Part shown: positions 1 to 64,000 of the stretch, piece after piece
Layout: each line of letters begins with the position of its first letter
Position numbering within the stretch: position 1 is the first letter of the stretch
NCBI GenBank assembly: GCA_013824115.1
Contig: PNNG01000017.1
Coordinates: 23,133-87,132, forward strand
Source: Sphingobacteriaceae bacterium
GTDB lineage: Bacteria; Bacteroidota; Bacteroidia; UBA7662
Length of the DNA stretch: 64,000 bases
Direction of reading: 5' to 3'
Made by a program: the position numbers and the translations under genes
Notes under the pieces: model-generated
Databases searched by the model: none
Seen by the model: the letters and a program-made list of their open reading frames with translations, nothing else
What the model was told of the DNA's origin: nothing

Positions 1-1
1 T

Positions 2-1042
2 CTGGAACAAATTGCAGAGGTGAAGCCGGGCCATGCCCTGCTTATCCGCAAAGATGCCAGCGTGCAAATGCAGCAAGTTTTGGCCCCCCAAAAGCCTGCT
101 TACTGCAGCTTTGAGCGCATTTATTTTTCGCGTGGCAACGATTTGGCCATTTACAACGAGCGCAAAAAATTGGGCGAATTGTTGGTGCCGCAGATTTTAG
201 CATCCATCGGTCACGATTTGCGCCACAGCGTTTTCAGTTACATACCCAACACCGCCGAAAGTGCTTTTTACGGCATGGTGAAGGGCTTGGAAGACTATTT
301 GAATGCTTATAAAGCCCAGCAAATTGCCGGCAATCGCCAAATGGATGCCTCCGAAGTGGTTGATTTGCTGAATTTGCGCCCCCGCGTAGAAAAGGCAGCC
401 ATCAAAGACGCCAAGCTGCGCACCTTCATCACCGACGACAGCCAGCGCGATGAACTGGTGGCGCATGTATACGATACCACCATTGGCATTTTGAATCCGG
501 GCGTAGATCAATTGGTGGTGATCGACGATTCTATTGTGCGTGGCACCACCCTCAAGCAGAGCATCATCACCATTTTGGGCCGTTTGCAGCCCAAGAAGAT
601 TGTGATTGTGAGCTCGGCACCGCAAATCAGGTATCCCGATTGTTACGGCATCGACATGAGTCGCATGGGCGAATTTGTAGCCTTTAGGGCAGCCATTGCT
701 TTGTTGGAAGAGCGTGGGCAGTGGAACCAAATCAACGATGTGTATTTGCTGTGCAAGAGCCAGGAGAGGCTACCGGCCGAAAAAATGCTGAACCACGTGA
801 AGAAAATTTATGAGCCCTTTACCGAGGCCGAAATCAGCGCTAAAATTGCCCAGCTGGTAACGCCTGAAGGCTTGAATATTCCGGTGGAAGTGCTTTTTCA
901 GCGCATCGACAACCTGCACCAGGCCACCAGCCATTCGGGCGATTGGTATTTCAGTGGCAATTACCCTACTCCGGGAGGCGTGCGGGTGGTAAACCGGGCC
1001 TTCATTAACTACATAGAGAAAAACAACCAGCGGTCGTACTAA
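2..1042 (+). CDS. purF: Amidophosphoribosyltransferase, C-terminal part (5' end outside window)
   Basis: Frame stays open to the window start (LEQIAEVKPGHALL...). PRPP-binding motif VVIDDSIVRGTTLKQSI; CSFERIYFSRGND typical of PurF. Confidence 0.93.
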   Translation: MEQIAEVKPGHALLIRKDASVQMQQVLAPQKPAYCSFERIYFSRGNDLAIYNERKKLGELLVPQILASIGHDLRHSVFSYIPNTAESAFYGMVKGLEDYLNAYKAQQIAGNRQMDASEVVDLLNLRPRVEKAAIKDAKLRTFITDDSQRDELVAHVYDTTIGILNPGVDQLVVIDDSIVRGTTLKQSIITILGRLQPKKIVIVSSAPQIRYPDCYGIDMSRMGEFVAFRAAIALLEERGQWNQINDVYLLCKSQERLPAEKMLNHVKKIYEPFTEAEISAKIAQLVTPEGLNIPVEVLFQRIDNLHQATSHSGDWYFSGNYPTPGGVRVVNRAFINYIEKNNQRSY

Positions 1043-1049
1043 TAAAAAA

Positions 1050-1070
1050 GCCGCCTTGCTGAAGGGCGGC
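1050..1070. terminator. Hairpin GCCGCC-ttgctgaag-GGCGGC flanked by A-runs, downstream of purF
   Basis: Inverted repeat read directly. The T-tract is on the minus strand, so polarity for purF is uncertain. Confidence 0.4.
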
Positions 1071-1182
1071 CAAAAAACGGAGGTAGGTTTCCCTACATAA
1101 CCCCAAAAATATACAAAAGTGTAAACACATACAAGCCGATGTGTAAACAAGGTCGTCGTCTTGAGTTGGCACTTTTGTAAGT

Positions 1183-1539
1183 ATGAAGCATGCCGGCGAG
1201 TTGGTAAAGGCGGTGGTGGCCGATAGGGGCATCAGTGTGGCCTTGTTGGCCCGTCGTTTGGGTCGTAGCAGGCAGTATGTTTACAATCTGTTCGACAAGG
1301 CAAGTCTCGATTTAGAAACGCTTCACCTCTTACGCAAGGAGCTCAATTATCCCTTCGCAGAGCTCATTGGCAACGACCCTCAGGTACGCATGTATGGTAC
1401 TTCTTACCTGAGTGAGGCCGAGTACAAAGACCTATCGGAACAATTGGAGGCGGCGGTACGCGAAAAGGAGCTTTGGAAAGACAAATACACCCGTTTGCTC
1501 GAAGAAATGAACCGTTTGTTGCAAGAGCGCAAGCAGTAA
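1183..1539 (+). CDS. Small HTH (XRE-like) protein with C-terminal coiled coil
   Basis: GISVALLARRLGRSRQYVYNLFDKASLDLETLHLL resembles an HTH; Glu/Lys-rich helical C-terminus. Confidence 0.7.
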   Translation: MKHAGELVKAVVADRGISVALLARRLGRSRQYVYNLFDKASLDLETLHLLRKELNYPFAELIGNDPQVRMYGTSYLSEAEYKDLSEQLEAAVREKELWKDKYTRLLEEMNRLLQERKQ

Positions 1540-1639
1540 AAAGGCATGGCTTTGTGCTATTGCTGTTGCAGGAGCTAAAAATCACCTTTTTAAGCGTTTT
1601 TGTGTGCCTGTTTGGGCTGCAATGGTGATTCATTTCATG

Positions 1640-1647
1640 TACCTTTG
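1640..1647 (+). promoter_or_regulatory. Bacteroidota-type -7 element TAccTTTG upstream of nhaD
   Basis: Matches TAnnTTTG, 21 bp before the ATG at 1668. Confidence 0.5.
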
Positions 1648-1667
1648 CTGCGATTTTACAAACGACT

Positions 1668-3047
1668 ATGATCATAGCCATTATTGCGGTGTTTGTACTT
1701 GGCTACGCCGCCATCGCATTGGAGCATCCGCTCAAAATCAACAAAACGGCCTCGGCCCTGCTAACAGCGGTATTGTGCTGGACCATTTTGGTGTTGTTTC
1801 CGGTGCCTGCCCATTTTTTTGAAGCGGAAATTTGGAAGCACTTTTTAGAAAAGGCTACCCTCACGATGAGCATTGAGGGCATGACCCAATCGGACTTGTT
1901 CCAAAAATTTGTTGGTTACGAATTAAGGCACCACTTGGGAAGCATTGCCGAGATTCTGTTTTTCTTGTTGGGTGCCATGACCATTGTGGAGTTGATTGAT
2001 GCACACCAAGGCTTCAAGGTTATTACCAACCGCATTAAGACCAAAGACAGCCAAAAGCTGCTCATTATTATTTCGGTATTGGCCTTTTTTATGTCGGCCA
2101 TCCTCGATAATCTCACTACATCGATAGTAATGGTGAGCCTTTTGCGAAAGCTCATACACAATCCATTGCAGCGCAAAATTTATGCGGGCATGGTGATCAT
2201 TGCGGCCAATGCTGGAGGTGCTTGGTCGCCCATTGGCGATGTTACTACCACCATGTTGTGGATAGGTGGTCAAATTACGGCAGGCAATATTATGCGTACT
2301 TTGTTTCTGCCTTCTTTGGTGTGTTTACTTATACCCATGCTGGTACTTGCCCGTCAAATGAAAGGTCGCGTTTTACGTGCCGCTTACGACTACAAACAAG
2401 CGGAGCAGATGGAGGTAATCAAAGGCAGCAGACTCATGTTTTTCTTAGGAGTAGGGGTATTGATGTTTGTGCCGGTATTTAAAACCATCACCCATTTGCC
2501 TCCTTATTTGGGCATGTTGTTCGGATTGGGTTTGGTATGGGTAACCTCAGAACTCATTCACATCGACAAGTCGGAAGAAGAGAAGAAGCCCTATTCTGCG
2601 CTTCATGCGCTCAGTAAGATAGACACCTCAAGTGTGCTGTTTTTCTTGGGCATTTTGTTGGCCATCAGTTCGCTCGAAACCCTCAATGTTTTGCGTGAAG
2701 CTGCTGCTTGGCTCACCGATACTTTTGGCAATATGAAGGTCATTGTGTTTCTCATTGGCTTGCTTTCGGCCATTGTCGACAATGTGCCCTTGGTAGCTGC
2801 CAGTATGGGTATGTACGATATGGCGGTTTATCCAACCGACCACTGGATGTGGGAATTTATGGCTTATTGTGCTGGTACCGGTGGTAGTGCGCTTATCATT
2901 GGTTCGGCGGCAGGTGTAGCCGTAATGGGCATGGAGCGGATTGATTTTGTTTGGTATGTGAAGAAAATTTCGGGCCTGGCCCTTTTGGGATATGCGGCCG
3001 GTGCTATTGTTTATTTGCTTACTTATCCATTTTTTGCCGTACACTAA
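1668..3047 (+). CDS. nhaD: NhaD-type Na+/H+ antiporter
   Basis: 459 aa multi-TM protein; SAILDNLTTSIVMVSLLRKL and NAGGAWSPIGDVTTTMLWIGGQ are typical of NhaD/ArsB-like antiporters. Confidence 0.88.
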   Translation: MIIAIIAVFVLGYAAIALEHPLKINKTASALLTAVLCWTILVLFPVPAHFFEAEIWKHFLEKATLTMSIEGMTQSDLFQKFVGYELRHHLGSIAEILFFLLGAMTIVELIDAHQGFKVITNRIKTKDSQKLLIIISVLAFFMSAILDNLTTSIVMVSLLRKLIHNPLQRKIYAGMVIIAANAGGAWSPIGDVTTTMLWIGGQITAGNIMRTLFLPSLVCLLIPMLVLARQMKGRVLRAAYDYKQAEQMEVIKGSRLMFFLGVGVLMFVPVFKTITHLPPYLGMLFGLGLVWVTSELIHIDKSEEEKKPYSALHALSKIDTSSVLFFLGILLAISSLETLNVLREAAAWLTDTFGNMKVIVFLIGLLSAIVDNVPLVAASMGMYDMAVYPTDHWMWEFMAYCAGTGGSALIIGSAAGVAVMGMERIDFVWYVKKISGLALLGYAAGAIVYLLTYPFFAVH

Positions 3048-3592
3048 TGGAAGTAACCCAAACGCCCATAGAGGGTCTCAAAATCATTCAACCCAAGGTT
3101 TGGGGCGATGCGCGTGGTCATTTTTTTGAAAGTTATAGCGAAGCGGCTTTCAAGGCGGCAGGCTTGCCCACCGCTTTTGTGCAAGACAATCAGTCGCTTT
3201 CGGCCAAAGGCATATTGCGGGGACTGCATTTTCAAAAGCCACCTTATGCCCAAGGCAAGCTGGTGCGCGTTATCAAAGGGGCCGTGCTCGACGTTGCTGT
3301 GGATATAAGAAGCAGTTCACCTACCTACGGACAACATTTTGCCATAGAGCTCAATGAGGAGAATAAAACCATGCTTTGGGTTCCTCCTGGATTTGCGCAT
3401 GGCTTTTTGACCTTGGCCGACGATACCATTTTTGTGTACAAAGTCACGGGCATTTACAACAAAGAAAGTGAGGGTGGTTTACTGTGGAACGACCCGGCTT
3501 TGGGCATTCAATGGGGCATCGAAAATCCGTTGTTGAGCGACAAAGACAAGGTACAGCCCTTGTTGGCAGACTTGCCGGTGATTTTTCCTTAA
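3047..3592 (+). CDS. rfbC: dTDP-4-dehydrorhamnose 3,5-epimerase
   Basis: DARGHFFESY, QDNQSLSAKGILRGLHFQ, VPPGFAHGFLTL. Start chosen at ATG 3047, overlapping the nhaD stop. Confidence 0.93.
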   Translation: MEVTQTPIEGLKIIQPKVWGDARGHFFESYSEAAFKAAGLPTAFVQDNQSLSAKGILRGLHFQKPPYAQGKLVRVIKGAVLDVAVDIRSSSPTYGQHFAIELNEENKTMLWVPPGFAHGFLTLADDTIFVYKVTGIYNKESEGGLLWNDPALGIQWGIENPLLSDKDKVQPLLADLPVIFP

Positions 3593-3622
3593 AGCAGTCG
3601 GCCTTTTTGCCCTGTTTTGGGG

Positions 3623-3654
3623 TTTGTAGAAGGTCGGGCAAAAGTGTACTTTCG
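3623..3654 (+). promoter_or_regulatory. Promoter TTTG-N20-TActTTCG directly upstream of kynA
   Basis: Fits the Bacteroidota -33/-7 consensus; the -7 element ends 5 bp before the ATG at 3659. Confidence 0.5.
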
Positions 3655-3658
3655 TGGT

Positions 3659-4612
3659 ATGGATATTCAACCCGACATCCTTGAAAAGCTGAAGCGCCTC
3701 GAAGAGAAGTATGCTGCCATGGGGCAAGACATGTCGTCGTACCTCGAAGGCCTCATCTACACCGATTACCTGCCCTATTGGAGCTATGTGCATTTGGATG
3801 TATTGCTGAATTTGCAGCATCCACGTACCGATTTGCCCGACGAAAAAATCTTCATTGTTTACCATCAGATTACCGAGTTGTATTTCAACTTGGTGCTACA
3901 TGAGATGGAGCAGATAGGGGAGACGGTTGAGCCGGCTGCCGACTGGGTTTTACAACGTGTGACCCGCATTAATCGCTATTTCGATGCGCTCAAAACCTCC
4001 TTTGCCATCATGGTAGATGGTATGGAAAAGGAGCAGTTTCTCAAATTCCGCATGGCTTTATTGCCTGCATCGGGCTTCCAAAGTGCGCAGTACCGCAAGA
4101 TTGAGATTTGTGCGACTGATTTTGTGAACTTGGTTGACAAGGACCACCGCCGGCCCGAGGTATTGAATGCGCCTGTTGCCGAGCAATTTGAATTTATTTA
4201 TTGGAAAAAAGGAGCCACAGAGCTCAGTACCGGACGCAAAACCCTTACGCTCATTCAGTTTGAGCAGAAATATGTTCAGGAGTTGGTTCGCCTGGCCGAA
4301 AAGCAAAATACCCGCAATTTGTATGCGGTATACCGCCGCTTGCCCGAGGGAGATACCAAAACGAAAGTAGCCGATCAGTTGCGCGCCTTCGATGTACATG
4401 TAAACGTCAACTGGCCTTTGGTGCACTACAAATCGGCTGTGCGTTATTTGCAACGCCGTCCCGAAGACATTGCCGCCACCGGTGGAACCAACTGGCAGAA
4501 ATACCTGCCTCCGCGTTTCCAGAAGCGCATTTTTTATCCCGAACTCTGGTCGGCCGAAGAAATAGAAAACTGGGGCAAAGGCTGGGTAGAAGAAACCCTG
4601 CTGGGACAATGA
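3659..4612 (+). CDS. kynA: Tryptophan 2,3-dioxygenase
   Basis: YLPYWSYVHLDVLLNLQHPRTDLPDEKIFIVYHQITELYFNLVLHEM; FRMALLPASGFQSAQYRKIEI. Confidence 0.92.
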   Translation: MDIQPDILEKLKRLEEKYAAMGQDMSSYLEGLIYTDYLPYWSYVHLDVLLNLQHPRTDLPDEKIFIVYHQITELYFNLVLHEMEQIGETVEPAADWVLQRVTRINRYFDALKTSFAIMVDGMEKEQFLKFRMALLPASGFQSAQYRKIEICATDFVNLVDKDHRRPEVLNAPVAEQFEFIYWKKGATELSTGRKTLTLIQFEQKYVQELVRLAEKQNTRNLYAVYRRLPEGDTKTKVADQLRAFDVHVNVNWPLVHYKSAVRYLQRRPEDIAATGGTNWQKYLPPRFQKRIFYPELWSAEEIENWGKGWVEETLLGQ

Positions 4613-5505
4613 AAGACCCCGGCAAGCTGCTGAGGCTGTTCCGCGAAATGAACCTGTTGGCCAGCAGCAAGCGCGGTTATACGGTGCACGAGCTGGCCGA
4701 TAAGGTGGGGGTGAGTTACCGTACGGTATACCGCGACCTGCGCATTTTTGAAGAAACGGGTTTCGAAATCATACAGCATCCTCAAAGCAAGCGGGTACGT
4801 TTGGCCCATGCTACTGAGGTAAGCGATAAGATGAGCTTCAGTAAAAACGAAGCCGAAGTGCTCGAACAAGTATTGGTAGCCCTGCCCGAAGGTCCGGTGA
4901 AGCAGCTACTTTACGACAAAATACATGCGCTCAGCGGCAATACGCAGCAGCTCAAAAGCTTGCAGCGGCAGCAAACGGCCCATAATTTTCAGCTGTTGGC
5001 TCAGGCCATGCGCGAGAGGAAGCAAGCCATACTGGTAGATTACAATTCGCCCAGCTCGCAAAGCGTGAGTAACCGCTTGGTAGAGCCTTTTGGCTTTAGC
5101 GATAATATGGATACAGTGTTTTGCTTTGAACCGGTGAGTCGCAAGAACAAATCGTTTAAACTCGAGCGTATCGGACAAGTGCGGTTAGAGCAAATAGCCT
5201 GGCAGTTCGATTACCTGCACGAAACCCGCCAAACCGATATTTTCGGCATGCCTTTGGGCGACGATGCCCAAACCGTGCATTTGGTTTTGGGTCGGTTAAG
5301 TGCCAACCTGCTCCGCGAAGAGCACCCAGCCGCCTTGCCTTACTTGGCTGCTTTGCCTAACGGCAAACACGAACTCAAGCTGCGGGTGGCCGATTTCCGC
5401 GGTATCGGTCGTTTTGTGATGGGCTTGATTGACGATGTGGAGGTGCTGGGCACGCCTGAATTTGTGGCTTATTTGAAAGCGCTGGCGGAGCATGTGAAGG
5501 ATTGA
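4609..5505 (+). CDS. HTH/WYL-domain transcriptional regulator (DeoR/YafY-like)
   Basis: N-terminal HTH (YTVHELADKVGVSYRTVYRDLRIFEE) and a WYL-like C-terminus; ATGA overlap with kynA. Confidence 0.8.
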   Translation: MKDPGKLLRLFREMNLLASSKRGYTVHELADKVGVSYRTVYRDLRIFEETGFEIIQHPQSKRVRLAHATEVSDKMSFSKNEAEVLEQVLVALPEGPVKQLLYDKIHALSGNTQQLKSLQRQQTAHNFQLLAQAMRERKQAILVDYNSPSSQSVSNRLVEPFGFSDNMDTVFCFEPVSRKNKSFKLERIGQVRLEQIAWQFDYLHETRQTDIFGMPLGDDAQTVHLVLGRLSANLLREEHPAALPYLAALPNGKHELKLRVADFRGIGRFVMGLIDDVEVLGTPEFVAYLKALAEHVKD

Positions 5506-5526
5506 ATTTGAGCAGCTGAGAATATC

Positions 5527-7071
5527 TCAGAAAAGGAGCTTTGCTTCGTTATGCTCCTTGAAAGCATTGGCCTTTTCGAGCTGTTTTTGCATGACGAGCA
5601 TTTCTTCAGAATAAATCCCACCGCTAAATTGCCATGCTCTCAGTAGCATTTTTATGTAAGGACTAGGGTCGTTCTGCCTGCTAAGCCTTCTCAGCGCACT
5701 CAAATAGTCATCGCGATAAACAGTGGGAATGATAATTTTCGATTGAGCATTTTTAACCAACTCTGCATTCATCATTACCCTAGCCAAACGCCCGTTTCCG
5801 TCGAGAAAAGGATGTACTTCACTTATCAAAAATTTAATAAAGGCAGCACGGGCAAAGGGATGTTCAAGGAGAAAGTAAAATTCTAAGCCTTTTGATAACG
5901 TGCCCTGCACCAAATTGGGCTCAACGAAAAAAGTTTCACCGGCGCGGTTGTTTTTATCTTTAAACATGCCGGGTTGTTTCGTTGGCCGAGCTTTCATTAA
6001 ATGAGCATGTCTCGATTTTAAAAGCTTGAACAAATGCTCCTTATTGACAGGGGTTATTCGCATTTGGAGAGGATTACTAACCAACTGAAAAGTACCTAAG
6101 ATGTCGTGAGAGTCTTCATCCCTATTGGGCAGTGGTGTATTGGTTTCAATAATGTTTTTTGCTTCTTCCAATTCAAATTCAGTGCCTTCAATGTAATTTG
6201 AAAAATAAGCTTCGAAGAATGAAAAGTGGCTGAACGCTTCTTTGGTGTTGTTTTCATCATGAATAAGGGGAAACTCCTCATTTCGCAATGCCAAAAAGAG
6301 CTTTTCAAAAAGCTGTAAACGACTGGGATCATAGGGTTCACCATAGGCCCTCGCTAAAGCCAAGCTCGATGATAATGCTTTGTTTGGTCGTGTATTTAAA
6401 AGCGCGCCAATTATTTTGTTGAGATGCCCATATTCGGTCAGCATCTCTAATTTTTCGGCTTGTAATTTGGCTTGTTCACGCAGTTCGTTTAATGTGGCTT
6501 CGCCTTGTAAACGGATAAGAGTATCTAATTTTTCTTCAATTTCCTCTTGCCGAAGTGCTTTTGTCGCGCCGTTGACATTACGCGCATTTTGAAGGTTTTC
6601 TAGAAAGGCCCTTGCCTGGTTAGAGGCATATAATTCTCCAAAGAATTTGTGGTCAAAGACCGTTGGTTCTGGCCCTTTCAGCAGCTGAACAGTTAACCCG
6701 GGTAGTTTGATTTTTTTAGAATAGCCATAGGTAAGGTAAATCTGATCTGTTGACGTGGGTTGGTATTCAAATGCCGAACGGTGACTAAGCAATGCCCCTG
6801 GAAAGAGTTCACTAAGGATAAGAAAGAGATTCCTTCGAATAATTGCTTTGGGATCATCGTGCAGATTCGAGCTGTATATGCGTGGAGCTATCTTTCGGAT
6901 TTTACCGGATTTAGCCATGCGTGAAATAAGTAGGCTTTTACTGGTATCACTTGAGCCAAATATTACTTCAGGCAAAGGGATTTGATAATTTTTTTCCACT
7001 AAGAACCCATTTCTATTCAAATATGTAAAATATTTTCCACTAAGAGCCCGATTTACAAAAATATTTTCCAT
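5527..7071 (-). CDS. Class II Fic-family protein with N-terminal AbiEi-like winged-helix region
   Basis: Fic motif HPFLDGNGRLAR and inhibitory helix motif SNYIEG ([S/T]xxxE[G/N]). The N-terminus (MAKSGKIRKIAPRIYSSN...LLSHRSAFEYQ) resembles AbiEi-type antitoxins. The exact start is uncertain. Confidence 0.85.
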   Translation of the reverse strand: MENIFVNRALSGKYFTYLNRNGFLVEKNYQIPLPEVIFGSSDTSKSLLISRMAKSGKIRKIAPRIYSSNLHDDPKAIIRRNLFLILSELFPGALLSHRSAFEYQPTSTDQIYLTYGYSKKIKLPGLTVQLLKGPEPTVFDHKFFGELYASNQARAFLENLQNARNVNGATKALRQEEIEEKLDTLIRLQGEATLNELREQAKLQAEKLEMLTEYGHLNKIIGALLNTRPNKALSSSLALARAYGEPYDPSRLQLFEKLFLALRNEEFPLIHDENNTKEAFSHFSFFEAYFSNYIEGTEFELEEAKNIIETNTPLPNRDEDSHDILGTFQLVSNPLQMRITPVNKEHLFKLLKSRHAHLMKARPTKQPGMFKDKNNRAGETFFVEPNLVQGTLSKGLEFYFLLEHPFARAAFIKFLISEVHPFLDGNGRLARVMMNAELVKNAQSKIIIPTVYRDDYLSALRRLSRQNDPSPYIKMLLRAWQFSGGIYSEEMLVMQKQLEKANAFKEHNEAKLLF

Positions 7072-7188
7072 TAAGGACGCTTTACACGGTTATCACTTTA
7101 CCCAATTGACCTCAAATCTGTTCAATGTATTTTGTCATAAGATGTCACAACATGCCTGCAACTTTGAATCAACAAAAACGCAGGAACC

Positions 7189-7329
7189 ATGAAAAAGCAA
7201 ATCCGTAAAAGCCGTCCCATCTTGATTGTCGACCAAATCCTCGACTGCTTGCCCGAAGACTTCGACGCCCTCGAAGCCTATTTCAACGAAGGTGAAACCG
7301 AAGCAGAAACCATAAGGGAGGCTGCCTGA
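7189..7329 (+). CDS. Small 46 aa protein (not in ORF track)
   Basis: MKKQIRKSRPILIVDQILDCLPEDFDALEAYFNEGETEAETIREAA*; 1-nt TGATG overlap with the next ORF. Confidence 0.5.
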   Translation: MKKQIRKSRPILIVDQILDCLPEDFDALEAYFNEGETEAETIREAA

Positions 7330-7682
7330 TGCTACAGTCGGCCTCCCTCTCACTCGCCTGGCCTTGGTCGTTTTTTGCACCACAGCCAGTAGTACGAAAT
7401 CAAATTTTGCTGCTCGACACCCATTTGGTACGCCGCACCGGCAAAGCCATCTCATTCGATGCCCGTAAAGCGGTAAAGCTCCGTTTCGATTACGACCGCG
7501 CATTGCAACTGGCCAATGTATGCGTATACCAAGGCATGCACTGCTTGGGTTATGTGCCATTGCCAGAAGCACAGCAGCTGTTTGCCTGGCAAAAAGCCGG
7601 CGAAAGCTTCAGCATCCGCTTGTTGGCCATGGACGATGAAATGGGTAGGTGCAGTTTGCGGTTGCGGGTAACCCGGCCTTAA
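7329..7682 (+). CDS. Small protein, possible HIRAN-like domain
   Basis: LRFDYDRALQLANVCVYQGMHCLGYVPLPEAQQLFAWQKAGESF resembles HIRAN (…GxxLGYVPxxxAxxL…). Confidence 0.45.
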   Translation: MLQSASLSLAWPWSFFAPQPVVRNQILLLDTHLVRRTGKAISFDARKAVKLRFDYDRALQLANVCVYQGMHCLGYVPLPEAQQLFAWQKAGESFSIRLLAMDDEMGRCSLRLRVTRP

Positions 7683-8995
7683 GCCTCGTTTTCTACAAGC
7701 GCCTTGGGCAATTTTACCCAACGGTTAGAGAAGGCAGCAAATACCAGCAATACGGCCGCCAGTAACAAGGTATTGCGGGGATCGCTTGCCAGTACAGTAT
7801 CGTAAATCTGCGGTATCAGCAGCATGCTCATGATTTGCGGAATTACGATGAACATGTTGAAAATACCCATGTAAACCCCCATCCGGTCTTCGGGCACCGC
7901 CGCTGCCAGCATCACATAGGGCATGGCCATGATCGACGACCAGGCAATGCCCACCGGCAACATCAAAGCCACAAAGGTGTAGGCCGATTCAGCGAACCAC
8001 ATGCCACCAAAACCCAAAGCACCAGTGCACAACAGCAGGGCATGGGTGCTGCGCCTGCCCAATTTGCGGGCAACGTAAGGCAAGGTGAGCGAAAACAGAA
8101 AGCAAGAAGCACTAAATACCCCAAATCCGAGGTTGCCGTACTTGATGCCTTCGTCGAAACCAGGCATTCCGGCTTCCGAAGCACCATAGGCATGGCGTGC
8201 GATGGCCAAACCGTAGTATTGCCACATGAGCGGCAAGGCCATCCAGGTGAAAAACTTCACCCACCACAATTGCTTCATGCCTGCGGGCATCTCGCGGATA
8301 GCTGTCACTACATCGCCAAAAGCGGCTGCAAGTCCGGCCTTTTGGGGAGCAGCCAATTCTTCGGCCGATGGGGGTTCCTCGCGGGTGCTCAACACCGTAA
8401 CCAGTACGGCCAGCAAAATGGTGGTGGCACCTACATAAAACGACAGCCGTACAAAAAGCGGTATGTCGGAGCCGCTCACATCCGGGCTGCTCAAAAAGCC
8501 GAGAATACCCAAGATAAAGGGCATGAGGTTGGCCAAAACCTGTCCCAAGCCTACAAACAAACTCTGTATAGAAAAGCCCAAAGGCCGCTGGCTTTCGTCG
8601 AGTTTGTCGGCAATCAAGGCCCTGAAGGGCTCCATGGTTACGTTGGCAGCTCCATCGAGTAACCACAGCAAGGCAGCAGCATGCCACAACATACGTGAAT
8701 GGGGCATCAGGACCAAAGCCAGGCTGGTGAGAATAGCGCCGATAAGAATGAAGCCGCGACGCCTTCCAAAGAAGGGATGCCAGGTTTTGTCACTCATGGC
8801 ACCCACAATGGGCTGGACCAATAAACCAGTGATGGGACCCGCCAACCAGAGATAGGGTATTTGGGCTTCATCGGCACCCAAGTAGCGGTACACCGGACTC
8901 ATATTGGCTTGTTGAAGTCCGAAGGCATATTGCACACCCAAAAAGCCGAAACTCATGTTCCAAATTTGCCAAAAGCTGAGTTTTTTCTTGGTCAT
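7679..8995 (-). CDS. MFS transporter (GPH/SLC45-like sugar transporter)
   Basis: 438 aa, multi-TM; WLAGPITGLLVQPIVGAMSDKTWHPFFGRRRGFILIGA. Confidence 0.85.
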   Translation of the reverse strand: MTKKKLSFWQIWNMSFGFLGVQYAFGLQQANMSPVYRYLGADEAQIPYLWLAGPITGLLVQPIVGAMSDKTWHPFFGRRRGFILIGAILTSLALVLMPHSRMLWHAAALLWLLDGAANVTMEPFRALIADKLDESQRPLGFSIQSLFVGLGQVLANLMPFILGILGFLSSPDVSGSDIPLFVRLSFYVGATTILLAVLVTVLSTREEPPSAEELAAPQKAGLAAAFGDVVTAIREMPAGMKQLWWVKFFTWMALPLMWQYYGLAIARHAYGASEAGMPGFDEGIKYGNLGFGVFSASCFLFSLTLPYVARKLGRRSTHALLLCTGALGFGGMWFAESAYTFVALMLPVGIAWSSIMAMPYVMLAAAVPEDRMGVYMGIFNMFIVIPQIMSMLLIPQIYDTVLASDPRNTLLLAAVLLVFAAFSNRWVKLPKALVENEA

Positions 8996-9639
8996 GCCGG
9001 TAGTCGTAAAATTTGAACACTGTAATCTTCAAGCACCAGCAAATGGGCTTGTTCACGCTGTTTAACAATGAGGTTATGTTCTATCACCAGTACCTTTTCC
9101 AGAAAATCGCTTGATACTTCGCGGCCGCGCTCCTCTCGGTTTTTACGGGTTTGCTGGTAGGTACGGGTCATAAAAACGCGCAGATCGGCGGTGCCGGCAG
9201 CAAATACATAAGTGCCCTCCACCAACATTACTTGATAAGCATCGAGGGGAATCATTTCCGAAAGAATCTGGTTTTCGTGGTAGTCAACCAGCGGTTTTTC
9301 GAGTCGGGTTTGGCCTGCTAAGAAGGCTTGTTGGTGCTCGGCCAATGCATCGAGGCGAACTTCTTGAAACCCCACCCACTCCAAATTTTCTTCTCTTTTG
9401 CGATGGTTACTTGCAGGAGGCAGGTGAAAGTAATCGTCTTGATGCAAAATGCAAGCATCTATGCCTCGTTCAAGCAGCAGCCGTTGGAGGCTTACTGCGG
9501 TAACCGATTTCCCACTGCCCGATTCACCAGCAATTTGGATGATTCTTTTTTGGCTAAAGAAATCGGCAGGCAACATATCGAGTACTTGCTTGCCTGTTTG
9601 GAGGTAAGCTGGTTTTATACCTATCACATCGCCAATCAT
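8992..9639 (-). CDS. Uridine kinase/phosphoribulokinase-like P-loop kinase
   Basis: Walker A IAGESGSGKSVTAVSLQ; ILHQDDYFHLPP; ATGA overlaps on both sides. Confidence 0.75.
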   Translation of the reverse strand: MIGDVIGIKPAYLQTGKQVLDMLPADFFSQKRIIQIAGESGSGKSVTAVSLQRLLLERGIDACILHQDDYFHLPPASNHRKREENLEWVGFQEVRLDALAEHQQAFLAGQTRLEKPLVDYHENQILSEMIPLDAYQVMLVEGTYVFAAGTADLRVFMTRTYQQTRKNREERGREVSSDFLEKVLVIEHNLIVKQREQAHLLVLEDYSVQILRLPA

Positions 9640-10850
9640 TGGAAGTAGGTTTGGATGGTTTCGGGATTTGATTCAATAGCCAGTTGCATCAGTAGCAAAG
9701 CTGTTGCACTGTAGGTAAGTGGTGCTACACCTCCGGGCTTTCCTGAATCGGTGGCGTAATATTCGGGAAACACCCCATTTGCTTGGGTGCGTTGAAGTAA
9801 TTGCACATACTGGTTAAAGAGCTGTATGGCCAGTTCTCGGTAGCCATGGGCTGCCAGTGCTAAAGCCAGCCAGCCCGTAGCAATGGGCCAGCTGCCTCCA
9901 TTGTGGAAATGGTGTGGGTGGTTTTTGAATCGATGGGTGAACTGGCCAGCCAGCAGCGGCCAGTCGGTATCGCCAGGCTGAATTACTGGCCAAAACGCAG
10001 GCACCAGTTGTATTGGCCGCTGTTTGAGGAAGGATGCTAGCTGTTGCGCTACCCCGGATGGTTGCTGGTTTATGCCGGTTAACAAAGCAAAGGCATTGCC
10101 CATGGCATCCCAACGGGTGTCGTAACCCGATGGCCCGCAAGCTGCAAAGCAGTAGGTAGGCACTGCATTTTTAAGTCGTTGGTAAGCTTCAGGGTGGTAG
10201 CGCAAGTTGTTGGGTAAGGTGTTGAAAGTTGCCTTCGTTTTAGAAGCTATGGCATTGACTTTTGTTTGAGCATTTTCGGATGGCCAGATGGATGCCGCCA
10301 GTTGCTCTGCCCAAAGCCGCAAGGAATTGTCGTACAAGGTATGGCCATGGGTCACATATTCATCGGCCCAGTTGCCACCCAAAGGCGTATACAATAAGTC
10401 GGCATGATTAAATTCCCACGCACAAAACAGCGTACGGAGCTTGTTAACGGTAGGAGCGAATTGGGTAGCCAGGTCCTTGTCGTTTCGGTGTTTCACCAGC
10501 AGCGCTGCGCCTATGAGCCACCACAAGGAAGCATCTACCCGTCCTGCCAAGGTGCCATAACTAACTACCGGGGTATTCCCCAAGCCCACGCTCGAAGGAA
10601 TTTGGCCGTTGGGTGCTTGGTTTCGTGCTAAAATCAGCAAGGTGAGACGCAATTGTTCTACCAGCGCTTCGTCGCCAGCCATCAAGCCACATACTCCAGC
10701 CATGATGCCATCGCGTGCCCACACCCTTTGGTAATTGTCAACGGCTTTTTCGGATGCCAATATCCCTTCGGGCACAAAAGCACGTGCCAGACTGAGGCTG
10801 GCACGTGCGATCCATATTTGGGAGATGCTATTCATGCGATGGCAAAACAA
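9636..10850 (-). CDS. (alpha/alpha)6-barrel glycoside hydrolase (amylo-alpha-1,6-glucosidase/GH100-like)
   Basis: VWARDGIMAGVCGL, NQAPNGQIPS, GRVDASLWWLIG, GGSWPIATGWLALAL. Confidence 0.65.
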   Translation of the reverse strand: MFCHRMNSISQIWIARASLSLARAFVPEGILASEKAVDNYQRVWARDGIMAGVCGLMAGDEALVEQLRLTLLILARNQAPNGQIPSSVGLGNTPVVSYGTLAGRVDASLWWLIGAALLVKHRNDKDLATQFAPTVNKLRTLFCAWEFNHADLLYTPLGGNWADEYVTHGHTLYDNSLRLWAEQLAASIWPSENAQTKVNAIASKTKATFNTLPNNLRYHPEAYQRLKNAVPTYCFAACGPSGYDTRWDAMGNAFALLTGINQQPSGVAQQLASFLKQRPIQLVPAFWPVIQPGDTDWPLLAGQFTHRFKNHPHHFHNGGSWPIATGWLALALAAHGYRELAIQLFNQYVQLLQRTQANGVFPEYYATDSGKPGGVAPLTYSATALLLMQLAIESNPETIQTYFQ

Positions 10851-10859
10851 ACATCTTGA

Positions 10860-13484
10860 TTAAAAGCGGTATTGCACCGAGAAACCAATGGTTCTACCGG
10901 TGATGGGGCGAGCACGCACCAAATTCACCTGGTTGTCGGTAATGCCTCCTTCTTCGGCTTCGGTGATACCCAAAGCATTAAAAATATTGTTTCCATTAAG
11001 TGCAACGGAAATGTTGCCATTCAATTGGTAACGAACATATCCGTTCACAAAGGTGTAACCAGGCATCACAAGCACATTGTTGTCTTGCGTAAAGGCGCGC
11101 GACTGGCCAATGATGGTAGCACCTGCGTGCAGATTTTTCATTATTTGGTAGTTGGGAGCCACAAAGAACATCACACCAGGTTGGCGGCGTGGCATATTGC
11201 CCCAGTTGGCGGTATCGGCACCGCCGCTGATTTCGGCATTGGTGAAGGTGGCACCGGCACGTACATCGAGCTTACCAAACTGGGCAGCACCTTCGAGTTC
11301 AAGGCCAAATGCGCGGTAGTTGTTGTCGATGATGCGTTGGGTAGTGAGCTCAAATCCACCCGCCTCGGTAGTGGCCGCATAAAAAGCGGTAGCAAACAAG
11401 GCGAAATTTTTGAAATTGGCTTTGTATCCCAATTCAGCCTGGTCGATCATGTCTACTGCATTCAAGGCTACACCACCTGTGTAAGGCAAGTTTTGGAACA
11501 AAATGCGATCTGCTTTCGCCGAACCACCGCGGCTGTAGCGGCCAAATACTGCTGCTTGATCGTTGAGTTTGTAGTTTAAACCAGCTGAATACGACAAATA
11601 AGCGTATTCATAGGCTACTGGTGTACGCTTTTCATGGTCGACATAGGCTACCGACTGCTCCCAGGGACTGATAGTACCATCGTTATTCACGTCGGATGGA
11701 CGGTTGGAACCACCGGCAAAAGAGCCATACACGCTTCCCATATCGTAACGTGCCGAAACATCGGCGAACAAGCGATTAGCCATTACCCAGCTAGCCGAAA
11801 CGTAAGGAGAAGACGTATTGTGCTGGGTGTTGTACGAGCGGTGCAAATTGCCCCAGGCCGGCGTGCCATAAGCGTACAAGCCATTGGTGCTGAAGGCAGC
11901 TCCGGTTGAATCGAATACATTGACCATGCGGGCACCGTTGCCATTCACTTCCATGAGGTAGCTGTTCCACAGCCACGACATATCGATGTTTTGCTGCGAA
12001 CGGAAGTAACCCAAGGTGAGGTCAACACCTTTTACATTCTTCTTGAGTTTGAAGTCGTTCACAAACAAATTGAAATTGTTGAGTTCGGTATCGAAAAGGT
12101 GCATGCGCATGAGCAGGTTGTTGCCGGCGTTTCCGCTACCAAAGGCGGTACCGTCGGCGTAGCGCAAGGTAGCGCCTGCACCGGCAATGCTTTGCGCAAT
12201 GGTGCCGGGATTCCCAAATTCGGCAGGGAAAGGCGATACAAAGCGGCCGCTGTTGAACGACATACGGGTGCGGTTTTCGAGGCTCCAACCCTCGCCAATT
12301 TCGGTTGCAAATTCAGAGCCGATAGATGTCGACTGTGGATTCATGCCGTGCATGAGGTTGCTGGTGCGCAAGTCGCCAGCCACCCCGGTACCCAGGTTGT
12401 TAGTGAGGAAAGGCGATTGCAGGGCGCCACGACGGGCGTCGAAACCGGCTACCGATTCCCAAACCGGATTGGCAGCGGTGCCGCTTACCTGCATGGGCAT
12501 GGGCATATAGGCCGGTGTGCGGTCGTTCAAGTACTTCAAATATACCCTTGCATAACCGCTGTTGAAGCGCTTGGTGAGGTTGGCCTTGAACTGTCCGCCC
12601 TGGTTGGCATCAAAGCCCGTGGTACGCATGCCTTCGCCCTGGCGGATGAAGCCGCCCATGTGAAAACTCACACTTTCGTTGAGCGGTGCACCGTACTCAA
12701 AGTCGGTTCGGAACTGGTCGAAGTTCAAGCCATAAGAAGTCATGACACTGCCGCCAGCTATACCACCAGTTTTGCTGATGAGGTTGATGATACCTGCAGG
12801 TGAGTTGGTAGCCATCGTGGAGGCCGATCCACCGCGGATGGCTTCAATGCGTTGGATGGTTTGGTCGGCACGCAAAAAGATATCGGCTGTGGCAAAAGCA
12901 ATGTCGCCAAACTGCAAAATGGGCAAACCATCTTCCTGCAGTTGGAGGTACTTAGAACCACCCGATGAAATGGGCACACCACGCACAGCAATGTTGGTGT
13001 TGCCTTCACCCGCCGAGGCTTCTGAACGCACACCTGGAATGGTACGGAACAATTCAGCGGTGTTGCTCGGATTTTGGTTGGTGATGGTGGCGGTGTTGAT
13101 GGTGGTCATCGACACGCTGCTTTCGAGCTTCGATACCTTGTTCGATACCCCGGTAACTACCACGTCTTTGAGGCTAAGCACGTCGCGCTTGAGGGTAAAG
13201 TCAACCACGAGCAAAGCGCCCTTTACGGTTACCGTTTGGCTTACCGACTCATAGCCAATTTGAGAGGCCTTGAGTTTGTAGTCGCCAGCCGGGAGGTCGG
13301 CAATTTCGTAGCGGCCATCTACATCGGCCACAGCACCCCGCGATGTGCCTTCTACTTGTACGGTGGCATACATCAAAGGTGCTCCGCTGTCATCCGATAG
13401 CTTTCCCTTGATGGAGCCTTGGCCAAATACCACTGCCGGGAGGAGCAGCAAGACCAGACTTTTGAAAAAAGTAAACAGTTTCAT
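10860..13484 (-). CDS. TonB-dependent receptor with carboxypeptidase-regulatory-like N-terminal domain
   Basis: Signal peptide MKLFTFFKSLVLLLLPAVVFGQ, KGKLSDDSGAPLMYATVQVEGTSRGAVADVDGRYEI, plug and beta-barrel region. Start trimmed to ATG 13484. Confidence 0.88.
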   Translation of the reverse strand: MKLFTFFKSLVLLLLPAVVFGQGSIKGKLSDDSGAPLMYATVQVEGTSRGAVADVDGRYEIADLPAGDYKLKASQIGYESVSQTVTVKGALLVVDFTLKRDVLSLKDVVVTGVSNKVSKLESSVSMTTINTATITNQNPSNTAELFRTIPGVRSEASAGEGNTNIAVRGVPISSGGSKYLQLQEDGLPILQFGDIAFATADIFLRADQTIQRIEAIRGGSASTMATNSPAGIINLISKTGGIAGGSVMTSYGLNFDQFRTDFEYGAPLNESVSFHMGGFIRQGEGMRTTGFDANQGGQFKANLTKRFNSGYARVYLKYLNDRTPAYMPMPMQVSGTAANPVWESVAGFDARRGALQSPFLTNNLGTGVAGDLRTSNLMHGMNPQSTSIGSEFATEIGEGWSLENRTRMSFNSGRFVSPFPAEFGNPGTIAQSIAGAGATLRYADGTAFGSGNAGNNLLMRMHLFDTELNNFNLFVNDFKLKKNVKGVDLTLGYFRSQQNIDMSWLWNSYLMEVNGNGARMVNVFDSTGAAFSTNGLYAYGTPAWGNLHRSYNTQHNTSSPYVSASWVMANRLFADVSARYDMGSVYGSFAGGSNRPSDVNNDGTISPWEQSVAYVDHEKRTPVAYEYAYLSYSAGLNYKLNDQAAVFGRYSRGGSAKADRILFQNLPYTGGVALNAVDMIDQAELGYKANFKNFALFATAFYAATTEAGGFELTTQRIIDNNYRAFGLELEGAAQFGKLDVRAGATFTNAEISGGADTANWGNMPRRQPGVMFFVAPNYQIMKNLHAGATIIGQSRAFTQDNNVLVMPGYTFVNGYVRYQLNGNISVALNGNNIFNALGITEAEEGGITDNQVNLVRARPITGRTIGFSVQYRF

Positions 13485-13560
13485 ACAAACGTTTTTAGGT
13501 TTTAGTGCTCCAAATCTATCGGGCTGATTCACTAAAAAAAGGGATGTCGCAATGACACAC

Positions 13561-13597
13561 TTTCCACAATCGTTTGCGGAATCGTTTGCGGTGGAAA
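13561..13597. promoter_or_regulatory. Putative LacI-family operator: TTTCCAC-[AATCGTTTGCGG]x2-TGGAAA
   Basis: Perfect 12-bp tandem repeat (13568-13579, 13580-13591) bracketed by TTTCCAC/GTGGAAA, between the divergent lacI-type and receptor genes. Confidence 0.65.
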
Positions 13598-13730
13598 AGT
13601 AATTGAATTTTTTTCAAAATTCGGGTCTGGTATTTCGATTTGCAGCTTTCTCAGGAGTGGGATGTGCTGGTAAAAGGAGTGTCCTCTGGTTTTTCCGCAA
13701 ACATTGCGATATTTCCATCGAAATTTCGGC

Positions 13731-14732
13731 ATGCAAAAGCGAACTACCATCAAAGATCTGTCGCGCATACTGGGTGTGAGCCCCTCTACGGTTTCGCGCG
13801 CCCTGCACGATCATCCCGACATAGGAAAGGCCCTCAAGCAAAAAGTTCGCGAGCTGGCAACCGCCTTGCATTATTATCCCAATGCCATGGCTTCGCAATT
13901 GCGGCAAAGCGACAATAAAACCCTGGCACTCATCATCCCTGAAATTACCATGTTCTTTTTTCCTTCGGTCATCGAAGGCATTACCCAAAAAGTACGTGAA
14001 CATGGCTATCAATTGATGGTGCTACAATCGCACGAAAACCTACAACAAGAAATTGAAAACATCAAGACTTGCATTAATCTCCGGGTAAACGGTATCATGA
14101 TTTCGTTGTGCCGCGACACCCATCAGCTAGATCACCTGAAAGAGGCTGCCGAGATGGGCATTTCCATTGTAATTTTCGACAAGACGGTGCCGAATAATCG
14201 CTTTCCTTTTGTAGGAATCGACGATAAAAATGCTTCACAAAAGGCGGTAAGCTGGTTGACCTTTCAAGGCTGCACCAAACTATTGGGCATTTTTGGGCAT
14301 CCCCACATGAGTATTTCTAATCAAAGGCGCGAAGGCTTTGAAACGGCCTGCATGCAATTGCTGCCTACCGGCGGTGCCTTTAAGAGCGTGCATGCCCTCA
14401 ATCAGGCCGATGCTGCGCACCAACTACATGCACTTTGGTCGCAGTTTGAGCCCGATGGCATTTTTTGCATGAGCGATGAAGTGCTGGCTGGCGTAATGCC
14501 TACTCTCAGTAAAATAGCAGATAATCAGGCAAAAAGCAGTAAAGTAATAGGCATTTCCGATGGTAAACTGCCCTTTTTGTTTCACGAGTCGTTGCACTTT
14601 TTGCATCACGATGGCTTTAAAATAGGTACGGCAACCGCGCAATGTTTGCTCAATGGGCTGCAAATGGGGGGCAAGTCAATCGATGTGCCAGTGATCATCC
14701 AAGAAACTCCTATTGTGGGCAACCGGCAATGA
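13731..14732 (+). CDS. LacI-family transcriptional regulator
   Basis: MQKRTTIKDLSRILGVSPSTVSRALHDHPDIGKALKQKV HTH plus a periplasmic-binding-like domain. Confidence 0.92.
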   Translation: MQKRTTIKDLSRILGVSPSTVSRALHDHPDIGKALKQKVRELATALHYYPNAMASQLRQSDNKTLALIIPEITMFFFPSVIEGITQKVREHGYQLMVLQSHENLQQEIENIKTCINLRVNGIMISLCRDTHQLDHLKEAAEMGISIVIFDKTVPNNRFPFVGIDDKNASQKAVSWLTFQGCTKLLGIFGHPHMSISNQRREGFETACMQLLPTGGAFKSVHALNQADAAHQLHALWSQFEPDGIFCMSDEVLAGVMPTLSKIADNQAKSSKVIGISDGKLPFLFHESLHFLHHDGFKIGTATAQCLLNGLQMGGKSIDVPVIIQETPIVGNRQ

Positions 14733-14771
14733 GGCTTTGACAGCCGGTATTTTCATGCGACCTTTGCCCTT

Positions 14772-15212
14772 ATGAGCAGCATTTCAACTGGCAGTGCCCC
14801 CAATCCGGTGGGCCTTTATCCGCATGCACGCCGTGTAGGCAATCTCTTGTTTTTGTCGGGCATTGGCCCCCGTGCCGCCGGCACCGACGCCCATAATCCG
14901 CAGGTACCGGGCTTACAGCTCGACAAAAACGGCAATTTCGAGGCTTTCGACTTTGAGGCCCAGGTACATCAGGTATTGGCCAATGTAAAGGCAGTTTTAG
15001 AAGCCAGCGGCGCCCGCATGGAAGATCTGGTAGACATCACCGTATTTCTTACCGATATGCAGCGCGATTTCAAAACCTTCAACCGGGTGTATGCCGAATA
15101 TTTCCGCGACATGGATCCCAAGCCTTGCCGCACTACGGTAGAAGTGGGCGCTTTACCTACGGCCATTGCCATTGAATTGAAGTGTATGGCTGTAATCCCC
15201 AACGGCCAATGA
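14772..15212 (+). CDS. RidA/YjgF-family protein, 2-aminomuconate deaminase-like
   Basis: FLSGIGPRAAGT, VHQVLANVKAVLEASGARMEDLVDITVFLTDM, CRTTVEVGALPTAIAIELKCMA. Confidence 0.82.
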   Translation: MSSISTGSAPNPVGLYPHARRVGNLLFLSGIGPRAAGTDAHNPQVPGLQLDKNGNFEAFDFEAQVHQVLANVKAVLEASGARMEDLVDITVFLTDMQRDFKTFNRVYAEYFRDMDPKPCRTTVEVGALPTAIAIELKCMAVIPNGQ

Positions 15213-15409
15213 GCGCGCCTCAAACGCCTGCAGCGCAAAACACTTTGCTGCATTTTGTGTTGGGACTGGCACTGGGTGGAGGTTTGGTAGCCGGCATGCA
15301 AGCCCGCTTGTGGTGGCTCGAGCTGTTGTGTTTGGCCGGTGTGCTTTTGTACGTTTTTTTGAGAGCGGGTTTTACGCGGACCTTGAAAAACAGACAACAG
15401 AGAAAGTAA
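15209..15409 (+). CDS. Small membrane protein
   Basis: ATGA overlap with the upstream gene; two hydrophobic segments. Confidence 0.5.
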   Translation: MSAPQTPAAQNTLLHFVLGLALGGGLVAGMQARLWWLELLCLAGVLLYVFLRAGFTRTLKNRQQRK

Positions 15410-15880
15410 TTATTCCTTTTTTCCCTTTCTTAACCAAACAGTAAGCACTTGCTTGTCGCCTTTCCGGGTTTCAAAATAGGAAGGACGGTAGGCCCCGGGT
15501 ACTGCAAAGCAAGCTTCAAGGGTATCGCCTTTGAGGCGGTAAATGCCATTGCGTTTTAGTCCATGGTCTTCTACGCCATCTACCCAAATGTCGAGGTGGC
15601 GTGGGTAAAAATCGTCTTGCACCAAATAGCGGCCGTGGTACATTTCGTCGTTCCGCACCCTAAAAATGCTGAAGATACTGTCGTGCATGGTAAGATGCAC
15701 CCCGTGGGCTTGTTCGTCGGGATAAACCACCCCATCAGCTTCGGTATGTAGTAGGTCCCATTCGCCGCTCAAATCAACTGGCTTGGGACGGTTTAAATCG
15801 CAACCACCCAGCAAGCCGAAAAGCGAAACAAGGAATATTAATGCTGAAAAAGACTTAAGGCGGGTTTCTAGAAAGGGCAT
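15410..15880 (-). CDS. Hypothetical lipoprotein
   Basis: N-terminal signal with lipobox-like LFGLLGGC; lipocalin-like 'LSGEWDLLHTEADG'. Confidence 0.6.
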   Translation of the reverse strand: MPFLETRLKSFSALIFLVSLFGLLGGCDLNRPKPVDLSGEWDLLHTEADGVVYPDEQAHGVHLTMHDSIFSIFRVRNDEMYHGRYLVQDDFYPRHLDIWVDGVEDHGLKRNGIYRLKGDTLEACFAVPGAYRPSYFETRKGDKQVLTVWLRKGKKE

Positions 15881-15949
15881 GTATTCTAAACCGAAGTGAA
15901 AAGCATTGGGTTCAGGAAATGCAAATAAAGCATTTCGGGTGTAAAAACA

Positions 15950-15977
15950 AAAATGCCCGGTCTAAACCGGGCATTTT
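15950..15977. terminator. Intrinsic terminator, perfect stem AAAATGCCCGGT-CTAA-ACCGGGCATTTT
   Basis: Perfect 12-bp inverted repeat; A/T ends make it usable in both directions. Confidence 0.85.
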
Positions 15978-15996
15978 AAGTGGCAGTCTATTTCTT

Positions 15997-16788
15997 TTAA
16001 GGTAAGGTAATGGTACGCGTAGTGCCATTCATGGTTACGGTGGCTTGATTGTCGCAGGTTCCGTTGCCATAATCGATGGTGCGTGTTCCACGATTGCCCT
16101 GTGTGGTAGTCATTACACCGCTTACCAACCAATTGCAGCTGCCTTCGCGACGCAAAGGAGTAGTGATGGTTTGGCTGTTCGTAATGCCGTTGCGGGTCAT
16201 GCTACTGCTGCCCGAAATGAGGAATACATCGTCGGTGCGAACTCCGGGTGTAGCATAGCCGGCTATCATTTCGATGGTGCGGTTGGCAGTACGGTTGCTG
16301 CTTACGTTGGCAGGCGTGGTAATGGTAATGGTGCTGTTGCGGGTAATGAGCGGATTGCTGCCATTGAGCGAAAAGCTGCCTGAAATGCTGCCTGTAACGG
16401 CATTGTCGTTCACAAAATAGTTGGTGAAAGCTACGCTAAAGCTGCTTCCAGCAGTGCGGCGGTTGCCGGAGTAGCTGATTACTACTACACCGCGGCGCAT
16501 GCGGCCATCGCTGCACAAACAATTGGTAGTGCCATAATCGATGGTGATGGTGCGTGGAGTGGTGGTGGTGTCGCGTACTACTGTAGCGCAAGGGGCGAGG
16601 GGGAAACTTTCGGGACTATCGTCGATGAATGTTTCGTCCAACATGTTTTCATCAACACTGAGGAGCGTTTCAAACTGGGCCAATTCAGTGGTGCGGTTTT
16701 GTTCGTCGGTAGTTTCTACCTGATTGTCTTTTTGGCACGACACGGCAAATATGCCAATGCCCAAGCCGAGGAGAAGTAACTTTTTCAT
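15997..16788 (-). CDS. Hypothetical lipoprotein, Thr/Ser/Asn-rich
   Basis: MKKLLLLGLGIGIFAVSCQKD lipobox; repetitive beta-rich sequence. Confidence 0.65.
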   Translation of the reverse strand: MKKLLLLGLGIGIFAVSCQKDNQVETTDEQNRTTELAQFETLLSVDENMLDETFIDDSPESFPLAPCATVVRDTTTTPRTITIDYGTTNCLCSDGRMRRGVVVISYSGNRRTAGSSFSVAFTNYFVNDNAVTGSISGSFSLNGSNPLITRNSTITITTPANVSSNRTANRTIEMIAGYATPGVRTDDVFLISGSSSMTRNGITNSQTITTPLRREGSCNWLVSGVMTTTQGNRGTRTIDYGNGTCDNQATVTMNGTTRTITLP

Positions 16789-16977
16789 TTCTAGTGGATG
16801 GTTAACTCCGCTCTGACCCAAAAATGCACGCGGGGTTTAAGTCACGCGCAATAATTTCTTTCTTAGGTCATTAGCGAATGCCGAAGTTATTGAATTCAGC
16901 CGAAAGCTGTTGGCTTCGCTTTAAATATTTCGGCAAGATGAAATTCAAAATAATAGAAGTGCGACTTCTTTGAGGTA

Positions 16978-18483
16978 TCAGGAAACGATTCGCCGCACAT
17001 AGGTTTTGGCAGCAAGGGCATGGGTCAGGGTGATTTGCTTTTTACCCAAGCGCAAGCCCACGTTGCCAGTTTCGGCAGGCATTATTTCAAGCACTTGATT
17101 TGGATTGATGCCCAATTGCCACAATTGACGAATGACCTCGGGCAGGTGCTGCTCGGTAAGCAACATGGCTTGCTCACCAGGCGAAAGCGAACTTAACAAA
17201 ACCGATTGCTGTCCGGCTTGAGGGATGGGTGAGCCGTGTGGGTCGGTAATGGGGTGGCCCATTTCCTCCGATAACTCTTGTAAAAAGGGCTCGGGCAAGG
17301 TGTGCTCGTATTGTTCGGCTTGTTGGTGAATTTGGCTGGCTTGTAAACCCATGCTTTGAACGAGGTAGCTTTCCCACATCCGGTGGGCGCGAATGAGTTG
17401 GTAACCCCGGCGCAGGCCTTCCGCCGAAAGCTGCACTTCATAACGGTCGGCACGCTCGAGCCATTGGCGTCTTTTAAGGGGACGCAAATTGCGCAATAAA
17501 CTGCCAGGCGATTCACCAAGAGCCGCTGCTACCTCTTCGGTGGCACGGTGCCCTGCTTCTTGCTCTTTCACCAAGGCCTTCAACAAGTCTTCCTGCTGCT
17601 GTAAACGGCGGCGGTTTTGCTGGCGGAACCAGCGCACTACCAGTCCTTTTTGCGGCGAAAAGGCCATGGCCAACAGGTAGAACAGCGTGGCCACCAGGGT
17701 CATGGCCGGTCCGGGAGTAGTCTCCCATAAAATGGCTGCCACCAATCCCAAGCTGGCCGACAACATACCGGTGGCTGCCGACAACAGCAGCACCACCTTG
17801 AGCCGGTTGCTGAGCAGGAGCGCGGTTGCGGCCGGGATAATCAACATGGCCACCACCAGAATCACCCCAACCGATTGTAAGGAAGCCACCACAGCAAAGC
17901 TGAGCAACATCATTAGGAAGTAGTGCAGCAAATGCGAGCGAATGCCAGTGGTTCCGGCTACTACCGATTGAAAAGTGGTGACAAAAAAGAAGCGGTAAAA
18001 AGCCACCAAACACAACAGGGTATAGGCCATAATGAGCCCTGTGAGCCAAATGTCTTGGTCGCTGATGCCCAGCACATTGCCGAACAGAAAGTCCTTCATG
18101 TCGAGGTGCACCCCTTCTTGCCGGGTAACTGCCGAAATGCCTACAATGCCCAGGGCAAACATGGCCGAAAATACAATGCCGATGGCGGCGTCGTCCTTGG
18201 TTTTTACATGTCGCTGCAGCCAAGTGATGCTTAAAGCGGCTATCAAACCAGCAATAACCGATCCTGTAAAAAAGGCGAAGATGCTGTGGCCGGCAATCAT
18301 GAACCCTGCTACAACGCCGGGTAAAATGGCATGCGACAGGGCATCACCAATAAGCGACATATTGCGCAACACGATAAATACGCCTAACAGGCCACAAGTA
18401 ATGCCCACCAATACCGAGGCCAGCAGGGCACGTTGGGCGTAGGCATAGCCAAAAACTTCTTGCAATTGGTCGATGGCGTTCAT
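16978..18483 (-). CDS. Metal (Mn/Zn/Fe) ABC transporter permease fused to a complete DtxR-family regulator
   Basis: N-terminal ABC-3 permease (GVTCGLLGVFIVLRNMSLIGDALSHAILPGVV). C-terminal DtxR-like wHTH/dimerisation (LSAEGLRRGYQLIRAHRMWESYLVQSMGL...AEQYEH...DPHGSPIP) and SH3/FeoA-like tail. Confidence 0.85.
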   Translation of the reverse strand: MNAIDQLQEVFGYAYAQRALLASVLVGITCGLLGVFIVLRNMSLIGDALSHAILPGVVAGFMIAGHSIFAFFTGSVIAGLIAALSITWLQRHVKTKDDAAIGIVFSAMFALGIVGISAVTRQEGVHLDMKDFLFGNVLGISDQDIWLTGLIMAYTLLCLVAFYRFFFVTTFQSVVAGTTGIRSHLLHYFLMMLLSFAVVASLQSVGVILVVAMLIIPAATALLLSNRLKVVLLLSAATGMLSASLGLVAAILWETTPGPAMTLVATLFYLLAMAFSPQKGLVVRWFRQQNRRRLQQQEDLLKALVKEQEAGHRATEEVAAALGESPGSLLRNLRPLKRRQWLERADRYEVQLSAEGLRRGYQLIRAHRMWESYLVQSMGLQASQIHQQAEQYEHTLPEPFLQELSEEMGHPITDPHGSPIPQAGQQSVLLSSLSPGEQAMLLTEQHLPEVIRQLWQLGINPNQVLEIMPAETGNVGLRLGKKQITLTHALAAKTYVRRIVS

Positions 18484-20225
18484 TTGCGGAGGTTGAATTG
18501 TTCGGCTTGGTCGTACAAGGGTTGTGTGCCACTGAAGGCAGCTAAGATGTTCGCTTCGGTGACCACTTCGGCAGGTGGACCAAAGGCCACCAAACGGCGG
18601 TTGATGAGCACCACCGCATCGAAATAGGCAGCGGCCTTCGACAAATCGTGGTGAATCATTACCACCGTGGCTCCTTTGGCCACTTTCTGGCGCAGGATGG
18701 TCATGATTTTTTCTTCCGTTGTAATGTCAACCCCCACAAAAGGTTCGTCGAGGAAGTACCAGCTGGCTTCTTGTGCCAGGGCACGGGCAATGAATACACG
18801 TTGTTGTTGTCCGCCTGAGAGCTCGCCAATTTGCTTGTTCCTCAGTGGTTCAATATCGAGGGCGCGCAATTGCTCCAATACCAATTGGTGGTCGGCGGAG
18901 GTAATGCTTTCGAACGGCCGGCGGTGCGGATAGCGGCCCATCAGCACCACATCGTAGACGGTAGCTGGGAAGGTCCAATCGATTTCCTCCTTTTGCGGCA
19001 CATAGGCCAGGTGGGTATGCAGCTCCGAAATGGGCAATCCGCCTAAACGTATATGTGAGCGGTCGGTTTCTACCAATCCCAAAATGCTCTTGAAAAGGGT
19101 GCTTTTGCCTGAGCCATTGGGGCCAAGCAAGCCGTATAATTTGCCGGGGGCCAACTGCAAGTCGAAATGGTTGAGCACCACTTTGTTGTCGTAAGCCACG
19201 GTGAGGCTGCTTACTTCTAAGGACGATGCCAGAGGGATAGCACCTGATTTGGGTCGTTGTATGCGGAGTGCTAACCAGCCGAATGCAGCCAAAAAGAACA
19301 AGGCAATGACGCCTAAGAGCAGCAAATCGAGCCGGCGTTGTTCGTTGGTGGCTGCGCCGCCTAATCCTTCGGCCAGGGTACGGGCGTTGTGTAGCAGCAT
19401 GCGCAGGTAGGTGTCGGCACCGCTGCCTTCGGGCCCCATGCTGTCGGCATACATGCTGCCTCCAATGCGGATGCCTGCATCTTCGGCCACTTGCTGCAGC
19501 AATTTGGGATTGATGGTGCTTTCCACAAATATGGCCGGCAGTTTTCGGCTTTCGATGGTGTTGATCAGCGCCTGCAAATCGGCGGTGCGCACTTCGGCAT
19601 CGGTGGTGGTGCCCAAAACCGAAATTACGTCCATTTGGTATCGCTGGCCAAAGTAGCGGAAGGCATCGTGGGTAGTGGCAATCACGCGGCGTTGTGCTGG
19701 AATGCCGGCTAACAACTGTTCAATTTGTTGGTGGGTGGACAGCAACAAACTGTCGTAGCGGGCCAGCCGCGCTTGCAAATAAGCAGTTTGCGCAGGCACC
19801 AATTGTTGCAAGGCCAGGCTGATGTTTTGGGCATATTGTCGGCCCAACAGCGGATCCATCCAAGCATGCGGATCGTAGCTACCGGCATGTTCTTCATTGC
19901 CAATAGGGGTGATGCCTTGGGTGGCTGTGATGCGTTGGGCTTTTTTGCCTGCCTGGGTGATGAGTTCGCTGAGCCAGCCTTCGAGGTTCAGTCCGTTTTC
20001 TACGATGAGGTCGGCCTGGGCCAGCAGCAGGGCATCGCCGGGAACCGCATCGTAAATGTGTGGATCGGCACCTAAGGGAAGCAGGGAGCGCACTTCCACG
20101 GTCTCACCACCCAATTCGCGCGTCATATCGGCCAAAAAGCTGGTAGTGGCAACCACCAGTGGTTTTTGGGCTTGTGCGTTAAGTACGCATGCCAAGAGCA
20201 AAGGAAATACCCACTTCCATTTCAT
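18480..20225 (-). CDS. Fused metal-binding SBP (ZnuA/TroA family)-TM-ABC ATPase
   Basis: Signal peptide plus cluster A-I SBP (KPLVVATTSFLADMTRELGGETVEVRSLLPLGADPHIYD), TM (LLLLGVIALFFLAAFGWLAL), then ABC ATPase (GLLGPNGSGKST, LSGGQQQRVFIARAL). Confidence 0.88.
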   Translation of the reverse strand: MKWKWVFPLLLACVLNAQAQKPLVVATTSFLADMTRELGGETVEVRSLLPLGADPHIYDAVPGDALLLAQADLIVENGLNLEGWLSELITQAGKKAQRITATQGITPIGNEEHAGSYDPHAWMDPLLGRQYAQNISLALQQLVPAQTAYLQARLARYDSLLLSTHQQIEQLLAGIPAQRRVIATTHDAFRYFGQRYQMDVISVLGTTTDAEVRTADLQALINTIESRKLPAIFVESTINPKLLQQVAEDAGIRIGGSMYADSMGPEGSGADTYLRMLLHNARTLAEGLGGAATNEQRRLDLLLLGVIALFFLAAFGWLALRIQRPKSGAIPLASSLEVSSLTVAYDNKVVLNHFDLQLAPGKLYGLLGPNGSGKSTLFKSILGLVETDRSHIRLGGLPISELHTHLAYVPQKEEIDWTFPATVYDVVLMGRYPHRRPFESITSADHQLVLEQLRALDIEPLRNKQIGELSGGQQQRVFIARALAQEASWYFLDEPFVGVDITTEEKIMTILRQKVAKGATVVMIHHDLSKAAAYFDAVVLINRRLVAFGPPAEVVTEANILAAFSGTQPLYDQAEQFNLRK

Positions 20226-20242
20226 CCAACAAATATATCAAA

Positions 20243-20258
20243 TTTAGACTAGTCTAAA
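20243..20258. promoter_or_regulatory. Perfect palindrome TTTAGACTAGTCTAAA, candidate DtxR/MntR-type operator
   Basis: 16-bp perfect dyad ending upstream of the SBP-ATPase ATG (20225, minus strand), gap 17 bp. Confidence 0.6.
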
Positions 20259-20284
20259 AATATATTTCAGACGTGTGTTTTGGT

Positions 20285-20356
20285 GGTTTAGATGGTTTAA
20301 AGGGTTGAGAAGGTTTAGGGGGTTTAAAAGGTTTAGAAGGTTTAAGGGGTTTGGGG
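20285..20356. repeat. Eight imperfect 9-bp tandem repeats, GGTTTARRR-type
   Basis: GGTTTAGAT GGTTTAAAG GGTTGAGAA GGTTTAGGG GGTTTAAAA GGTTTAGAA GGTTTAAGG GGTTTGGGG read directly. Confidence 0.9.
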
Positions 20357-20412
20357 CAAAAAAAGGTTGGGGATAGCTCACCAACCCATTGTCTTATTCA
20401 TTTAGAGCCCTA

Positions 20413-20811
20413 CTATCTGGCAGGAATGGCTTCATCGCGCCCCCTTCCACCTGGTCGCTTTTGTTTGCGTTCCTTGCGTTTTTCTGCAATCATGGCTTTA
20501 TCGGCTTCGTATGCCTTGCGCTGCTCTGGCGTTAGCACCGCTTCTATGGCTTTATCTTGCTCCAAGCGGGCGAGTTGGGCCTCTTCATTGGCTTTGCGGG
20601 CAAGGGCTTGTTTTTCGGTGATTTGCTTTTCCGAAATCACCAATTCTTCTTCGAGCTTCTGCTTCTGATCGCTAGTGAGGGTATAACGTTCTGCCATTTT
20701 TTGCGCTTTGAGGGCGGCACGCTCTTCAGCGCTTTTATTGGCCTGAGGTGCCTGGGCCTGGGCGGCCATTACTCCAAGTAACAGCAAGCCGATCATCATC
20801 CATGTCTTCAT
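20413..20811 (-). CDS. Secreted Spy/CpxP-like or DUF4890-like protein
   Basis: Signal peptide MKTWMMIGLLLLGVMAAQAQA; charged helical 'LTSDQKQKLEEE...LTPEQRKAYEA'. Confidence 0.55.
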   Translation of the reverse strand: MKTWMMIGLLLLGVMAAQAQAPQANKSAEERAALKAQKMAERYTLTSDQKQKLEEELVISEKQITEKQALARKANEEAQLARLEQDKAIEAVLTPEQRKAYEADKAMIAEKRKERKQKRPGGRGRDEAIPAR

Positions 20812-20930
20812 TTTTTCAAGTTTAACAGTGCTCTGACCAGCAACAGGGAGCTGGGTTTAAACAAACCGGCCTTGATTTTTTTTCGAAGGTGCGAAACGCT
20901 TTCTTAACCGCGGGTGTTGATGAATTACAC

Positions 20931-20938
20931 TAATTTTG
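20931..20938 (+). promoter_or_regulatory. -7 element TAatTTTG upstream of sodB
   Basis: Matches TAnnTTTG, about 25 bp from the ATG. Confidence 0.45.
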
Positions 20939-20963
20939 CAGTCCAACTTTAAAACAATTAAAA

Positions 20964-21572
20964 ATGGCATTTGAACTACCCGCACTTCCTTACGCGCACA
21001 ACGCGCTCGAACCGCATATCGACACCGCTACCATGGAAATTCACCATGGCAAACACCACGCGGCTTATGTAAATAACCTCAATGCTGCCATTACTGGCAC
21101 TGAAAACGAAGGCAAATCGCTCGAAGAGCTGATGGCCAACATCAGCAAATTGCCTGCTGCTGTACGTAACAATGGCGGTGGCCACTACAACCACGGCTTG
21201 TTTTGGAGCGTCTTGGGTCCGAACGGTGGTGGTGAACCCACGGGTGCATTGGCCGAAGCCATCAACAGCACTTTCGGTTCTTTCGCCTCCTTCAAAGAAG
21301 AGTTTGCCAAAGCAGGCGCTACCCGTTTTGGTTCGGGCTGGGCTTGGTTGTGCGTTGAAAATGGCAAGCTGAAAGTTTGCAGCACGCCTAACCAAGACAA
21401 TCCTTTGATGGATGTAGTGACCGATTGTAATGGTACCCCCATCCTCGGCCTCGATGTTTGGGAGCATGCTTACTACTTGCACTACCAGAACCGCCGTCCC
21501 GACTACATCACCGCTTTCTGGAACGTAGTAAACTGGGCTGAAGTGAGCCGCCGCTACGAGGCTGCGCTCTAA
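20964..21572 (+). CDS. sodB: Fe/Mn superoxide dismutase
   Basis: [40 protein letters not shown]...[19 protein letters not shown]. Confidence 0.97.
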
Positions 21573-21590
21573 GCCGAATCGATATCCACA

Positions 21591-21625
21591 AAAAAAGCCG
21601 CTCCTATTGAAGGGGCGGCTTTTTT
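21591..21625 (+). terminator. Intrinsic terminator after sodB
   Basis: AAAAAAGCCGCTCCtattgaAGGGGCGGCTTTTTT. Confidence 0.85.
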
Positions 21626-21870
21626 GCTGAAGAGCGGATGTGCCAAGAAAGGACATTGTTTAACCGCAGAGATTGAGAGAGGATTTTCGCTTGCAAATGG
21701 CTGTTTCCGTATGTTACTGCCTGCTGCGCCAAACAGCTGCTTTTTGGGTGCTGCTATTGGCCTCACCAGCGGCCGAGGTAGCGGAGCCTTTTGCTGGTAA
21801 TGCTGCGCATTTCCAGCGGAGACCGCGGAGAAAAAGCCTGCGGCTTGAACGGTATGTTGGGTGATGGTGC

Positions 21871-23367
21871 TTACTTCAGTACGTTTTCGTAAAAGGTTTT
21901 CACATCGTTGGTGAAGGTCTTGAGGTCGCGCTCGCGGGTGTACATCATGTGGCCGCCTTCGTAGTATTTCATTTGCAACTGTTTGCGCAACTCAGGGCGC
22001 ACAAACATGTGGTTGAGGGTGTAGTCGGTGGCAAAATAAGGTGTGGCCAAATCGTAATATCCATTGCAAATGAGGACTTGTAAATTGGGGTTTTTGTGGA
22101 TAGATGCAGCTAAAACGCCCGAATTGTCGAGGTAACGGTTGGTGGCTTCGCCATAATTCCAGGGCTGCACCTTGCCGGTGAGGATTTCGTAGACCTGGTC
22201 GGGATAAGGATACTGCAAGGTGGCGCGCAGGTGGTGGTTGATGGCCGAGGTGTACGGACCGTAAATGCTGAGGTTGTAGCTGGGGTCGTATTCGTAGCTT
22301 TCGCCACCGTCTTTGCGGTCGATGCCTTTGATGGTGGCATCAAAACGGCCTACGGTTTCGCCCTTCGAGCGCAGCAGTTCTTTGGTAAACTCCTGGGTAC
22401 TTACCCGGTAGTGGTAGCCTTTGAGGAAAGTGGGCGATAAGCCGGTGAGTGCCGACAATTCGCTGCTCAGGCGCTTTTCTTCTTCTACCGATAGTTTATC
22501 GCCTTTCATGAGCAGGCTGTTGTACTCGCCCAAGGCAAAAGCTTCTGCTGCGCGCAGGGTAGTTTGTAGGTCGGCGAAACGGATTTTATCTAACAAGCCG
22601 TGGTACCATGCCGAAGCAGCAAAGCTGGGCAAAATGAGGGGGTAGGGCAGGTCGTTGCCGGCTGCCGGACGAATGGTTTGGAAGTTCAGCACCGCCGAAA
22701 CCAGCACAATGCCGTTGAGGTACATGCCATGACGGTCTTGCAGGTAGCCCGATAAGCCAGCGGCACGGGTGGTGCCATAACTTTCGCCCACCAAAAATTT
22801 AGGCGACTGCCAGCGGTTTTGGGTGCTGGTGTACTTGTAAATGAAGTCGCCCACCGAGCGCAAATCTTCACTGTAGCCGGTGAATTCTTTTTTGTCAGTG
22901 CCTTCGGCTGCCCTGCTGTAGCCCGTTTCAACCGGATCGATGAACACCAAATCGGTAAAGGCCAGCCAGCTGTAGCCATTGTCGGTGAGGTTGTAGGGTG
23001 GACGGGTGGCGCCGCCGTCATCGGTCATCACTATGCGTTTGGGACCGAGCGCGCCCATGTGCAGCCAAACCGAGCTGGAGCCCGGACCGCCGTTGAAGCT
23101 GAAGGTCAGCGGACGTTTGCTGGCATCGGCACCGTCACGCTGGTAAGCGATGTAGAATATCTCGGCAATCTTCTCGCCTTTGTCGTTCACCTGGCTTTGG
23201 TGGCCTGTGGTGGCGGTAAAGTTGATTTTTTGTCCGTTGATGGTTATGCTGTGCTTGGTGATCACCGGTGCGGGCCATTCGATTTTGGTCTTTGTGGCGG
23301 CTTTGTCACCTTGGGCAGCAACCGAAAGGGTTGATAGAATTAGCAGCAGCAAGAAAAGTTTGTTCAT
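21871..23367 (-). CDS. Peptidase S10 (serine carboxypeptidase-like)
   Basis: LTFSFNGGPGSSSVWLHMGALGP, FLVGESYGTTRAAGL, signal peptide from M at 23367. Confidence 0.9.
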   Translation of the reverse strand: MNKLFLLLLILSTLSVAAQGDKAATKTKIEWPAPVITKHSITINGQKINFTATTGHQSQVNDKGEKIAEIFYIAYQRDGADASKRPLTFSFNGGPGSSSVWLHMGALGPKRIVMTDDGGATRPPYNLTDNGYSWLAFTDLVFIDPVETGYSRAAEGTDKKEFTGYSEDLRSVGDFIYKYTSTQNRWQSPKFLVGESYGTTRAAGLSGYLQDRHGMYLNGIVLVSAVLNFQTIRPAAGNDLPYPLILPSFAASAWYHGLLDKIRFADLQTTLRAAEAFALGEYNSLLMKGDKLSVEEEKRLSSELSALTGLSPTFLKGYHYRVSTQEFTKELLRSKGETVGRFDATIKGIDRKDGGESYEYDPSYNLSIYGPYTSAINHHLRATLQYPYPDQVYEILTGKVQPWNYGEATNRYLDNSGVLAASIHKNPNLQVLICNGYYDLATPYFATDYTLNHMFVRPELRKQLQMKYYEGGHMMYTRERDLKTFTNDVKTFYENVLK

Positions 23368-23430
23368 GGTGAGGTTTTGATAGCCAAAATAGGGATTTTG
23401 AATGAATATTGATTTGAATTTCTTCATAAA

Positions 23431-23533
23431 TATACCAAATGGTATAAAACTAAAAGGTATAAATTAGAATAGTTGAAATATTATACCATAAAGTATAAAA
23501 CCATTTGGTAAAAAACTGAAAGGTGTAATTTGG
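23431..23533. promoter_or_regulatory. Cluster of GGTAT/ATACC half-sites and 28-bp direct repeats in a divergent intergenic region
   Basis: TATACCaaatGGTATA dyad, ACCATTTGGT dyad, and TGGTATAAAACTAAAAGGTATAAATTAG vs TGGTAAAAAACTGAAAGGTGTAATTTGG (66-bp offset). Confidence 0.5.
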
Positions 23534-23581
23534 TCCAAACGGTGAAATAGGTTATTTTCGAACAAATCCAAATGGCATTTG

Positions 23582-24757
23582 ATGGCAAGAGTCCCTTTTC
23601 GGTACGGATTTACAGTAAGCGATCGAACGTTTATCAACCGCGAGCATGAAATTGCGCGTTTGAAAAGCAATTTACTGGGGGGCATCAATACCATCTTGTT
23701 GGCGCCTCGGCGTTGGGGAAAGTCTTCGTTGGTGGAAAAAACCATAGAACACATTCGGCGAGAAGAAGCGGCAGTGAAAATCGTGCACATCGATTTGTTT
23801 TCGGCAGCAAACGAAACTGAATTTTTGCAACTGTTTGCACGCGAAGTGATCAAAGCCTCGAGCAACCGCTGGGAAGAGTGGATGGAGGTGGGTAAAAAGT
23901 TCTTCAAACGCCTCGTGCCCAAATTATCGGTAGGCAACGAGCCTTTTCATGATTTCCAAATTGGCTTTGAGTGGAGCGATTTGGAGCAGCATACCGACGA
24001 ACTCTTGAACTTGCCCGAATTGATGGCTGAAGACAAAAATTGCCGCTTCATCATCTGCATAGACGAATTCCAGAATCTCGCCACATTCAGCAGCTTCGCA
24101 AGTTTGGAGAAAAAGATGCGTGCTTGTTGGCAGCGACAAAAGCGGGTGAGTTATTGTTTGTACGGCAGCAAACGCCAATTGATGGCCGAATTGTTCAACC
24201 ATCCCTCTAGGCCGTTTTACCGCTTTGGCGACCTCATGACCCTCTCCAAAATTGCCGAACACCATTGGGTGAGTTACATCACGGGCGCATTTGAGAGCAC
24301 CCAAAAACACATTTCGTACGATTTGGCATTGACCCTCACCCGCTTGATGCAAAACCACGCCTGGTACGTACAGCAATTGGCGCATTACTTATGGAGCCGC
24401 ACCCAAGCAGATGCCGATGTGGAGTTGTTTAATTCGGCACTTGACGAGTTGATTCAGGCCAACAGTCCGCTCTACCAGCGCGAAATTGAAGTCATGAGCA
24501 GCACCCAACTCAACTTACTGCGTGCCATCGCCCGGGGCGAAAGTCAGTTGAGCTCGGTGGAGGTCATGCACAAGTACGGGCTCGGAACCCCCAACAACGT
24601 CACCAAAAACAAGCGGCATTTTATTGCCAACGATTTCATAGAAGAAAGCGATACTAAAACCGGCACCCGCTCAACGCTTTACGAATTTGTGGATCCCGCT
24701 TTTGCTTTGTGGTTCAAAAAGCGGTTTTTTGGGGAAGAGTATAAGTTACGAGTATAA
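23582..24757 (+). CDS. AAA ATPase of the archaeal-ATPase (PF01637-like) family
   Basis: FINREHEIARLKSNLLGGINTILLAPRRWGKSSLVEK (Walker A), IICIDEFQNLATF (Walker B), C-terminal wHTH-like region. Confidence 0.8.
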   Translation: MARVPFRYGFTVSDRTFINREHEIARLKSNLLGGINTILLAPRRWGKSSLVEKTIEHIRREEAAVKIVHIDLFSAANETEFLQLFAREVIKASSNRWEEWMEVGKKFFKRLVPKLSVGNEPFHDFQIGFEWSDLEQHTDELLNLPELMAEDKNCRFIICIDEFQNLATFSSFASLEKKMRACWQRQKRVSYCLYGSKRQLMAELFNHPSRPFYRFGDLMTLSKIAEHHWVSYITGAFESTQKHISYDLALTLTRLMQNHAWYVQQLAHYLWSRTQADADVELFNSALDELIQANSPLYQREIEVMSSTQLNLLRAIARGESQLSSVEVMHKYGLGTPNNVTKNKRHFIANDFIEESDTKTGTRSTLYEFVDPAFALWFKKRFFGEEYKLRV

Positions 24758-24779
24758 ATAAGTTAGCGCTCATTTTAAA

Positions 24780-25394
24780 ATGGACATTTACCTTATTATT
24801 CTGCTTGTAATCTTAGGACTCGCTGCCGGACTCATCTTTTGGGTCTACAAGCTGTTCCGACTTTATAAAAGTGGACGCAAAAAATCATTTGCTGTTCAGG
24901 TTTCGGTCTTGATCGCCCTGACAATATTTGTGACTTGGCAACTTCAAATTTTTCCGCTTTCCAAGAATTTTTACATTAAGGAGCAAACCACTAGGCTGAG
25001 TGGAAAAGAGTTCTGGAGTTGGGAAGAATTTGATTATGACAAGTGGGGAGTCCGCGGAGAAGGTTACACACTGTATATCTACAAGTTTAATCAAGCGACT
25101 TCAGAATACTTTATGAAACCGGACTCCACGTTCTTTAGCAATTTCCCATCTCAGGATTTTGCAGACATCAAATGGACACCAACCCCAGTTAATGCAAGGC
25201 ATGCTGACATCTTAACGTTTGCGACACCAGAATATGCAGGCTGGTCAGGAGAGATTGTTCGGCGACAAAGTTTTATTCGAGAAATAGCAAATAGAAAAGG
25301 GTCGTATTATGCGTACAGACAACGTGGAGGCACTGACTTTTATATAATTTCTCCGGAAGACAGATTGGTAATCCTGATCAATCACAATATGTAA
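24780..25394 (+). CDS. Hypothetical membrane-anchored protein
   Basis: N-terminal TM segments; AT-richer than its neighbours. Confidence 0.55.
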   Translation: MDIYLIILLVILGLAAGLIFWVYKLFRLYKSGRKKSFAVQVSVLIALTIFVTWQLQIFPLSKNFYIKEQTTRLSGKEFWSWEEFDYDKWGVRGEGYTLYIYKFNQATSEYFMKPDSTFFSNFPSQDFADIKWTPTPVNARHADILTFATPEYAGWSGEIVRRQSFIREIANRKGSYYAYRQRGGTDFYIISPEDRLVILINHNM

Positions 25395-25400
25395 AAACGA

Positions 25401-25525
25401 GTGCTAACACGCGTTTGGCTGCAATGGGGGTTGGAGTGCTAAACTGAAACCTTTTCGTACTTTAGTAAATCGAGCTGGCAATCATTGTGGTGCTCCTAAT
25501 CCCCCACTGCGCCATGCGGGAGAAC
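25401..25525. repeat. Structured element with imperfect inverted repeat, possibly attC-like
   Basis: Left arm GGCTGCAATGGGGGTTGGAGTGC pairs with right arm GTGCTCCTAATCCCCCACTGCGCC; begins GTGCTAACA; about 48-nt loop. Confidence 0.5.
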
Positions 25526-25543
25526 ATAAACAGTAACTATCAT

Positions 25544-26320
25544 ATGGCAATGAGAAGCATAATTTTTCTTACAATAGTTGGACTTCTGTCCTCTTGTACT
25601 CCCAACGATAAAAAACAAAACAGATCAATAAATCTCACAGACCAGTTTAAGAGTTTTGATACGATTGTAAGTTTTTCGGGCTGTTGGTTAAGCGAGGACT
25701 ATTACAATAGCATCATGCAGTTTAAGTCGCCAAAAAGAGCGCAAGAGGGATCACAGTTTGTTTTCATTCCAAACCGTACATTGCAACAGACAGTAATGAT
25801 ATACGATTTTCACGAAGGGGGCGCGTTTATGAAATTATTGAAACACGGTGATCGTTATGAATTCTGGGGAGTTCAAGAAGATAGTTTAACTCAAGAATTT
25901 TATTCCGTTGAAATAATTTCCACGACGAAAATCAAACTTGGCGAAAAAACATTTGTAAAAATCAACCCTGTCAATGGTAAGTACAATTATCGGATTTTAG
26001 AAGAGATTTTATTTGAAGGAAAATATGTGGGTTTCGACGGCAAGTCCATTGAGTTTAAGCCAAACGGACAAGTGATTGGTTTGGATGATTTCACGTATTA
26101 TGAACCGATAATTGATTATTTTGATGCAGGAATGCAGGTCGACCAAGTTGGACTTGGCAATTCTGAAAATGACCTTGATTTGTTTGGTTTCAAGTTCAAT
26201 AATGACACTTTAGAAATATATACACTCAGCTGTTTGTCATTTGAAGGCACAGATAATAAATGCGTTGAAGTTGACTACGGTGAATTAAAATATAAACTAT
26301 TGAGAAAAAAACATAACTAA
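25544..26320 (+). CDS. Hypothetical lipoprotein
   Basis: MAMRSIIFLTIVGLLSSCTPND lipobox; AT-rich; start trimmed from ORF-track 25487. Confidence 0.6.
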   Translation: MAMRSIIFLTIVGLLSSCTPNDKKQNRSINLTDQFKSFDTIVSFSGCWLSEDYYNSIMQFKSPKRAQEGSQFVFIPNRTLQQTVMIYDFHEGGAFMKLLKHGDRYEFWGVQEDSLTQEFYSVEIISTTKIKLGEKTFVKINPVNGKYNYRILEEILFEGKYVGFDGKSIEFKPNGQVIGLDDFTYYEPIIDYFDAGMQVDQVGLGNSENDLDLFGFKFNNDTLEIYTLSCLSFEGTDNKCVEVDYGELKYKLLRKKHN

Positions 26321-26522
26321 TAAATTGTTATAAACAATGTAACGATATTACATTATAGCCTAGTTCTCCTATAGGGTTATTGTGATTAGTTGACAGATTT
26401 GTTTTTCAAAAACCATCCAAATTCACAGCCCTAAAATGGTACAGACAGGAGTTTATATTAATAATTATTGCGTTTGCATGAATCAGCACATGCTGCTAAA
26501 TTGCCGCTAAAACATCCTTAAT

Positions 26523-26825
26523 ATGAACCGCATTCAAACCTTCAAGGAATTTTACCCCTATTACCTCAGTGAACACAGCAAACCTGTCACCCGGGCCTTG
26601 CACTACATGGGCACAACCTTGTTTTTCGTGCTGCTTATTACCGGCTTGGTGCGAGGTAAGTGGTACTATTTTGCCCTATTGCCCATCATGGGTTATGGCT
26701 TTGCCTGGGTGGGGCATTTTTTTGTAGAGAAGAACAAACCTGCCACCTTTCAGTATCCGTTGTGGAGTTTGGCCAGCGATTTTGTGATGTATTTTCAGTG
26801 GTTAACGGGAAGGTTGAAAGTGTGA
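26523..26825 (+). CDS. DUF962/Mpo1-like membrane protein
   Basis: FKEFYPYYLSEHSKPVTRALHYMGTTLFF...WVGHFFVEKNKPATFQYPLWSL. Confidence 0.85.
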   Translation: MNRIQTFKEFYPYYLSEHSKPVTRALHYMGTTLFFVLLITGLVRGKWYYFALLPIMGYGFAWVGHFFVEKNKPATFQYPLWSLASDFVMYFQWLTGRLKV

Positions 26826-26902
26826 GGATCATAGTCAATAGGCGGTGGCTGGGTGAATGATTTTTGAATAGGCAGCAATAGTCAGCGCAGCTACCAACAA
26901 AA

Positions 26903-26922
26903 AACCCCGCTTTCGCGGGGTT
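26903..26922. terminator. Intrinsic terminator AACCCCGC-tttc-GCGGGGTT
   Basis: Strong hairpin flanked by A and T runs. Confidence 0.8.
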
Positions 26923-26925
26923 CGT

Positions 26926-27357
26926 TTATTTTTTCTCTTCGGTTTCGGTTTCGGCATCGGCTTTGTCGGCAGCTTCAAAATCGAGCATGGGGGCCAGCAG
27001 CACATACCACTTCATGAGTTTGCGCATATCGCTTACGTACACTTGTTCGCGGTCGTAATTGGGTACCAGGGTTTCGAAACGTTTGATGATGGCGTCGTTG
27101 TCGGCTTTGGCAATGTCGAGATCGCTCAAATCGGTATTTTCAGCTTTCATGCGGCGGAAAATGTCTTTCAGCGCTTCTTGATCGTCGGCGGTATACACAC
27201 TAATGTCTTCAAGGGCAGCTACTTTGCTGGTGCCTGGAATTACGGTGCGCTTGCCACTGCCGTCAAGGGCTTCCACAATAAAACCACCTTTGGTGGTGCT
27301 CAAAACCTTATACAAACCGGGTTTGCCGGTGATGTTTACAATGCCTTTTAAATCCAT
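26926..27357 (-). CDS. DUF5606 domain protein
   Basis: MDLKGIVNITGKPGLYKVLSTTKGGFIVEALDGSGKRTVI. Confidence 0.8.
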   Translation of the reverse strand: MDLKGIVNITGKPGLYKVLSTTKGGFIVEALDGSGKRTVIPGTSKVAALEDISVYTADDQEALKDIFRRMKAENTDLSDLDIAKADNDAIIKRFETLVPNYDREQVYVSDMRKLMKWYVLLAPMLDFEAADKADAETETEEKK

Positions 27358-27590
27358 AACGCGCTTTTTTGCGGGCTGCTAAATTAAAGGGATTGACCGA
27401 ATAATCCTATTGGGAAGACGGATGCTGGAAGGAAGTTCAGTGTTCCATGTTGTCGAAGTAGGACCATGGTGAAAGGATTCGGCTTTTCCACGCTAGTGGG
27501 GGCTTATGGCTGTTAATTATTTACAAAACTCCAATGTTTAGGCCCCGCTTTGCTACAAGCCGTTAAATTTGTGAGTTCGACCCAAAATTT

Positions 27591-29024
27591 ATGAAACAAC
27601 TGTTTTTATCGGTTTGCCTGCTCGCCCTAAGCTGGCAAACTTCCCAAGCTCAAACATCCGGCGAGGCGTGGACGCTGGAGCGCTGTATCAAACACGCCCT
27701 TCAAAACAACTTAACGGTGCGTCAAACTGCCGCGCAGCTCGACAATGCCGCGGCCGACCTCATGCAATCGCGCATGAATCGGGTGCCCACGCTGAATGCG
27801 AACGGCAGTCTATCTATCAACAATGGCCGTGTGATTGACCCATTTACCAACACTTTTGATACCCGAACCATTGAATCGAACCAGGTAGGGGCCCAAGCGG
27901 GGGTGCCTATTTTTTCTGGCTTTCAGATAAACAACAACATCAAAGCCCAGCGCTTTTCGTTTATGGCCAGTCAGCAAGATTTGGAAGTTACCCGCAACAA
28001 CATTGCGCTGAGCGTGGCTAACTTTTATTTACAGGTGTTGCTGGCCCAGCAGTTATTGGAAGTGGCCGAAAGCCAGCTCGACATCACCCGCGGCCAAGTA
28101 GATCGCACCGAGCGTTTGGTAAATGCCGGCGCATTGAGTCTCGATAACTTACTCAACCTCAAAGCCCAACAAGGAAACGAAGAGTTGAATGTGATCAACG
28201 CCCGCAACAATTTCACCAATGCGCTGGTGAATTTGGCCTTGTTGCTGCAATTACCAGAGCCCGATCAATTTGCCATTGTGCCCATTACCCGGCTGGAGCC
28301 GGGCATACAGTTGCAAGCCGACATTCAAGGCGTTTATTCAAGTGCCGAAAGCAATCAGCCACAAATAAAAGCAGCCGAATTGCGCATGCAGCAGGCGCGC
28401 TACAGCTTGGCCGCTGCCAAAGGGGCCCGCATGCCTCGTTTAACGGCTTTCGCCAATATGAGCACGGTGTATGCCAGCACCAGCCAGCGTATTACCGATC
28501 CAACGCCTATTATCAATGGTGAAACCCCCATAGGCATTGTGCAAGGAACCAACCAGGTGGTGGTACGCCCCAACATCAGCTTTGCCACCGAGGTGGTGCC
28601 CCGCTTTACGCAGTTTGGCAACAACCTGGGTTATGGTGCTGGTCTCAGTTTGAGCATTCCCATTCTCAACAACTGGCAGGTAAATACGCAAATTCGCCGG
28701 GCACAAAATGCCCAAACCCTCAGTGGCATACAGTACGAAAGCGTGAAAAACCAATTGTTTACCGATGTGGCGCGGGCTGTAACCGATTACAAGGCTGCTT
28801 GGACCCGCCTGCAGGCCAACGAACGGAACATTGAGGCCCAGCGCGAGAGCTTTAAGTTTAGCGAGGCGCGTTTCAACCAAGGTTTGTTGAATGCCGTTGA
28901 CTACCTCAATACCAAAAACCGCTTACAAATAGCAGAGGCCAACCTCACCCAAGCGCGTTACGAATTACTTTTCCGAGCAAAAATTCTCGACTTTTACCTC
29001 GGTAAACCCATCATCCTCGAATAA
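27591..29024 (+). CDS. TolC-family outer membrane efflux protein
   Basis: Signal peptide, WTLERCIKHALQNNLTVRQT, tandem TolC helical repeats. Confidence 0.9.
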   Translation: MKQLFLSVCLLALSWQTSQAQTSGEAWTLERCIKHALQNNLTVRQTAAQLDNAAADLMQSRMNRVPTLNANGSLSINNGRVIDPFTNTFDTRTIESNQVGAQAGVPIFSGFQINNNIKAQRFSFMASQQDLEVTRNNIALSVANFYLQVLLAQQLLEVAESQLDITRGQVDRTERLVNAGALSLDNLLNLKAQQGNEELNVINARNNFTNALVNLALLLQLPEPDQFAIVPITRLEPGIQLQADIQGVYSSAESNQPQIKAAELRMQQARYSLAAAKGARMPRLTAFANMSTVYASTSQRITDPTPIINGETPIGIVQGTNQVVVRPNISFATEVVPRFTQFGNNLGYGAGLSLSIPILNNWQVNTQIRRAQNAQTLSGIQYESVKNQLFTDVARAVTDYKAAWTRLQANERNIEAQRESFKFSEARFNQGLLNAVDYLNTKNRLQIAEANLTQARYELLFRAKILDFYLGKPIILE

Positions 29025-29026
29025 TC

Positions 29027-30403
29027 ATGGCGAAATTCCCCAAACTCAAAACCGGCCAATGGCTGGCACTGGCCGTTGTACTGCTGGTATTGCTGGCATT
29101 TATAGGTAAAAAGGCAGGCTGGATTGGCCAGGGCGAAATCACCAAAATTGCGGCCGAAAAGGCCGAAGCCCGTACCATCGTTGAATCGGTATTGGCCAAT
29201 GGTAAAATTCAGCCAGAGGTAGAGGTGAAATTGTCGTCGGAAATTTCGGGCGAAATCATTGGCCTGTATGTAAAGGAAGGCGATTCGGTACGCAAGGGAC
29301 AATTGTTGGCCAAGGTAAATCCTGAGCTCATTTTGGCTGCGCTCGACCGCAATGAAGCCGCCATCAATAATGCCCGGGCACAATTGGCTTCGGCCCGCGC
29401 CCGTTTGAACCAGCAGAAGGCCACCTTCGAAAACAACATCAAGCCCAGCTATGAGCGCAATCAGAAGCTTTTTAAAGACAAGGTGATTTCGCAGGCCGAA
29501 TACGAAGGCAGCAAGGCCACTTACGAAGCTTTTTTGCAAGATTTGGAGGCTGGTCGCCAGTCGATTATAGCCGCCGAATTCACCGTTAAAAGCGCCGAAG
29601 CCACCCAAAAAGAAAGCCGCGAGCAGCTCACCCGTACCAATATTTACGCCCCTATTGATGGCATTGTCACCAAATTGAGCGTGGAAGTAGGCGAGCGCGT
29701 GGTGGGCACCATCCAAATGGCCGGTACCGAAATGATTCGCATTGCCAACCTCAACCGCATGGAGGCACAGGTAGATGTGAGCGAAAGTGATGTGGTGAGG
29801 GTGAAATTGGGCGACAGCGTTTTGATTGATGTGGATGCCTATCCCGGCCGTCAGTTCAAAGGCATTGTGCGCGAAATTGCGAACAGCAGCAATTCGAGCA
29901 TGTTGGGTGCCGCCGATCAGGTGACCAATTTTGGGGTGAAGATCAGTTTGATTAATGAATCGTATGCCGACCTCACGGCCAAACGCGCCTATCCCTTCCG
30001 TCCGGGCATGAGCAGCTCGGTAGAAATTCTTACCAACCGGGTAGAAGGCGTGCTTTCGGTGCCCATTACCTCGGTAACCGTGCGGGCCTTCGACGAAAAG
30101 GGCAAAATCAAGAAAGATCGCAGTACCGATAAGGCGGCTGATGAGGAAGAGGATGACGATGAAGCCAAGGACAAAGCCGATAGCAAAGAAGAATTGCGGG
30201 AGGTGGTATTTGTGTTTGAAAAGGATGAAGTAAGGGCGAAAGAAGTGAAAACGGGCCTGCAAGACGATCGCTACATCCAAATCATCAGCGGCATTACAGC
30301 GGGCGAAGAAGTGGTGGTTGCACCCTTCTCGGCCATCAGTAAAAAATTGAAAGACGGAGAAAAGGTACAAAAAGTCAAAAAAGACGACTTATTTAGCAAT
30401 TGA
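29027..30403 (+). CDS. HlyD/MacA-like periplasmic adaptor
   Basis: KLSSEISGEIIGLYVKEGDSVRKGQLLAKVNPELI, IYAPIDGIVTKLSVEVGERVVG. Confidence 0.9.
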   Translation: MAKFPKLKTGQWLALAVVLLVLLAFIGKKAGWIGQGEITKIAAEKAEARTIVESVLANGKIQPEVEVKLSSEISGEIIGLYVKEGDSVRKGQLLAKVNPELILAALDRNEAAINNARAQLASARARLNQQKATFENNIKPSYERNQKLFKDKVISQAEYEGSKATYEAFLQDLEAGRQSIIAAEFTVKSAEATQKESREQLTRTNIYAPIDGIVTKLSVEVGERVVGTIQMAGTEMIRIANLNRMEAQVDVSESDVVRVKLGDSVLIDVDAYPGRQFKGIVREIANSSNSSMLGAADQVTNFGVKISLINESYADLTAKRAYPFRPGMSSSVEILTNRVEGVLSVPITSVTVRAFDEKGKIKKDRSTDKAADEEEDDDEAKDKADSKEELREVVFVFEKDEVRAKEVKTGLQDDRYIQIISGITAGEEVVVAPFSAISKKLKDGEKVQKVKKDDLFSN

Positions 30404-31404
30404 TGGAAGCTAAAACCAAAGTTGCTGTATTGGGCGGGGGGAGTTGGGCCACCGCCATTGTGAAAATGTTGAGCGATAACAAGGTGGATGTAGCCTGGTG
30501 GATGCGCGACATGGAGTCGGTGGCATTTATCAATAAGTTCCACCACAATCCACGCTACATACCCAGCGCCCAGCTCAAACTCAAACGCGGTGCGGCAAGC
30601 AACGACCTGGGCAAAGTGATCCAAGGCGCTCATTTTGTAGTGATGGCTGTGCCGGCTGCCTTCCTTAAAGAAGCCTTGCAAAGCGTTACCAGTCAGCAAT
30701 TGGAAGGCAAAGTGATTGTGTCGGCCATCAAAGGCATGATTCCCGACGAAAACCTGCTCATTGCCAATTTCTTTTTTAAGTACTTCAATGTGCTGGAGCA
30801 GAACTTTTTGGTGATCAGCGGTCCCTGCCACGCCGAGGAAGTAGCCCAGGAAAAACTCAGTTACCTCACCATTGCAGGGGTAGATACGCACCATGCCCAA
30901 AAATTTGCGGCCTTATTGCGCAACGACCGCTATATGAGCACTTCGGTGACCGACGATATTTATGGCACCGAATATTCGGCTGTGATGAAGAACATTTACG
31001 CCATTGCTGGGGGCATCGCTCATGGTTTGGGGTATGGCGACAACTACATGGCCGTATTGGTGAGCAATGCCATCATTGAACTCAAGCTGTTTTTGCGCGA
31101 GGTATACCCCGTGCGCCGCGATATCAAAGGCTCGGCCTATTTGGGCGATTTGCTGGTAACAGCCTATTCGCAATTCAGCCGCAATCGTACTTTTGGCAAT
31201 ATGGTGGGCAAGGGCTATAGTGTAAAATCGGCCCAGTTCGAAATGAATATGGTGGCCGAAGGTTATTATGCCGTGCGCTCGGTACACAACCTCAACAAAA
31301 AGCTGAAATGCGACCTGCCTATTGCCGAAACCGTGTACCGCATCTTGTACGAAGGTGCCAGTGCCCGGCAAGAGTTCAAACAATTGAGCGAAAAACTGCG
31401 CTAA
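30403..31404 (+). CDS. gpsA: Glycerol-3-phosphate dehydrogenase [NAD(P)+]
   Basis: KVAVLGGGSWATAIVKML, VISGPCHAEEVAQEKLSY, GSAYLGDLLVTAYSQFSRNRTFG. Confidence 0.92.
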   Translation: MEAKTKVAVLGGGSWATAIVKMLSDNKVDVAWWMRDMESVAFINKFHHNPRYIPSAQLKLKRGAASNDLGKVIQGAHFVVMAVPAAFLKEALQSVTSQQLEGKVIVSAIKGMIPDENLLIANFFFKYFNVLEQNFLVISGPCHAEEVAQEKLSYLTIAGVDTHHAQKFAALLRNDRYMSTSVTDDIYGTEYSAVMKNIYAIAGGIAHGLGYGDNYMAVLVSNAIIELKLFLREVYPVRRDIKGSAYLGDLLVTAYSQFSRNRTFGNMVGKGYSVKSAQFEMNMVAEGYYAVRSVHNLNKKLKCDLPIAETVYRILYEGASARQEFKQLSEKLR

Positions 31405-31691
31405 TGGAATACAGAATCGAACATCAGGAAGACGGCCACCGCGGCCGTTTTTTCGTTCAACTGGAAGGGGTTGATGTGGCAGAAATGACCTATGTATGGT
31501 CGGGCGACAGCCGCTTCATCATCGACCATACCGAAGTAAGCGATGTGCTTCGTGGCACAGGTGCCGGCAAAAAGCTGGTAGCCGCCGGCGCCGCCTATGC
31601 CCGCCTAAAAGGAGTGAAAATATTGCCGCTTTGTCCATTTGCCAAAAAGGTGATGGAAGGCGATGCTGGCTATGCGGATGTGCTGGATTGA
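31404..31691 (+). CDS. GNAT-like N-acetyltransferase (YjdJ type)
   Basis: MTYVWSGDSRFIIDHTEVSDVLRGTGAGKKLVAAGAAYAR...ILPLCPFAKKVM. Confidence 0.85.
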   Translation: MEYRIEHQEDGHRGRFFVQLEGVDVAEMTYVWSGDSRFIIDHTEVSDVLRGTGAGKKLVAAGAAYARLKGVKILPLCPFAKKVMEGDAGYADVLD

Positions 31692-31828
31692 TTTCCTTGG
31701 CTGCTTTTAGTGGCTGGTAAACAGGCACCCAAGCGTTTTTTTGTGGGGGAAAGCGCGGGGCTTTTTGGGCCCTTTTGAGTTACTTAATTTCGTATCTTCG
31801 CAGCGCATTCGCACTAACCATCAAACGC

Positions 31829-32827
31829 ATGAAAAAGACCAAAATCGCCATCAATGGCTTTGGACGCATCGGACGTCTGGCCTACAAATTCCTCCTCGAA
31901 AACCCTGAAGTGGAAGTGGTTGCCATCAACGACCTCACCGATACCAAAACCCTCGCCCATTTGTTGAAATATGATTCGGTACACGGCAGGTTCAACGGTA
32001 CCGTTGGCCACGATGCCGATGGTATCATCGTGAACGGACATAAAATCAAAATTTACGCCGAGCGCAATCCGGCTGCTTTGCCTTGGGGAACCCTCGGCAT
32101 CGACGTGGTGATTGAATCAACCGGTCGTTTTACCGATAAAGAAACTGCTTCAGCGCATATCCAGGCAGGTGCCCGCAAAGTGGTGATTTCAGCCCCTGCG
32201 ACCGGTGACCTCAAAACCATCGTATTGGGTGTGAACGAAAACCAACTCGACGGCAGTGAAACCATCCTGTCGAACGCCAGCTGCACCACCAACTGCCTGG
32301 CTCCCATGGTAAAGGTATTGGACGACAACTGGGGTGTTGAAAGTGGCTTCATGACCACCATCCACGCTTATACGGCCGACCAAAACCTGCAGGATGCTCC
32401 TCACAAGGACCTCCGTCGTGCCCGTTCTGCAGCTTACAGCATTGTGCCTACCAGCACCGGTGCTGCCAAGGCCGTAGGTTTGGTAATGCCGCACCTCAAA
32501 GGCAAATTGAACGGCAACGCCATGCGCGTTCCTATTCCAGACGGTTCGGTAACCGACTTCACCGCCATCCTTAAGAAGCCAGCTACCGTTGAAGAAATCA
32601 ACGCTGCCTTTGCCAAGGCTGCTGAAGGCCCCATGAAGGGCGTTTTGCACTACGAAACCGACGAAATCGTATCGATCGACATCGTGGGCAACCGCCACAG
32701 CTGCATTTTCGACAGCAACTTGACCATGATCATTGGCAATACCGTGAAAGTGGTGGGTTGGTACGACAACGAAGCTGGTTACAGCGCCCGCATCGCCGAT
32801 TTGACCGCCCGCGTTGGCAAAATGTAA
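31829..32827 (+). CDS. gap: Glyceraldehyde-3-phosphate dehydrogenase
   Basis: [45 protein letters not shown]. Confidence 0.97.
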
Positions 32828-32830
32828 GCC

Positions 32831-34021
32831 ATGAGAAGCGTACATGACGTAAACTTTGCGGGTCGCAAAGTGGTAATGCGCGTTGACTTCAACGTGCCGC
32901 TCCACAAAGAAACCCGCGAGGTCACCGACGATACGCGCATCCGTGCTGCCCTGCCAAGCATCCAGAAAATTCTGAATGACGGCGGTTCGGTGGTGCTGAT
33001 GTCGCACTTGGGCCGTCCGAAAGAAGGTCCCGAAGACAAATACAGCCTGCGCCACACCTTGCAGCGTTTCAGTAGTTTACTCGGTCGTGAGGTGGCATTT
33101 GCTACCGATTGTGTAGGTGCTGAGGCTTTTGCCCAATCGGCTGCACTGCAAGCCGGAGAGGTTTTGCTGCTCGAAAACGTACGTTTTTATAAGCAGGAAG
33201 AAAAGGGCGATGTGGCTTTTGCTGAGCAATTGGCCAAGCATGGCGATTTTTACGTGAACGATGCTTTTGGTACCGCGCACCGCGAACACGCCAGCACGGC
33301 TACCATGGCCCGCTTTTTTGGCGACAACAAGGCTGCTGGCTATTTGATGGCTGCCGAGTTGACCAATGCCGACAAGGTGATCAAACATGCCGAGCGTCCT
33401 TTCACGGCCATCATGGGTGGTGCCAAGGTGTCGGACAAGATCATGATCATCGAAAACCTGCTCGATAAGGTAGATAACCTTTTGATTGGCGGCGGCATGG
33501 TGTTCACTTTCTTCAAAGCCATGGGGGGCCAAATTGGCAATTCTTTGTGCGAAGACGATAAGTTGGAACTCGCGCTACAGCTCATCGAAAAGGCCAAAGC
33601 TAAGGGTGTGAACCTGGTGCTGCCGGTTGATTCGGTGGTAGCCGATGCTTTTTCGAACGATTCCAACACCAAAATTGCCGACAACAATGCCATTGAGGCG
33701 GGTTGGATGGGATTGGATTTAGGTCCCAAAGCCATTGCCCAATTCACCGAGGTGATTGCCAACAGCAAAACCTTGTTGTGGAATGGTCCGGCCGGTGTAT
33801 TTGAAATGCCGAAGTTCGAAGCCGGCACCAAAGCGGTTGCGGAGGCCATTGTGGCTGCCACGCAAAAGGGCGCGTTTTCACTCATTGGCGGGGGCGACTC
33901 TGCTGCTGCCATCAACCAATTTGGTTTGGCCGATGAGGTGAGTTATGTTAGTACTGGAGGTGGCGCTTTGCTGGAGTACATGGAAGGCAGGATTTTGCCC
34001 GGTGTGGCTGCACTGAGTTAA
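32831..34021 (+). CDS. pgk: Phosphoglycerate kinase
   Basis: [58 protein letters not shown]. Confidence 0.97.
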
Positions 34022-34042
34022 TACGAAACCACGAAATGAATG

Positions 34043-34071
34043 AATCCTCGGCCCTTGGTCGGGGATTTTTT
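34043..34071 (+). terminator. Intrinsic terminator after pgk
   Basis: AATCCTCGGCC-ctt-GGTCGGGGATTTTTTTT. Confidence 0.75.
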
Positions 34072-34139
34072 TTGCAATGGATGATTAGCCCCAGAGGGGT
34101 GATATGTGCGTAGCACAGAAATGTGCCTAGCAAATTTTT

Positions 34140-34304
34140 GCGCCCTGTAGGGGTGCAATGTGTGACCAAACGATGGAAATGTCTGGTTCGGCACCCTCGA
34201 TCATAAATGACGGCTCATTAGAACGCACATTACGCCCCTACAGGGCGTATTTTGTTATTATATTTTTAACGAACTACCCATATTCGACCCCTACAGGGTC
34301 GGAA
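34140..34304. repeat. Three REP-like hairpins sharing the core CCCTGTAGGGG/CCCCTACAGGG
   Basis: GCGCCC-TGTAG-GGGTGC (34140-34156), TACGCCC-CTACA-GGGCGTA (34231-34249), TTCGACCC-CTACA-GGGTCGGAA (34283-34304). Confidence 0.8.
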
Positions 34305-34420
34305 TTTGGGCATCTTATATCCTTCAATATTTGGAAATGCATTGTAGATAGTAGTCGGCTGTTTGCTGAGATGTCTGCAGCCTATGGGAGTCAGTAAGCG
34401 ACTGTTCCGGGTATTTTTGA

Positions 34421-34894
34421 TTGAAAATTAATAACTTTGATGAGGTTGCCAAGGATAGCCTCGACGAATGGCTGTACTATTTCAAACACAGCAGCTTACC
34501 GCAGCGTTATCACGCCAAGGGGCTTACCGAAGTAGCCGAGCAATTAAAGATTGATGCCATGGACGCTGCCACCAAAGCCAAGTACCAAAAATACCTCGAC
34601 GCCCAGTTGTTCACCGAATCGGCCTTAGAGAGCGCCTATGATAACGGGCTTTTTAAAGGTCGGGATTTAGGTAAAAAAGAAGGCATGAAAGAAGGCATGA
34701 AAGAAGGCATGAAAGAAGGTAAAAAAGAAGGTAAAAAAGAAGGCGTTAAAGAAGGAATTGAATTAGGCGAACTGCAGGAGCGGCAAAAGAGCATAGTGAA
34801 ATTGGCCTCCGTGGGTATTCCGCATGATACCATTGCTGCTGCTTTTAGTATCAGTGTCGATGAAGTACGAGCCATTCTCAGTCGGAAACACTAG
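34421..34894 (+). pseudogene. C-terminal remnant of an Rpn/PD-(D/E)XK transposase-family protein
   Basis: DSLDEWLYYFKHSSLPQRYHAKGLTEVAEQLKIDAM...KEGMKEG tail is typical of this family's C-terminus; the nuclease domain is absent upstream. Confidence 0.6.
34671..34757 (+). repeat. 12-bp tandem repeat encoding (K-K/M-E-G)n
   Basis: GGTAAAAAAGAA/GGCATGAAAGAA repeated about 7 times. Confidence 0.85.
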
Positions 34895-35105
34895 CCGAGA
34901 TTTATACTGACAGCTGACGACAGCAAGGGGTGATTCCTGTCAGCTATTTGGGGATTTTTTTGGCCGGGAATGATTAGTCCCTTCAGTTCTCAGCGGCTCA
35001 GCTTTAATTGAAAGACGCAGATGCCGCCCTTCTGTGGTCAAGCGGCTAGTCTTTGCTTTGGCTCCATTTTCACAGCCCATTTCTGCGCTTTTTTGATTTT
35101 TACTC

Positions 35106-35120
35106 TCCCACTTTCTCCCA
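35106..35120 (-). promoter_or_regulatory. TGGGA-N5-TGGGA on minus strand, possible extra MraZ box pair
   Basis: Plus strand TCCCActttcTCCCA. Confidence 0.35.
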
Positions 35121-35304
35121 CAAGCGCCGAAAAACACCAGATTTTGGCGGTCTTTCTGCGCCAAGGAGAGATTTTATTGGCTTTTTTGATTTGTTCTGAA
35201 GGTCAGTTGGCAGGTGGCTGCCTTGTCATAATCTGCGTTTTTGGGCACGAAACAATGTTTATCTGTTGCAATATTGCTGTGGATAAAAACGATGTGTTTT
35301 AAGG

Positions 35305-35329
35305 TGGGGCAAAGTGGGAGATTGTGGAA
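35305..35329 (+). promoter_or_regulatory. MraZ operator: TGGGG-N5-TGGGA-N5-TGGAA
   Basis: Three direct repeats at exact 10-bp spacing, 37 bp upstream of mraZ; same form as the described MraZ-binding TGGGN direct repeats. Confidence 0.8.
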
Positions 35330-35365
35330 TACTTCCTACCTTAGTGTTTGTAAAAGTCCACACTC

Positions 35366-35815
35366 TTGACCCAGTTCCTCGGAGAATATGAACTCAAACT
35401 CGATGCGAAAGGCCGATTGGTCCTTCCGGCGGGATTGATGCGCCAACTGCCGGCCGAAGCCGCGGGCAGATTGGTGGTGAACCGGGGTTTTGAAAAGTGT
35501 TTGGTGCTTTATCCTGCCAGCGAGTGGGATGGCATTGTGGCCGAGGTAACCAAACTCAATCAGTACGTAAAGGAAAACCGCGAGTTTGTGCGCTATTTCC
35601 TGCGGGGAGCTTCGCCGCTCGAGCTCGATGCCGCCAACCGCATCAACCTGCCCAATTCGCTGCTCGAATACGCGGGTATCGAAAAGGATGTGGTGCTTTT
35701 TGGCAATTTGAACAAAATTGAAATCTGGTCGAAGCAGTTGTACAACGACATGCTCAACAACGAGCCCGGCGACTTCTCTGCCTTGGCCGAAAAAGTGATG
35801 GGAGGCAGGTTGTGA
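35366..35815 (+). CDS. mraZ: MraZ transcriptional regulator (TTG start)
   Basis: FLGEYELKLDAKGRLVLPAGLMRQLP; in-frame TAA at 35351 forces a start at or near TTG 35366. Confidence 0.92.
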   Translation: MTQFLGEYELKLDAKGRLVLPAGLMRQLPAEAAGRLVVNRGFEKCLVLYPASEWDGIVAEVTKLNQYVKENREFVRYFLRGASPLELDAANRINLPNSLLEYAGIEKDVVLFGNLNKIEIWSKQLYNDMLNNEPGDFSALAEKVMGGRL

Positions 35816-36723
35816 CCTCAACAGTTTACCACCGTCCGGTGATGCTTGCCGAATGCCTCGAAGCACTTCAAATTCAGCCTAACGGCACTTATGTAGATGT
35901 GACTTTTGGCGGCGGCGGACACAGCCGGGCCATCCTTGAACGGCTAGGTGACCATGGTCGACTCTTGGCCTTCGACCAGGACCCCGACGTGCAAGCCCAT
36001 CTCCCTCAGGATGGGCGCTTCACTTTTGTAGACGCCAACTTCCGCCATTTGAAGCGCTTTTTGCGCCTACACGGCGCCCTTCCCGTAGATGGCATTTTGG
36101 CCGATCTGGGCGTGAGCTCGCACCAGTTCGACGAGGCTGAACGGGGTTTTAGTTTTCGTTTTGATGCCGAGCTCGATATGCGCATGGACACCCGTGCCGA
36201 ACGCAGCGCCCGTGAACTGCTCAACGAAGCTTCGGAAGAAGAGCTGCGCCGCATTTTCCGCTTGTATGGCGAACTCACCAATGCTGGTCGGGTGGCCAAA
36301 CTGGTGGTGTTGGCCCGCAGCAAGGGTGAATTGCGTACCATCGAACAACTGAAGGCTGCCATAGCGCCGGCCATGGGCAACGACAAGCCGGCGAAATTTT
36401 ACGCCAAGGTATTTCAGGCTTTGCGTATCGAGCTGAACGAAGAAATGGAGGCCTTGCAGGAGTTTTTGCTGCAGTGTGCCGAAGTAATCAAGCCCGGCGG
36501 CCGATTGGTGGTGATGAGTTACCACTCGCTCGAAGACCGTTTGGTGAAGCACCTGGTGAAGCAAGGCAATCTCGAAGGCAAGGTGGAAAAGGACTTCTAC
36601 GGCAATGATTTGCGGCCTTTTGATCCGGTGATTGGCCGGGCCATCGTGGCCAGTGAGGCCGAGCAATTGGAAAATCCACGCGCCCGCAGCGCCAAACTCA
36701 GGATAGGAGAGCGCCGCGCATGA
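35812..36723 (+). CDS. rsmH: 16S rRNA m4C1402 methyltransferase
   Basis: YHRPVMLAECLEAL...VDVTFGGGGHSRAILERL...SYHSLEDRLVKH. Confidence 0.96.
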   Translation: MTSTVYHRPVMLAECLEALQIQPNGTYVDVTFGGGGHSRAILERLGDHGRLLAFDQDPDVQAHLPQDGRFTFVDANFRHLKRFLRLHGALPVDGILADLGVSSHQFDEAERGFSFRFDAELDMRMDTRAERSARELLNEASEEELRRIFRLYGELTNAGRVAKLVVLARSKGELRTIEQLKAAIAPAMGNDKPAKFYAKVFQALRIELNEEMEALQEFLLQCAEVIKPGGRLVVMSYHSLEDRLVKHLVKQGNLEGKVEKDFYGNDLRPFDPVIGRAIVASEAEQLENPRARSAKLRIGERRA

Positions 36724-37097
36724 ATACCTACAAGCCCAAAAACGAAACCCGCGAACAGCAAACTGAAAGAGCACCTAAAAGTGGGCGCCGAATCAACCTG
36801 TTTGGTGTTTTCGATCCAGAGCGCTACCTCAAGGCGCAGGCGGTAGGCAAACACCTGCCTTTTGTGCTGTATTGCAGCGTGCTTACGCTTCTCTACATCG
36901 CCAATGCGCACATGGTTGAAAAGCGCATCCGCAGCATCAACAAGCTCGAAAATGAGCTGAAAGATCTGCGGGCAGAATACATCTCGCTGAAAAGCGATTT
37001 GATGTACCTGAGCAAACAAAGTGAAGTAGCCAAAAGGGTGGAGGTAGCAGGTCTGAAAGAGCTGCAATCGGCACCCAAAAAGATATATATCGACTGA
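36720..37097 (+). CDS. ftsL: FtsL-like cell division protein
   Basis: Position between rsmH and ftsI; single TM and coiled coil. Confidence 0.75.
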   Translation: MNTYKPKNETREQQTERAPKSGRRINLFGVFDPERYLKAQAVGKHLPFVLYCSVLTLLYIANAHMVEKRIRSINKLENELKDLRAEYISLKSDLMYLSKQSEVAKRVEVAGLKELQSAPKKIYID

Positions 37098-39190
37098 TGA
37101 GCGTGAAGCAAGATATCGTCAGGAGAATTTACCTCTCCTTTGCACTGATGGTGTTGGTGGGACTGGGCATTGTGTTCCAGGCCGCCCGCATTCAAACGGT
37201 GGAGGGAGCGTATTACCGAGAGTTGGCCGACAGTCTCACCACGGCTTACCGCACCATTGAAGCCATACGCGGCAATATTTACGCCGCCGATGGCAGTTTG
37301 CTGGCTACTTCGGTGCCCATTTACGATGTGCGCATGGATACCCGGGTAGATGGACTCACCGACGAGCTTTTTGAAAACAAGGTCGATTCGCTGGCCTTGG
37401 GCCTATCACGCATTTTTGGCGATATGAGCGAGCGCGACTATGCCCGCAAAATCCGCGAAGGTCGCCGTACCGGCAAGCGCAATATGTTGCTCAAGCGCAA
37501 CATCAATTACGAGCAGCTACAGCGCGTGAAACAGCTCGCTTTGTTCAATCGCGGCCGATACAAAGGCGGCTTGGTAGTAGAGCAGAAGACCAAAAGAGAA
37601 ATGCCATTCCGACATCTCGCCAGGCGCACCATCGGTTATGCCATTGCCGGTGTGGCGCCGGTGGGATTGGAGGGCGCTTTTGATGCCGAGCTGGCTGGTG
37701 TGGGAGGCAAGCGCCTCATGCAGAAGATTGCCGGCGGGGTGTGGATTCCGATTAACGACCGCGATGAAATTGAGCCCAGCCACGGCCACGACATTGTCAC
37801 CACCATCGATGTGAACATTCAAGACGTCACCGAAGCAGCTCTTTTGCGCGCTTTGGAGAAGCACAATGCCGACCATGGTACCGCCATTGTGATGGAAGTG
37901 GCTACCGGAAAAATAAAAGCCATGGCCAATTTGGGTCGCGATGCAGAAGGCGGTCTCTACTACGAAAAATACAATTACGCCATTGGCGAAAGTGCCGAAC
38001 CCGGCTCGACCATGAAATTGGCCTCGTTGATGGTAGCTTTAGAGCGGGGCGATGTGCGTTTGACCGACAGCATTGACATTGAGCGCGGGCAATTCCGCTT
38101 TTTCGACCGGGTGATGAAGGATTCGGAAAAGCACGATCACCGCATGATGACGGTGAAAGACATTTTCGCCATCAGCTCCAATGTGGGCATTTCGCGCCTC
38201 ATTCAGGAGCAATATGGCAAGCAGCCGCAGTTGTTTTTAAACGGACTCGAAAGTTTGGGCATGGGCAAACTCACCGGCATTGAAATTACCGGCGAAGGCA
38301 AGCCTGAAGTGAAGCGGCCGGGTACCAAAGGCTGGAGCGGTGTAACCCTCCCTTGGATGAGTGTGGGCTATGAGCTTCGCTTTACACCGCTGCAGGTGCT
38401 CTCGCTTTACAATGCGGTGGCCAACGATGGCAAAATGATGCACCCTTATTTGGTGCAGGAAGTGCAGGAGTATGGCAAGGCCGTAAAAAAATACAAGCCC
38501 GAGGTCATGCAAGCCAGTATAGCCAGTGCCTCTACCATCAAACAAGCCCGCGAATTGCTAGAGCATGTGGCAGTGGTAGGTACCGCCAAACATTTGCAAG
38601 GCAAACAATACAGCATTGCGGGCAAAACAGGTACTGCTTTGATTGCCGACAATAGCGCAGGTTACCGTGGCACAGTAAAGTACCGGGCCTCGTTTGCCGG
38701 TTATTTTCCCGCCGATAAACCGCGCTACAGTGTGATTGTGGTGGTGGCCAATCCAAGCGCTGGGGTGTATTACGGCGGTTATGTGGCCGGACCGGTGTTC
38801 AAAGAAATTGCCGACAAGGTGTATGCCTCGCACATCAATCCGTATTTAGATCAAGACCGTCCCACCGACGAGCAGCCCGATTACCTCATTGTAAAAGGGG
38901 GTCGCCGCGATGAAACCGAATATGTATTGCGCAAGCTCGACTTCGCTTACAACGACGCGCCCGATGCGGAATGGGTGAGTCAGGCCGACAGCACCCGCCT
39001 CACCGAAGTAGCCATTAAAGACAAGCTGGTGCCCCAGGTTACGGGCATGGGCTTAAAAGACGCCGTTTTTCTGCTCGAAAATGCTGGCTTGCGTGTGGTG
39101 CCTATAGGCCGCGGCAGGGTAGTACGCCAGAGCATAAAGGCGGGAAGTGCCTATCGTAAAAATCAAGAAATCGTATTGGAACTCAGCTGA
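37097..39190 (+). CDS. ftsI: Penicillin-binding protein FtsI with PASTA domain
   Basis: EPGSTMKLASLMVAL (SxxK), SSNVGIS, AGKTGTA; C-terminal PASTA. Confidence 0.93.
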   Translation: MSVKQDIVRRIYLSFALMVLVGLGIVFQAARIQTVEGAYYRELADSLTTAYRTIEAIRGNIYAADGSLLATSVPIYDVRMDTRVDGLTDELFENKVDSLALGLSRIFGDMSERDYARKIREGRRTGKRNMLLKRNINYEQLQRVKQLALFNRGRYKGGLVVEQKTKREMPFRHLARRTIGYAIAGVAPVGLEGAFDAELAGVGGKRLMQKIAGGVWIPINDRDEIEPSHGHDIVTTIDVNIQDVTEAALLRALEKHNADHGTAIVMEVATGKIKAMANLGRDAEGGLYYEKYNYAIGESAEPGSTMKLASLMVALERGDVRLTDSIDIERGQFRFFDRVMKDSEKHDHRMMTVKDIFAISSNVGISRLIQEQYGKQPQLFLNGLESLGMGKLTGIEITGEGKPEVKRPGTKGWSGVTLPWMSVGYELRFTPLQVLSLYNAVANDGKMMHPYLVQEVQEYGKAVKKYKPEVMQASIASASTIKQARELLEHVAVVGTAKHLQGKQYSIAGKTGTALIADNSAGYRGTVKYRASFAGYFPADKPRYSVIVVVANPSAGVYYGGYVAGPVFKEIADKVYASHINPYLDQDRPTDEQPDYLIVKGGRRDETEYVLRKLDFAYNDAPDAEWVSQADSTRLTEVAIKDKLVPQVTGMGLKDAVFLLENAGLRVVPIGRGRVVRQSIKAGSAYRKNQEIVLELS

Positions 39191-40650
39191 TGCCACTTTT
39201 ACGCGACATATTGTACAAAGCCGGGGCCGTTGAAATACACGGCAGCACCGATCGTGACATTGCGGCCGTAGCGCTCGACTCGCGCAAGGTAGTTGCAGGC
39301 GCTGCTTTTGTAGCGGTGCGTGGCAGTGCTACCGATGGGCACCAGTACATGGCCAAGGCCGCCGAGCTAGGCGCCTCTGCCATTGTGTGCGAGGAATTGC
39401 CAACAGAACGTGCGGCCGGGGTCACCTATGTGCGCGTGCCCGACAGCAGCAGGGCTTTGGCGTGGATGGCTTGCAACTTTTACGACAATCCCTCCGAAAA
39501 GCTCAAGCTTGTAGGCATAACCGGCACCAACGGCAAAACCACCACGGTAAATTTGCTTTTTGCGCTGTTTACTCGCATGGGTTATCCCTGCGGATTGTTG
39601 TCGACCGTGGGCAACCGCATTGGTCACCGCAACCTCGAAGCCACACATACTACCCCCGATGCCGTCACCATCAATGCCCTTTTGGCCGAGATGGTGGAAG
39701 CCGGTTGCAGCCACGCCTTCATGGAGGTGAGCTCGCATGCCGCGCACCAGCACCGCATTGAAGGTTTGGCTTTCGATGTAGCCATTTTCAGCAACATCAC
39801 CCACGACCACCTCGATTACCATGGCACCTTTGACCATTATTTGAAGGCCAAGAAGTCGTTTTTCGACCGTTTGTCGGCCGAGGCAGTGGCTCTGGTGAAC
39901 CGCGACGATAAAAACGGCCTGGTGATGGTGCAAAACACCAAAGCCAAGGTGCAGACCTTCTCGTTGCGTCAGGATGCTGACCTCAAGGCCAAGGTATTGG
40001 AAAATAACTTCGCTGGCTTGCACCTGCTGCTCGACGGTACCGATTTCCACAGCGGCCTCATTGGCAGCTTCAATGCCTACAACCTGCTGGCCGTTTACGG
40101 AGCGGCCATGGCTTTGGGTGAAGACAAGTTAGAAGTGCTTACGGCCCTTTCTTCTTTGGCAGCACCCAGCGGCCGATTCGATTATGTACGCAGTGCCAAC
40201 CTCATTACCGGCATTGTAGATTACGCCCATACCCCCGATGCTTTGGAAAATGTGTTGCGCACCATCCGCGACATCCGCCAGGGCAACGAGCGCATCATTA
40301 CCGTGGTAGGCTGTGGGGGCGATCGCGACAAGACCAAACGGCCGGTGATGGCCGAACTGGCTGCCCGCATGAGCGACAAAGCCATCCTCACCAGCGACAA
40401 TCCCCGCACCGAAGACCCCGAGCGCATACTCGATGAAATGCAGGCCGGTTTGTCGCTCGAGCAGAAAATCCATACCCTGCGCATCAGCGACCGTGCCGAA
40501 GCCATTCGTGCGGCCTGCATGCTGGCACTGCCCGGCGACATCATTTTGGTGGCGGGCAAGGGACACGAAACCTACCAAGACATTGCCGGGGTAAAACACC
40601 CTTTTGACGATAAAGCCGAACTCCTCAAAAACCTTGAAAGCTTGAAATAA
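39190..40650 (+). CDS. murE: UDP-MurNAc-tripeptide synthetase
   Basis: GITGTNGKTTTVNLLFAL, DNPRTEDPERI. Confidence 0.95.
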   Translation: MPLLRDILYKAGAVEIHGSTDRDIAAVALDSRKVVAGAAFVAVRGSATDGHQYMAKAAELGASAIVCEELPTERAAGVTYVRVPDSSRALAWMACNFYDNPSEKLKLVGITGTNGKTTTVNLLFALFTRMGYPCGLLSTVGNRIGHRNLEATHTTPDAVTINALLAEMVEAGCSHAFMEVSSHAAHQHRIEGLAFDVAIFSNITHDHLDYHGTFDHYLKAKKSFFDRLSAEAVALVNRDDKNGLVMVQNTKAKVQTFSLRQDADLKAKVLENNFAGLHLLLDGTDFHSGLIGSFNAYNLLAVYGAAMALGEDKLEVLTALSSLAAPSGRFDYVRSANLITGIVDYAHTPDALENVLRTIRDIRQGNERIITVVGCGGDRDKTKRPVMAELAARMSDKAILTSDNPRTEDPERILDEMQAGLSLEQKIHTLRISDRAEAIRAACMLALPGDIILVAGKGHETYQDIAGVKHPFDDKAELLKNLESLK

Positions 40651-41786
40651 TGTTGTACTACCTGTTTGATTATCTCGACAAGCAATTCGACCTGGCCGGT
40701 GCGGGGGTTTTCCGCTTTATTTCGTTCAGGGCATCGTTGGCGGCCATTTTGAGTTTGCTCATCAGCTTGTTTATTGGCAAGCGCATCATCAACTACCTCA
40801 AGCGCAAGCAAATTGGCGAAACCATCCGCACGGTGGGCCCCGAGAGCCATTTCAGCAAAAAAGGCACCCCTACCATGGGTGGTGTCATCATCCTCATTTC
40901 AATCCTTATTCCCACCCTCTTAGTAGCCAAGGTAGAGAATGTGTATGTGCTGGTGATGTTGTTGGCTACCCTCTGGATGGGTGCCATAGGCCTCACCGAC
41001 GACTACATCAAGGTGTTTTTGAAGAACAAGCAAGGCCTGCGCTCTAAGTTCAAAATCATGGGACAGGTGGGCTTGGGCATCATCATCGCAACTACCCTGT
41101 TTTTCCATCCCGATGTGCAGCAAATTGCCCTGCAAACCAACCTGCCCATCGGCAAATCGCTCTTCAGCTATGCCAATTTGGCACCTACGCCTGAGCTGGC
41201 CTGGGTGATTTATTTTGCGGTGATCATCTTCATTGTAACGGCGGTAACCAATGCGGTGAATCTTACCGACGGTATCGACGGACTGGCGGCAGGCGTATCG
41301 GCCATAGTGGGTACCGGTTTGGGCATTTTGGCTTATATGAGCGGTAACACCATTTTGGCCAATTACCTCAATATTCTGTATGTGCCCATGTCGGGCGAGG
41401 TGGTGGTTTTCCTGGCGTCGCTGGTAGGTGCTTGTATTGGCTTCATTTGGTACAATAGTTTTCCGGCCCAGGTTTTTATGGGCGATACGGGTTCATTGGC
41501 TTTGGGTGGTGCCTTGGCTGCTGTAGCCATCATCATCAAAATGGAATTGTTGCTGCCCATTTTGTGCGGCATTTTCTTCGTAGAAAGCCTGTCGGTAATC
41601 ATACAAGTAACCTACTTCAAATACACCAAAAAGAAATACGGTGAAGGTCGCCGCATCTTCAAGATGTCGCCCCTGCACCACCACTACGAGCTCAAAGGCA
41701 TTCCCGAACCTAAAATCGTGACCCGCTTTTGGATTGTAGCCATCTTCCTTGTGATTGTAACCATTGCCTTGCTGAAACTGAGATAA
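40650..41786 (+). CDS. mraY: Phospho-MurNAc-pentapeptide transferase
   Basis: GTPTMGGVIILI, NAVNLTDGIDGLAAG, MFKMSPLHHHYEL-like ending. Confidence 0.96.
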   Translation: MLYYLFDYLDKQFDLAGAGVFRFISFRASLAAILSLLISLFIGKRIINYLKRKQIGETIRTVGPESHFSKKGTPTMGGVIILISILIPTLLVAKVENVYVLVMLLATLWMGAIGLTDDYIKVFLKNKQGLRSKFKIMGQVGLGIIIATTLFFHPDVQQIALQTNLPIGKSLFSYANLAPTPELAWVIYFAVIIFIVTAVTNAVNLTDGIDGLAAGVSAIVGTGLGILAYMSGNTILANYLNILYVPMSGEVVVFLASLVGACIGFIWYNSFPAQVFMGDTGSLALGGALAAVAIIIKMELLLPILCGIFFVESLSVIIQVTYFKYTKKKYGEGRRIFKMSPLHHHYELKGIPEPKIVTRFWIVAIFLVIVTIALLKLR

Positions 41787-43126
41787 TGCCCGATAAGATT
41801 GTCATACTGGGAGCAGGAGAGAGCGGCGTAGGTGCTGCTGTGCTGGCGAAAAAGCTGGGTGCCGACGTATTGGTGTCGGACGCCGGAGCGATCAAGCCTG
41901 CCCAGTTGGCAACGCTCGAGGCTTTGGGCGTGCGCATCGAGCAAGGTGGGCATACCGAAGCCGAGCTTTTGGGGGCAAAGGAAGTGATCAAAAGTCCGGG
42001 TATCCCCGACCACCTGCCGCTTTTGCAGCGGGTGCGTGCTGCCGGGGTACCCATCATCAACGAATTGGAATACGCTGCGCGCCACACCCAAGCCAAACTC
42101 ATTGGCATTACGGGCACCAATGGCAAAACCACGACTACGCTGTTGACGTATCACATTTTTAAGTCGGCCGGACTCAAAGTAGGCCTGGCGGGCAATGTGG
42201 GCAAAAGTTTTGCGCGGCAGGTGGCTGAAGAGGATTTCGATTATTACATCCTCGAGATCAGTAGTTTCCAGCTCGATGGAATGTTTGCCACCCGTTTGGA
42301 TGTGGGCGTGATTACCAACATCACCCCCGATCATTTAGACCGCTACGATTACAAATTCGAAAACTACGTGGCTTCGAAGCTGCGTATTGCCCAGAACATG
42401 GGTCCCGAGCAAGTGCTGGTGTACAATGCCGACGATGCGGTAACGGTACAAGCCCTGGAGGGTGCCAGCATCAAAGCCCGCAAAATTCCCTTCAGCTTCG
42501 AGCGCGAGTTAGAAGGCGAAGGGGCTTTCAAAAAAGGACAAGAAATATTTTTTCGCATAAACCAAGATACCATGACAGTGCCATTCGATGAACTCTCGCT
42601 AAAAGGTCGCCATAACAGTTACAACGCCATGGCGGCTGGGGTACCTTCCCGACTCTACGACATCCGCAAAGACAGCGTGCGAGAAAGCATGAGCAATTTC
42701 GAGCAGGTGGAGCACCGACTGGAAAGGGTAGCTACCATCAAAGGGGTGGAGTATGTGAACGACAGCAAGGCCACCAATGTGAACAGTGCCTGGTACGCTC
42801 TCGAAACCTATGCCGGACCCATTGTTTGGATTGCAGGTGGGGTAGACAAGGGCAATGATTACGAGTCGATCAAAGACTTGGTGAAAGAGCGCGTAAAGGC
42901 CATCGTTTGTTTGGGTACCGATAATCGTGGAATCCATGAGGCTTTCGGCCAGTTGGTGCCTGTAATTGTAAACACCACCAGTATGGAAGAATGTGTGCGC
43001 ATGGCCCATCACTTGGCTGTGAAGGGCGATGTGGTATTGTTGTCGCCTGCTTGCGCCAGTTTCGACCTGTTTGACAATTACGAAGACCGTGGCCGTCAAT
43101 TTAAAAAACACGTAAAGGCACTCTGA
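41786..43126 (+). CDS. murD: UDP-MurNAc-L-Ala:D-Glu ligase
   Basis: VILGAGESGVGAAVLAKKLG, GITGTNGKTTTTLLTYHI, WIAGGVDKGNDY. Confidence 0.95.
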   Translation: MPDKIVILGAGESGVGAAVLAKKLGADVLVSDAGAIKPAQLATLEALGVRIEQGGHTEAELLGAKEVIKSPGIPDHLPLLQRVRAAGVPIINELEYAARHTQAKLIGITGTNGKTTTTLLTYHIFKSAGLKVGLAGNVGKSFARQVAEEDFDYYILEISSFQLDGMFATRLDVGVITNITPDHLDRYDYKFENYVASKLRIAQNMGPEQVLVYNADDAVTVQALEGASIKARKIPFSFERELEGEGAFKKGQEIFFRINQDTMTVPFDELSLKGRHNSYNAMAAGVPSRLYDIRKDSVRESMSNFEQVEHRLERVATIKGVEYVNDSKATNVNSAWYALETYAGPIVWIAGGVDKGNDYESIKDLVKERVKAIVCLGTDNRGIHEAFGQLVPVIVNTTSMEECVRMAHHLAVKGDVVLLSPACASFDLFDNYEDRGRQFKKHVKAL

Positions 43127-44298
43127 TGAGCGGCTTGCTGCAACATATCCATTTGCGGGGCGACCGCACCATTTGGCTGATAGTGGGCATTTTGACCCTC
43201 TTTTCGCTCTTGGTGGTGTATTCGTCGACCGGCACCCTGGCTTACAAGGCGCAGGGCGGGAATACCGAGTATTTCCTCTTCAAACACGGGGCTTTGGCCA
43301 TTGCGGGTTTGGCGATGATGTACTTCGTTCACCACCTGCCATCGCGTTACTTCAGCCGATTGTCGCAGGTCCTTTTGTGGCTCAGCATTCCCTTGTTGCT
43401 CTACACCTTGGTAAAAGGCACCAGTTTGAACGAGGCCAGCCGCTGGATTACCATCCCCATCATCAACCAAACTTTCCAAAGTTCCGACTTGGCCAAGCTG
43501 GCGCTCATCATGTATTTGGCACGCACCCTGGCCCGCAAGCAAGACGATATTAAAAGCTGGAAGGAAGCCTTTTTGCCCGTTATTTTTCCGGTAGGCCTGG
43601 TTTGTGCCCTCATTGCACCTGCCAACCTCAGTACGGCCATGTTGGTATTTGCTACCAGTTTGATGGTGATGTTTATTGGCCGCATCAGCGTACGGCAGAT
43701 TGCGCTTTTGCTGCTGGTAGGTGGACTCACGCTCAGCACTTTTGTGTTTGTAAGTTACCAGGCAGGTTGGTTCCGTGCCAAAACCTGGGTGAGCCGGGTA
43801 GAGAACTTTATTTCGGCCGACCAGCAGGAAGAAGCTTTTCAAACCCAACAAGCCAAAATTGCCATTGCCACCGGTGGTGTGGTGGGTAAAGGTCCGGGCA
43901 AGAGCACCCAGCGCAACTTCTTGCCCCACCCTTACAGCGACTTCATTTTTGCTACCATCATCGAAGAATATGGCATTGCGGGAGGCGCTTTTGTGATGCT
44001 GCTGTACCTCGGTTTGTTGTACCGGGTTACGCGCATTGTAATTAAAGCACCCCAAGCTTTTGGGGCCTTGTTGGCCATTGGCCTGTGCCTCATGCTGGTG
44101 ATACAAGCCATGGTGAATATGGCCGTAGCGGTGAATTTGTTTCCCGTAACCGGACAAACCCTGCCCCTGGTGAGCATGGGGGGTACGTCCATCATTTTTA
44201 CCAGCATTGCCTTTGGCATCATACTCAGTGTGAGCCGCGAAATAGAAAAAGAAGAAAACGGCGAACAGCCACTAAACGAAGCAGCCATTGCAGCCTAA
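43126..44298 (+). CDS. ftsW: SEDS glycosyltransferase FtsW
   Basis: Multi-TM; KGPGKSTQRNFLPHPYSDFIFATIIEEYG; LPLVSMGGTSIIFTSIAFGIIL. Confidence 0.93.
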   Translation: MSGLLQHIHLRGDRTIWLIVGILTLFSLLVVYSSTGTLAYKAQGGNTEYFLFKHGALAIAGLAMMYFVHHLPSRYFSRLSQVLLWLSIPLLLYTLVKGTSLNEASRWITIPIINQTFQSSDLAKLALIMYLARTLARKQDDIKSWKEAFLPVIFPVGLVCALIAPANLSTAMLVFATSLMVMFIGRISVRQIALLLLVGGLTLSTFVFVSYQAGWFRAKTWVSRVENFISADQQEEAFQTQQAKIAIATGGVVGKGPGKSTQRNFLPHPYSDFIFATIIEEYGIAGGAFVMLLYLGLLYRVTRIVIKAPQAFGALLAIGLCLMLVIQAMVNMAVAVNLFPVTGQTLPLVSMGGTSIIFTSIAFGIILSVSREIEKEENGEQPLNEAAIAA

Positions 44299-45412
44299 AC
44301 ACACATACAAATTCATCGTGAGCGGTGGAGGCACGGGGGGACACATCTTCCCGGCCATCAGCATTGCGCGCGCGTTGGAGGCGGCGGTGCCCGGCTGCGA
44401 GCTGTTGTTTGTGGGTGCCAAAGGCCGTATGGAAATGGAGCGCGTGCCCGCTGCAGGTTACCGCATTGTGGGCTTGCCCATCACGGGCATCCAACGCTCG
44501 CTGAGCGCGCAAAATTTGTTGTTCCCTTTCCGTTTGTTGAAAAGCTTGTGGCAGGCTTCACGCATTGTGAGCGGTTTCGGTCCCGATGCCGTGGTAGGCG
44601 TAGGCGGTTATGCCAGCGGTCCACTTTTGTTTGCCGCCCAGCTCAAGGGTATACCCACATTTATCCAAGAACAAAACGCCTATGCCGGACTCACCAACAA
44701 ATGGTTGGCGGGACGGGTGCGTAAAGCTTATGTGGCTTACGAGGGCATGGATGCTTATTTCCCGGCCGCGCGGGTGGTGTTGACGGGCAATCCCATCAGG
44801 CAGGATTTATTTGCCCTGGAGCACCAGTCGGCAGCCAGTTTGCAGCACTTTGGCTTGAGTGGACGGAAACCCGTTTTGCTGGTCATTGGCGGCAGTTTGG
44901 GTGCGCGTACGCTCAACGAATCGGTGCATGCTGGTTTGGAGGCGCTGGTGGCTGCGGGGGTACAGCTCATTTGGCAAACCGGAAAGGCTTACGCAGCCAA
45001 AGCCGCCGAAGCTGTAGCGCCCTTCAAAGACCAAGGCATTTTCACCGCTCCCTTCATCGACCGCATGGATTTGGCTTTCAGTGCGGCCAATCTCATTGTG
45101 TCGCGTGCCGGTGCTGGTACCATCAGCGAATTGGCGGTGGTAGGCAAACCCGTGATTTTGGTACCCTCACCGCATGTGGCCGAAGACCACCAAACCAAAA
45201 ATGCCAAGGCTTTGGCCGCACGCAATGCCGCCATCCTCATCCCTGATGATGCCGCCCGCGAAGAGCTCATGGGCGCCGCCATGCGTTTGTTGAAAGATGT
45301 GGATGGTTGTAACCGCTTGTCGGCCCAGCTCAAACAATTCGATCGCCGCCACGCCGCCGCCGAAATTGCTGCAGATATTTTAAACGAAATAGCGAAAGGG
45401 GGGAAGTCATGA
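44288..45412 (+). CDS. murG: UDP-GlcNAc:lipid I GlcNAc transferase (TTG start)
   Basis: IVSGGGTGGHIFPAISIARAL, VGVGGYASGPLLFAA, SRAGAGTISELAVVGKPVILVPSPHVAEDHQTKNA. Confidence 0.95.
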   Translation: MQPKHTYKFIVSGGGTGGHIFPAISIARALEAAVPGCELLFVGAKGRMEMERVPAAGYRIVGLPITGIQRSLSAQNLLFPFRLLKSLWQASRIVSGFGPDAVVGVGGYASGPLLFAAQLKGIPTFIQEQNAYAGLTNKWLAGRVRKAYVAYEGMDAYFPAARVVLTGNPIRQDLFALEHQSAASLQHFGLSGRKPVLLVIGGSLGARTLNESVHAGLEALVAAGVQLIWQTGKAYAAKAAEAVAPFKDQGIFTAPFIDRMDLAFSAANLIVSRAGAGTISELAVVGKPVILVPSPHVAEDHQTKNAKALAARNAAILIPDDAAREELMGAAMRLLKDVDGCNRLSAQLKQFDRRHAAAEIAADILNEIAKGGKS

Positions 45413-46770
45413 TTGCCTCGCGTTTCGACCGTTTTTACTTCATTGGCATTGGCGGCATTGGCATGAGTGCCATCGCCCGGCTCTTGCTGCAGCGCGGTTT
45501 TACCGTGGCGGGTTACGACAAAACCCCTTCGGAGCTCACCGATGCTTTGACTGCCGAAGGTGCACAGATTTCGTTTGCCGATGAGGTGAGCAGCATTCCT
45601 GCCGCCTGCACCGATGCCAGCCGCACCTTGGTGATTGTAACGCCGGCTGTTCCTGGGCAGAATGCCATTCCCCAATGGTTTGCCGCGCAAGGTTTTGAGC
45701 AGGTGAAGCGCGCCAAGGCCCTGGGCATGATCACCGCCGACGGCATTTGTTTGGCCGTTGCCGGTACCCACGGCAAAACCACCACCACCACCTTGCTGGC
45801 GCATTTGCTCATGGAAGCGGGTTATGAATTTACCGCTTTGCTGGGTGGGGTAAGTGCCAACTACCAAAGCAATTTGCTGCAAACGGGTACCAAATACTTT
45901 GTGACCGAGGCCGATGAATTCGACCGCTCGTTCTTGCAGCTGCGTCCGGCCCATGCCGCCATCACCAGCATGGATGCCGACCATTTAGACATTTACGGCA
46001 CCGAAGCGCAAATGCATGCGGCCTATGCCGAATTTGCCGCGCTTTGCAGCCATACCCTGGTGTACCATGCCGGTTTGCCCTTGCCGCTCAACGGAACGGC
46101 CAAGGCCATCACTTACGGGGCTGAGGGCGTCGTGCAAGCCCATAACATCCGTGTAGAAAACGGGGAGTTTGTGTTCGATTATGTGGGTGAGCAAGTCATT
46201 GCCGATATCCATTGCGGCATGCCCGGCTTGCACAACATCGAAAACGCCCTTGCGGCCATCACCCTGGCCTTGCAAGTGGGGGTGGATGCTGCCGTTATTC
46301 GCAGCGCCATGGCCTCTTTCCGTGGGGTGAAGCGCCGTTTTGAGCGCATTTACAGCGGTGCTGGCAAGGTGTTTATCGACGATTACGCCCACCATCCCAC
46401 CGAAATCAATGCCTTGGTGGCCTCGGTGCGTCGCATGTATCCTGGTAAAAAGGTGCTGGGCGTATTCCAGCCGCATTTGTTCAGCCGCACGCGCGACTTC
46501 CTCGACGGATTCGCCGACAGCCTCGCTGCTTTGGACGAATGCCTGCTGCTCGACATCTATCCTGCCCGCGAATTGCCCATCGAAGGCATCAGTTCGGCCG
46601 TTTTACAAGCCAAAATCGGCGGTCATTGTCGCCTTTTGGCCAAGGAAAGTTTGGTAGCTGCCGTAATGCAAGCCGAATGGGACGTACTGCTTACCATTGG
46701 CGCGGGCGACATCGACCGTTTGGTGCAGCCCCTGGCCGATGCCATCCACCGAAAGGAGGTACAGGCATGA
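45409..46770 (+). CDS. murC: UDP-MurNAc:L-Ala ligase
   Basis: FIGIGGIGMSAIARLLLQRGF, AGTHGKTTTTTLLAHLL, DDYAHHPTEI. Confidence 0.96.
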   Translation: MIASRFDRFYFIGIGGIGMSAIARLLLQRGFTVAGYDKTPSELTDALTAEGAQISFADEVSSIPAACTDASRTLVIVTPAVPGQNAIPQWFAAQGFEQVKRAKALGMITADGICLAVAGTHGKTTTTTLLAHLLMEAGYEFTALLGGVSANYQSNLLQTGTKYFVTEADEFDRSFLQLRPAHAAITSMDADHLDIYGTEAQMHAAYAEFAALCSHTLVYHAGLPLPLNGTAKAITYGAEGVVQAHNIRVENGEFVFDYVGEQVIADIHCGMPGLHNIENALAAITLALQVGVDAAVIRSAMASFRGVKRRFERIYSGAGKVFIDDYAHHPTEINALVASVRRMYPGKKVLGVFQPHLFSRTRDFLDGFADSLAALDECLLLDIYPARELPIEGISSAVLQAKIGGHCRLLAKESLVAAVMQAEWDVLLTIGAGDIDRLVQPLADAIHRKEVQA

Positions 46771-47534
46771 AGCTACTGAAGAAAATAGGCATCGTGCTTG
46801 CTCACCTCGTGGTGGTAGCCGGCTTGTTTGTGGCCTTTGGCTTCATCCGCCAGGAGCGTGATGGAGCGGTGGTAAAAGACCTCGACTTACGCGTGGACCA
46901 CAAAGGAGGCAGCTACTTCATCGATCGCGAAGGCGTGCTGACACAATTGCGCCGGGCCGGTTTTGGCAAGTTGGAAGGCATGCGCCTCGACAGCCTCAAC
47001 CTCTTGGCGATCGAAAAAGCCATCGCTAAAAATCCCTATGTGGCTACTTCCGAGGCGTACATCGACATGCAGGGCCACCTCAGCATTCGGGTGACGCAGC
47101 GCCAGCCGGTATTGCGCATCATCAACCGCTACATGGAAAGCTATTATGTAGATGCCGATGGCCGTACCATGCCGTCGAGCAGCAACTACGCGGCACCGGT
47201 GATGGTGGCCAGCGGCAACATCGGCGACCGTCCGGCCCCCGGCGACAGCCTCCGCAGCGAAGCCGCCAAACAGGTATTTGAGCTGAACGAATACCTGCGG
47301 AAGAACGAACTCTACGCTGCCCTTTTTGTGCAGCTGTACGTGAATGCCCAGGGCGAACTCGAAATGGTGCCCCGTGTGGGCAACCACACCGTTTTGGTGG
47401 GCGAGCCTACCGAAATGGACGAAAAAATGGAAAAACTATTGGCCTTGTACCGCACCGCCCTCGACAAAGAAGGCTGGGAGCAATACCGGCAGATAAACGT
47501 AAAATTTAAGGATCAGGTGATATGCAAAAGGTAA
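46767..47534 (+). CDS. ftsQ: Cell division protein FtsQ
   Basis: MKLLKKIGIVLAHLVVVAGLFVAFGFI TM plus POTRA-like region; dcw position. Start corrected from ORF-track 46539. Confidence 0.88.
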   Translation: MKLLKKIGIVLAHLVVVAGLFVAFGFIRQERDGAVVKDLDLRVDHKGGSYFIDREGVLTQLRRAGFGKLEGMRLDSLNLLAIEKAIAKNPYVATSEAYIDMQGHLSIRVTQRQPVLRIINRYMESYYVDADGRTMPSSSNYAAPVMVASGNIGDRPAPGDSLRSEAAKQVFELNEYLRKNELYAALFVQLYVNAQGELEMVPRVGNHTVLVGEPTEMDEKMEKLLALYRTALDKEGWEQYRQINVKFKDQVICKR

Positions 47535-48856
47535 ACAAGCCCGAAATCAAGTCGGAGATCATTGTAGGTCTCGACATCGGAACAACTAAAATTTGCGCCA
47601 TTGTGGGTGCTCGCAACGAGTACGGCAAAATGGAAGTGATGGGCATGGGCAAGGCCGAGTCGCTGGGCGTAACCCGCGGTGTGGTGAGCAACATCGAAAA
47701 AACGGTGGAAGCCATCCGCAAGGCCATCAAGGAGGCCGAAGACGAGTCGGGCATCGACATTCGCGTGGTGAACGTGGGCATTGCCGGGCAGCACATCCAA
47801 AGCCAGCAGCACCGCAACATGATCACGCGCCAGAGCATGGACGATGAGATTTCGCAGGCCGACATCGACAAGCTGGTCGACATGATGCACCGCATTCCCC
47901 AGCAGCCTGGTTACGACATCATCCACGTGCTGCCGCAGGAGTTCATCGTCGACAACGAAGTGGGCATCAAAGACCCCATCGGCATGAGCGGCATCCGCTT
48001 GGAAGCCAACTTCCACATCATCACTGGTCACGTTACGGCCGCCAATAACCTCTACAAATGCGTGCGCAAGGCCGGTTTGGAGGTCGATGAGCTCATCCTC
48101 GAGCCCCTGGCTTCGTCGGATGCGGTGTTGAGCGAAGAAGAGAAAGAAGCCGGCGTGGTGCTGGTCGACATAGGCGGCGGTACTACCGACATAGCCATCT
48201 TCCAGGACGGCATCATCCGCCACACGGCCGTGATTCCGTTCGGCGGCAACATCATCACCGAAGACATCAAGGAGGGCTGCACCGTATTGCGGCAGCAGGC
48301 CGAATTGTTGAAGATCCGTTTTGGCTCGGCCCTGGCCAGCGAAACCAGCGACAACGAAATCGTATCGATTCCCGGTTTGCGTGGCCGCGAGCCCAAGGAG
48401 ATATCGGTACGCAACCTGGCCAACATCATCCAGGCGCGCATCGAAGAAATCATTGAGCTGGTGCATTACGAAATCAAGGCCTCGGGCTACGAAAAGAAGC
48501 TCATTGCAGGCATCGTACTCACCGGTGGTGGCGCGCAGTTGAAGAACCTGCGTCCGCTGGTAGAATACCTCACCGGCATGGACGTACGCATTGGCACCCC
48601 CAACGAACACCTGGCGCGGGGCGACAACGACATCAAGAGTCCGATGTACGCCACCGGCATTGGTTTGGTGCTCAAGGGCCTCAACCGCCAGCAGCGCAAG
48701 GCAGCTGCCGAAGCCGCCAAAGGCAAGGGCAAGGCCAAAGATGGTCGACCCGATACCGGCAAACGCGCGGGCGGTGGTTTCCTCGACCGCATCATTCAAA
48801 TGGGCAAGGAGTGGATTGAAGACCCCGAACTCAAAGACAGCAAAGATTTTAAATAA
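47522..48856 (+). CDS. ftsA: Cell division protein FtsA
   Basis: EIIVGLDIGTTKICAIVG, VVLVDIGGGTTDIAIF, IVLTGGGAQLKNL. Confidence 0.96.
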   Translation: MQKVNKPEIKSEIIVGLDIGTTKICAIVGARNEYGKMEVMGMGKAESLGVTRGVVSNIEKTVEAIRKAIKEAEDESGIDIRVVNVGIAGQHIQSQQHRNMITRQSMDDEISQADIDKLVDMMHRIPQQPGYDIIHVLPQEFIVDNEVGIKDPIGMSGIRLEANFHIITGHVTAANNLYKCVRKAGLEVDELILEPLASSDAVLSEEEKEAGVVLVDIGGGTTDIAIFQDGIIRHTAVIPFGGNIITEDIKEGCTVLRQQAELLKIRFGSALASETSDNEIVSIPGLRGREPKEISVRNLANIIQARIEEIIELVHYEIKASGYEKKLIAGIVLTGGGAQLKNLRPLVEYLTGMDVRIGTPNEHLARGDNDIKSPMYATGIGLVLKGLNRQQRKAAAEAAKGKGKAKDGRPDTGKRAGGGFLDRIIQMGKEWIEDPELKDSKDFK

Positions 48857-48886
48857 CCTCTGAAAGAATATCAAATCGTCACGGAT

Positions 48887-50488
48887 ATGACTACGCTAAA
48901 CAACAACCTCGTTTTCGACCTGCCGAAAGCACGCCCCAACATCATCAAGGTGATTGGCGTGGGCGGGGCCGGCGGCAATGCCGTTAACCATATGTACACC
49001 TTGGGCATCAAGGATGTAGATTTTTTGGTAACCAATACCGACTACCAGGCGCTCGAAAAAAGCGCTGTACCTCACCGCATCCAGCTGGGTCCATCGCTCA
49101 CCGAAGGTCGCGGCGCCGGCAACCAGCCCGAAATTGGTCGCAATGCCGCCATCGAAAACATTGAAGACGTAAAAGTGCACCTGGGCAAAGACACCCGCAT
49201 GGTGTTCGTCACTGCCGGCATGGGCGGAGGCACCGGCACCGGGGCAGCCCCTGTCATTGCGCAGGCCTGCCGCGAAATGGGCATCCTCACCGTGGGCATC
49301 GTTACCCTGCCCTTCAATTTCGAAGGCCGCAAGCGACGCGAGCAAGCCGATCGTGGTTTGGACGAGATGCGCCAGCATTGCGATACCACCCTGGTAATCA
49401 GCAACGACAAAGTACGTGAGATTTACGGCAACCTCGCCTTCGACAAGGCCTTTTCGCGTGCCGACGATGTGTTGGCCACCGCGGCCAAGGGCATTGCCGA
49501 AATCATCACCGTTGAAGGTTATGTAAACGTAGACTTTGCCGACGTGAAAAACGTACTCGAAGCCAGTGGCAAAGCCGTGATGGGCAGCGCCGTGGCCGAA
49601 GGCGAAGGTCGCGCACTGCGTGCGGTGGAAGAAGCCTTGGCATCGCCCCTGCTCAGCGACAACGACATCACCGGTGCACGCAGCATCCTGCTCAACATCA
49701 GCTCGGGTGCCGACCAGATCACCCTCGACGAAATCGGTGAAATCAACGATTACGTGCAAGACATTGCCGGTGGCGATACCGACATCATTTGGGGTAACTG
49801 CACCGACGAATCGCTCGAAAGCGGCATCCGCGTAACCGTGATTGCCACAGGTTTTGCCGGTGGACAACAAATGGGCCGCAAGGTGATGCCGCTCTCCGAA
49901 GAGAGGCCAGCTGCCGTTGCTGCACCCGCCCCCAAGCCGGTTAACACCGTACGCGATGGCCGCGAGTTCACCATCCACAACCTCGACAACCAAGCGGTAC
50001 CCGCCGCAGCTGCACCTGCCGAGCCTGCTGCACCTGCCCAGCCCGAGCTGTTTGAGATGGAGTTAAAGGTAAAGGGCGAGACCCCTGCACCAGCTCCCGC
50101 TCCCCAGCCTGAGTTGGTGAACGAGCCCAAGGTAGTGAAGCCGCTATACGAAAACTTCGAAGATCCTGCCAGCATCCGCACCATCGATGTGGCCGAAAAC
50201 ACCACCGCCGAGGCCGAGCCCCGCAACTTCAACGACATGCTGTCGAAGTCGCTGCAGCGCATCCAAACCCTCCGCGGCATGAACACCGTACGCCGGGTAG
50301 ATGCCAACGAGCTCGAGAGCCTCGAAAAGCAGCCTGCCTACATGCGCCGCGGAGTAGACCTCGATCCGGTTGCCCACAGCAGCGAGCCCACCGTGAGCCG
50401 CTACACCCTCAGCAACCAGCAGGGCGAAGAAAACAAGCGCCCCGAAATCCGCCCCAACAACTCCTTCCTCCACGACAACGTGGACTAA
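48887..50488 (+). CDS. ftsZ: Cell division protein FtsZ
   Basis: IKVIGVGGAGGNAVNHMY, TAGMGGGTGTGAAPVIAQ; Bacteroidota-type C-terminus FLHDNVD. Confidence 0.97.
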   Translation: MTTLNNNLVFDLPKARPNIIKVIGVGGAGGNAVNHMYTLGIKDVDFLVTNTDYQALEKSAVPHRIQLGPSLTEGRGAGNQPEIGRNAAIENIEDVKVHLGKDTRMVFVTAGMGGGTGTGAAPVIAQACREMGILTVGIVTLPFNFEGRKRREQADRGLDEMRQHCDTTLVISNDKVREIYGNLAFDKAFSRADDVLATAAKGIAEIITVEGYVNVDFADVKNVLEASGKAVMGSAVAEGEGRALRAVEEALASPLLSDNDITGARSILLNISSGADQITLDEIGEINDYVQDIAGGDTDIIWGNCTDESLESGIRVTVIATGFAGGQQMGRKVMPLSEERPAAVAAPAPKPVNTVRDGREFTIHNLDNQAVPAAAAPAEPAAPAQPELFEMELKVKGETPAPAPAPQPELVNEPKVVKPLYENFEDPASIRTIDVAENTTAEAEPRNFNDMLSKSLQRIQTLRGMNTVRRVDANELESLEKQPAYMRRGVDLDPVAHSSEPTVSRYTLSNQQGEENKRPEIRPNNSFLHDNVD

Positions 50489-50514
50489 GCGAGCTTTTTA
50501 CTATCCTGACGATG

Positions 50515-50542
50515 AGCCCTGGCAAAAAGCCGGGGCTTTTTG
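50515..50542 (+). terminator. Terminator after ftsZ
   Basis: AGCCCTGGCAAAAAGCCGGGGCTTTTTG. Confidence 0.65.
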
Positions 50543-50572
50543 TATTCAAAATTCAAAATTCAAGATTCAAAA

Positions 50573-50956
50573 TGGGGGCTGCAGCTGGGCTGCCCAGGTG
50601 GCCAATGCAAGCGCGGCCCTGTCGGGGCCGTCTCTAGGTAGCACCGAAGGTGCGCCCCACCCATAAATGCGCCCTGTGGGGGCGCCTGTGTGACCAAACC
50701 CCAATCGGGCGCATTGGGAATTCGGGATTCGCGATTCGTCATTCGGCATTCGAAATTGGTCTGCAGCTGCACTGCAGGGGTGGCCAACGCAAGCGCGGCC
50801 CTGTTGGGGCCGTCTCTAGGTAGCACCGAAGGTGCGCCCCACCCATAAATGCGCCCTGTCGGGGCGCTATGTGTGACCAAATCCATTGGCTGACGCATGC
50901 GGGATTCGAGATTTGCCATTCGGGATGGGGCTGCAGCTGCGCTGCAGGGGACTTAA
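50573..50956. repeat. Two full and one partial copy of a ~182-bp repeat unit containing REP-like hairpins
   Basis: GCGCGGCCCTGT[C/T]GGGGCCGTCTCTAGGTAGCACCGAAGGTGCGCCCCACCCATAAATGCGCCCTGT at 50611 and 50793; flanked by CTGCAGCTG...CTGCAGGGG. Confidence 0.9.
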
Positions 50957-51096
50957 ATTGCTTAAGCGGTTGAAAAAGGCTGTGCAATCAACCTTATCTG
51001 CGGTCCAAAATCTTGCGCCCCTCGCCTCTGGAGATGGTTATTGAGTTTGTCGAAATAGGGGTTCGGGGTGAGGCCAGCTGGTCAGCATCTGCGAAG

Positions 51097-51125
51097 GTCC
51101 GACGCTATCGGTCGGACTCCGATAG
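51097..51125. repeat. Two overlapping, mutually exclusive 7-bp hairpins
   Basis: GTCCGAC-gctatcg-GTCGGAC and CTATCGG-tcggact-CCGATAG. Confidence 0.7.
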
Positions 51126-51217
51126 GTGAGGCTTGAAAAGCGGTCCTGTCGGGGCAGCGCCAAAATATTACAAATGCTATGGTTTATTAATCACCTTTCA
51201 TTTAAGCCTACACGACA

Positions 51218-52036
51218 TTATTCAGCCTCAAATGTTTCCTGCCTGAGCTCTTTTTGCAATTCAAGCCAATGGGCACTTGAAATTACCGAAATGTACTTTT
51301 TTCCTTCGGCAGCATCCACCATTTCGAGCACTTTTTTGGCCCTCTCCTCAGAGTCGGGGTGCGTACTCACCCAACGTAGCACCTCCGAATTATTACCTTC
51401 GGCTTCCGACATCCGCGTCAGAAAATCGGCAAAGGGTGCAGGATTGAGTTGTGCTTTGATCATCGATTTGACCGCACTTTCATCCGCTTGTTTTTCCAAA
51501 CGCCGGTCAAAGGCAGAAGATGACAATACTTTGGCCATTTGGCGAATAATTTCCATGTTGTTGCTGCCCGTTCCTACCGAAATAAGGACAGCCAACCCGA
51601 TCTCCTTGACTAATTTTTGCAATACATGGCCATGCGAAAGGTGCGCCAATTCATGAGCTAATACCGCCGCTATTTCTTCTTGGTTGGCTGCATCGGTAAG
51701 TAAGCCGCTGAACACAACGATATGGCCATCGGGCATGGCGAAAGCATTGATGGCCTGGTGGTTTAATAGATGAAGCTTTATATCACTTCTGTTGATGTTG
51801 TTTGCTTCGCACAAATGTGTCAACAAGCTATCGACGCTTGCAAATACCTCCTCATGCTCTAAGCTGCTGTATTCGGCTTGGAAAGCCTTCCACATCAGGT
51901 TGCCGAGCTCTTTTTCAGTCTTTTTGCTGATTTTCTCAATTTGCAGTAGCTCAATCCATTGAAAATCGCTCAAATACGACCAAAGCCCAAAAAAGAGCAT
52001 TACCGTAATGATGGCTTGAAAGATGATCTTATTCAT
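51218..52036 (-). CDS. M48-family metallopeptidase
   Basis: VLAHELAHLSHGH (HExxH), DRRLEKQADESAV. Confidence 0.9.
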   Translation of the reverse strand: MNKIIFQAIITVMLFFGLWSYLSDFQWIELLQIEKISKKTEKELGNLMWKAFQAEYSSLEHEEVFASVDSLLTHLCEANNINRSDIKLHLLNHQAINAFAMPDGHIVVFSGLLTDAANQEEIAAVLAHELAHLSHGHVLQKLVKEIGLAVLISVGTGSNNMEIIRQMAKVLSSSAFDRRLEKQADESAVKSMIKAQLNPAPFADFLTRMSEAEGNNSEVLRWVSTHPDSEERAKKVLEMVDAAEGKKYISVISSAHWLELQKELRQETFEAE

Positions 52037-52472
52037 GCCCGCGCTCCTCGCAGATTAAGTTGGTTAACGACCCATACAGCCACCATTCTACATGCACCCC
52101 TTTTCGGGTTTGTATGGCGGTATAAATGGTTGCAATGAATTCAGATAGATTAAAAAGCAAGGCGGTGATCACATATCCGATGTAATCATCGGTAATCTGT
52201 TCATCACGGAAAAGGATGGATATGGTCCACCAAAAGGCGGCGCTGTTGATGATGAGCATCGAAAACTGCGATAGTAAGGCTTGGGTGCAATGCCATCGCA
52301 CAAAAAAGGTGGAATTCCGGTTGTTGAGGTAAAAAATGGCTGTAGCAATCAGGTTCACAATGGGCAAGGGTAAGCCAACAATGATGGCAACCAACGACAT
52401 CAAGTAGCTGTTCGATGCCAGCTCGTTTTCGTGCTCATTGGGCACGTAAGCAAAGGGTTTAAGGTGTATCAT
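52029..52472 (-). CDS. DUF4870-like membrane protein
   Basis: Multi-TM; start trimmed to MIHLKPFAYVP. Confidence 0.5.
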   Translation of the reverse strand: MIHLKPFAYVPNEHENELASNSYLMSLVAIIVGLPLPIVNLIATAIFYLNNRNSTFFVRWHCTQALLSQFSMLIINSAAFWWTISILFRDEQITDDYIGYVITALLFNLSEFIATIYTAIQTRKGVHVEWWLYGSLTNLICEERGHE

Positions 52473-52888
52473 AGGCCTTTGTAAATGTTCCAGCTCCAAT
52501 TTATTATTACCAATAGCACCAATGGAATGGCCCAAGCTGCTTTTTTGAGGCGTTCTTCCGTTTGGTGATAAAAAGCCCACAAAGTGTATGTGCCTCTTAG
52601 TCGGTCTACAATGATCCAAATAGGGGCCACATACATGATAGCAAGCACCAGGTAGCCGAACGGATTAGACAGCCAAGCAGATTTAAACTGACCTTCGTGC
52701 AAATGGACTACCGAGCGGGTAGTGCCACAAGAAGGGCAGGGTAAATCGGTGGCCTGCTTGAACAGGCATATGGTTGCCGATTCGTTGTTTTGGCTGGTCG
52801 ACATGCGGTTGAATTGGAACCAAATGTGACCAGCCAAACAAGCCAGAAAAAGTATGCTGTATAAGCGCGTGGGACTCATGCGCATCAA
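52469..52888 (-). CDS. DUF2752 membrane protein
   Basis: CLFKQATDLPCPSCGTTRSVVHLHEGQFKSAWLSNPFGY. Confidence 0.8.
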   Translation of the reverse strand: MMRMSPTRLYSILFLACLAGHIWFQFNRMSTSQNNESATICLFKQATDLPCPSCGTTRSVVHLHEGQFKSAWLSNPFGYLVLAIMYVAPIWIIVDRLRGTYTLWAFYHQTEERLKKAAWAIPLVLLVIINWSWNIYKGL

Positions 52889-53328
52889 CGCAGGTGCTGA
52901 CGGATTTTAAAGGTGTTTTTTTCTCGGGTTGCGGGTTGAATCATGAACCAGTCTATGATGGTCCAGATACCCAGACCACCGCAGGTAAGCAATTTGCCTA
53001 TGCCCATGCCCGTATCACCTAACATAAACCGATCGATGCCAAAGTTACCTGCAAGAATAGAAACGATGAGAATGGTGGTGGGGTCTTTGAATTGCAAGCT
53101 TGAAACCTGGGCCCATTTGCTTTCATCGGCTTCCAACATCCGGTCGCGGATATTAGCGATTTCATAACTCTCGAAAAATTTGCCGTTGGCCATGATGAAC
53201 ATGTCTACTTTTTGTGCTTCCATTTGGTTGTGATTGGTTTGATATTTAGGTTTGTCTGAATTCAAACAAGCCGCCATTGCAGCGAGCTTCAAGAAAATTT
53301 CAGAACGCAATATAACCTTTTTTAGCAT
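52885..53328 (-). CDS. TM2-domain membrane protein
   Basis: LAGNFGIDRFMLGDTGMGIGKLLTCGGLGIWTIIDWFMI. Confidence 0.85.
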   Translation of the reverse strand: MLKKVILRSEIFLKLAAMAACLNSDKPKYQTNHNQMEAQKVDMFIMANGKFFESYEIANIRDRMLEADESKWAQVSSLQFKDPTTILIVSILAGNFGIDRFMLGDTGMGIGKLLTCGGLGIWTIIDWFMIQPATREKNTFKIRQHLR

Positions 53329-53466
53329 GGATGCATCATGGCTTCAAACAATCATTAGCAGGGAAGCATTCGTAATTGTTTGCTGAATGTATCAGGTTGT
53401 TTCAGGCACAGACTAGGCCAAGTGATGCAGTTGAACTGCCAAGCCGGCAGTTGTGATGATTGCGGT

Positions 53467-54288
53467 TTAAAGCATGTCATCAGTCCAACTGATACAATTC
53501 AACGCCCCATCCTTTTTCGTAACCTCTGGCATTTCAATCGCCAGCATGCAGCCCCTGTAAGCAGGAAAATAGCGCTCCAACTGCTCCAGCACCTCCGCAT
53601 CATAGCGCGGCTCGATGCGCGTATACAGCAGCATTTTTTCGGTTTGTAGGAAGTTGAGATAGGGCCAATAGCTGTCGTTTTGGTAAGGAACACCAGAGAG
53701 TTTGAGCGCTTCCACATGCAATCCGGCCGCTTTCAGCGGATTTACCACTTCGGGGCAGTCGGCATAGTAGTAATTCACCAGCACCGTTTGTTCGTCAATA
53801 AAACGCACCATGCTATCGGCATGGCCGTAGGGATCTTTTACATCTGTTGGGATAAGTACCAGTTTTTCGACCCTAAAATGCTCCTTGAGCGCGGCTGTGA
53901 GCTGGGTTTTGTTGTAATGGTGGCGGTTTTCGGTAACCACCTTTTCGGCCATGATGAGTGTTTTGCCCCTTCTGATGACATTTCCTCCGTCAATAATCAG
54001 GTCGGTTTTGACAGTCTTTAATCCCATCGCATCGCATATGAGGTCGGGATAACTTTTCTTGCCTCGTTTGCCTGCCGTTGCACCTTGTAAATAATCGGGA
54101 TCGTACCGATATTCCAGCAGCTCACCGTTGGGCAAAGGAATGGGCATAAAATCGCGCACCCAAATGTCGCGGGTGCCGTGGATCAGGTCATGCGGCTGGC
54201 CAAATTGCTCGCAAGCGGCTTTGATCTGTTCGTAAACCGCGGGGTATGCTATGGGTAGTTGGTCGGAGAGGTAGAGGGTGTGGGGCAT
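53467..54288 (-). CDS. Agmatine deiminase/peptidyl-arginine deiminase family protein
   Basis: TRDIWVRDFMPI, DLIIDGGNVIRRGKTLIM, DPYGHADSMVRFIDEQTVLV. Confidence 0.82.
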   Translation of the reverse strand: MPHTLYLSDQLPIAYPAVYEQIKAACEQFGQPHDLIHGTRDIWVRDFMPIPLPNGELLEYRYDPDYLQGATAGKRGKKSYPDLICDAMGLKTVKTDLIIDGGNVIRRGKTLIMAEKVVTENRHHYNKTQLTAALKEHFRVEKLVLIPTDVKDPYGHADSMVRFIDEQTVLVNYYYADCPEVVNPLKAAGLHVEALKLSGVPYQNDSYWPYLNFLQTEKMLLYTRIEPRYDAEVLEQLERYFPAYRGCMLAIEMPEVTKKDGALNCISWTDDML

Positions 54289-54351
54289 GCTGCTTCCTGT
54301 TTTCGGTTGCGTGTTTAAGCATTGTAATATAAGACGGAATGCCTTAATTTA

Positions 54352-55215
54352 GTGGTACTGCTTATGAAAAACGAAATCGTCTTGTATCAAACGGGTGAAT
54401 TGGCCGAACACATTGAGGTGCGGCTGGTTGAGGACACCGTTTGGTTGAATAGAAATCAATTGGTGGTCTTGTTTGGCAGAGACATCAAGACCATTGGCAA
54501 GCACATCAACAATATCTTTCAGGAAGACGAGCTCGATAGAAGTGCAACTGTCGCAAATTTTGCGACAGTTCAAATGGAAGGTGGTAGAGCTGTTGAAAGG
54601 CAATTGGAGTATTACAATTTGGATGTTATCATATCGGTAGGATACCGTGTAAAATCAAAACAAGGCACCCAATTCCGTATTTGGGCCACCCGAGTATTGC
54701 GTGATTATTTGCTCAAAGGCTATGCGCTCAATCAACGGATGGATCGCATTGAAAACAACTACGACGACCTGCGACAAGAAGTGAAGCAAATTGCTTTGCA
54801 ACTGAAGACGCAAGAGCTGCCGAACCAAGGCATCTTCTTCAACGGCCAAGTTTTCGATGCCTATGTTTTTGCAGCTGATTTGATTAAAAAGGCGAAATCG
54901 AGCATCATTCTGCTCGATAATTATGTAGACGAAAGCGTTTTAACCCTACTCAGCAAACGCAAGCCGGGCGTAACAGCAACCATTTACACCAAAACCATCA
55001 GTAAACAGCTGGAGTTAGATGTTGACAAGCACAACAGCCAATACCCCGCCATCCAAATCATCCCCTTCGCCCATGCACACGACCGTTTTTTGATACTTGA
55101 CGAAAAGGAGCTCTATCATTTAGGCGCCTCGTTGAAGGATTTGGGCAAACGGTGGTTCGCCTTTTCGAAGCTGGAAATTCCGGTGCGCGAGCTGTTGGGG
55201 AAGCTGCCGGGTTGA
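54352..55215 (+). CDS. RhuM-family protein with C-terminal PLD-like domain
   Basis: VRLVEDTVWLNRNQLVVLFGRDIKTIGKHINNIF...GYRVKSKQGTQFRIWATRVLRDYLLKGYALN; C-term ILLDNYVDESVLTLLSKR...HDRFLILDEKELYHLGASLKDLGK. Confidence 0.85.
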   Translation: MVLLMKNEIVLYQTGELAEHIEVRLVEDTVWLNRNQLVVLFGRDIKTIGKHINNIFQEDELDRSATVANFATVQMEGGRAVERQLEYYNLDVIISVGYRVKSKQGTQFRIWATRVLRDYLLKGYALNQRMDRIENNYDDLRQEVKQIALQLKTQELPNQGIFFNGQVFDAYVFAADLIKKAKSSIILLDNYVDESVLTLLSKRKPGVTATIYTKTISKQLELDVDKHNSQYPAIQIIPFAHAHDRFLILDEKELYHLGASLKDLGKRWFAFSKLEIPVRELLGKLPG

Positions 55216-55222
55216 GTGGTTT
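55151..55222 (+). repeat. Copy 1 of a ~70-bp direct repeat (3' end of rhuM)
   Basis: Matches 56751-56822 at an exact 1600-bp offset. Confidence 0.85.
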
Positions 55223-55235
55223 TAGAACTGAGGCC

Positions 55236-55343
55236 ATGCGAAATGGCAATCGCTTTCCGGAAGCCTTTCTTTTCCGACTTAAGCCAGAGGAGAAAACTGA
55301 ACTGGTCACAAATTGTGACCGGTTGGGCAATCTGAAGCACAGC
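55236..55343 (+). pseudogene. ORF6N-domain gene remnant
   Basis: NRFPEAFLFRLKPEEKTELVTNCDRLGNLKHS matches the ORF6N signature, truncated on both sides. Confidence 0.6.
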
Positions 55344-55345
55344 AT

Positions 55346-56080
55346 TTACCCAATCAGATATTCCGACACCCAGTAGGGCATTTTTTCGCTTGGCAAATTA
55401 GGATGTATCTCGGAGCCTTCGTCTATTTGTGCTACCAAAAGGGCTTCTTCACCCGAATTGTCGAATAGAAATGCTCTGTTGCTCGATTTAACCGCTAGCT
55501 TAAGCAAGCTGAGACTTTTTTGGTAGCGATTACGCACGGTACTTGGATCTACTGAATGGCCAGCTTGTATCACTCTAAGTTGCACCCTATTGATATTGAT
55601 TTCGGGATCTTCCGTTGCAATGTAGTAGAGATAAACCTTATAGCCTTCCTCCATGGCCTTTTGCATGAAGGTGATTTTGCTTTCATGACTCATCACGGTT
55701 TCATAGGTGAAAGACAAGCCTTCATTCAACAACGCTCGCCGAAGCATTTCAGCGATATCGGCGGCTAGATAGGAATCGATAAGGGCAGAGGTTGTGAGTT
55801 TGTTTTTTGAAACATGTACTTTTTGCCATAAATCGGACTCTTGTCTTTTAATCGGAGAAAAGTTGCTAAGCTGAAAGAATTGTTGAACGTCAACCTCACT
55901 CAATACCAAACCATAATTCGCAAAATCAACGCCTTCCCCACGCCTCAAACAGGCTTCAATATCATCAGCATTTACATAATAACCTAGCTGCACCCTTTTT
56001 TCTGCAAGTAAGCCTTTTAAATAAGTCGTTTTCCCAGAGCCATTTGGGCCAGCAAAGACCCGCATTCTTCGAGTAGCCAT
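55346..56080 (-). CDS. Zeta-toxin-like P-loop kinase/ATPase
   Basis: MRVFAGPNGSGKTTYLKGLL, YYVNADDIEACL, FTYETVMSHESKITFMQKAMEEGYKVYLYYIATEDPEININRVQLRV. Confidence 0.8.
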   Translation of the reverse strand: MATRRMRVFAGPNGSGKTTYLKGLLAEKRVQLGYYVNADDIEACLRRGEGVDFANYGLVLSEVDVQQFFQLSNFSPIKRQESDLWQKVHVSKNKLTTSALIDSYLAADIAEMLRRALLNEGLSFTYETVMSHESKITFMQKAMEEGYKVYLYYIATEDPEININRVQLRVIQAGHSVDPSTVRNRYQKSLSLLKLAVKSSNRAFLFDNSGEEALLVAQIDEGSEIHPNLPSEKMPYWVSEYLIG

Positions 56081-56081
56081 T

Positions 56082-56375
56082 TTACTTCAAAACCAAGTTT
56101 TGGGGCCAGCTTTTGTTCGATTGTGGCAAATCTCGAAGGAACTCTTTTCGTCCGTCAGGATGCAGTTTGTAAAGCTTTCCTTTGATAGCTACCAAGACGG
56201 GCTCATTGGTTTGTAAGGCCGCTTTATGAGCTTCGCGGGTTGCACTTATTGCTGCGCCGAGCAGCGCGCCAACAGCGGCACCTTCTTCCTTATCCTTGGA
56301 AAGCAAAGCCCCTAGGGCCGCCCCTATCAGGCCGCCTGCTATTAATTTTTCTAAAGCGTCGCTATTAGCACCCAT
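56082..56375 (-). CDS. Small glycine-zipper protein, putative partner/antitoxin of the zeta-like kinase
   Basis: LIAGGLIGAALGALLSKDKEEGAAVGALLGAAISA; 1 nt from the kinase start, same strand. Confidence 0.65.
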   Translation of the reverse strand: MGANSDALEKLIAGGLIGAALGALLSKDKEEGAAVGALLGAAISATREAHKAALQTNEPVLVAIKGKLYKLHPDGRKEFLRDLPQSNKSWPQNLVLK

Positions 56376-56750
56376 AAAAACAAAGATAGTCAAAATTGAT
56401 TTGGCTGTCAACTTTGAGATGGAGGCATAACGTACTCTTTGTTAAAGCTTAACATTTGAGGGCAAAACCTTCCTGAGTTGCCTCGCCTGAACTGCTGGCT
56501 TTTTTGCCGCTGGGGTTGATGAAGGGGTTTTGGGTGAGGCGGGAGGCTGAAAGCGCAGCAACACGGCACCTGCGTTATTTGCTTCTATCGGCTCGCGCAT
56601 CAATAGGTATGTAGGCTGCGTCTTCATGTTTCTTTTAGCGCTGCTTACCGATGGGTAGGAACGTTTTTTTAATTCTCGACCAAGAGAAGCTTTCCCTTGC
56701 GTGTTTTGTTGAAAGATTGGGTAAGAAAGCTTGTGGTGGGCGTACCGAAC

Positions 56751-56822
56751 CATGGTTTGCCTTTTCGAAGCTGGAAATTCCGGTGAACGAGCTGTTGGGG
56801 AAGCTGCCGGGTTGAAGGGTTT
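56751..56822 (+). pseudogene. Copy 2 of the rhuM 3' end (relic FAFSKLEIPVNELLGKLPG*)
   Basis: Near-identical to 55151-55222; upstream rhuM coding sequence missing. Confidence 0.8.
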
Positions 56823-56945
56823 TGGTACCTAGCTCCGGCGAAAACGGTACCCAGTTTGAATAGCCAAAAAGTGCGTTTGGGGCTTGTTTGGAGGGGGGAG
56901 TGAAAAAATGGTACCGAGTTGGGGCGAAAATGGTACCGAGTTAAC
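56822..56945. repeat. GGTACC-centred repeats, possible IS21-type terminal-repeat relic
   Basis: Four GGTACC motifs with context GCGAAAAYGGTACCSAGTT; no transposase ORF present. Confidence 0.5.
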
Positions 56946-56956
56946 ACAATGACTGC

Positions 56957-57691
56957 TTAGTAGTTTTGAAAGGGTCTTGCTGTTTTGGTGGTGGTAATTA
57001 CCTCTTCTTGGCAAACGGCATGCATGGGTTCGTCGTCGAGTGCATCATGTGCAGCTCCGCACCAATGACAAAATTTGATTGGCTGGTATTCATCTTCATT
57101 GAAATTGGCATGGTAGCAAGGTTTGCATCTTACTCTATAGGGATTACGACGAAAATCGCCATTGATTTCGGTATTACAATCTACACAATGCCCCATTCTT
57201 GCTAGTCTCAATTTAGCAGCATCGACTTGTGCCAAAACCTGTTTTCTTTCTAAGTCAAATTTGCCGGGGTGATGCTTAACACTTGCATCTGCAAGGAGAT
57301 AATTATCGATGATTTCTTTTTTCGCTTTCGCAGTATCTACTGAAGTGGCTATTTCTAGATTGCGGACTTGCGAGGCGTCATACAAATTCATGCTGCTTAA
57401 CCAGCAGTTTTTTTCGTTCAAGTAGAGTTTGATGTGGTGATCTTTAATTTCATATACCTCAAAGCCCCATTCTTTATTGAGTTTTTGCAGGTGTTGCTGG
57501 TTCATTTGGTCCTGACGAATGATAAAAGTTAAGTGCACACCTCGTTTAGAGGCATTGTGCAATACGCGTTCGAACTGAGGCCAAATTTTGAGGTAAGGCG
57601 TTACCAAAATGCAATAAGCTTGTGCCTCTTCAATGAGGTCGATGATGGCCGTACTGAGTTCGTGGGTGCGGAGGAATCGAGTAATGTGCAT
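56957..57691 (-). CDS. PLD-family nuclease-like protein with C-terminal zinc ribbons
   Basis: AYCILVTPYLKIWPQFERVLHNASKRGVHLTFIIR...DHHIKLYLNEKNCWLSSMNL (HKD-like); CVDCN...CKPC and CHWCG...C. Confidence 0.8.
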   Translation of the reverse strand: MHITRFLRTHELSTAIIDLIEEAQAYCILVTPYLKIWPQFERVLHNASKRGVHLTFIIRQDQMNQQHLQKLNKEWGFEVYEIKDHHIKLYLNEKNCWLSSMNLYDASQVRNLEIATSVDTAKAKKEIIDNYLLADASVKHHPGKFDLERKQVLAQVDAAKLRLARMGHCVDCNTEINGDFRRNPYRVRCKPCYHANFNEDEYQPIKFCHWCGAAHDALDDEPMHAVCQEEVITTTKTARPFQNY

Positions 57692-57870
57692 ACAATAGGT
57701 TTGGATCCTTGTTTACAAAGGTCGTGCCGCGAATTATAAATCAAGATTTCAAAGCACTGCTCTTTAGTAGTATTTGATACCGCCTACTCAAAATCCTTGT
57801 GAGAATGTTTTGTTTTGTTCGAAATGTGTTCTTAACTTACCCGAAGTTATCTGTAAACCAAAACTAAACC

Positions 57871-59070
57871 ATGCATCGTATTCCTGCGCCATTTAGGAGG
57901 CTTAGTGTGAAGTACAACGACTTCGAACAAGTGCTGAACCTCAAAACAAACTCGGCTTTTAAAAACAATAAAGAAGAACAGGTAAGGCAAAAGACTTACC
58001 GTTGGTTAACCGAAAAGCTGGGGATCCACCCTGACTACATCACCTTTGAAGTGCATATCTCAGATGCAAAGGGTAGAGCTGATATTGTAGTGCGGGACGA
58101 AAAAGATGAAGTTATTTGGCTATTTGAATGTAAACATGAAGGTGTGCCGCTTTCGACTGATGTACTCAGACAGGTGGAGCGATACGATGATTTTATACAT
58201 GCTAAATTCTTTTCTATTACCAATGGCTTAGAAATAGAGAGCTATCGGTTTAATGAAAAAACCAAAAGCTCTGAACCAGTTGCTACTCCCTTAACTATGA
58301 AGGAACTCAAGGGCAAGTTCAGCAAGGCTATTTTTGAACCCCATCCTTTAACTTTTTTGAAATGGGAAGAGATACATGTTACTAACCCCATTGGCAAGCA
58401 TGCCAAAGAAATATTGACCTCCAATACAAAGGAGCTCCCTTTGCTGTGGCAAAAAGCAATGTTGAATCTATATAGAGCCTTAAACGTAACCCAGCGCAAC
58501 TATTGGGAGGGCAAAATGGGTAATTCAGCACTTGAAATTGAACGTGACCACGGAGTACAATTAATTCGAATGGGAAATGCAAGTGGATGGAATGGCGCTG
58601 CGCACATGCGAAGTCTCCAAGTAAACTACAAAAACAAGCATTATCGAGTAGGGTTGCAATTAATGCCATGGAGTAAGTCAGATGGTTCGAAACTAAGTTT
58701 AATAGTTAATCTGGCCACTTATGAACTTGCCGAACGGGATTCACATAATGCACTTCAATTAGATACCGAACGCTGCTTTGGAATTGGCTCACGCGGCCGC
58801 ATGTTCTGTTGGCACGACCGCGCGCCCAGCATTGGCAACCAAGGAAGCGCCAGCAATGCCGACTTTTTTGATTTTCTAAAGAAACAAGACCCCAATTGGC
58901 TGTACACCGATGCAGCAGGTAAAACTTGGGTCGATTTGGGCAGTTTTACCACAGGTAAATGGCTGACTTTTGCCAATGAAGATTTTAAAGTGGCGATTTT
59001 CCGAATTATCCAATATGCGATTATAAGGGATGAATTCAGGGAAGTCATGAAGTCAAACAACGTCAAATAG
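57871..59070 (+). CDS. HsdR-N-like PD-(D/E)XK nuclease-domain protein
   Basis: EEQVRQKTYRWLTEKLGIHPDYITFEVHISDAKGRADIVVRDEKDEVIWLFECKHEGVPL...QVERYDDF...FFSITNGLE. Confidence 0.75.
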   Translation: MHRIPAPFRRLSVKYNDFEQVLNLKTNSAFKNNKEEQVRQKTYRWLTEKLGIHPDYITFEVHISDAKGRADIVVRDEKDEVIWLFECKHEGVPLSTDVLRQVERYDDFIHAKFFSITNGLEIESYRFNEKTKSSEPVATPLTMKELKGKFSKAIFEPHPLTFLKWEEIHVTNPIGKHAKEILTSNTKELPLLWQKAMLNLYRALNVTQRNYWEGKMGNSALEIERDHGVQLIRMGNASGWNGAAHMRSLQVNYKNKHYRVGLQLMPWSKSDGSKLSLIVNLATYELAERDSHNALQLDTERCFGIGSRGRMFCWHDRAPSIGNQGSASNADFFDFLKKQDPNWLYTDAAGKTWVDLGSFTTGKWLTFANEDFKVAIFRIIQYAIIRDEFREVMKSNNVK

Positions 59071-59105
59071 TCAATAGATTTTTCATTTAACCTTAAACCA
59101 CAACT

Positions 59106-59663
59106 ATGACCGATCCTAACGAAGAAGTTGTAAAAGCCTTTCTCGAAATGAAAGGATTTTTTGTAAGAACTAATGTGAGATACACTGTAAAAGAGGGCAA
59201 GAAAGCTTCTGGTCAAAGCGATTTAGATATAGTTGCCCTAAACCCTAATGTCGAGCAAAATGGAAATGAACTTCCATTTGTACTTGAGGCAGGTCATTTT
59301 GATCAAATCAGTCACTTGGTCATGGAAATAAAGGGATGGCACAGTGAGAAAGTCACGAAATCGACCCTTAAAGCACATCCTCGAATATTCAATTTTATAC
59401 GTTCTGAAGCGAAACAGAAAGCAATTGAAACACTGAATAACAAGGATTTTGTTTCAGTTTTGGTGCTTTCTCGGGTGGGTTCAAAAGACAATAGCAAAGA
59501 GGAGCTTTTTCAAGAGTTGTTAGAAGGAGGAGTCACGCATGTCTTAGAATTTTCTACGATTATGGAGTATTTGATGATAAAAATTAAGTCGAATCTCAAT
59601 CAAGATAACTTGGTGCTACACAGCATTCGTTTAGCAAATATTTATGGCGAATCAGCAAAATAA
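59106..59663 (+). CDS. Second PD-(D/E)XK-like nuclease
   Basis: VVKAFLEMKGFFVRTNVRY...GQSDLDIVALNP...HLVMEIKGWH. Confidence 0.65.
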   Translation: MTDPNEEVVKAFLEMKGFFVRTNVRYTVKEGKKASGQSDLDIVALNPNVEQNGNELPFVLEAGHFDQISHLVMEIKGWHSEKVTKSTLKAHPRIFNFIRSEAKQKAIETLNNKDFVSVLVLSRVGSKDNSKEELFQELLEGGVTHVLEFSTIMEYLMIKIKSNLNQDNLVLHSIRLANIYGESAK

Positions 59664-60246
59664 TCCCTTTTTCAACCATGCTAAGGATTTGATGTTAGGG
59701 CATACTTGGCAAGTCAAGAACAGGTCTTTTCATTTCACCGAAATCGAATTTTACAGCAAATCTGTAGATGGCGGTGGCGACCCCTACACCCATGGCCATG
59801 CTGAGCAACAAAAAAGCAACACTTGGTATTTCCATGGTTCGGGCATCGACATCACTTTCGGAGATGAACATACTTATGGGGGGATCCTTATTCGTGGAAT
59901 TAAGTATTATGATAAAGAAGGCAAAGCACACTACGTTTCAGGCCCAATTAGGGTAGCAACCGAAATTTTTTCGGCGATCGGACAAACAGGTATTCAACAA
60001 CTAAACTTTGGTTTAAAAAAGCTTGATAAACCCTTAGAAGGAACTGTTTATAGTTGCCCTCGCGTAGGCTTAAATCCCAAACTAAACGCGGACTATGCCA
60101 ACAAACATTACCGTTTTGTCATGGACATTTGCCCCGAGCATAAATTCGCTCAAAAAGAACTTGTGGCCAAAGCGCTGTTAGAAAGCAAACAATTATCTGC
60201 CAAGGAAATTAATCCACTGTTTAGGTATAAAATCATCAAAGAATAG
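59644..60246 (+). CDS. Uncharacterised protein, possibly AAG/MPG-like DNA glycosylase
   Basis: HFTEIEFYSKSVDGGGDPYTHGH...YFHGSGIDITFGDEHTYGGILIRGI...VSGPIRVATEIF resembles AAG order ETEAY...YGM...VLLRALEP...GP. Confidence 0.4.
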   Translation: MANQQNNPFFNHAKDLMLGHTWQVKNRSFHFTEIEFYSKSVDGGGDPYTHGHAEQQKSNTWYFHGSGIDITFGDEHTYGGILIRGIKYYDKEGKAHYVSGPIRVATEIFSAIGQTGIQQLNFGLKKLDKPLEGTVYSCPRVGLNPKLNADYANKHYRFVMDICPEHKFAQKELVAKALLESKQLSAKEINPLFRYKIIKE

Positions 60247-60250
60247 GATC

Positions 60251-62869
60251 ATGAATGAAGTAAACGCCACCAATGTAGCTGACGAACTAGATCTGATTGA
60301 AACCATACGCTATGTAGGCGATGATCAAGCCGAGCAATTCTTTGCTTTTGCTCGAAGATTACTTCATGAACTTGAGCTAAAGCCCGATGACAAACGCCTG
60401 TCTTTTACCACCACCGCCAACCGCAGATTGGCATTTACCATTGGTCAACGCTATTGTTTGGCATATGTGCCTGAAGAGAACTATCCTTGGCATTTCATCT
60501 CCGGTGAATCTCTTCCTACGACTGCAGACAGGACGGAAAGCAGCTATTCGGGTGCACCAACTGCTTTCTATGAGCGTTGCGCTACGTCTGATGACATAAA
60601 AAACCACTTTAAACTGATTGTAAGGGCTGCTCAGGTTGAGCTCAATCGTGCAAACAAATCAGGATTTAGCAAACATTCGAATGCTTTGTTCGGCAATGTC
60701 GTTGCAATTGAAGAAGTGCAAGCTCTAATAATGGAAAAGGCTAAGCTCAAGCCAGGAGAAGTGAGTGGAAGGGTTTGGAAATTGGGCTGCACCTGGGGGC
60801 AGGGAAAACCAAGTTTTTATGACTTCATTAAAGAGGAAAAGATTGTTCTAGGGGATTATGATAATCATAAGCATTATCAAATAGGTGACCTAATCATGTT
60901 GACAGATGGGTTCCATGCAAAAGCGTTGGCACTGGTTACAGGTGAAGGAAACAGCTTAAATCAAGCAACTGCCTACAATGCCAAAGCGAATGAACTGAGC
61001 TTACCAGCTGAAGATCAAATACAATTTTATCCAGCAGAATGGTACGAACTACCTGAAGCACTTACATTTTATTACAAGCATAGACAAGGAAAAGCCCTCG
61101 TTAAGGACCTCTCAATTCAATCTAAGGTCAAAACATATTGGGCCAATCGCGCAGTGAATTACTGGCTCTTCCAAGGCAATCCTGAACAATACGGCTTTGA
61201 AGCCTCTTTGAGGCAAAATGCCTTGAATAACTGGTTGGTGAAAGCGCACCAAGACAAAATGACGGTGGGCGATAAAGTCATCATTTGGATTAGCGGCAAA
61301 ACTGGCGGCTGTATAGCTCTAGCTGAAATTACGAGCCCACCAGCTGAAATGACCGAAAGCGACGCCGAGCATTGGAAAGCCGAACCCATAACCGGATTAC
61401 GAGCTGGCATAAGGATAACACACAATTTCATTGAAAACCCCATACGCCCAGAAGAAATTAAAAATGTTGATGCCCTGAAAACGCTTAAAGCAGGCAACCA
61501 AGGCACCAATTTTCGTTCAAGTTATGAAGAGTACCAGGCATTACTGGCCTTGCGCAATCCAACCCAACAACCTCATCAACCCATCAAAATGCACCACTTG
61601 GCTTTGAATACCATCTTTTACGGTCCTCCCGGAACGGGCAAAACCTACAAAATGCAAGGCTTGATGCGTGACCACTTTATAGATAAAAATGCCATTCGTA
61701 ATCCCAGAGAAGTTTTGGCCGAAAAGCTGCAGCCTTATCCCCTTTGGAAGGTGCTTGCAGCGGCTTTGAGCCAGTTTAAAACGCCTACATCGGTTGCCCA
61801 AATACATGAAACCGAACTGGTGATGGCAAAGCTGAATCCTGAAACCAAAATGCCGCGCAATTCCATTTGGCGCACCCTACAGTCATATGCCGATGCAACC
61901 TCTACAGGCATTGATTCCAAATACAAAGCTGCTATTGAGCTTTTTACAAAAAATGATAAAAGCCGTTGGAGCATTATCCCATCGAAGGTCGAGGAATTGA
62001 ATGACATCCTTGACGCCGAATTATTGGCGCTGGCCAAATCACCCTTGGCAGAAACTACCGAACCAGTGCAAATTATCAACAAGCGCTACCGCTTCATCAC
62101 CTTCCACCAAAAGTATGGATACGAAGATTTTATAGAAGGTATCAAACCGGTATTGCAAGAAAGTGAGTCGGAAGAAGCAGTAGACGGCCTGCAATTCACC
62201 CTCAAAAAGGGCATCTTTTACGAAGCATGTTTACAGGCCTTAAAATTGGCAGGCTACGCCTCTTTTGCTGCTTGTTATGAAGACAGTCAAGAAGTACGTG
62301 CAGTAAAATTCAAGTCGGCCCTAGACGACCCCACCAAACACTTCGCCTTGTTCATTGACGAAATTAACCGCGCCAATATCTCCGCGGTATTTGGGGAGCT
62401 CATTACGCTGTTGGAGGACGATAAACGTGCGGGTGCAGAGCACGAAATGTGGGTGAAACTGCCCAGCTCAGGCGAGCATTTTAGTGTGCCAGCCAATTTG
62501 TATGTGATTGGCACCATGAATACGGCCGATAGGTCTATTGCTTTGCTCGACATTGCCTTGCGACGCAGGTTTAAATTTGAAGGTTTGTACCCCGAATATG
62601 TAGATGGTGCCTGGTGGAAAGACTTGCTTTTGGAGCTCAATAAGGCCATTTACAAGGTCAAGAAGAACGCCGATTTGTTTATTGGGCATGCTTTCTTTAT
62701 CAAGAAAAACGAAAGCGAAAGATCAACCATCTTAAATCACAAAATCATTCCGCTGCTGCACGAATACTGCCAGAACAACCAGGAACAGGTAAAAACCATT
62801 CTGCGGGAGGCTAAAATAGAATTTACAGAGCCTACCATCGAAAACAACTTCCAACTGATTGCCAAGTGA
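60251..62869 (+). CDS. mcrB: McrB-like AAA+ protein with EVE domain
   Basis: EVE-like YWANRAVNYWLFQGNPEQYGFEA...VGDKVIIWISGKTGGCIALAEI; AAA+ FYGPPGTGKTYKMQ, LFIDEINRANISAVFGELITLLE, VIGTMNTADRSIALLDIALRRRF. Confidence 0.92.
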   Translation: MNEVNATNVADELDLIETIRYVGDDQAEQFFAFARRLLHELELKPDDKRLSFTTTANRRLAFTIGQRYCLAYVPEENYPWHFISGESLPTTADRTESSYSGAPTAFYERCATSDDIKNHFKLIVRAAQVELNRANKSGFSKHSNALFGNVVAIEEVQALIMEKAKLKPGEVSGRVWKLGCTWGQGKPSFYDFIKEEKIVLGDYDNHKHYQIGDLIMLTDGFHAKALALVTGEGNSLNQATAYNAKANELSLPAEDQIQFYPAEWYELPEALTFYYKHRQGKALVKDLSIQSKVKTYWANRAVNYWLFQGNPEQYGFEASLRQNALNNWLVKAHQDKMTVGDKVIIWISGKTGGCIALAEITSPPAEMTESDAEHWKAEPITGLRAGIRITHNFIENPIRPEEIKNVDALKTLKAGNQGTNFRSSYEEYQALLALRNPTQQPHQPIKMHHLALNTIFYGPPGTGKTYKMQGLMRDHFIDKNAIRNPREVLAEKLQPYPLWKVLAAALSQFKTPTSVAQIHETELVMAKLNPETKMPRNSIWRTLQSYADATSTGIDSKYKAAIELFTKNDKSRWSIIPSKVEELNDILDAELLALAKSPLAETTEPVQIINKRYRFITFHQKYGYEDFIEGIKPVLQESESEEAVDGLQFTLKKGIFYEACLQALKLAGYASFAACYEDSQEVRAVKFKSALDDPTKHFALFIDEINRANISAVFGELITLLEDDKRAGAEHEMWVKLPSSGEHFSVPANLYVIGTMNTADRSIALLDIALRRRFKFEGLYPEYVDGAWWKDLLLELNKAIYKVKKNADLFIGHAFFIKKNESERSTILNHKIIPLLHEYCQNNQEQVKTILREAKIEFTEPTIENNFQLIAK

Positions 62870-64000
62870 GGTTGTACGAATGGGATACCGCCAAGCACAG
62901 CTTAAGCGAGCAGCAACTGCATCGCTTTGAGCAGTATTTGCATGAGGTTTGGCGGAACCGACAAAAATTCGACACCGAAGAAAACAGCCATTGGGGTAAC
63001 AAGCCCCTTGACGAGCAAAAGCAACAGTTTTTTCAGTTCGGCTACGACCACCGCTTGCAAGCCCGCAACTACGTGGGCGTGGTGCAGTTTGAGGGTTTGC
63101 GCATCCAGGTGCTGCCCAAAATCATGCGCGACCGCAACTTGCTCGACCCCCAATTACAGCAACGCAATTTGCTCTTTTGGTTGAGTTATTGCCAACGCAT
63201 CCGCTTTCCTTTTGGCAAGGCAAATGTGGATACACTCGATACCGAAGACACCCTGGAACTGCTCGTGTACGTATTTGCCAACCTGGCCACCGAGCTTTTG
63301 AGTAACCAACCCTTGCAAGCCTACCAGCAGCTCAATGAAACCACCAGCTACCTGAAAGGCCAGCTCAACATGCCTGCTTACATCGGTAATCAATTGAGCA
63401 CTGGCCGTTGGCACGAGTTCAGTTGTACCCACGCCCCTTTTGTGTACGACAACCTATTCAACCGCATTGTGAAGCAGGTAGCACAGCGACTACGTTACAT
63501 CAGTAATCACCCTTTCAACCAAACCAAATTGGGCGAACTGCTTTTTCTACTCGATGAAGTAAGCCCACAAAGTGTAACTGCTGCCGATTGCGACAAAGTA
63601 AGCCTCAATACCCTGCAGCAAGATCATGCCGATGTACTGCAGCTCTGCAGGCTCTTTTTGTCGAATCAAGTAATGGATTTAGCCGACGACCACAGCCGCA
63701 AATTCTGCTTCTTATTGCCCATGGAGGTGATTTTCGAAGACTTTATTGCCGGTTTTATTGAAGCCCACTTCCCAGAATGGAAAGCCAGCAAACAAGCCAC
63801 TGATTATTTGGCCACTACCGAGGGCAAGGACATATTCCAAATCCGCAACGACCTCTATTTTCCCAACCGCCTCATTGTCGACACCAAATACAAAACCCTC
63901 TACCCAACCGACGACAAATTCGGCATCAGCCAAGCCGATATGTACCAAATGGTGGCCTATGCGCTCAAGCGCAATTGTTTTCGGGTGATGCTGTTGTACC
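62866..64000 (+). CDS. mcrC: McrC, nuclease subunit of McrBC (3' end beyond window; absent from ORF track)
   Basis: GTG start overlapping the mcrB TGA. Open to the window end: RLYEWDTAKHSL...RNYVGVVQFEGLRIQVLPKI...LLFWLSYC...PLQAYQQ...YLKGQLNMPAYI...VDTKYKTLY. Confidence 0.92.
   Translation, partial: MRLYEWDTAKHSLSEQQLHRFEQYLHEVWRNRQKFDTEENSHWGNKPLDEQKQQFFQFGYDHRLQARNYVGVVQFEGLRIQVLPKIMRDRNLLDPQLQQRNLLFWLSYCQRIRFPFGKANVDTLDTEDTLELLVYVFANLATELLSNQPLQAYQQLNETTSYLKGQLNMPAYIGNQLSTGRWHEFSCTHAPFVYDNLFNRIVKQVAQRLRYISNHPFNQTKLGELLFLLDEVSPQSVTAADCDKVSLNTLQQDHADVLQLCRLFLSNQVMDLADDHSRKFCFLLPMEVIFEDFIAGFIEAHFPEWKASKQATDYLATTEGKDIFQIRNDLYFPNRLIVDTKYKTLYPTDDKFGISQADMYQMVAYALKRNCFRVMLLY

Follow-up and report, generated by a model that had tools for sequence, protein, structure and literature searches.

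At the end of a contig from a Sphingobacteriaceae bacterium, an McrBC restriction module is preceded by three further genes on the same strand. Do these genes belong to the module as dedicated accessory effectors of an expanded Type IV restriction system, as a first-pass annotation made from the sequence proposed, or were they brought beside it from elsewhere? We analysed the whole stretch of 64,000 nucleotides that ends with them (the window) and arrive at the second answer as the probable one: a horizontally acquired, locally assembled defence cassette, in which an EVE-McrBC core stands with three genes recruited from other contexts.

Five genes packed at a contig end

Five open reading frames (ORFs) called on the window follow one another on the plus strand from 57871 to 64000: ORF 1 (57871-59070, 399 aa), ORF 2 (59106-59663, 185 aa), ORF 3 (59644-60246, 200 aa), ORF 4 (60251-62869, 872 aa) and ORF 5 (62866-64000, 378 aa, open at its end). 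The junctions between them measure, in order, 35 nt, -20 nt, 4 nt and -4 nt. Genes and junctions match the first-pass annotation exactly, and the overlaps and short gaps support its reading of a single, tightly packed unit that would be cotranscribed. With the dcw genes nearby as the training set of a codon model, the best-scoring frame of each of the five ORFs was its own; for ORF 2, the probability of a 185-codon open frame arising by chance at its AT-rich composition is about 4e-7.

The window ends where the contig does, so the last residues of ORF 5 and anything downstream are unseen. Because the genome is fragmented (40 contigs) and 85% complete, the five-gene locus counts as one observation.

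A conventional EVE-McrBC core

ORF 4 contains an EVE domain at residues 303-420 (Pfam, E 1.6e-9) and an AAA_5 domain (E 2.5e-13), and matches the NCBIfam McrB model PRK11331 with an E-value of 2e-30. From its N-terminus it is built of a module spanning residues 1-160, a possible EVE/PUA-like segment recognised by eye at about 170-280, the EVE domain and an AAA+ GTPase with the motifs GPPGTGKT at 458, LFIDEINRAN at 700 and NTAD, of NxxD form, at about 757. ORF 5 is assigned as the McrC endonuclease by Pfam family PF10117 (E 1.6e-66) and carries the catalytic stretch IVDTKYK, the PD-(D/E)XK motif of McrC, at 337; since 317 of the 318 model positions are covered from the first onwards, it must be nearly complete.

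A census of McrBC systems places the NxD form of the GTPase motif in the branch that holds the CoCoNuTs, and the NxxD form in the conventional groups (PMC11090510). CoCoNuTs resemble the present locus in combining McrBC with additional nucleases, but they carry NxD along with coiled coils, and the NTAD of ORF 4 rules out membership. EVE-McrB has been called the commonest defence fusion of the EVE domain and is abundant in Bacteroidetes (PMC7641849). By domain content and motifs, ORFs 4 and 5 are thus classed as a Type IV restriction module of the conventional, already known, DNA-targeting EVE-McrBC kind, as had been read at first pass. They share the EVE-McrB GTPase, McrC and the NxxD signature with published EVE-McrBC systems (Bell et al. 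2020, PMC7641849; 2024, PMC11090510), and differ from these in the three extra genes directly upstream of mcrBC. The word "glycosylase" is absent from the main texts of both papers.

Two upstream genes with nuclease-like features

Residues 34-136 of ORF 1 match the HSDR_N_2 family (PF13588, E 5e-17; GRADIVV...ECK), and the catalytic pattern D70...E86-x-K88 lies within this domain. ORF 1 has the nuclease domain in common with the N-terminal part of Type I HsdR (HSDR_N), but it lacks the helicase/translocase part of that enzyme, and neither HsdM nor HsdS was found nearby. Its C-terminal half, of about 250 aa, belongs to no family, and nothing that matches it was found when 344 other genomes of the class were searched. 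The only full-length relative found is encoded on a Hymenobacter plasmid (24% identity, E 8e-20 in a single comparison), where it is solitary, beside an IS5 transposase and without McrBC. This plasmid gene is also the sole match when ORFs 1-3 are compared with viruses, phages and plasmids.

ORF 2 displays a PD-(D/E)XK-like pattern, read from the sequence as D41 and E74-x-K76. Searches of Pfam and NCBIfam gave it no named family; its one PHROG match, phrog_34729 (E 6e-4), is a group of unknown function, and no credible relative turned up among 296 other genomes, plasmids, phages and IMG/VR viral contigs. A single-sequence AF2 model reached a pLDDT of 40, and its fold is unusable. The assignment of this near-orphan as a small nuclease therefore comes from the motif and is tentative. 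The first-pass annotation had counted two extra PD-(D/E)XK proteins: the HsdR-N-like one, ORF 1, is borne out by the Pfam match and the catalytic pattern, and the claim for ORF 2 goes no further than the motif reading. Two candidate matches of ORF 2 were discarded: one in genome G288 (E 6e-4), an acidic low-complexity protein encoded beside a chemotaxis gene, and one to RNA_lig_T4_1 (E 0.013, below the cut-off), taken to be due to chance.

A divergent relative of AAG

ORF 3 matches nothing in Pfam (at E<1), NCBIfam, PADLOC or PHROG; in particular, neither ORF 3 nor three of its relatives is recognised by the AAG model PF02245. Comparison of profiles is more informative. A family profile of ORF 3 aligned by hhalign over 149 columns with that of 20 canonical AAG proteins gave a probability of 92.5% (P 4.7e-7). 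In control alignments, reversed AAG scored 0.5%, 20 column shuffles scored 6% at most, and unrelated neighbour families stayed at or below 2%, except for one beta-rich outlier at 37%. The AF2 model of ORF 3 is confident (pLDDT 91.4, pTM 0.88); a Foldseek search of the PDB with this model returned human AAG at ranks 1-6, each with probability 1.00, the other matches listed having 0.08 or less.

The alignment of the ORF 3 family comprises 52 sequences, in which E35, Y37, H64, G67, D69, G100 and P101 are invariant. We take E35 to be the equivalent of the catalytic E125 of human AAG, Y37 of Y127, D46 of D132 and R84 of R182, with H50 corresponding approximately to H136. E35 and Y37 are found in 52/52 sequences and R84 in 51/52. 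Position 50 is His in 32/52 and Tyr in 19/52.

Fold, collinear motifs and the equivalents of Glu125, Tyr127 and Arg182 are therefore common to ORF 3 and the AAG/MPG 3-methyladenine DNA glycosylases (PF02245; PDB 1f6o, 1ewn). ORF 3 departs from them in its identity of about 16%, which puts it below Pfam detection, and in an altered base pocket and intercalation loop. Its place in the AAG superfamily is given by predicted fold and profile, not by membership of PF02245. On these grounds, ORF 3 is very probably a divergent AAG-superfamily protein with an intact catalytic acid, and what was put forward at first as a possible DNA glycosylase becomes a predicted one. Since the genome also encodes a separate canonical AAG, ORF 3 is not the housekeeping enzyme.

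Could ORF 3 have kept the fold and lost the activity, so as to bind a modified base or a lesion and feed McrBC or a deiminase? Its great divergence from AAG, together with the altered aromatic pocket and the Gly, Tyr or Asn found at position 65, where human AAG has the intercalating Tyr162, would suit such a binder. Roughly one family member in three has Tyr in place of the H136 equivalent, and this also weighs against our preferred explanation, in which the glycosylase activity is a predicted one. Yet the equivalents of E125, Y127, D132 and R182 are invariant, or nearly so, in 52 divergent sequences, which favours catalysis, and we regard a pure binder as quite improbable.

The five genes are found together once

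Scanning one genome per species yielded 61 relatives of ORF 3, mostly from Bacteroidota. We surveyed up to 10 kb of DNA on each side of them, some contigs being shorter, and found McrB or McrC beside 0/61. ORF 3 as a McrBC-dedicated part is thereby rejected as a general rule. Conversely, none of ORFs 1-3 occurs at the other Bacteroidota EVE-McrBC loci sampled (eight loci and one EVE-only fragment). With these two results, the solitary relative of ORF 1 and the lack of any relative of ORF 2, the set of ORFs 1-5 is known from a single genome. The first-pass annotation had named linkage of homologues of 59106-60246 to mcrBC as its own check; it gave 0/61 for ORF 3, and for ORF 2 no homologue was found. 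Its claim that the upstream genes are dedicated accessories of McrBC thus fails the check that it had set itself and is not supported.

We accordingly find it unlikely that ORFs 1-3 are dedicated effectors working with EVE-McrBC, the glycosylase making abasic sites that the nucleases would process. This expanded Type IV system would account for the tight same-strand packing with its overlaps and for the resemblance of every part to a nucleic-acid enzyme. The absence of both ORF 3 and McrC from relatives is consistent with their joint acquisition, and defence against phages by base excision is already known (Brig1/Brig3, PMC13160076). However, no second genome has the arrangement, other EVE-McrBC loci do without ORFs 1-3, the relative of ORF 1 stands alone, and GC content runs from 37% in ORF 2 to 50% in McrC. 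The preferred reading, local assembly from several sources, has to face the geometry of the junctions in turn: the 20-nt overlap between ORFs 2 and 3 and the 4-nt gap into mcrB have a geometry suited to translational coupling and could indicate long co-adaptation in place of loose recruitment.

A variable region with defence-like neighbours

The region is variable. Neither McrC nor ORF 3 has a match in any of 16 other genomes of the family. A genome of the same genus (G380) shares ftsZ, a PAD_porph deiminase gene and a RhuM gene with the window in the same order, and synteny breaks after the PAD-RhuM pair. GC content is 54% in the dcw cluster and 42, 37, 41, 45 and 50% in ORFs 1 to 5; the genes of the cassette may have come from more than one source.

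In the window, the deiminase gene lies at 53467-54288 on the minus strand (PF04371, E 1e-19), 5.4 kb from ORF 3 and opposite to it; the protein keeps the catalytic residues D100, H156, D158 and C265, and is of the type that pairs with the ORF 3 family elsewhere. It was probably resident before the cassette arrived. It is also possible that it is a partner displaced by the cassette; in G380, the PAD-RhuM pair occupies the corresponding position and ORF 3 is lacking.

Immediately upstream of the operon and divergent from it, a gene at 56957-57691 (minus strand) encodes a PLD-type phosphodiesterase (PLDc_2, E 1e-11 in Pfam) with a zinc-ribbon-like C-terminal part. In another genome of the Bacteroidota, a homologue (E 2e-22; L146:9185-9874) directly precedes EVE-McrBC, and from this position the phosphodiesterase is a possible associate of McrBC. 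Between deiminase and phosphodiesterase are a RhuM-family protein (54352-55215, plus strand; PADLOC PDC-S05, E 9e-125) and a zeta-toxin-like kinase (55346-56080, minus strand), which form a small defence or toxin-antitoxin neighbourhood by the operon.

How the cassette might act

In the locally assembled cassette that we favour, the EVE domain would bind a modified base, whereupon the GTPase ring of McrB would translocate and McrC would cut. The three recruited genes upstream, in the same operon, would contribute an HSDR_N-type nuclease, a small nuclease-like protein and an AAG-superfamily glycosylase. Acting on incoming DNA, the glycosylase would most likely excise a base that is modified or alkylated and leave abasic sites, at which the nucleases or McrC could then cut. 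Modified DNA would in this way come under two kinds of attack, excision and translocation-coupled cleavage. Cooperation of ORF 3 with McrBC is possible, as suggested by the packing of the genes in one genome.

A fully composite Type IV system, with the AAG-superfamily glycosylase excising the modified base and joining the HSDR_N and small nucleases and EVE-McrBC in destroying the DNA, seems to us rather unlikely. If it did exist, it would be the first case of McrBC restriction coupled to base excision, and it would draw on an undescribed branch of AAG which, at other loci, makes up a pair of genes together with a PAD-type deiminase. Phage defence by base excision is a recent field that rests so far on relatives of uracil-DNA glycosylases, from which the authors of the work on Brig1 and Brig3 think that these enzymes derive (PMC13160076). 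The idea of excising modified phage bases is common to the Brig enzymes and the present proposal, and in Brig3-BapA an operon partner widens the target range; the Brig fold differs from that of ORF 3, however, and the brig3-bapA operon contains no McrBC. An AAG-fold enzyme in an operon for modification-dependent restriction would bring a second fold to the glycosylases of phage defence, and would speak for the possibility of combining excision with cleavage by McrBC. Among the papers that our literature search covered, none was found to link AAG-type glycosylases with McrBC, phage defence or agmatine deiminase.

The ORF 3 family and its deiminase partner

The predicted glycosylase family of ORF 3 is not specific to McrBC: elsewhere it occurs without McrBC and often with a PAD-type deiminase. 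In 23/61 loci, the ORF 3 relative has a short PAD_porph deiminase gene on its own strand within 50 nt, frequently with an overlap of 4 or 10 nt, and in 29/61 there is one within 1.5 kb. The paired deiminases keep the same four catalytic residues (D100, H156, D158 and C265), and linked relatives occur all over the tree of ORF 3, at 27 of the 51 tips other than the window. When the genomes of 25 deiminase-free ORF 3 loci were searched, a high-scoring deiminase of the paired type was encoded elsewhere in two and none was found in 23. Since 2/25 is near the frequency in the class at large, where about 8% of genomes have such a deiminase, the deiminase is a frequent, not an obligatory, partner of ORF 3.

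A few unpaired relatives adjoin defence genes, namely those of a type I HsdR (L007), a type IIG restriction-modification enzyme (L010), the BREX protein BrxC (L029) and PbeA (L031). Many others have ordinary chromosomal surroundings, a setting that fits DNA repair as much as defence.

These contexts bear on a further explanation, which we hold to be doubtful though possible: that McrBC works alone, that ORFs 1-3, as unrelated genes for defence or repair, landed upstream of it in a hotspot, and that ORF 3 serves in repair, as a glycosylase that acts on an unusual alkyl lesion and is functionally tied to PAD-type deiminases, possibly to the one 5.4 kb away. The deiminase pairing recurs throughout the family tree, the window has a deiminase of the paired type in spite of its rarity in the class, most relatives of ORF 3 sit in ordinary contexts, and the GC content of the five genes is heterogeneous. 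Against such passengers, the deiminase is not required, as the 23 genomes with none of that type elsewhere attest, and ORFs 2-4 overlap or abut, which is unusual among unrelated neighbours. A recruited, locally assembled cassette remains the explanation that we prefer.

The AAG-like family and its pairing with the deiminase are the more interesting and more general find. This uncharacterised, Bacteroidota-wide family has no Pfam model, and its repeated pairing with PAD_porph makes it a testable unknown in DNA repair or defence.

Paired loci include L011, L012, L014, L017, L052, L060 and L061 (at about 9950-11400 of the locus). A MukB-like assignment at L034 covers 53 residues only and is weak. 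In Algoriphagus (L061:7654-10456 and L005), three genes overlap in series: one for an N6/N4 DNA methyltransferase-like protein runs into the start of the ORF 3 relative, and this in turn overlaps the deiminase gene. At two further loci (L010:10535-11209 and L022:10421-11092), a protein of about 224 aa with a GFNPGG motif is encoded 15 nt after the ORF 3 relative; it matches uracil-DNA glycosylase family 4 weakly (E 0.03), and these loci possibly encode two glycosylases in tandem.
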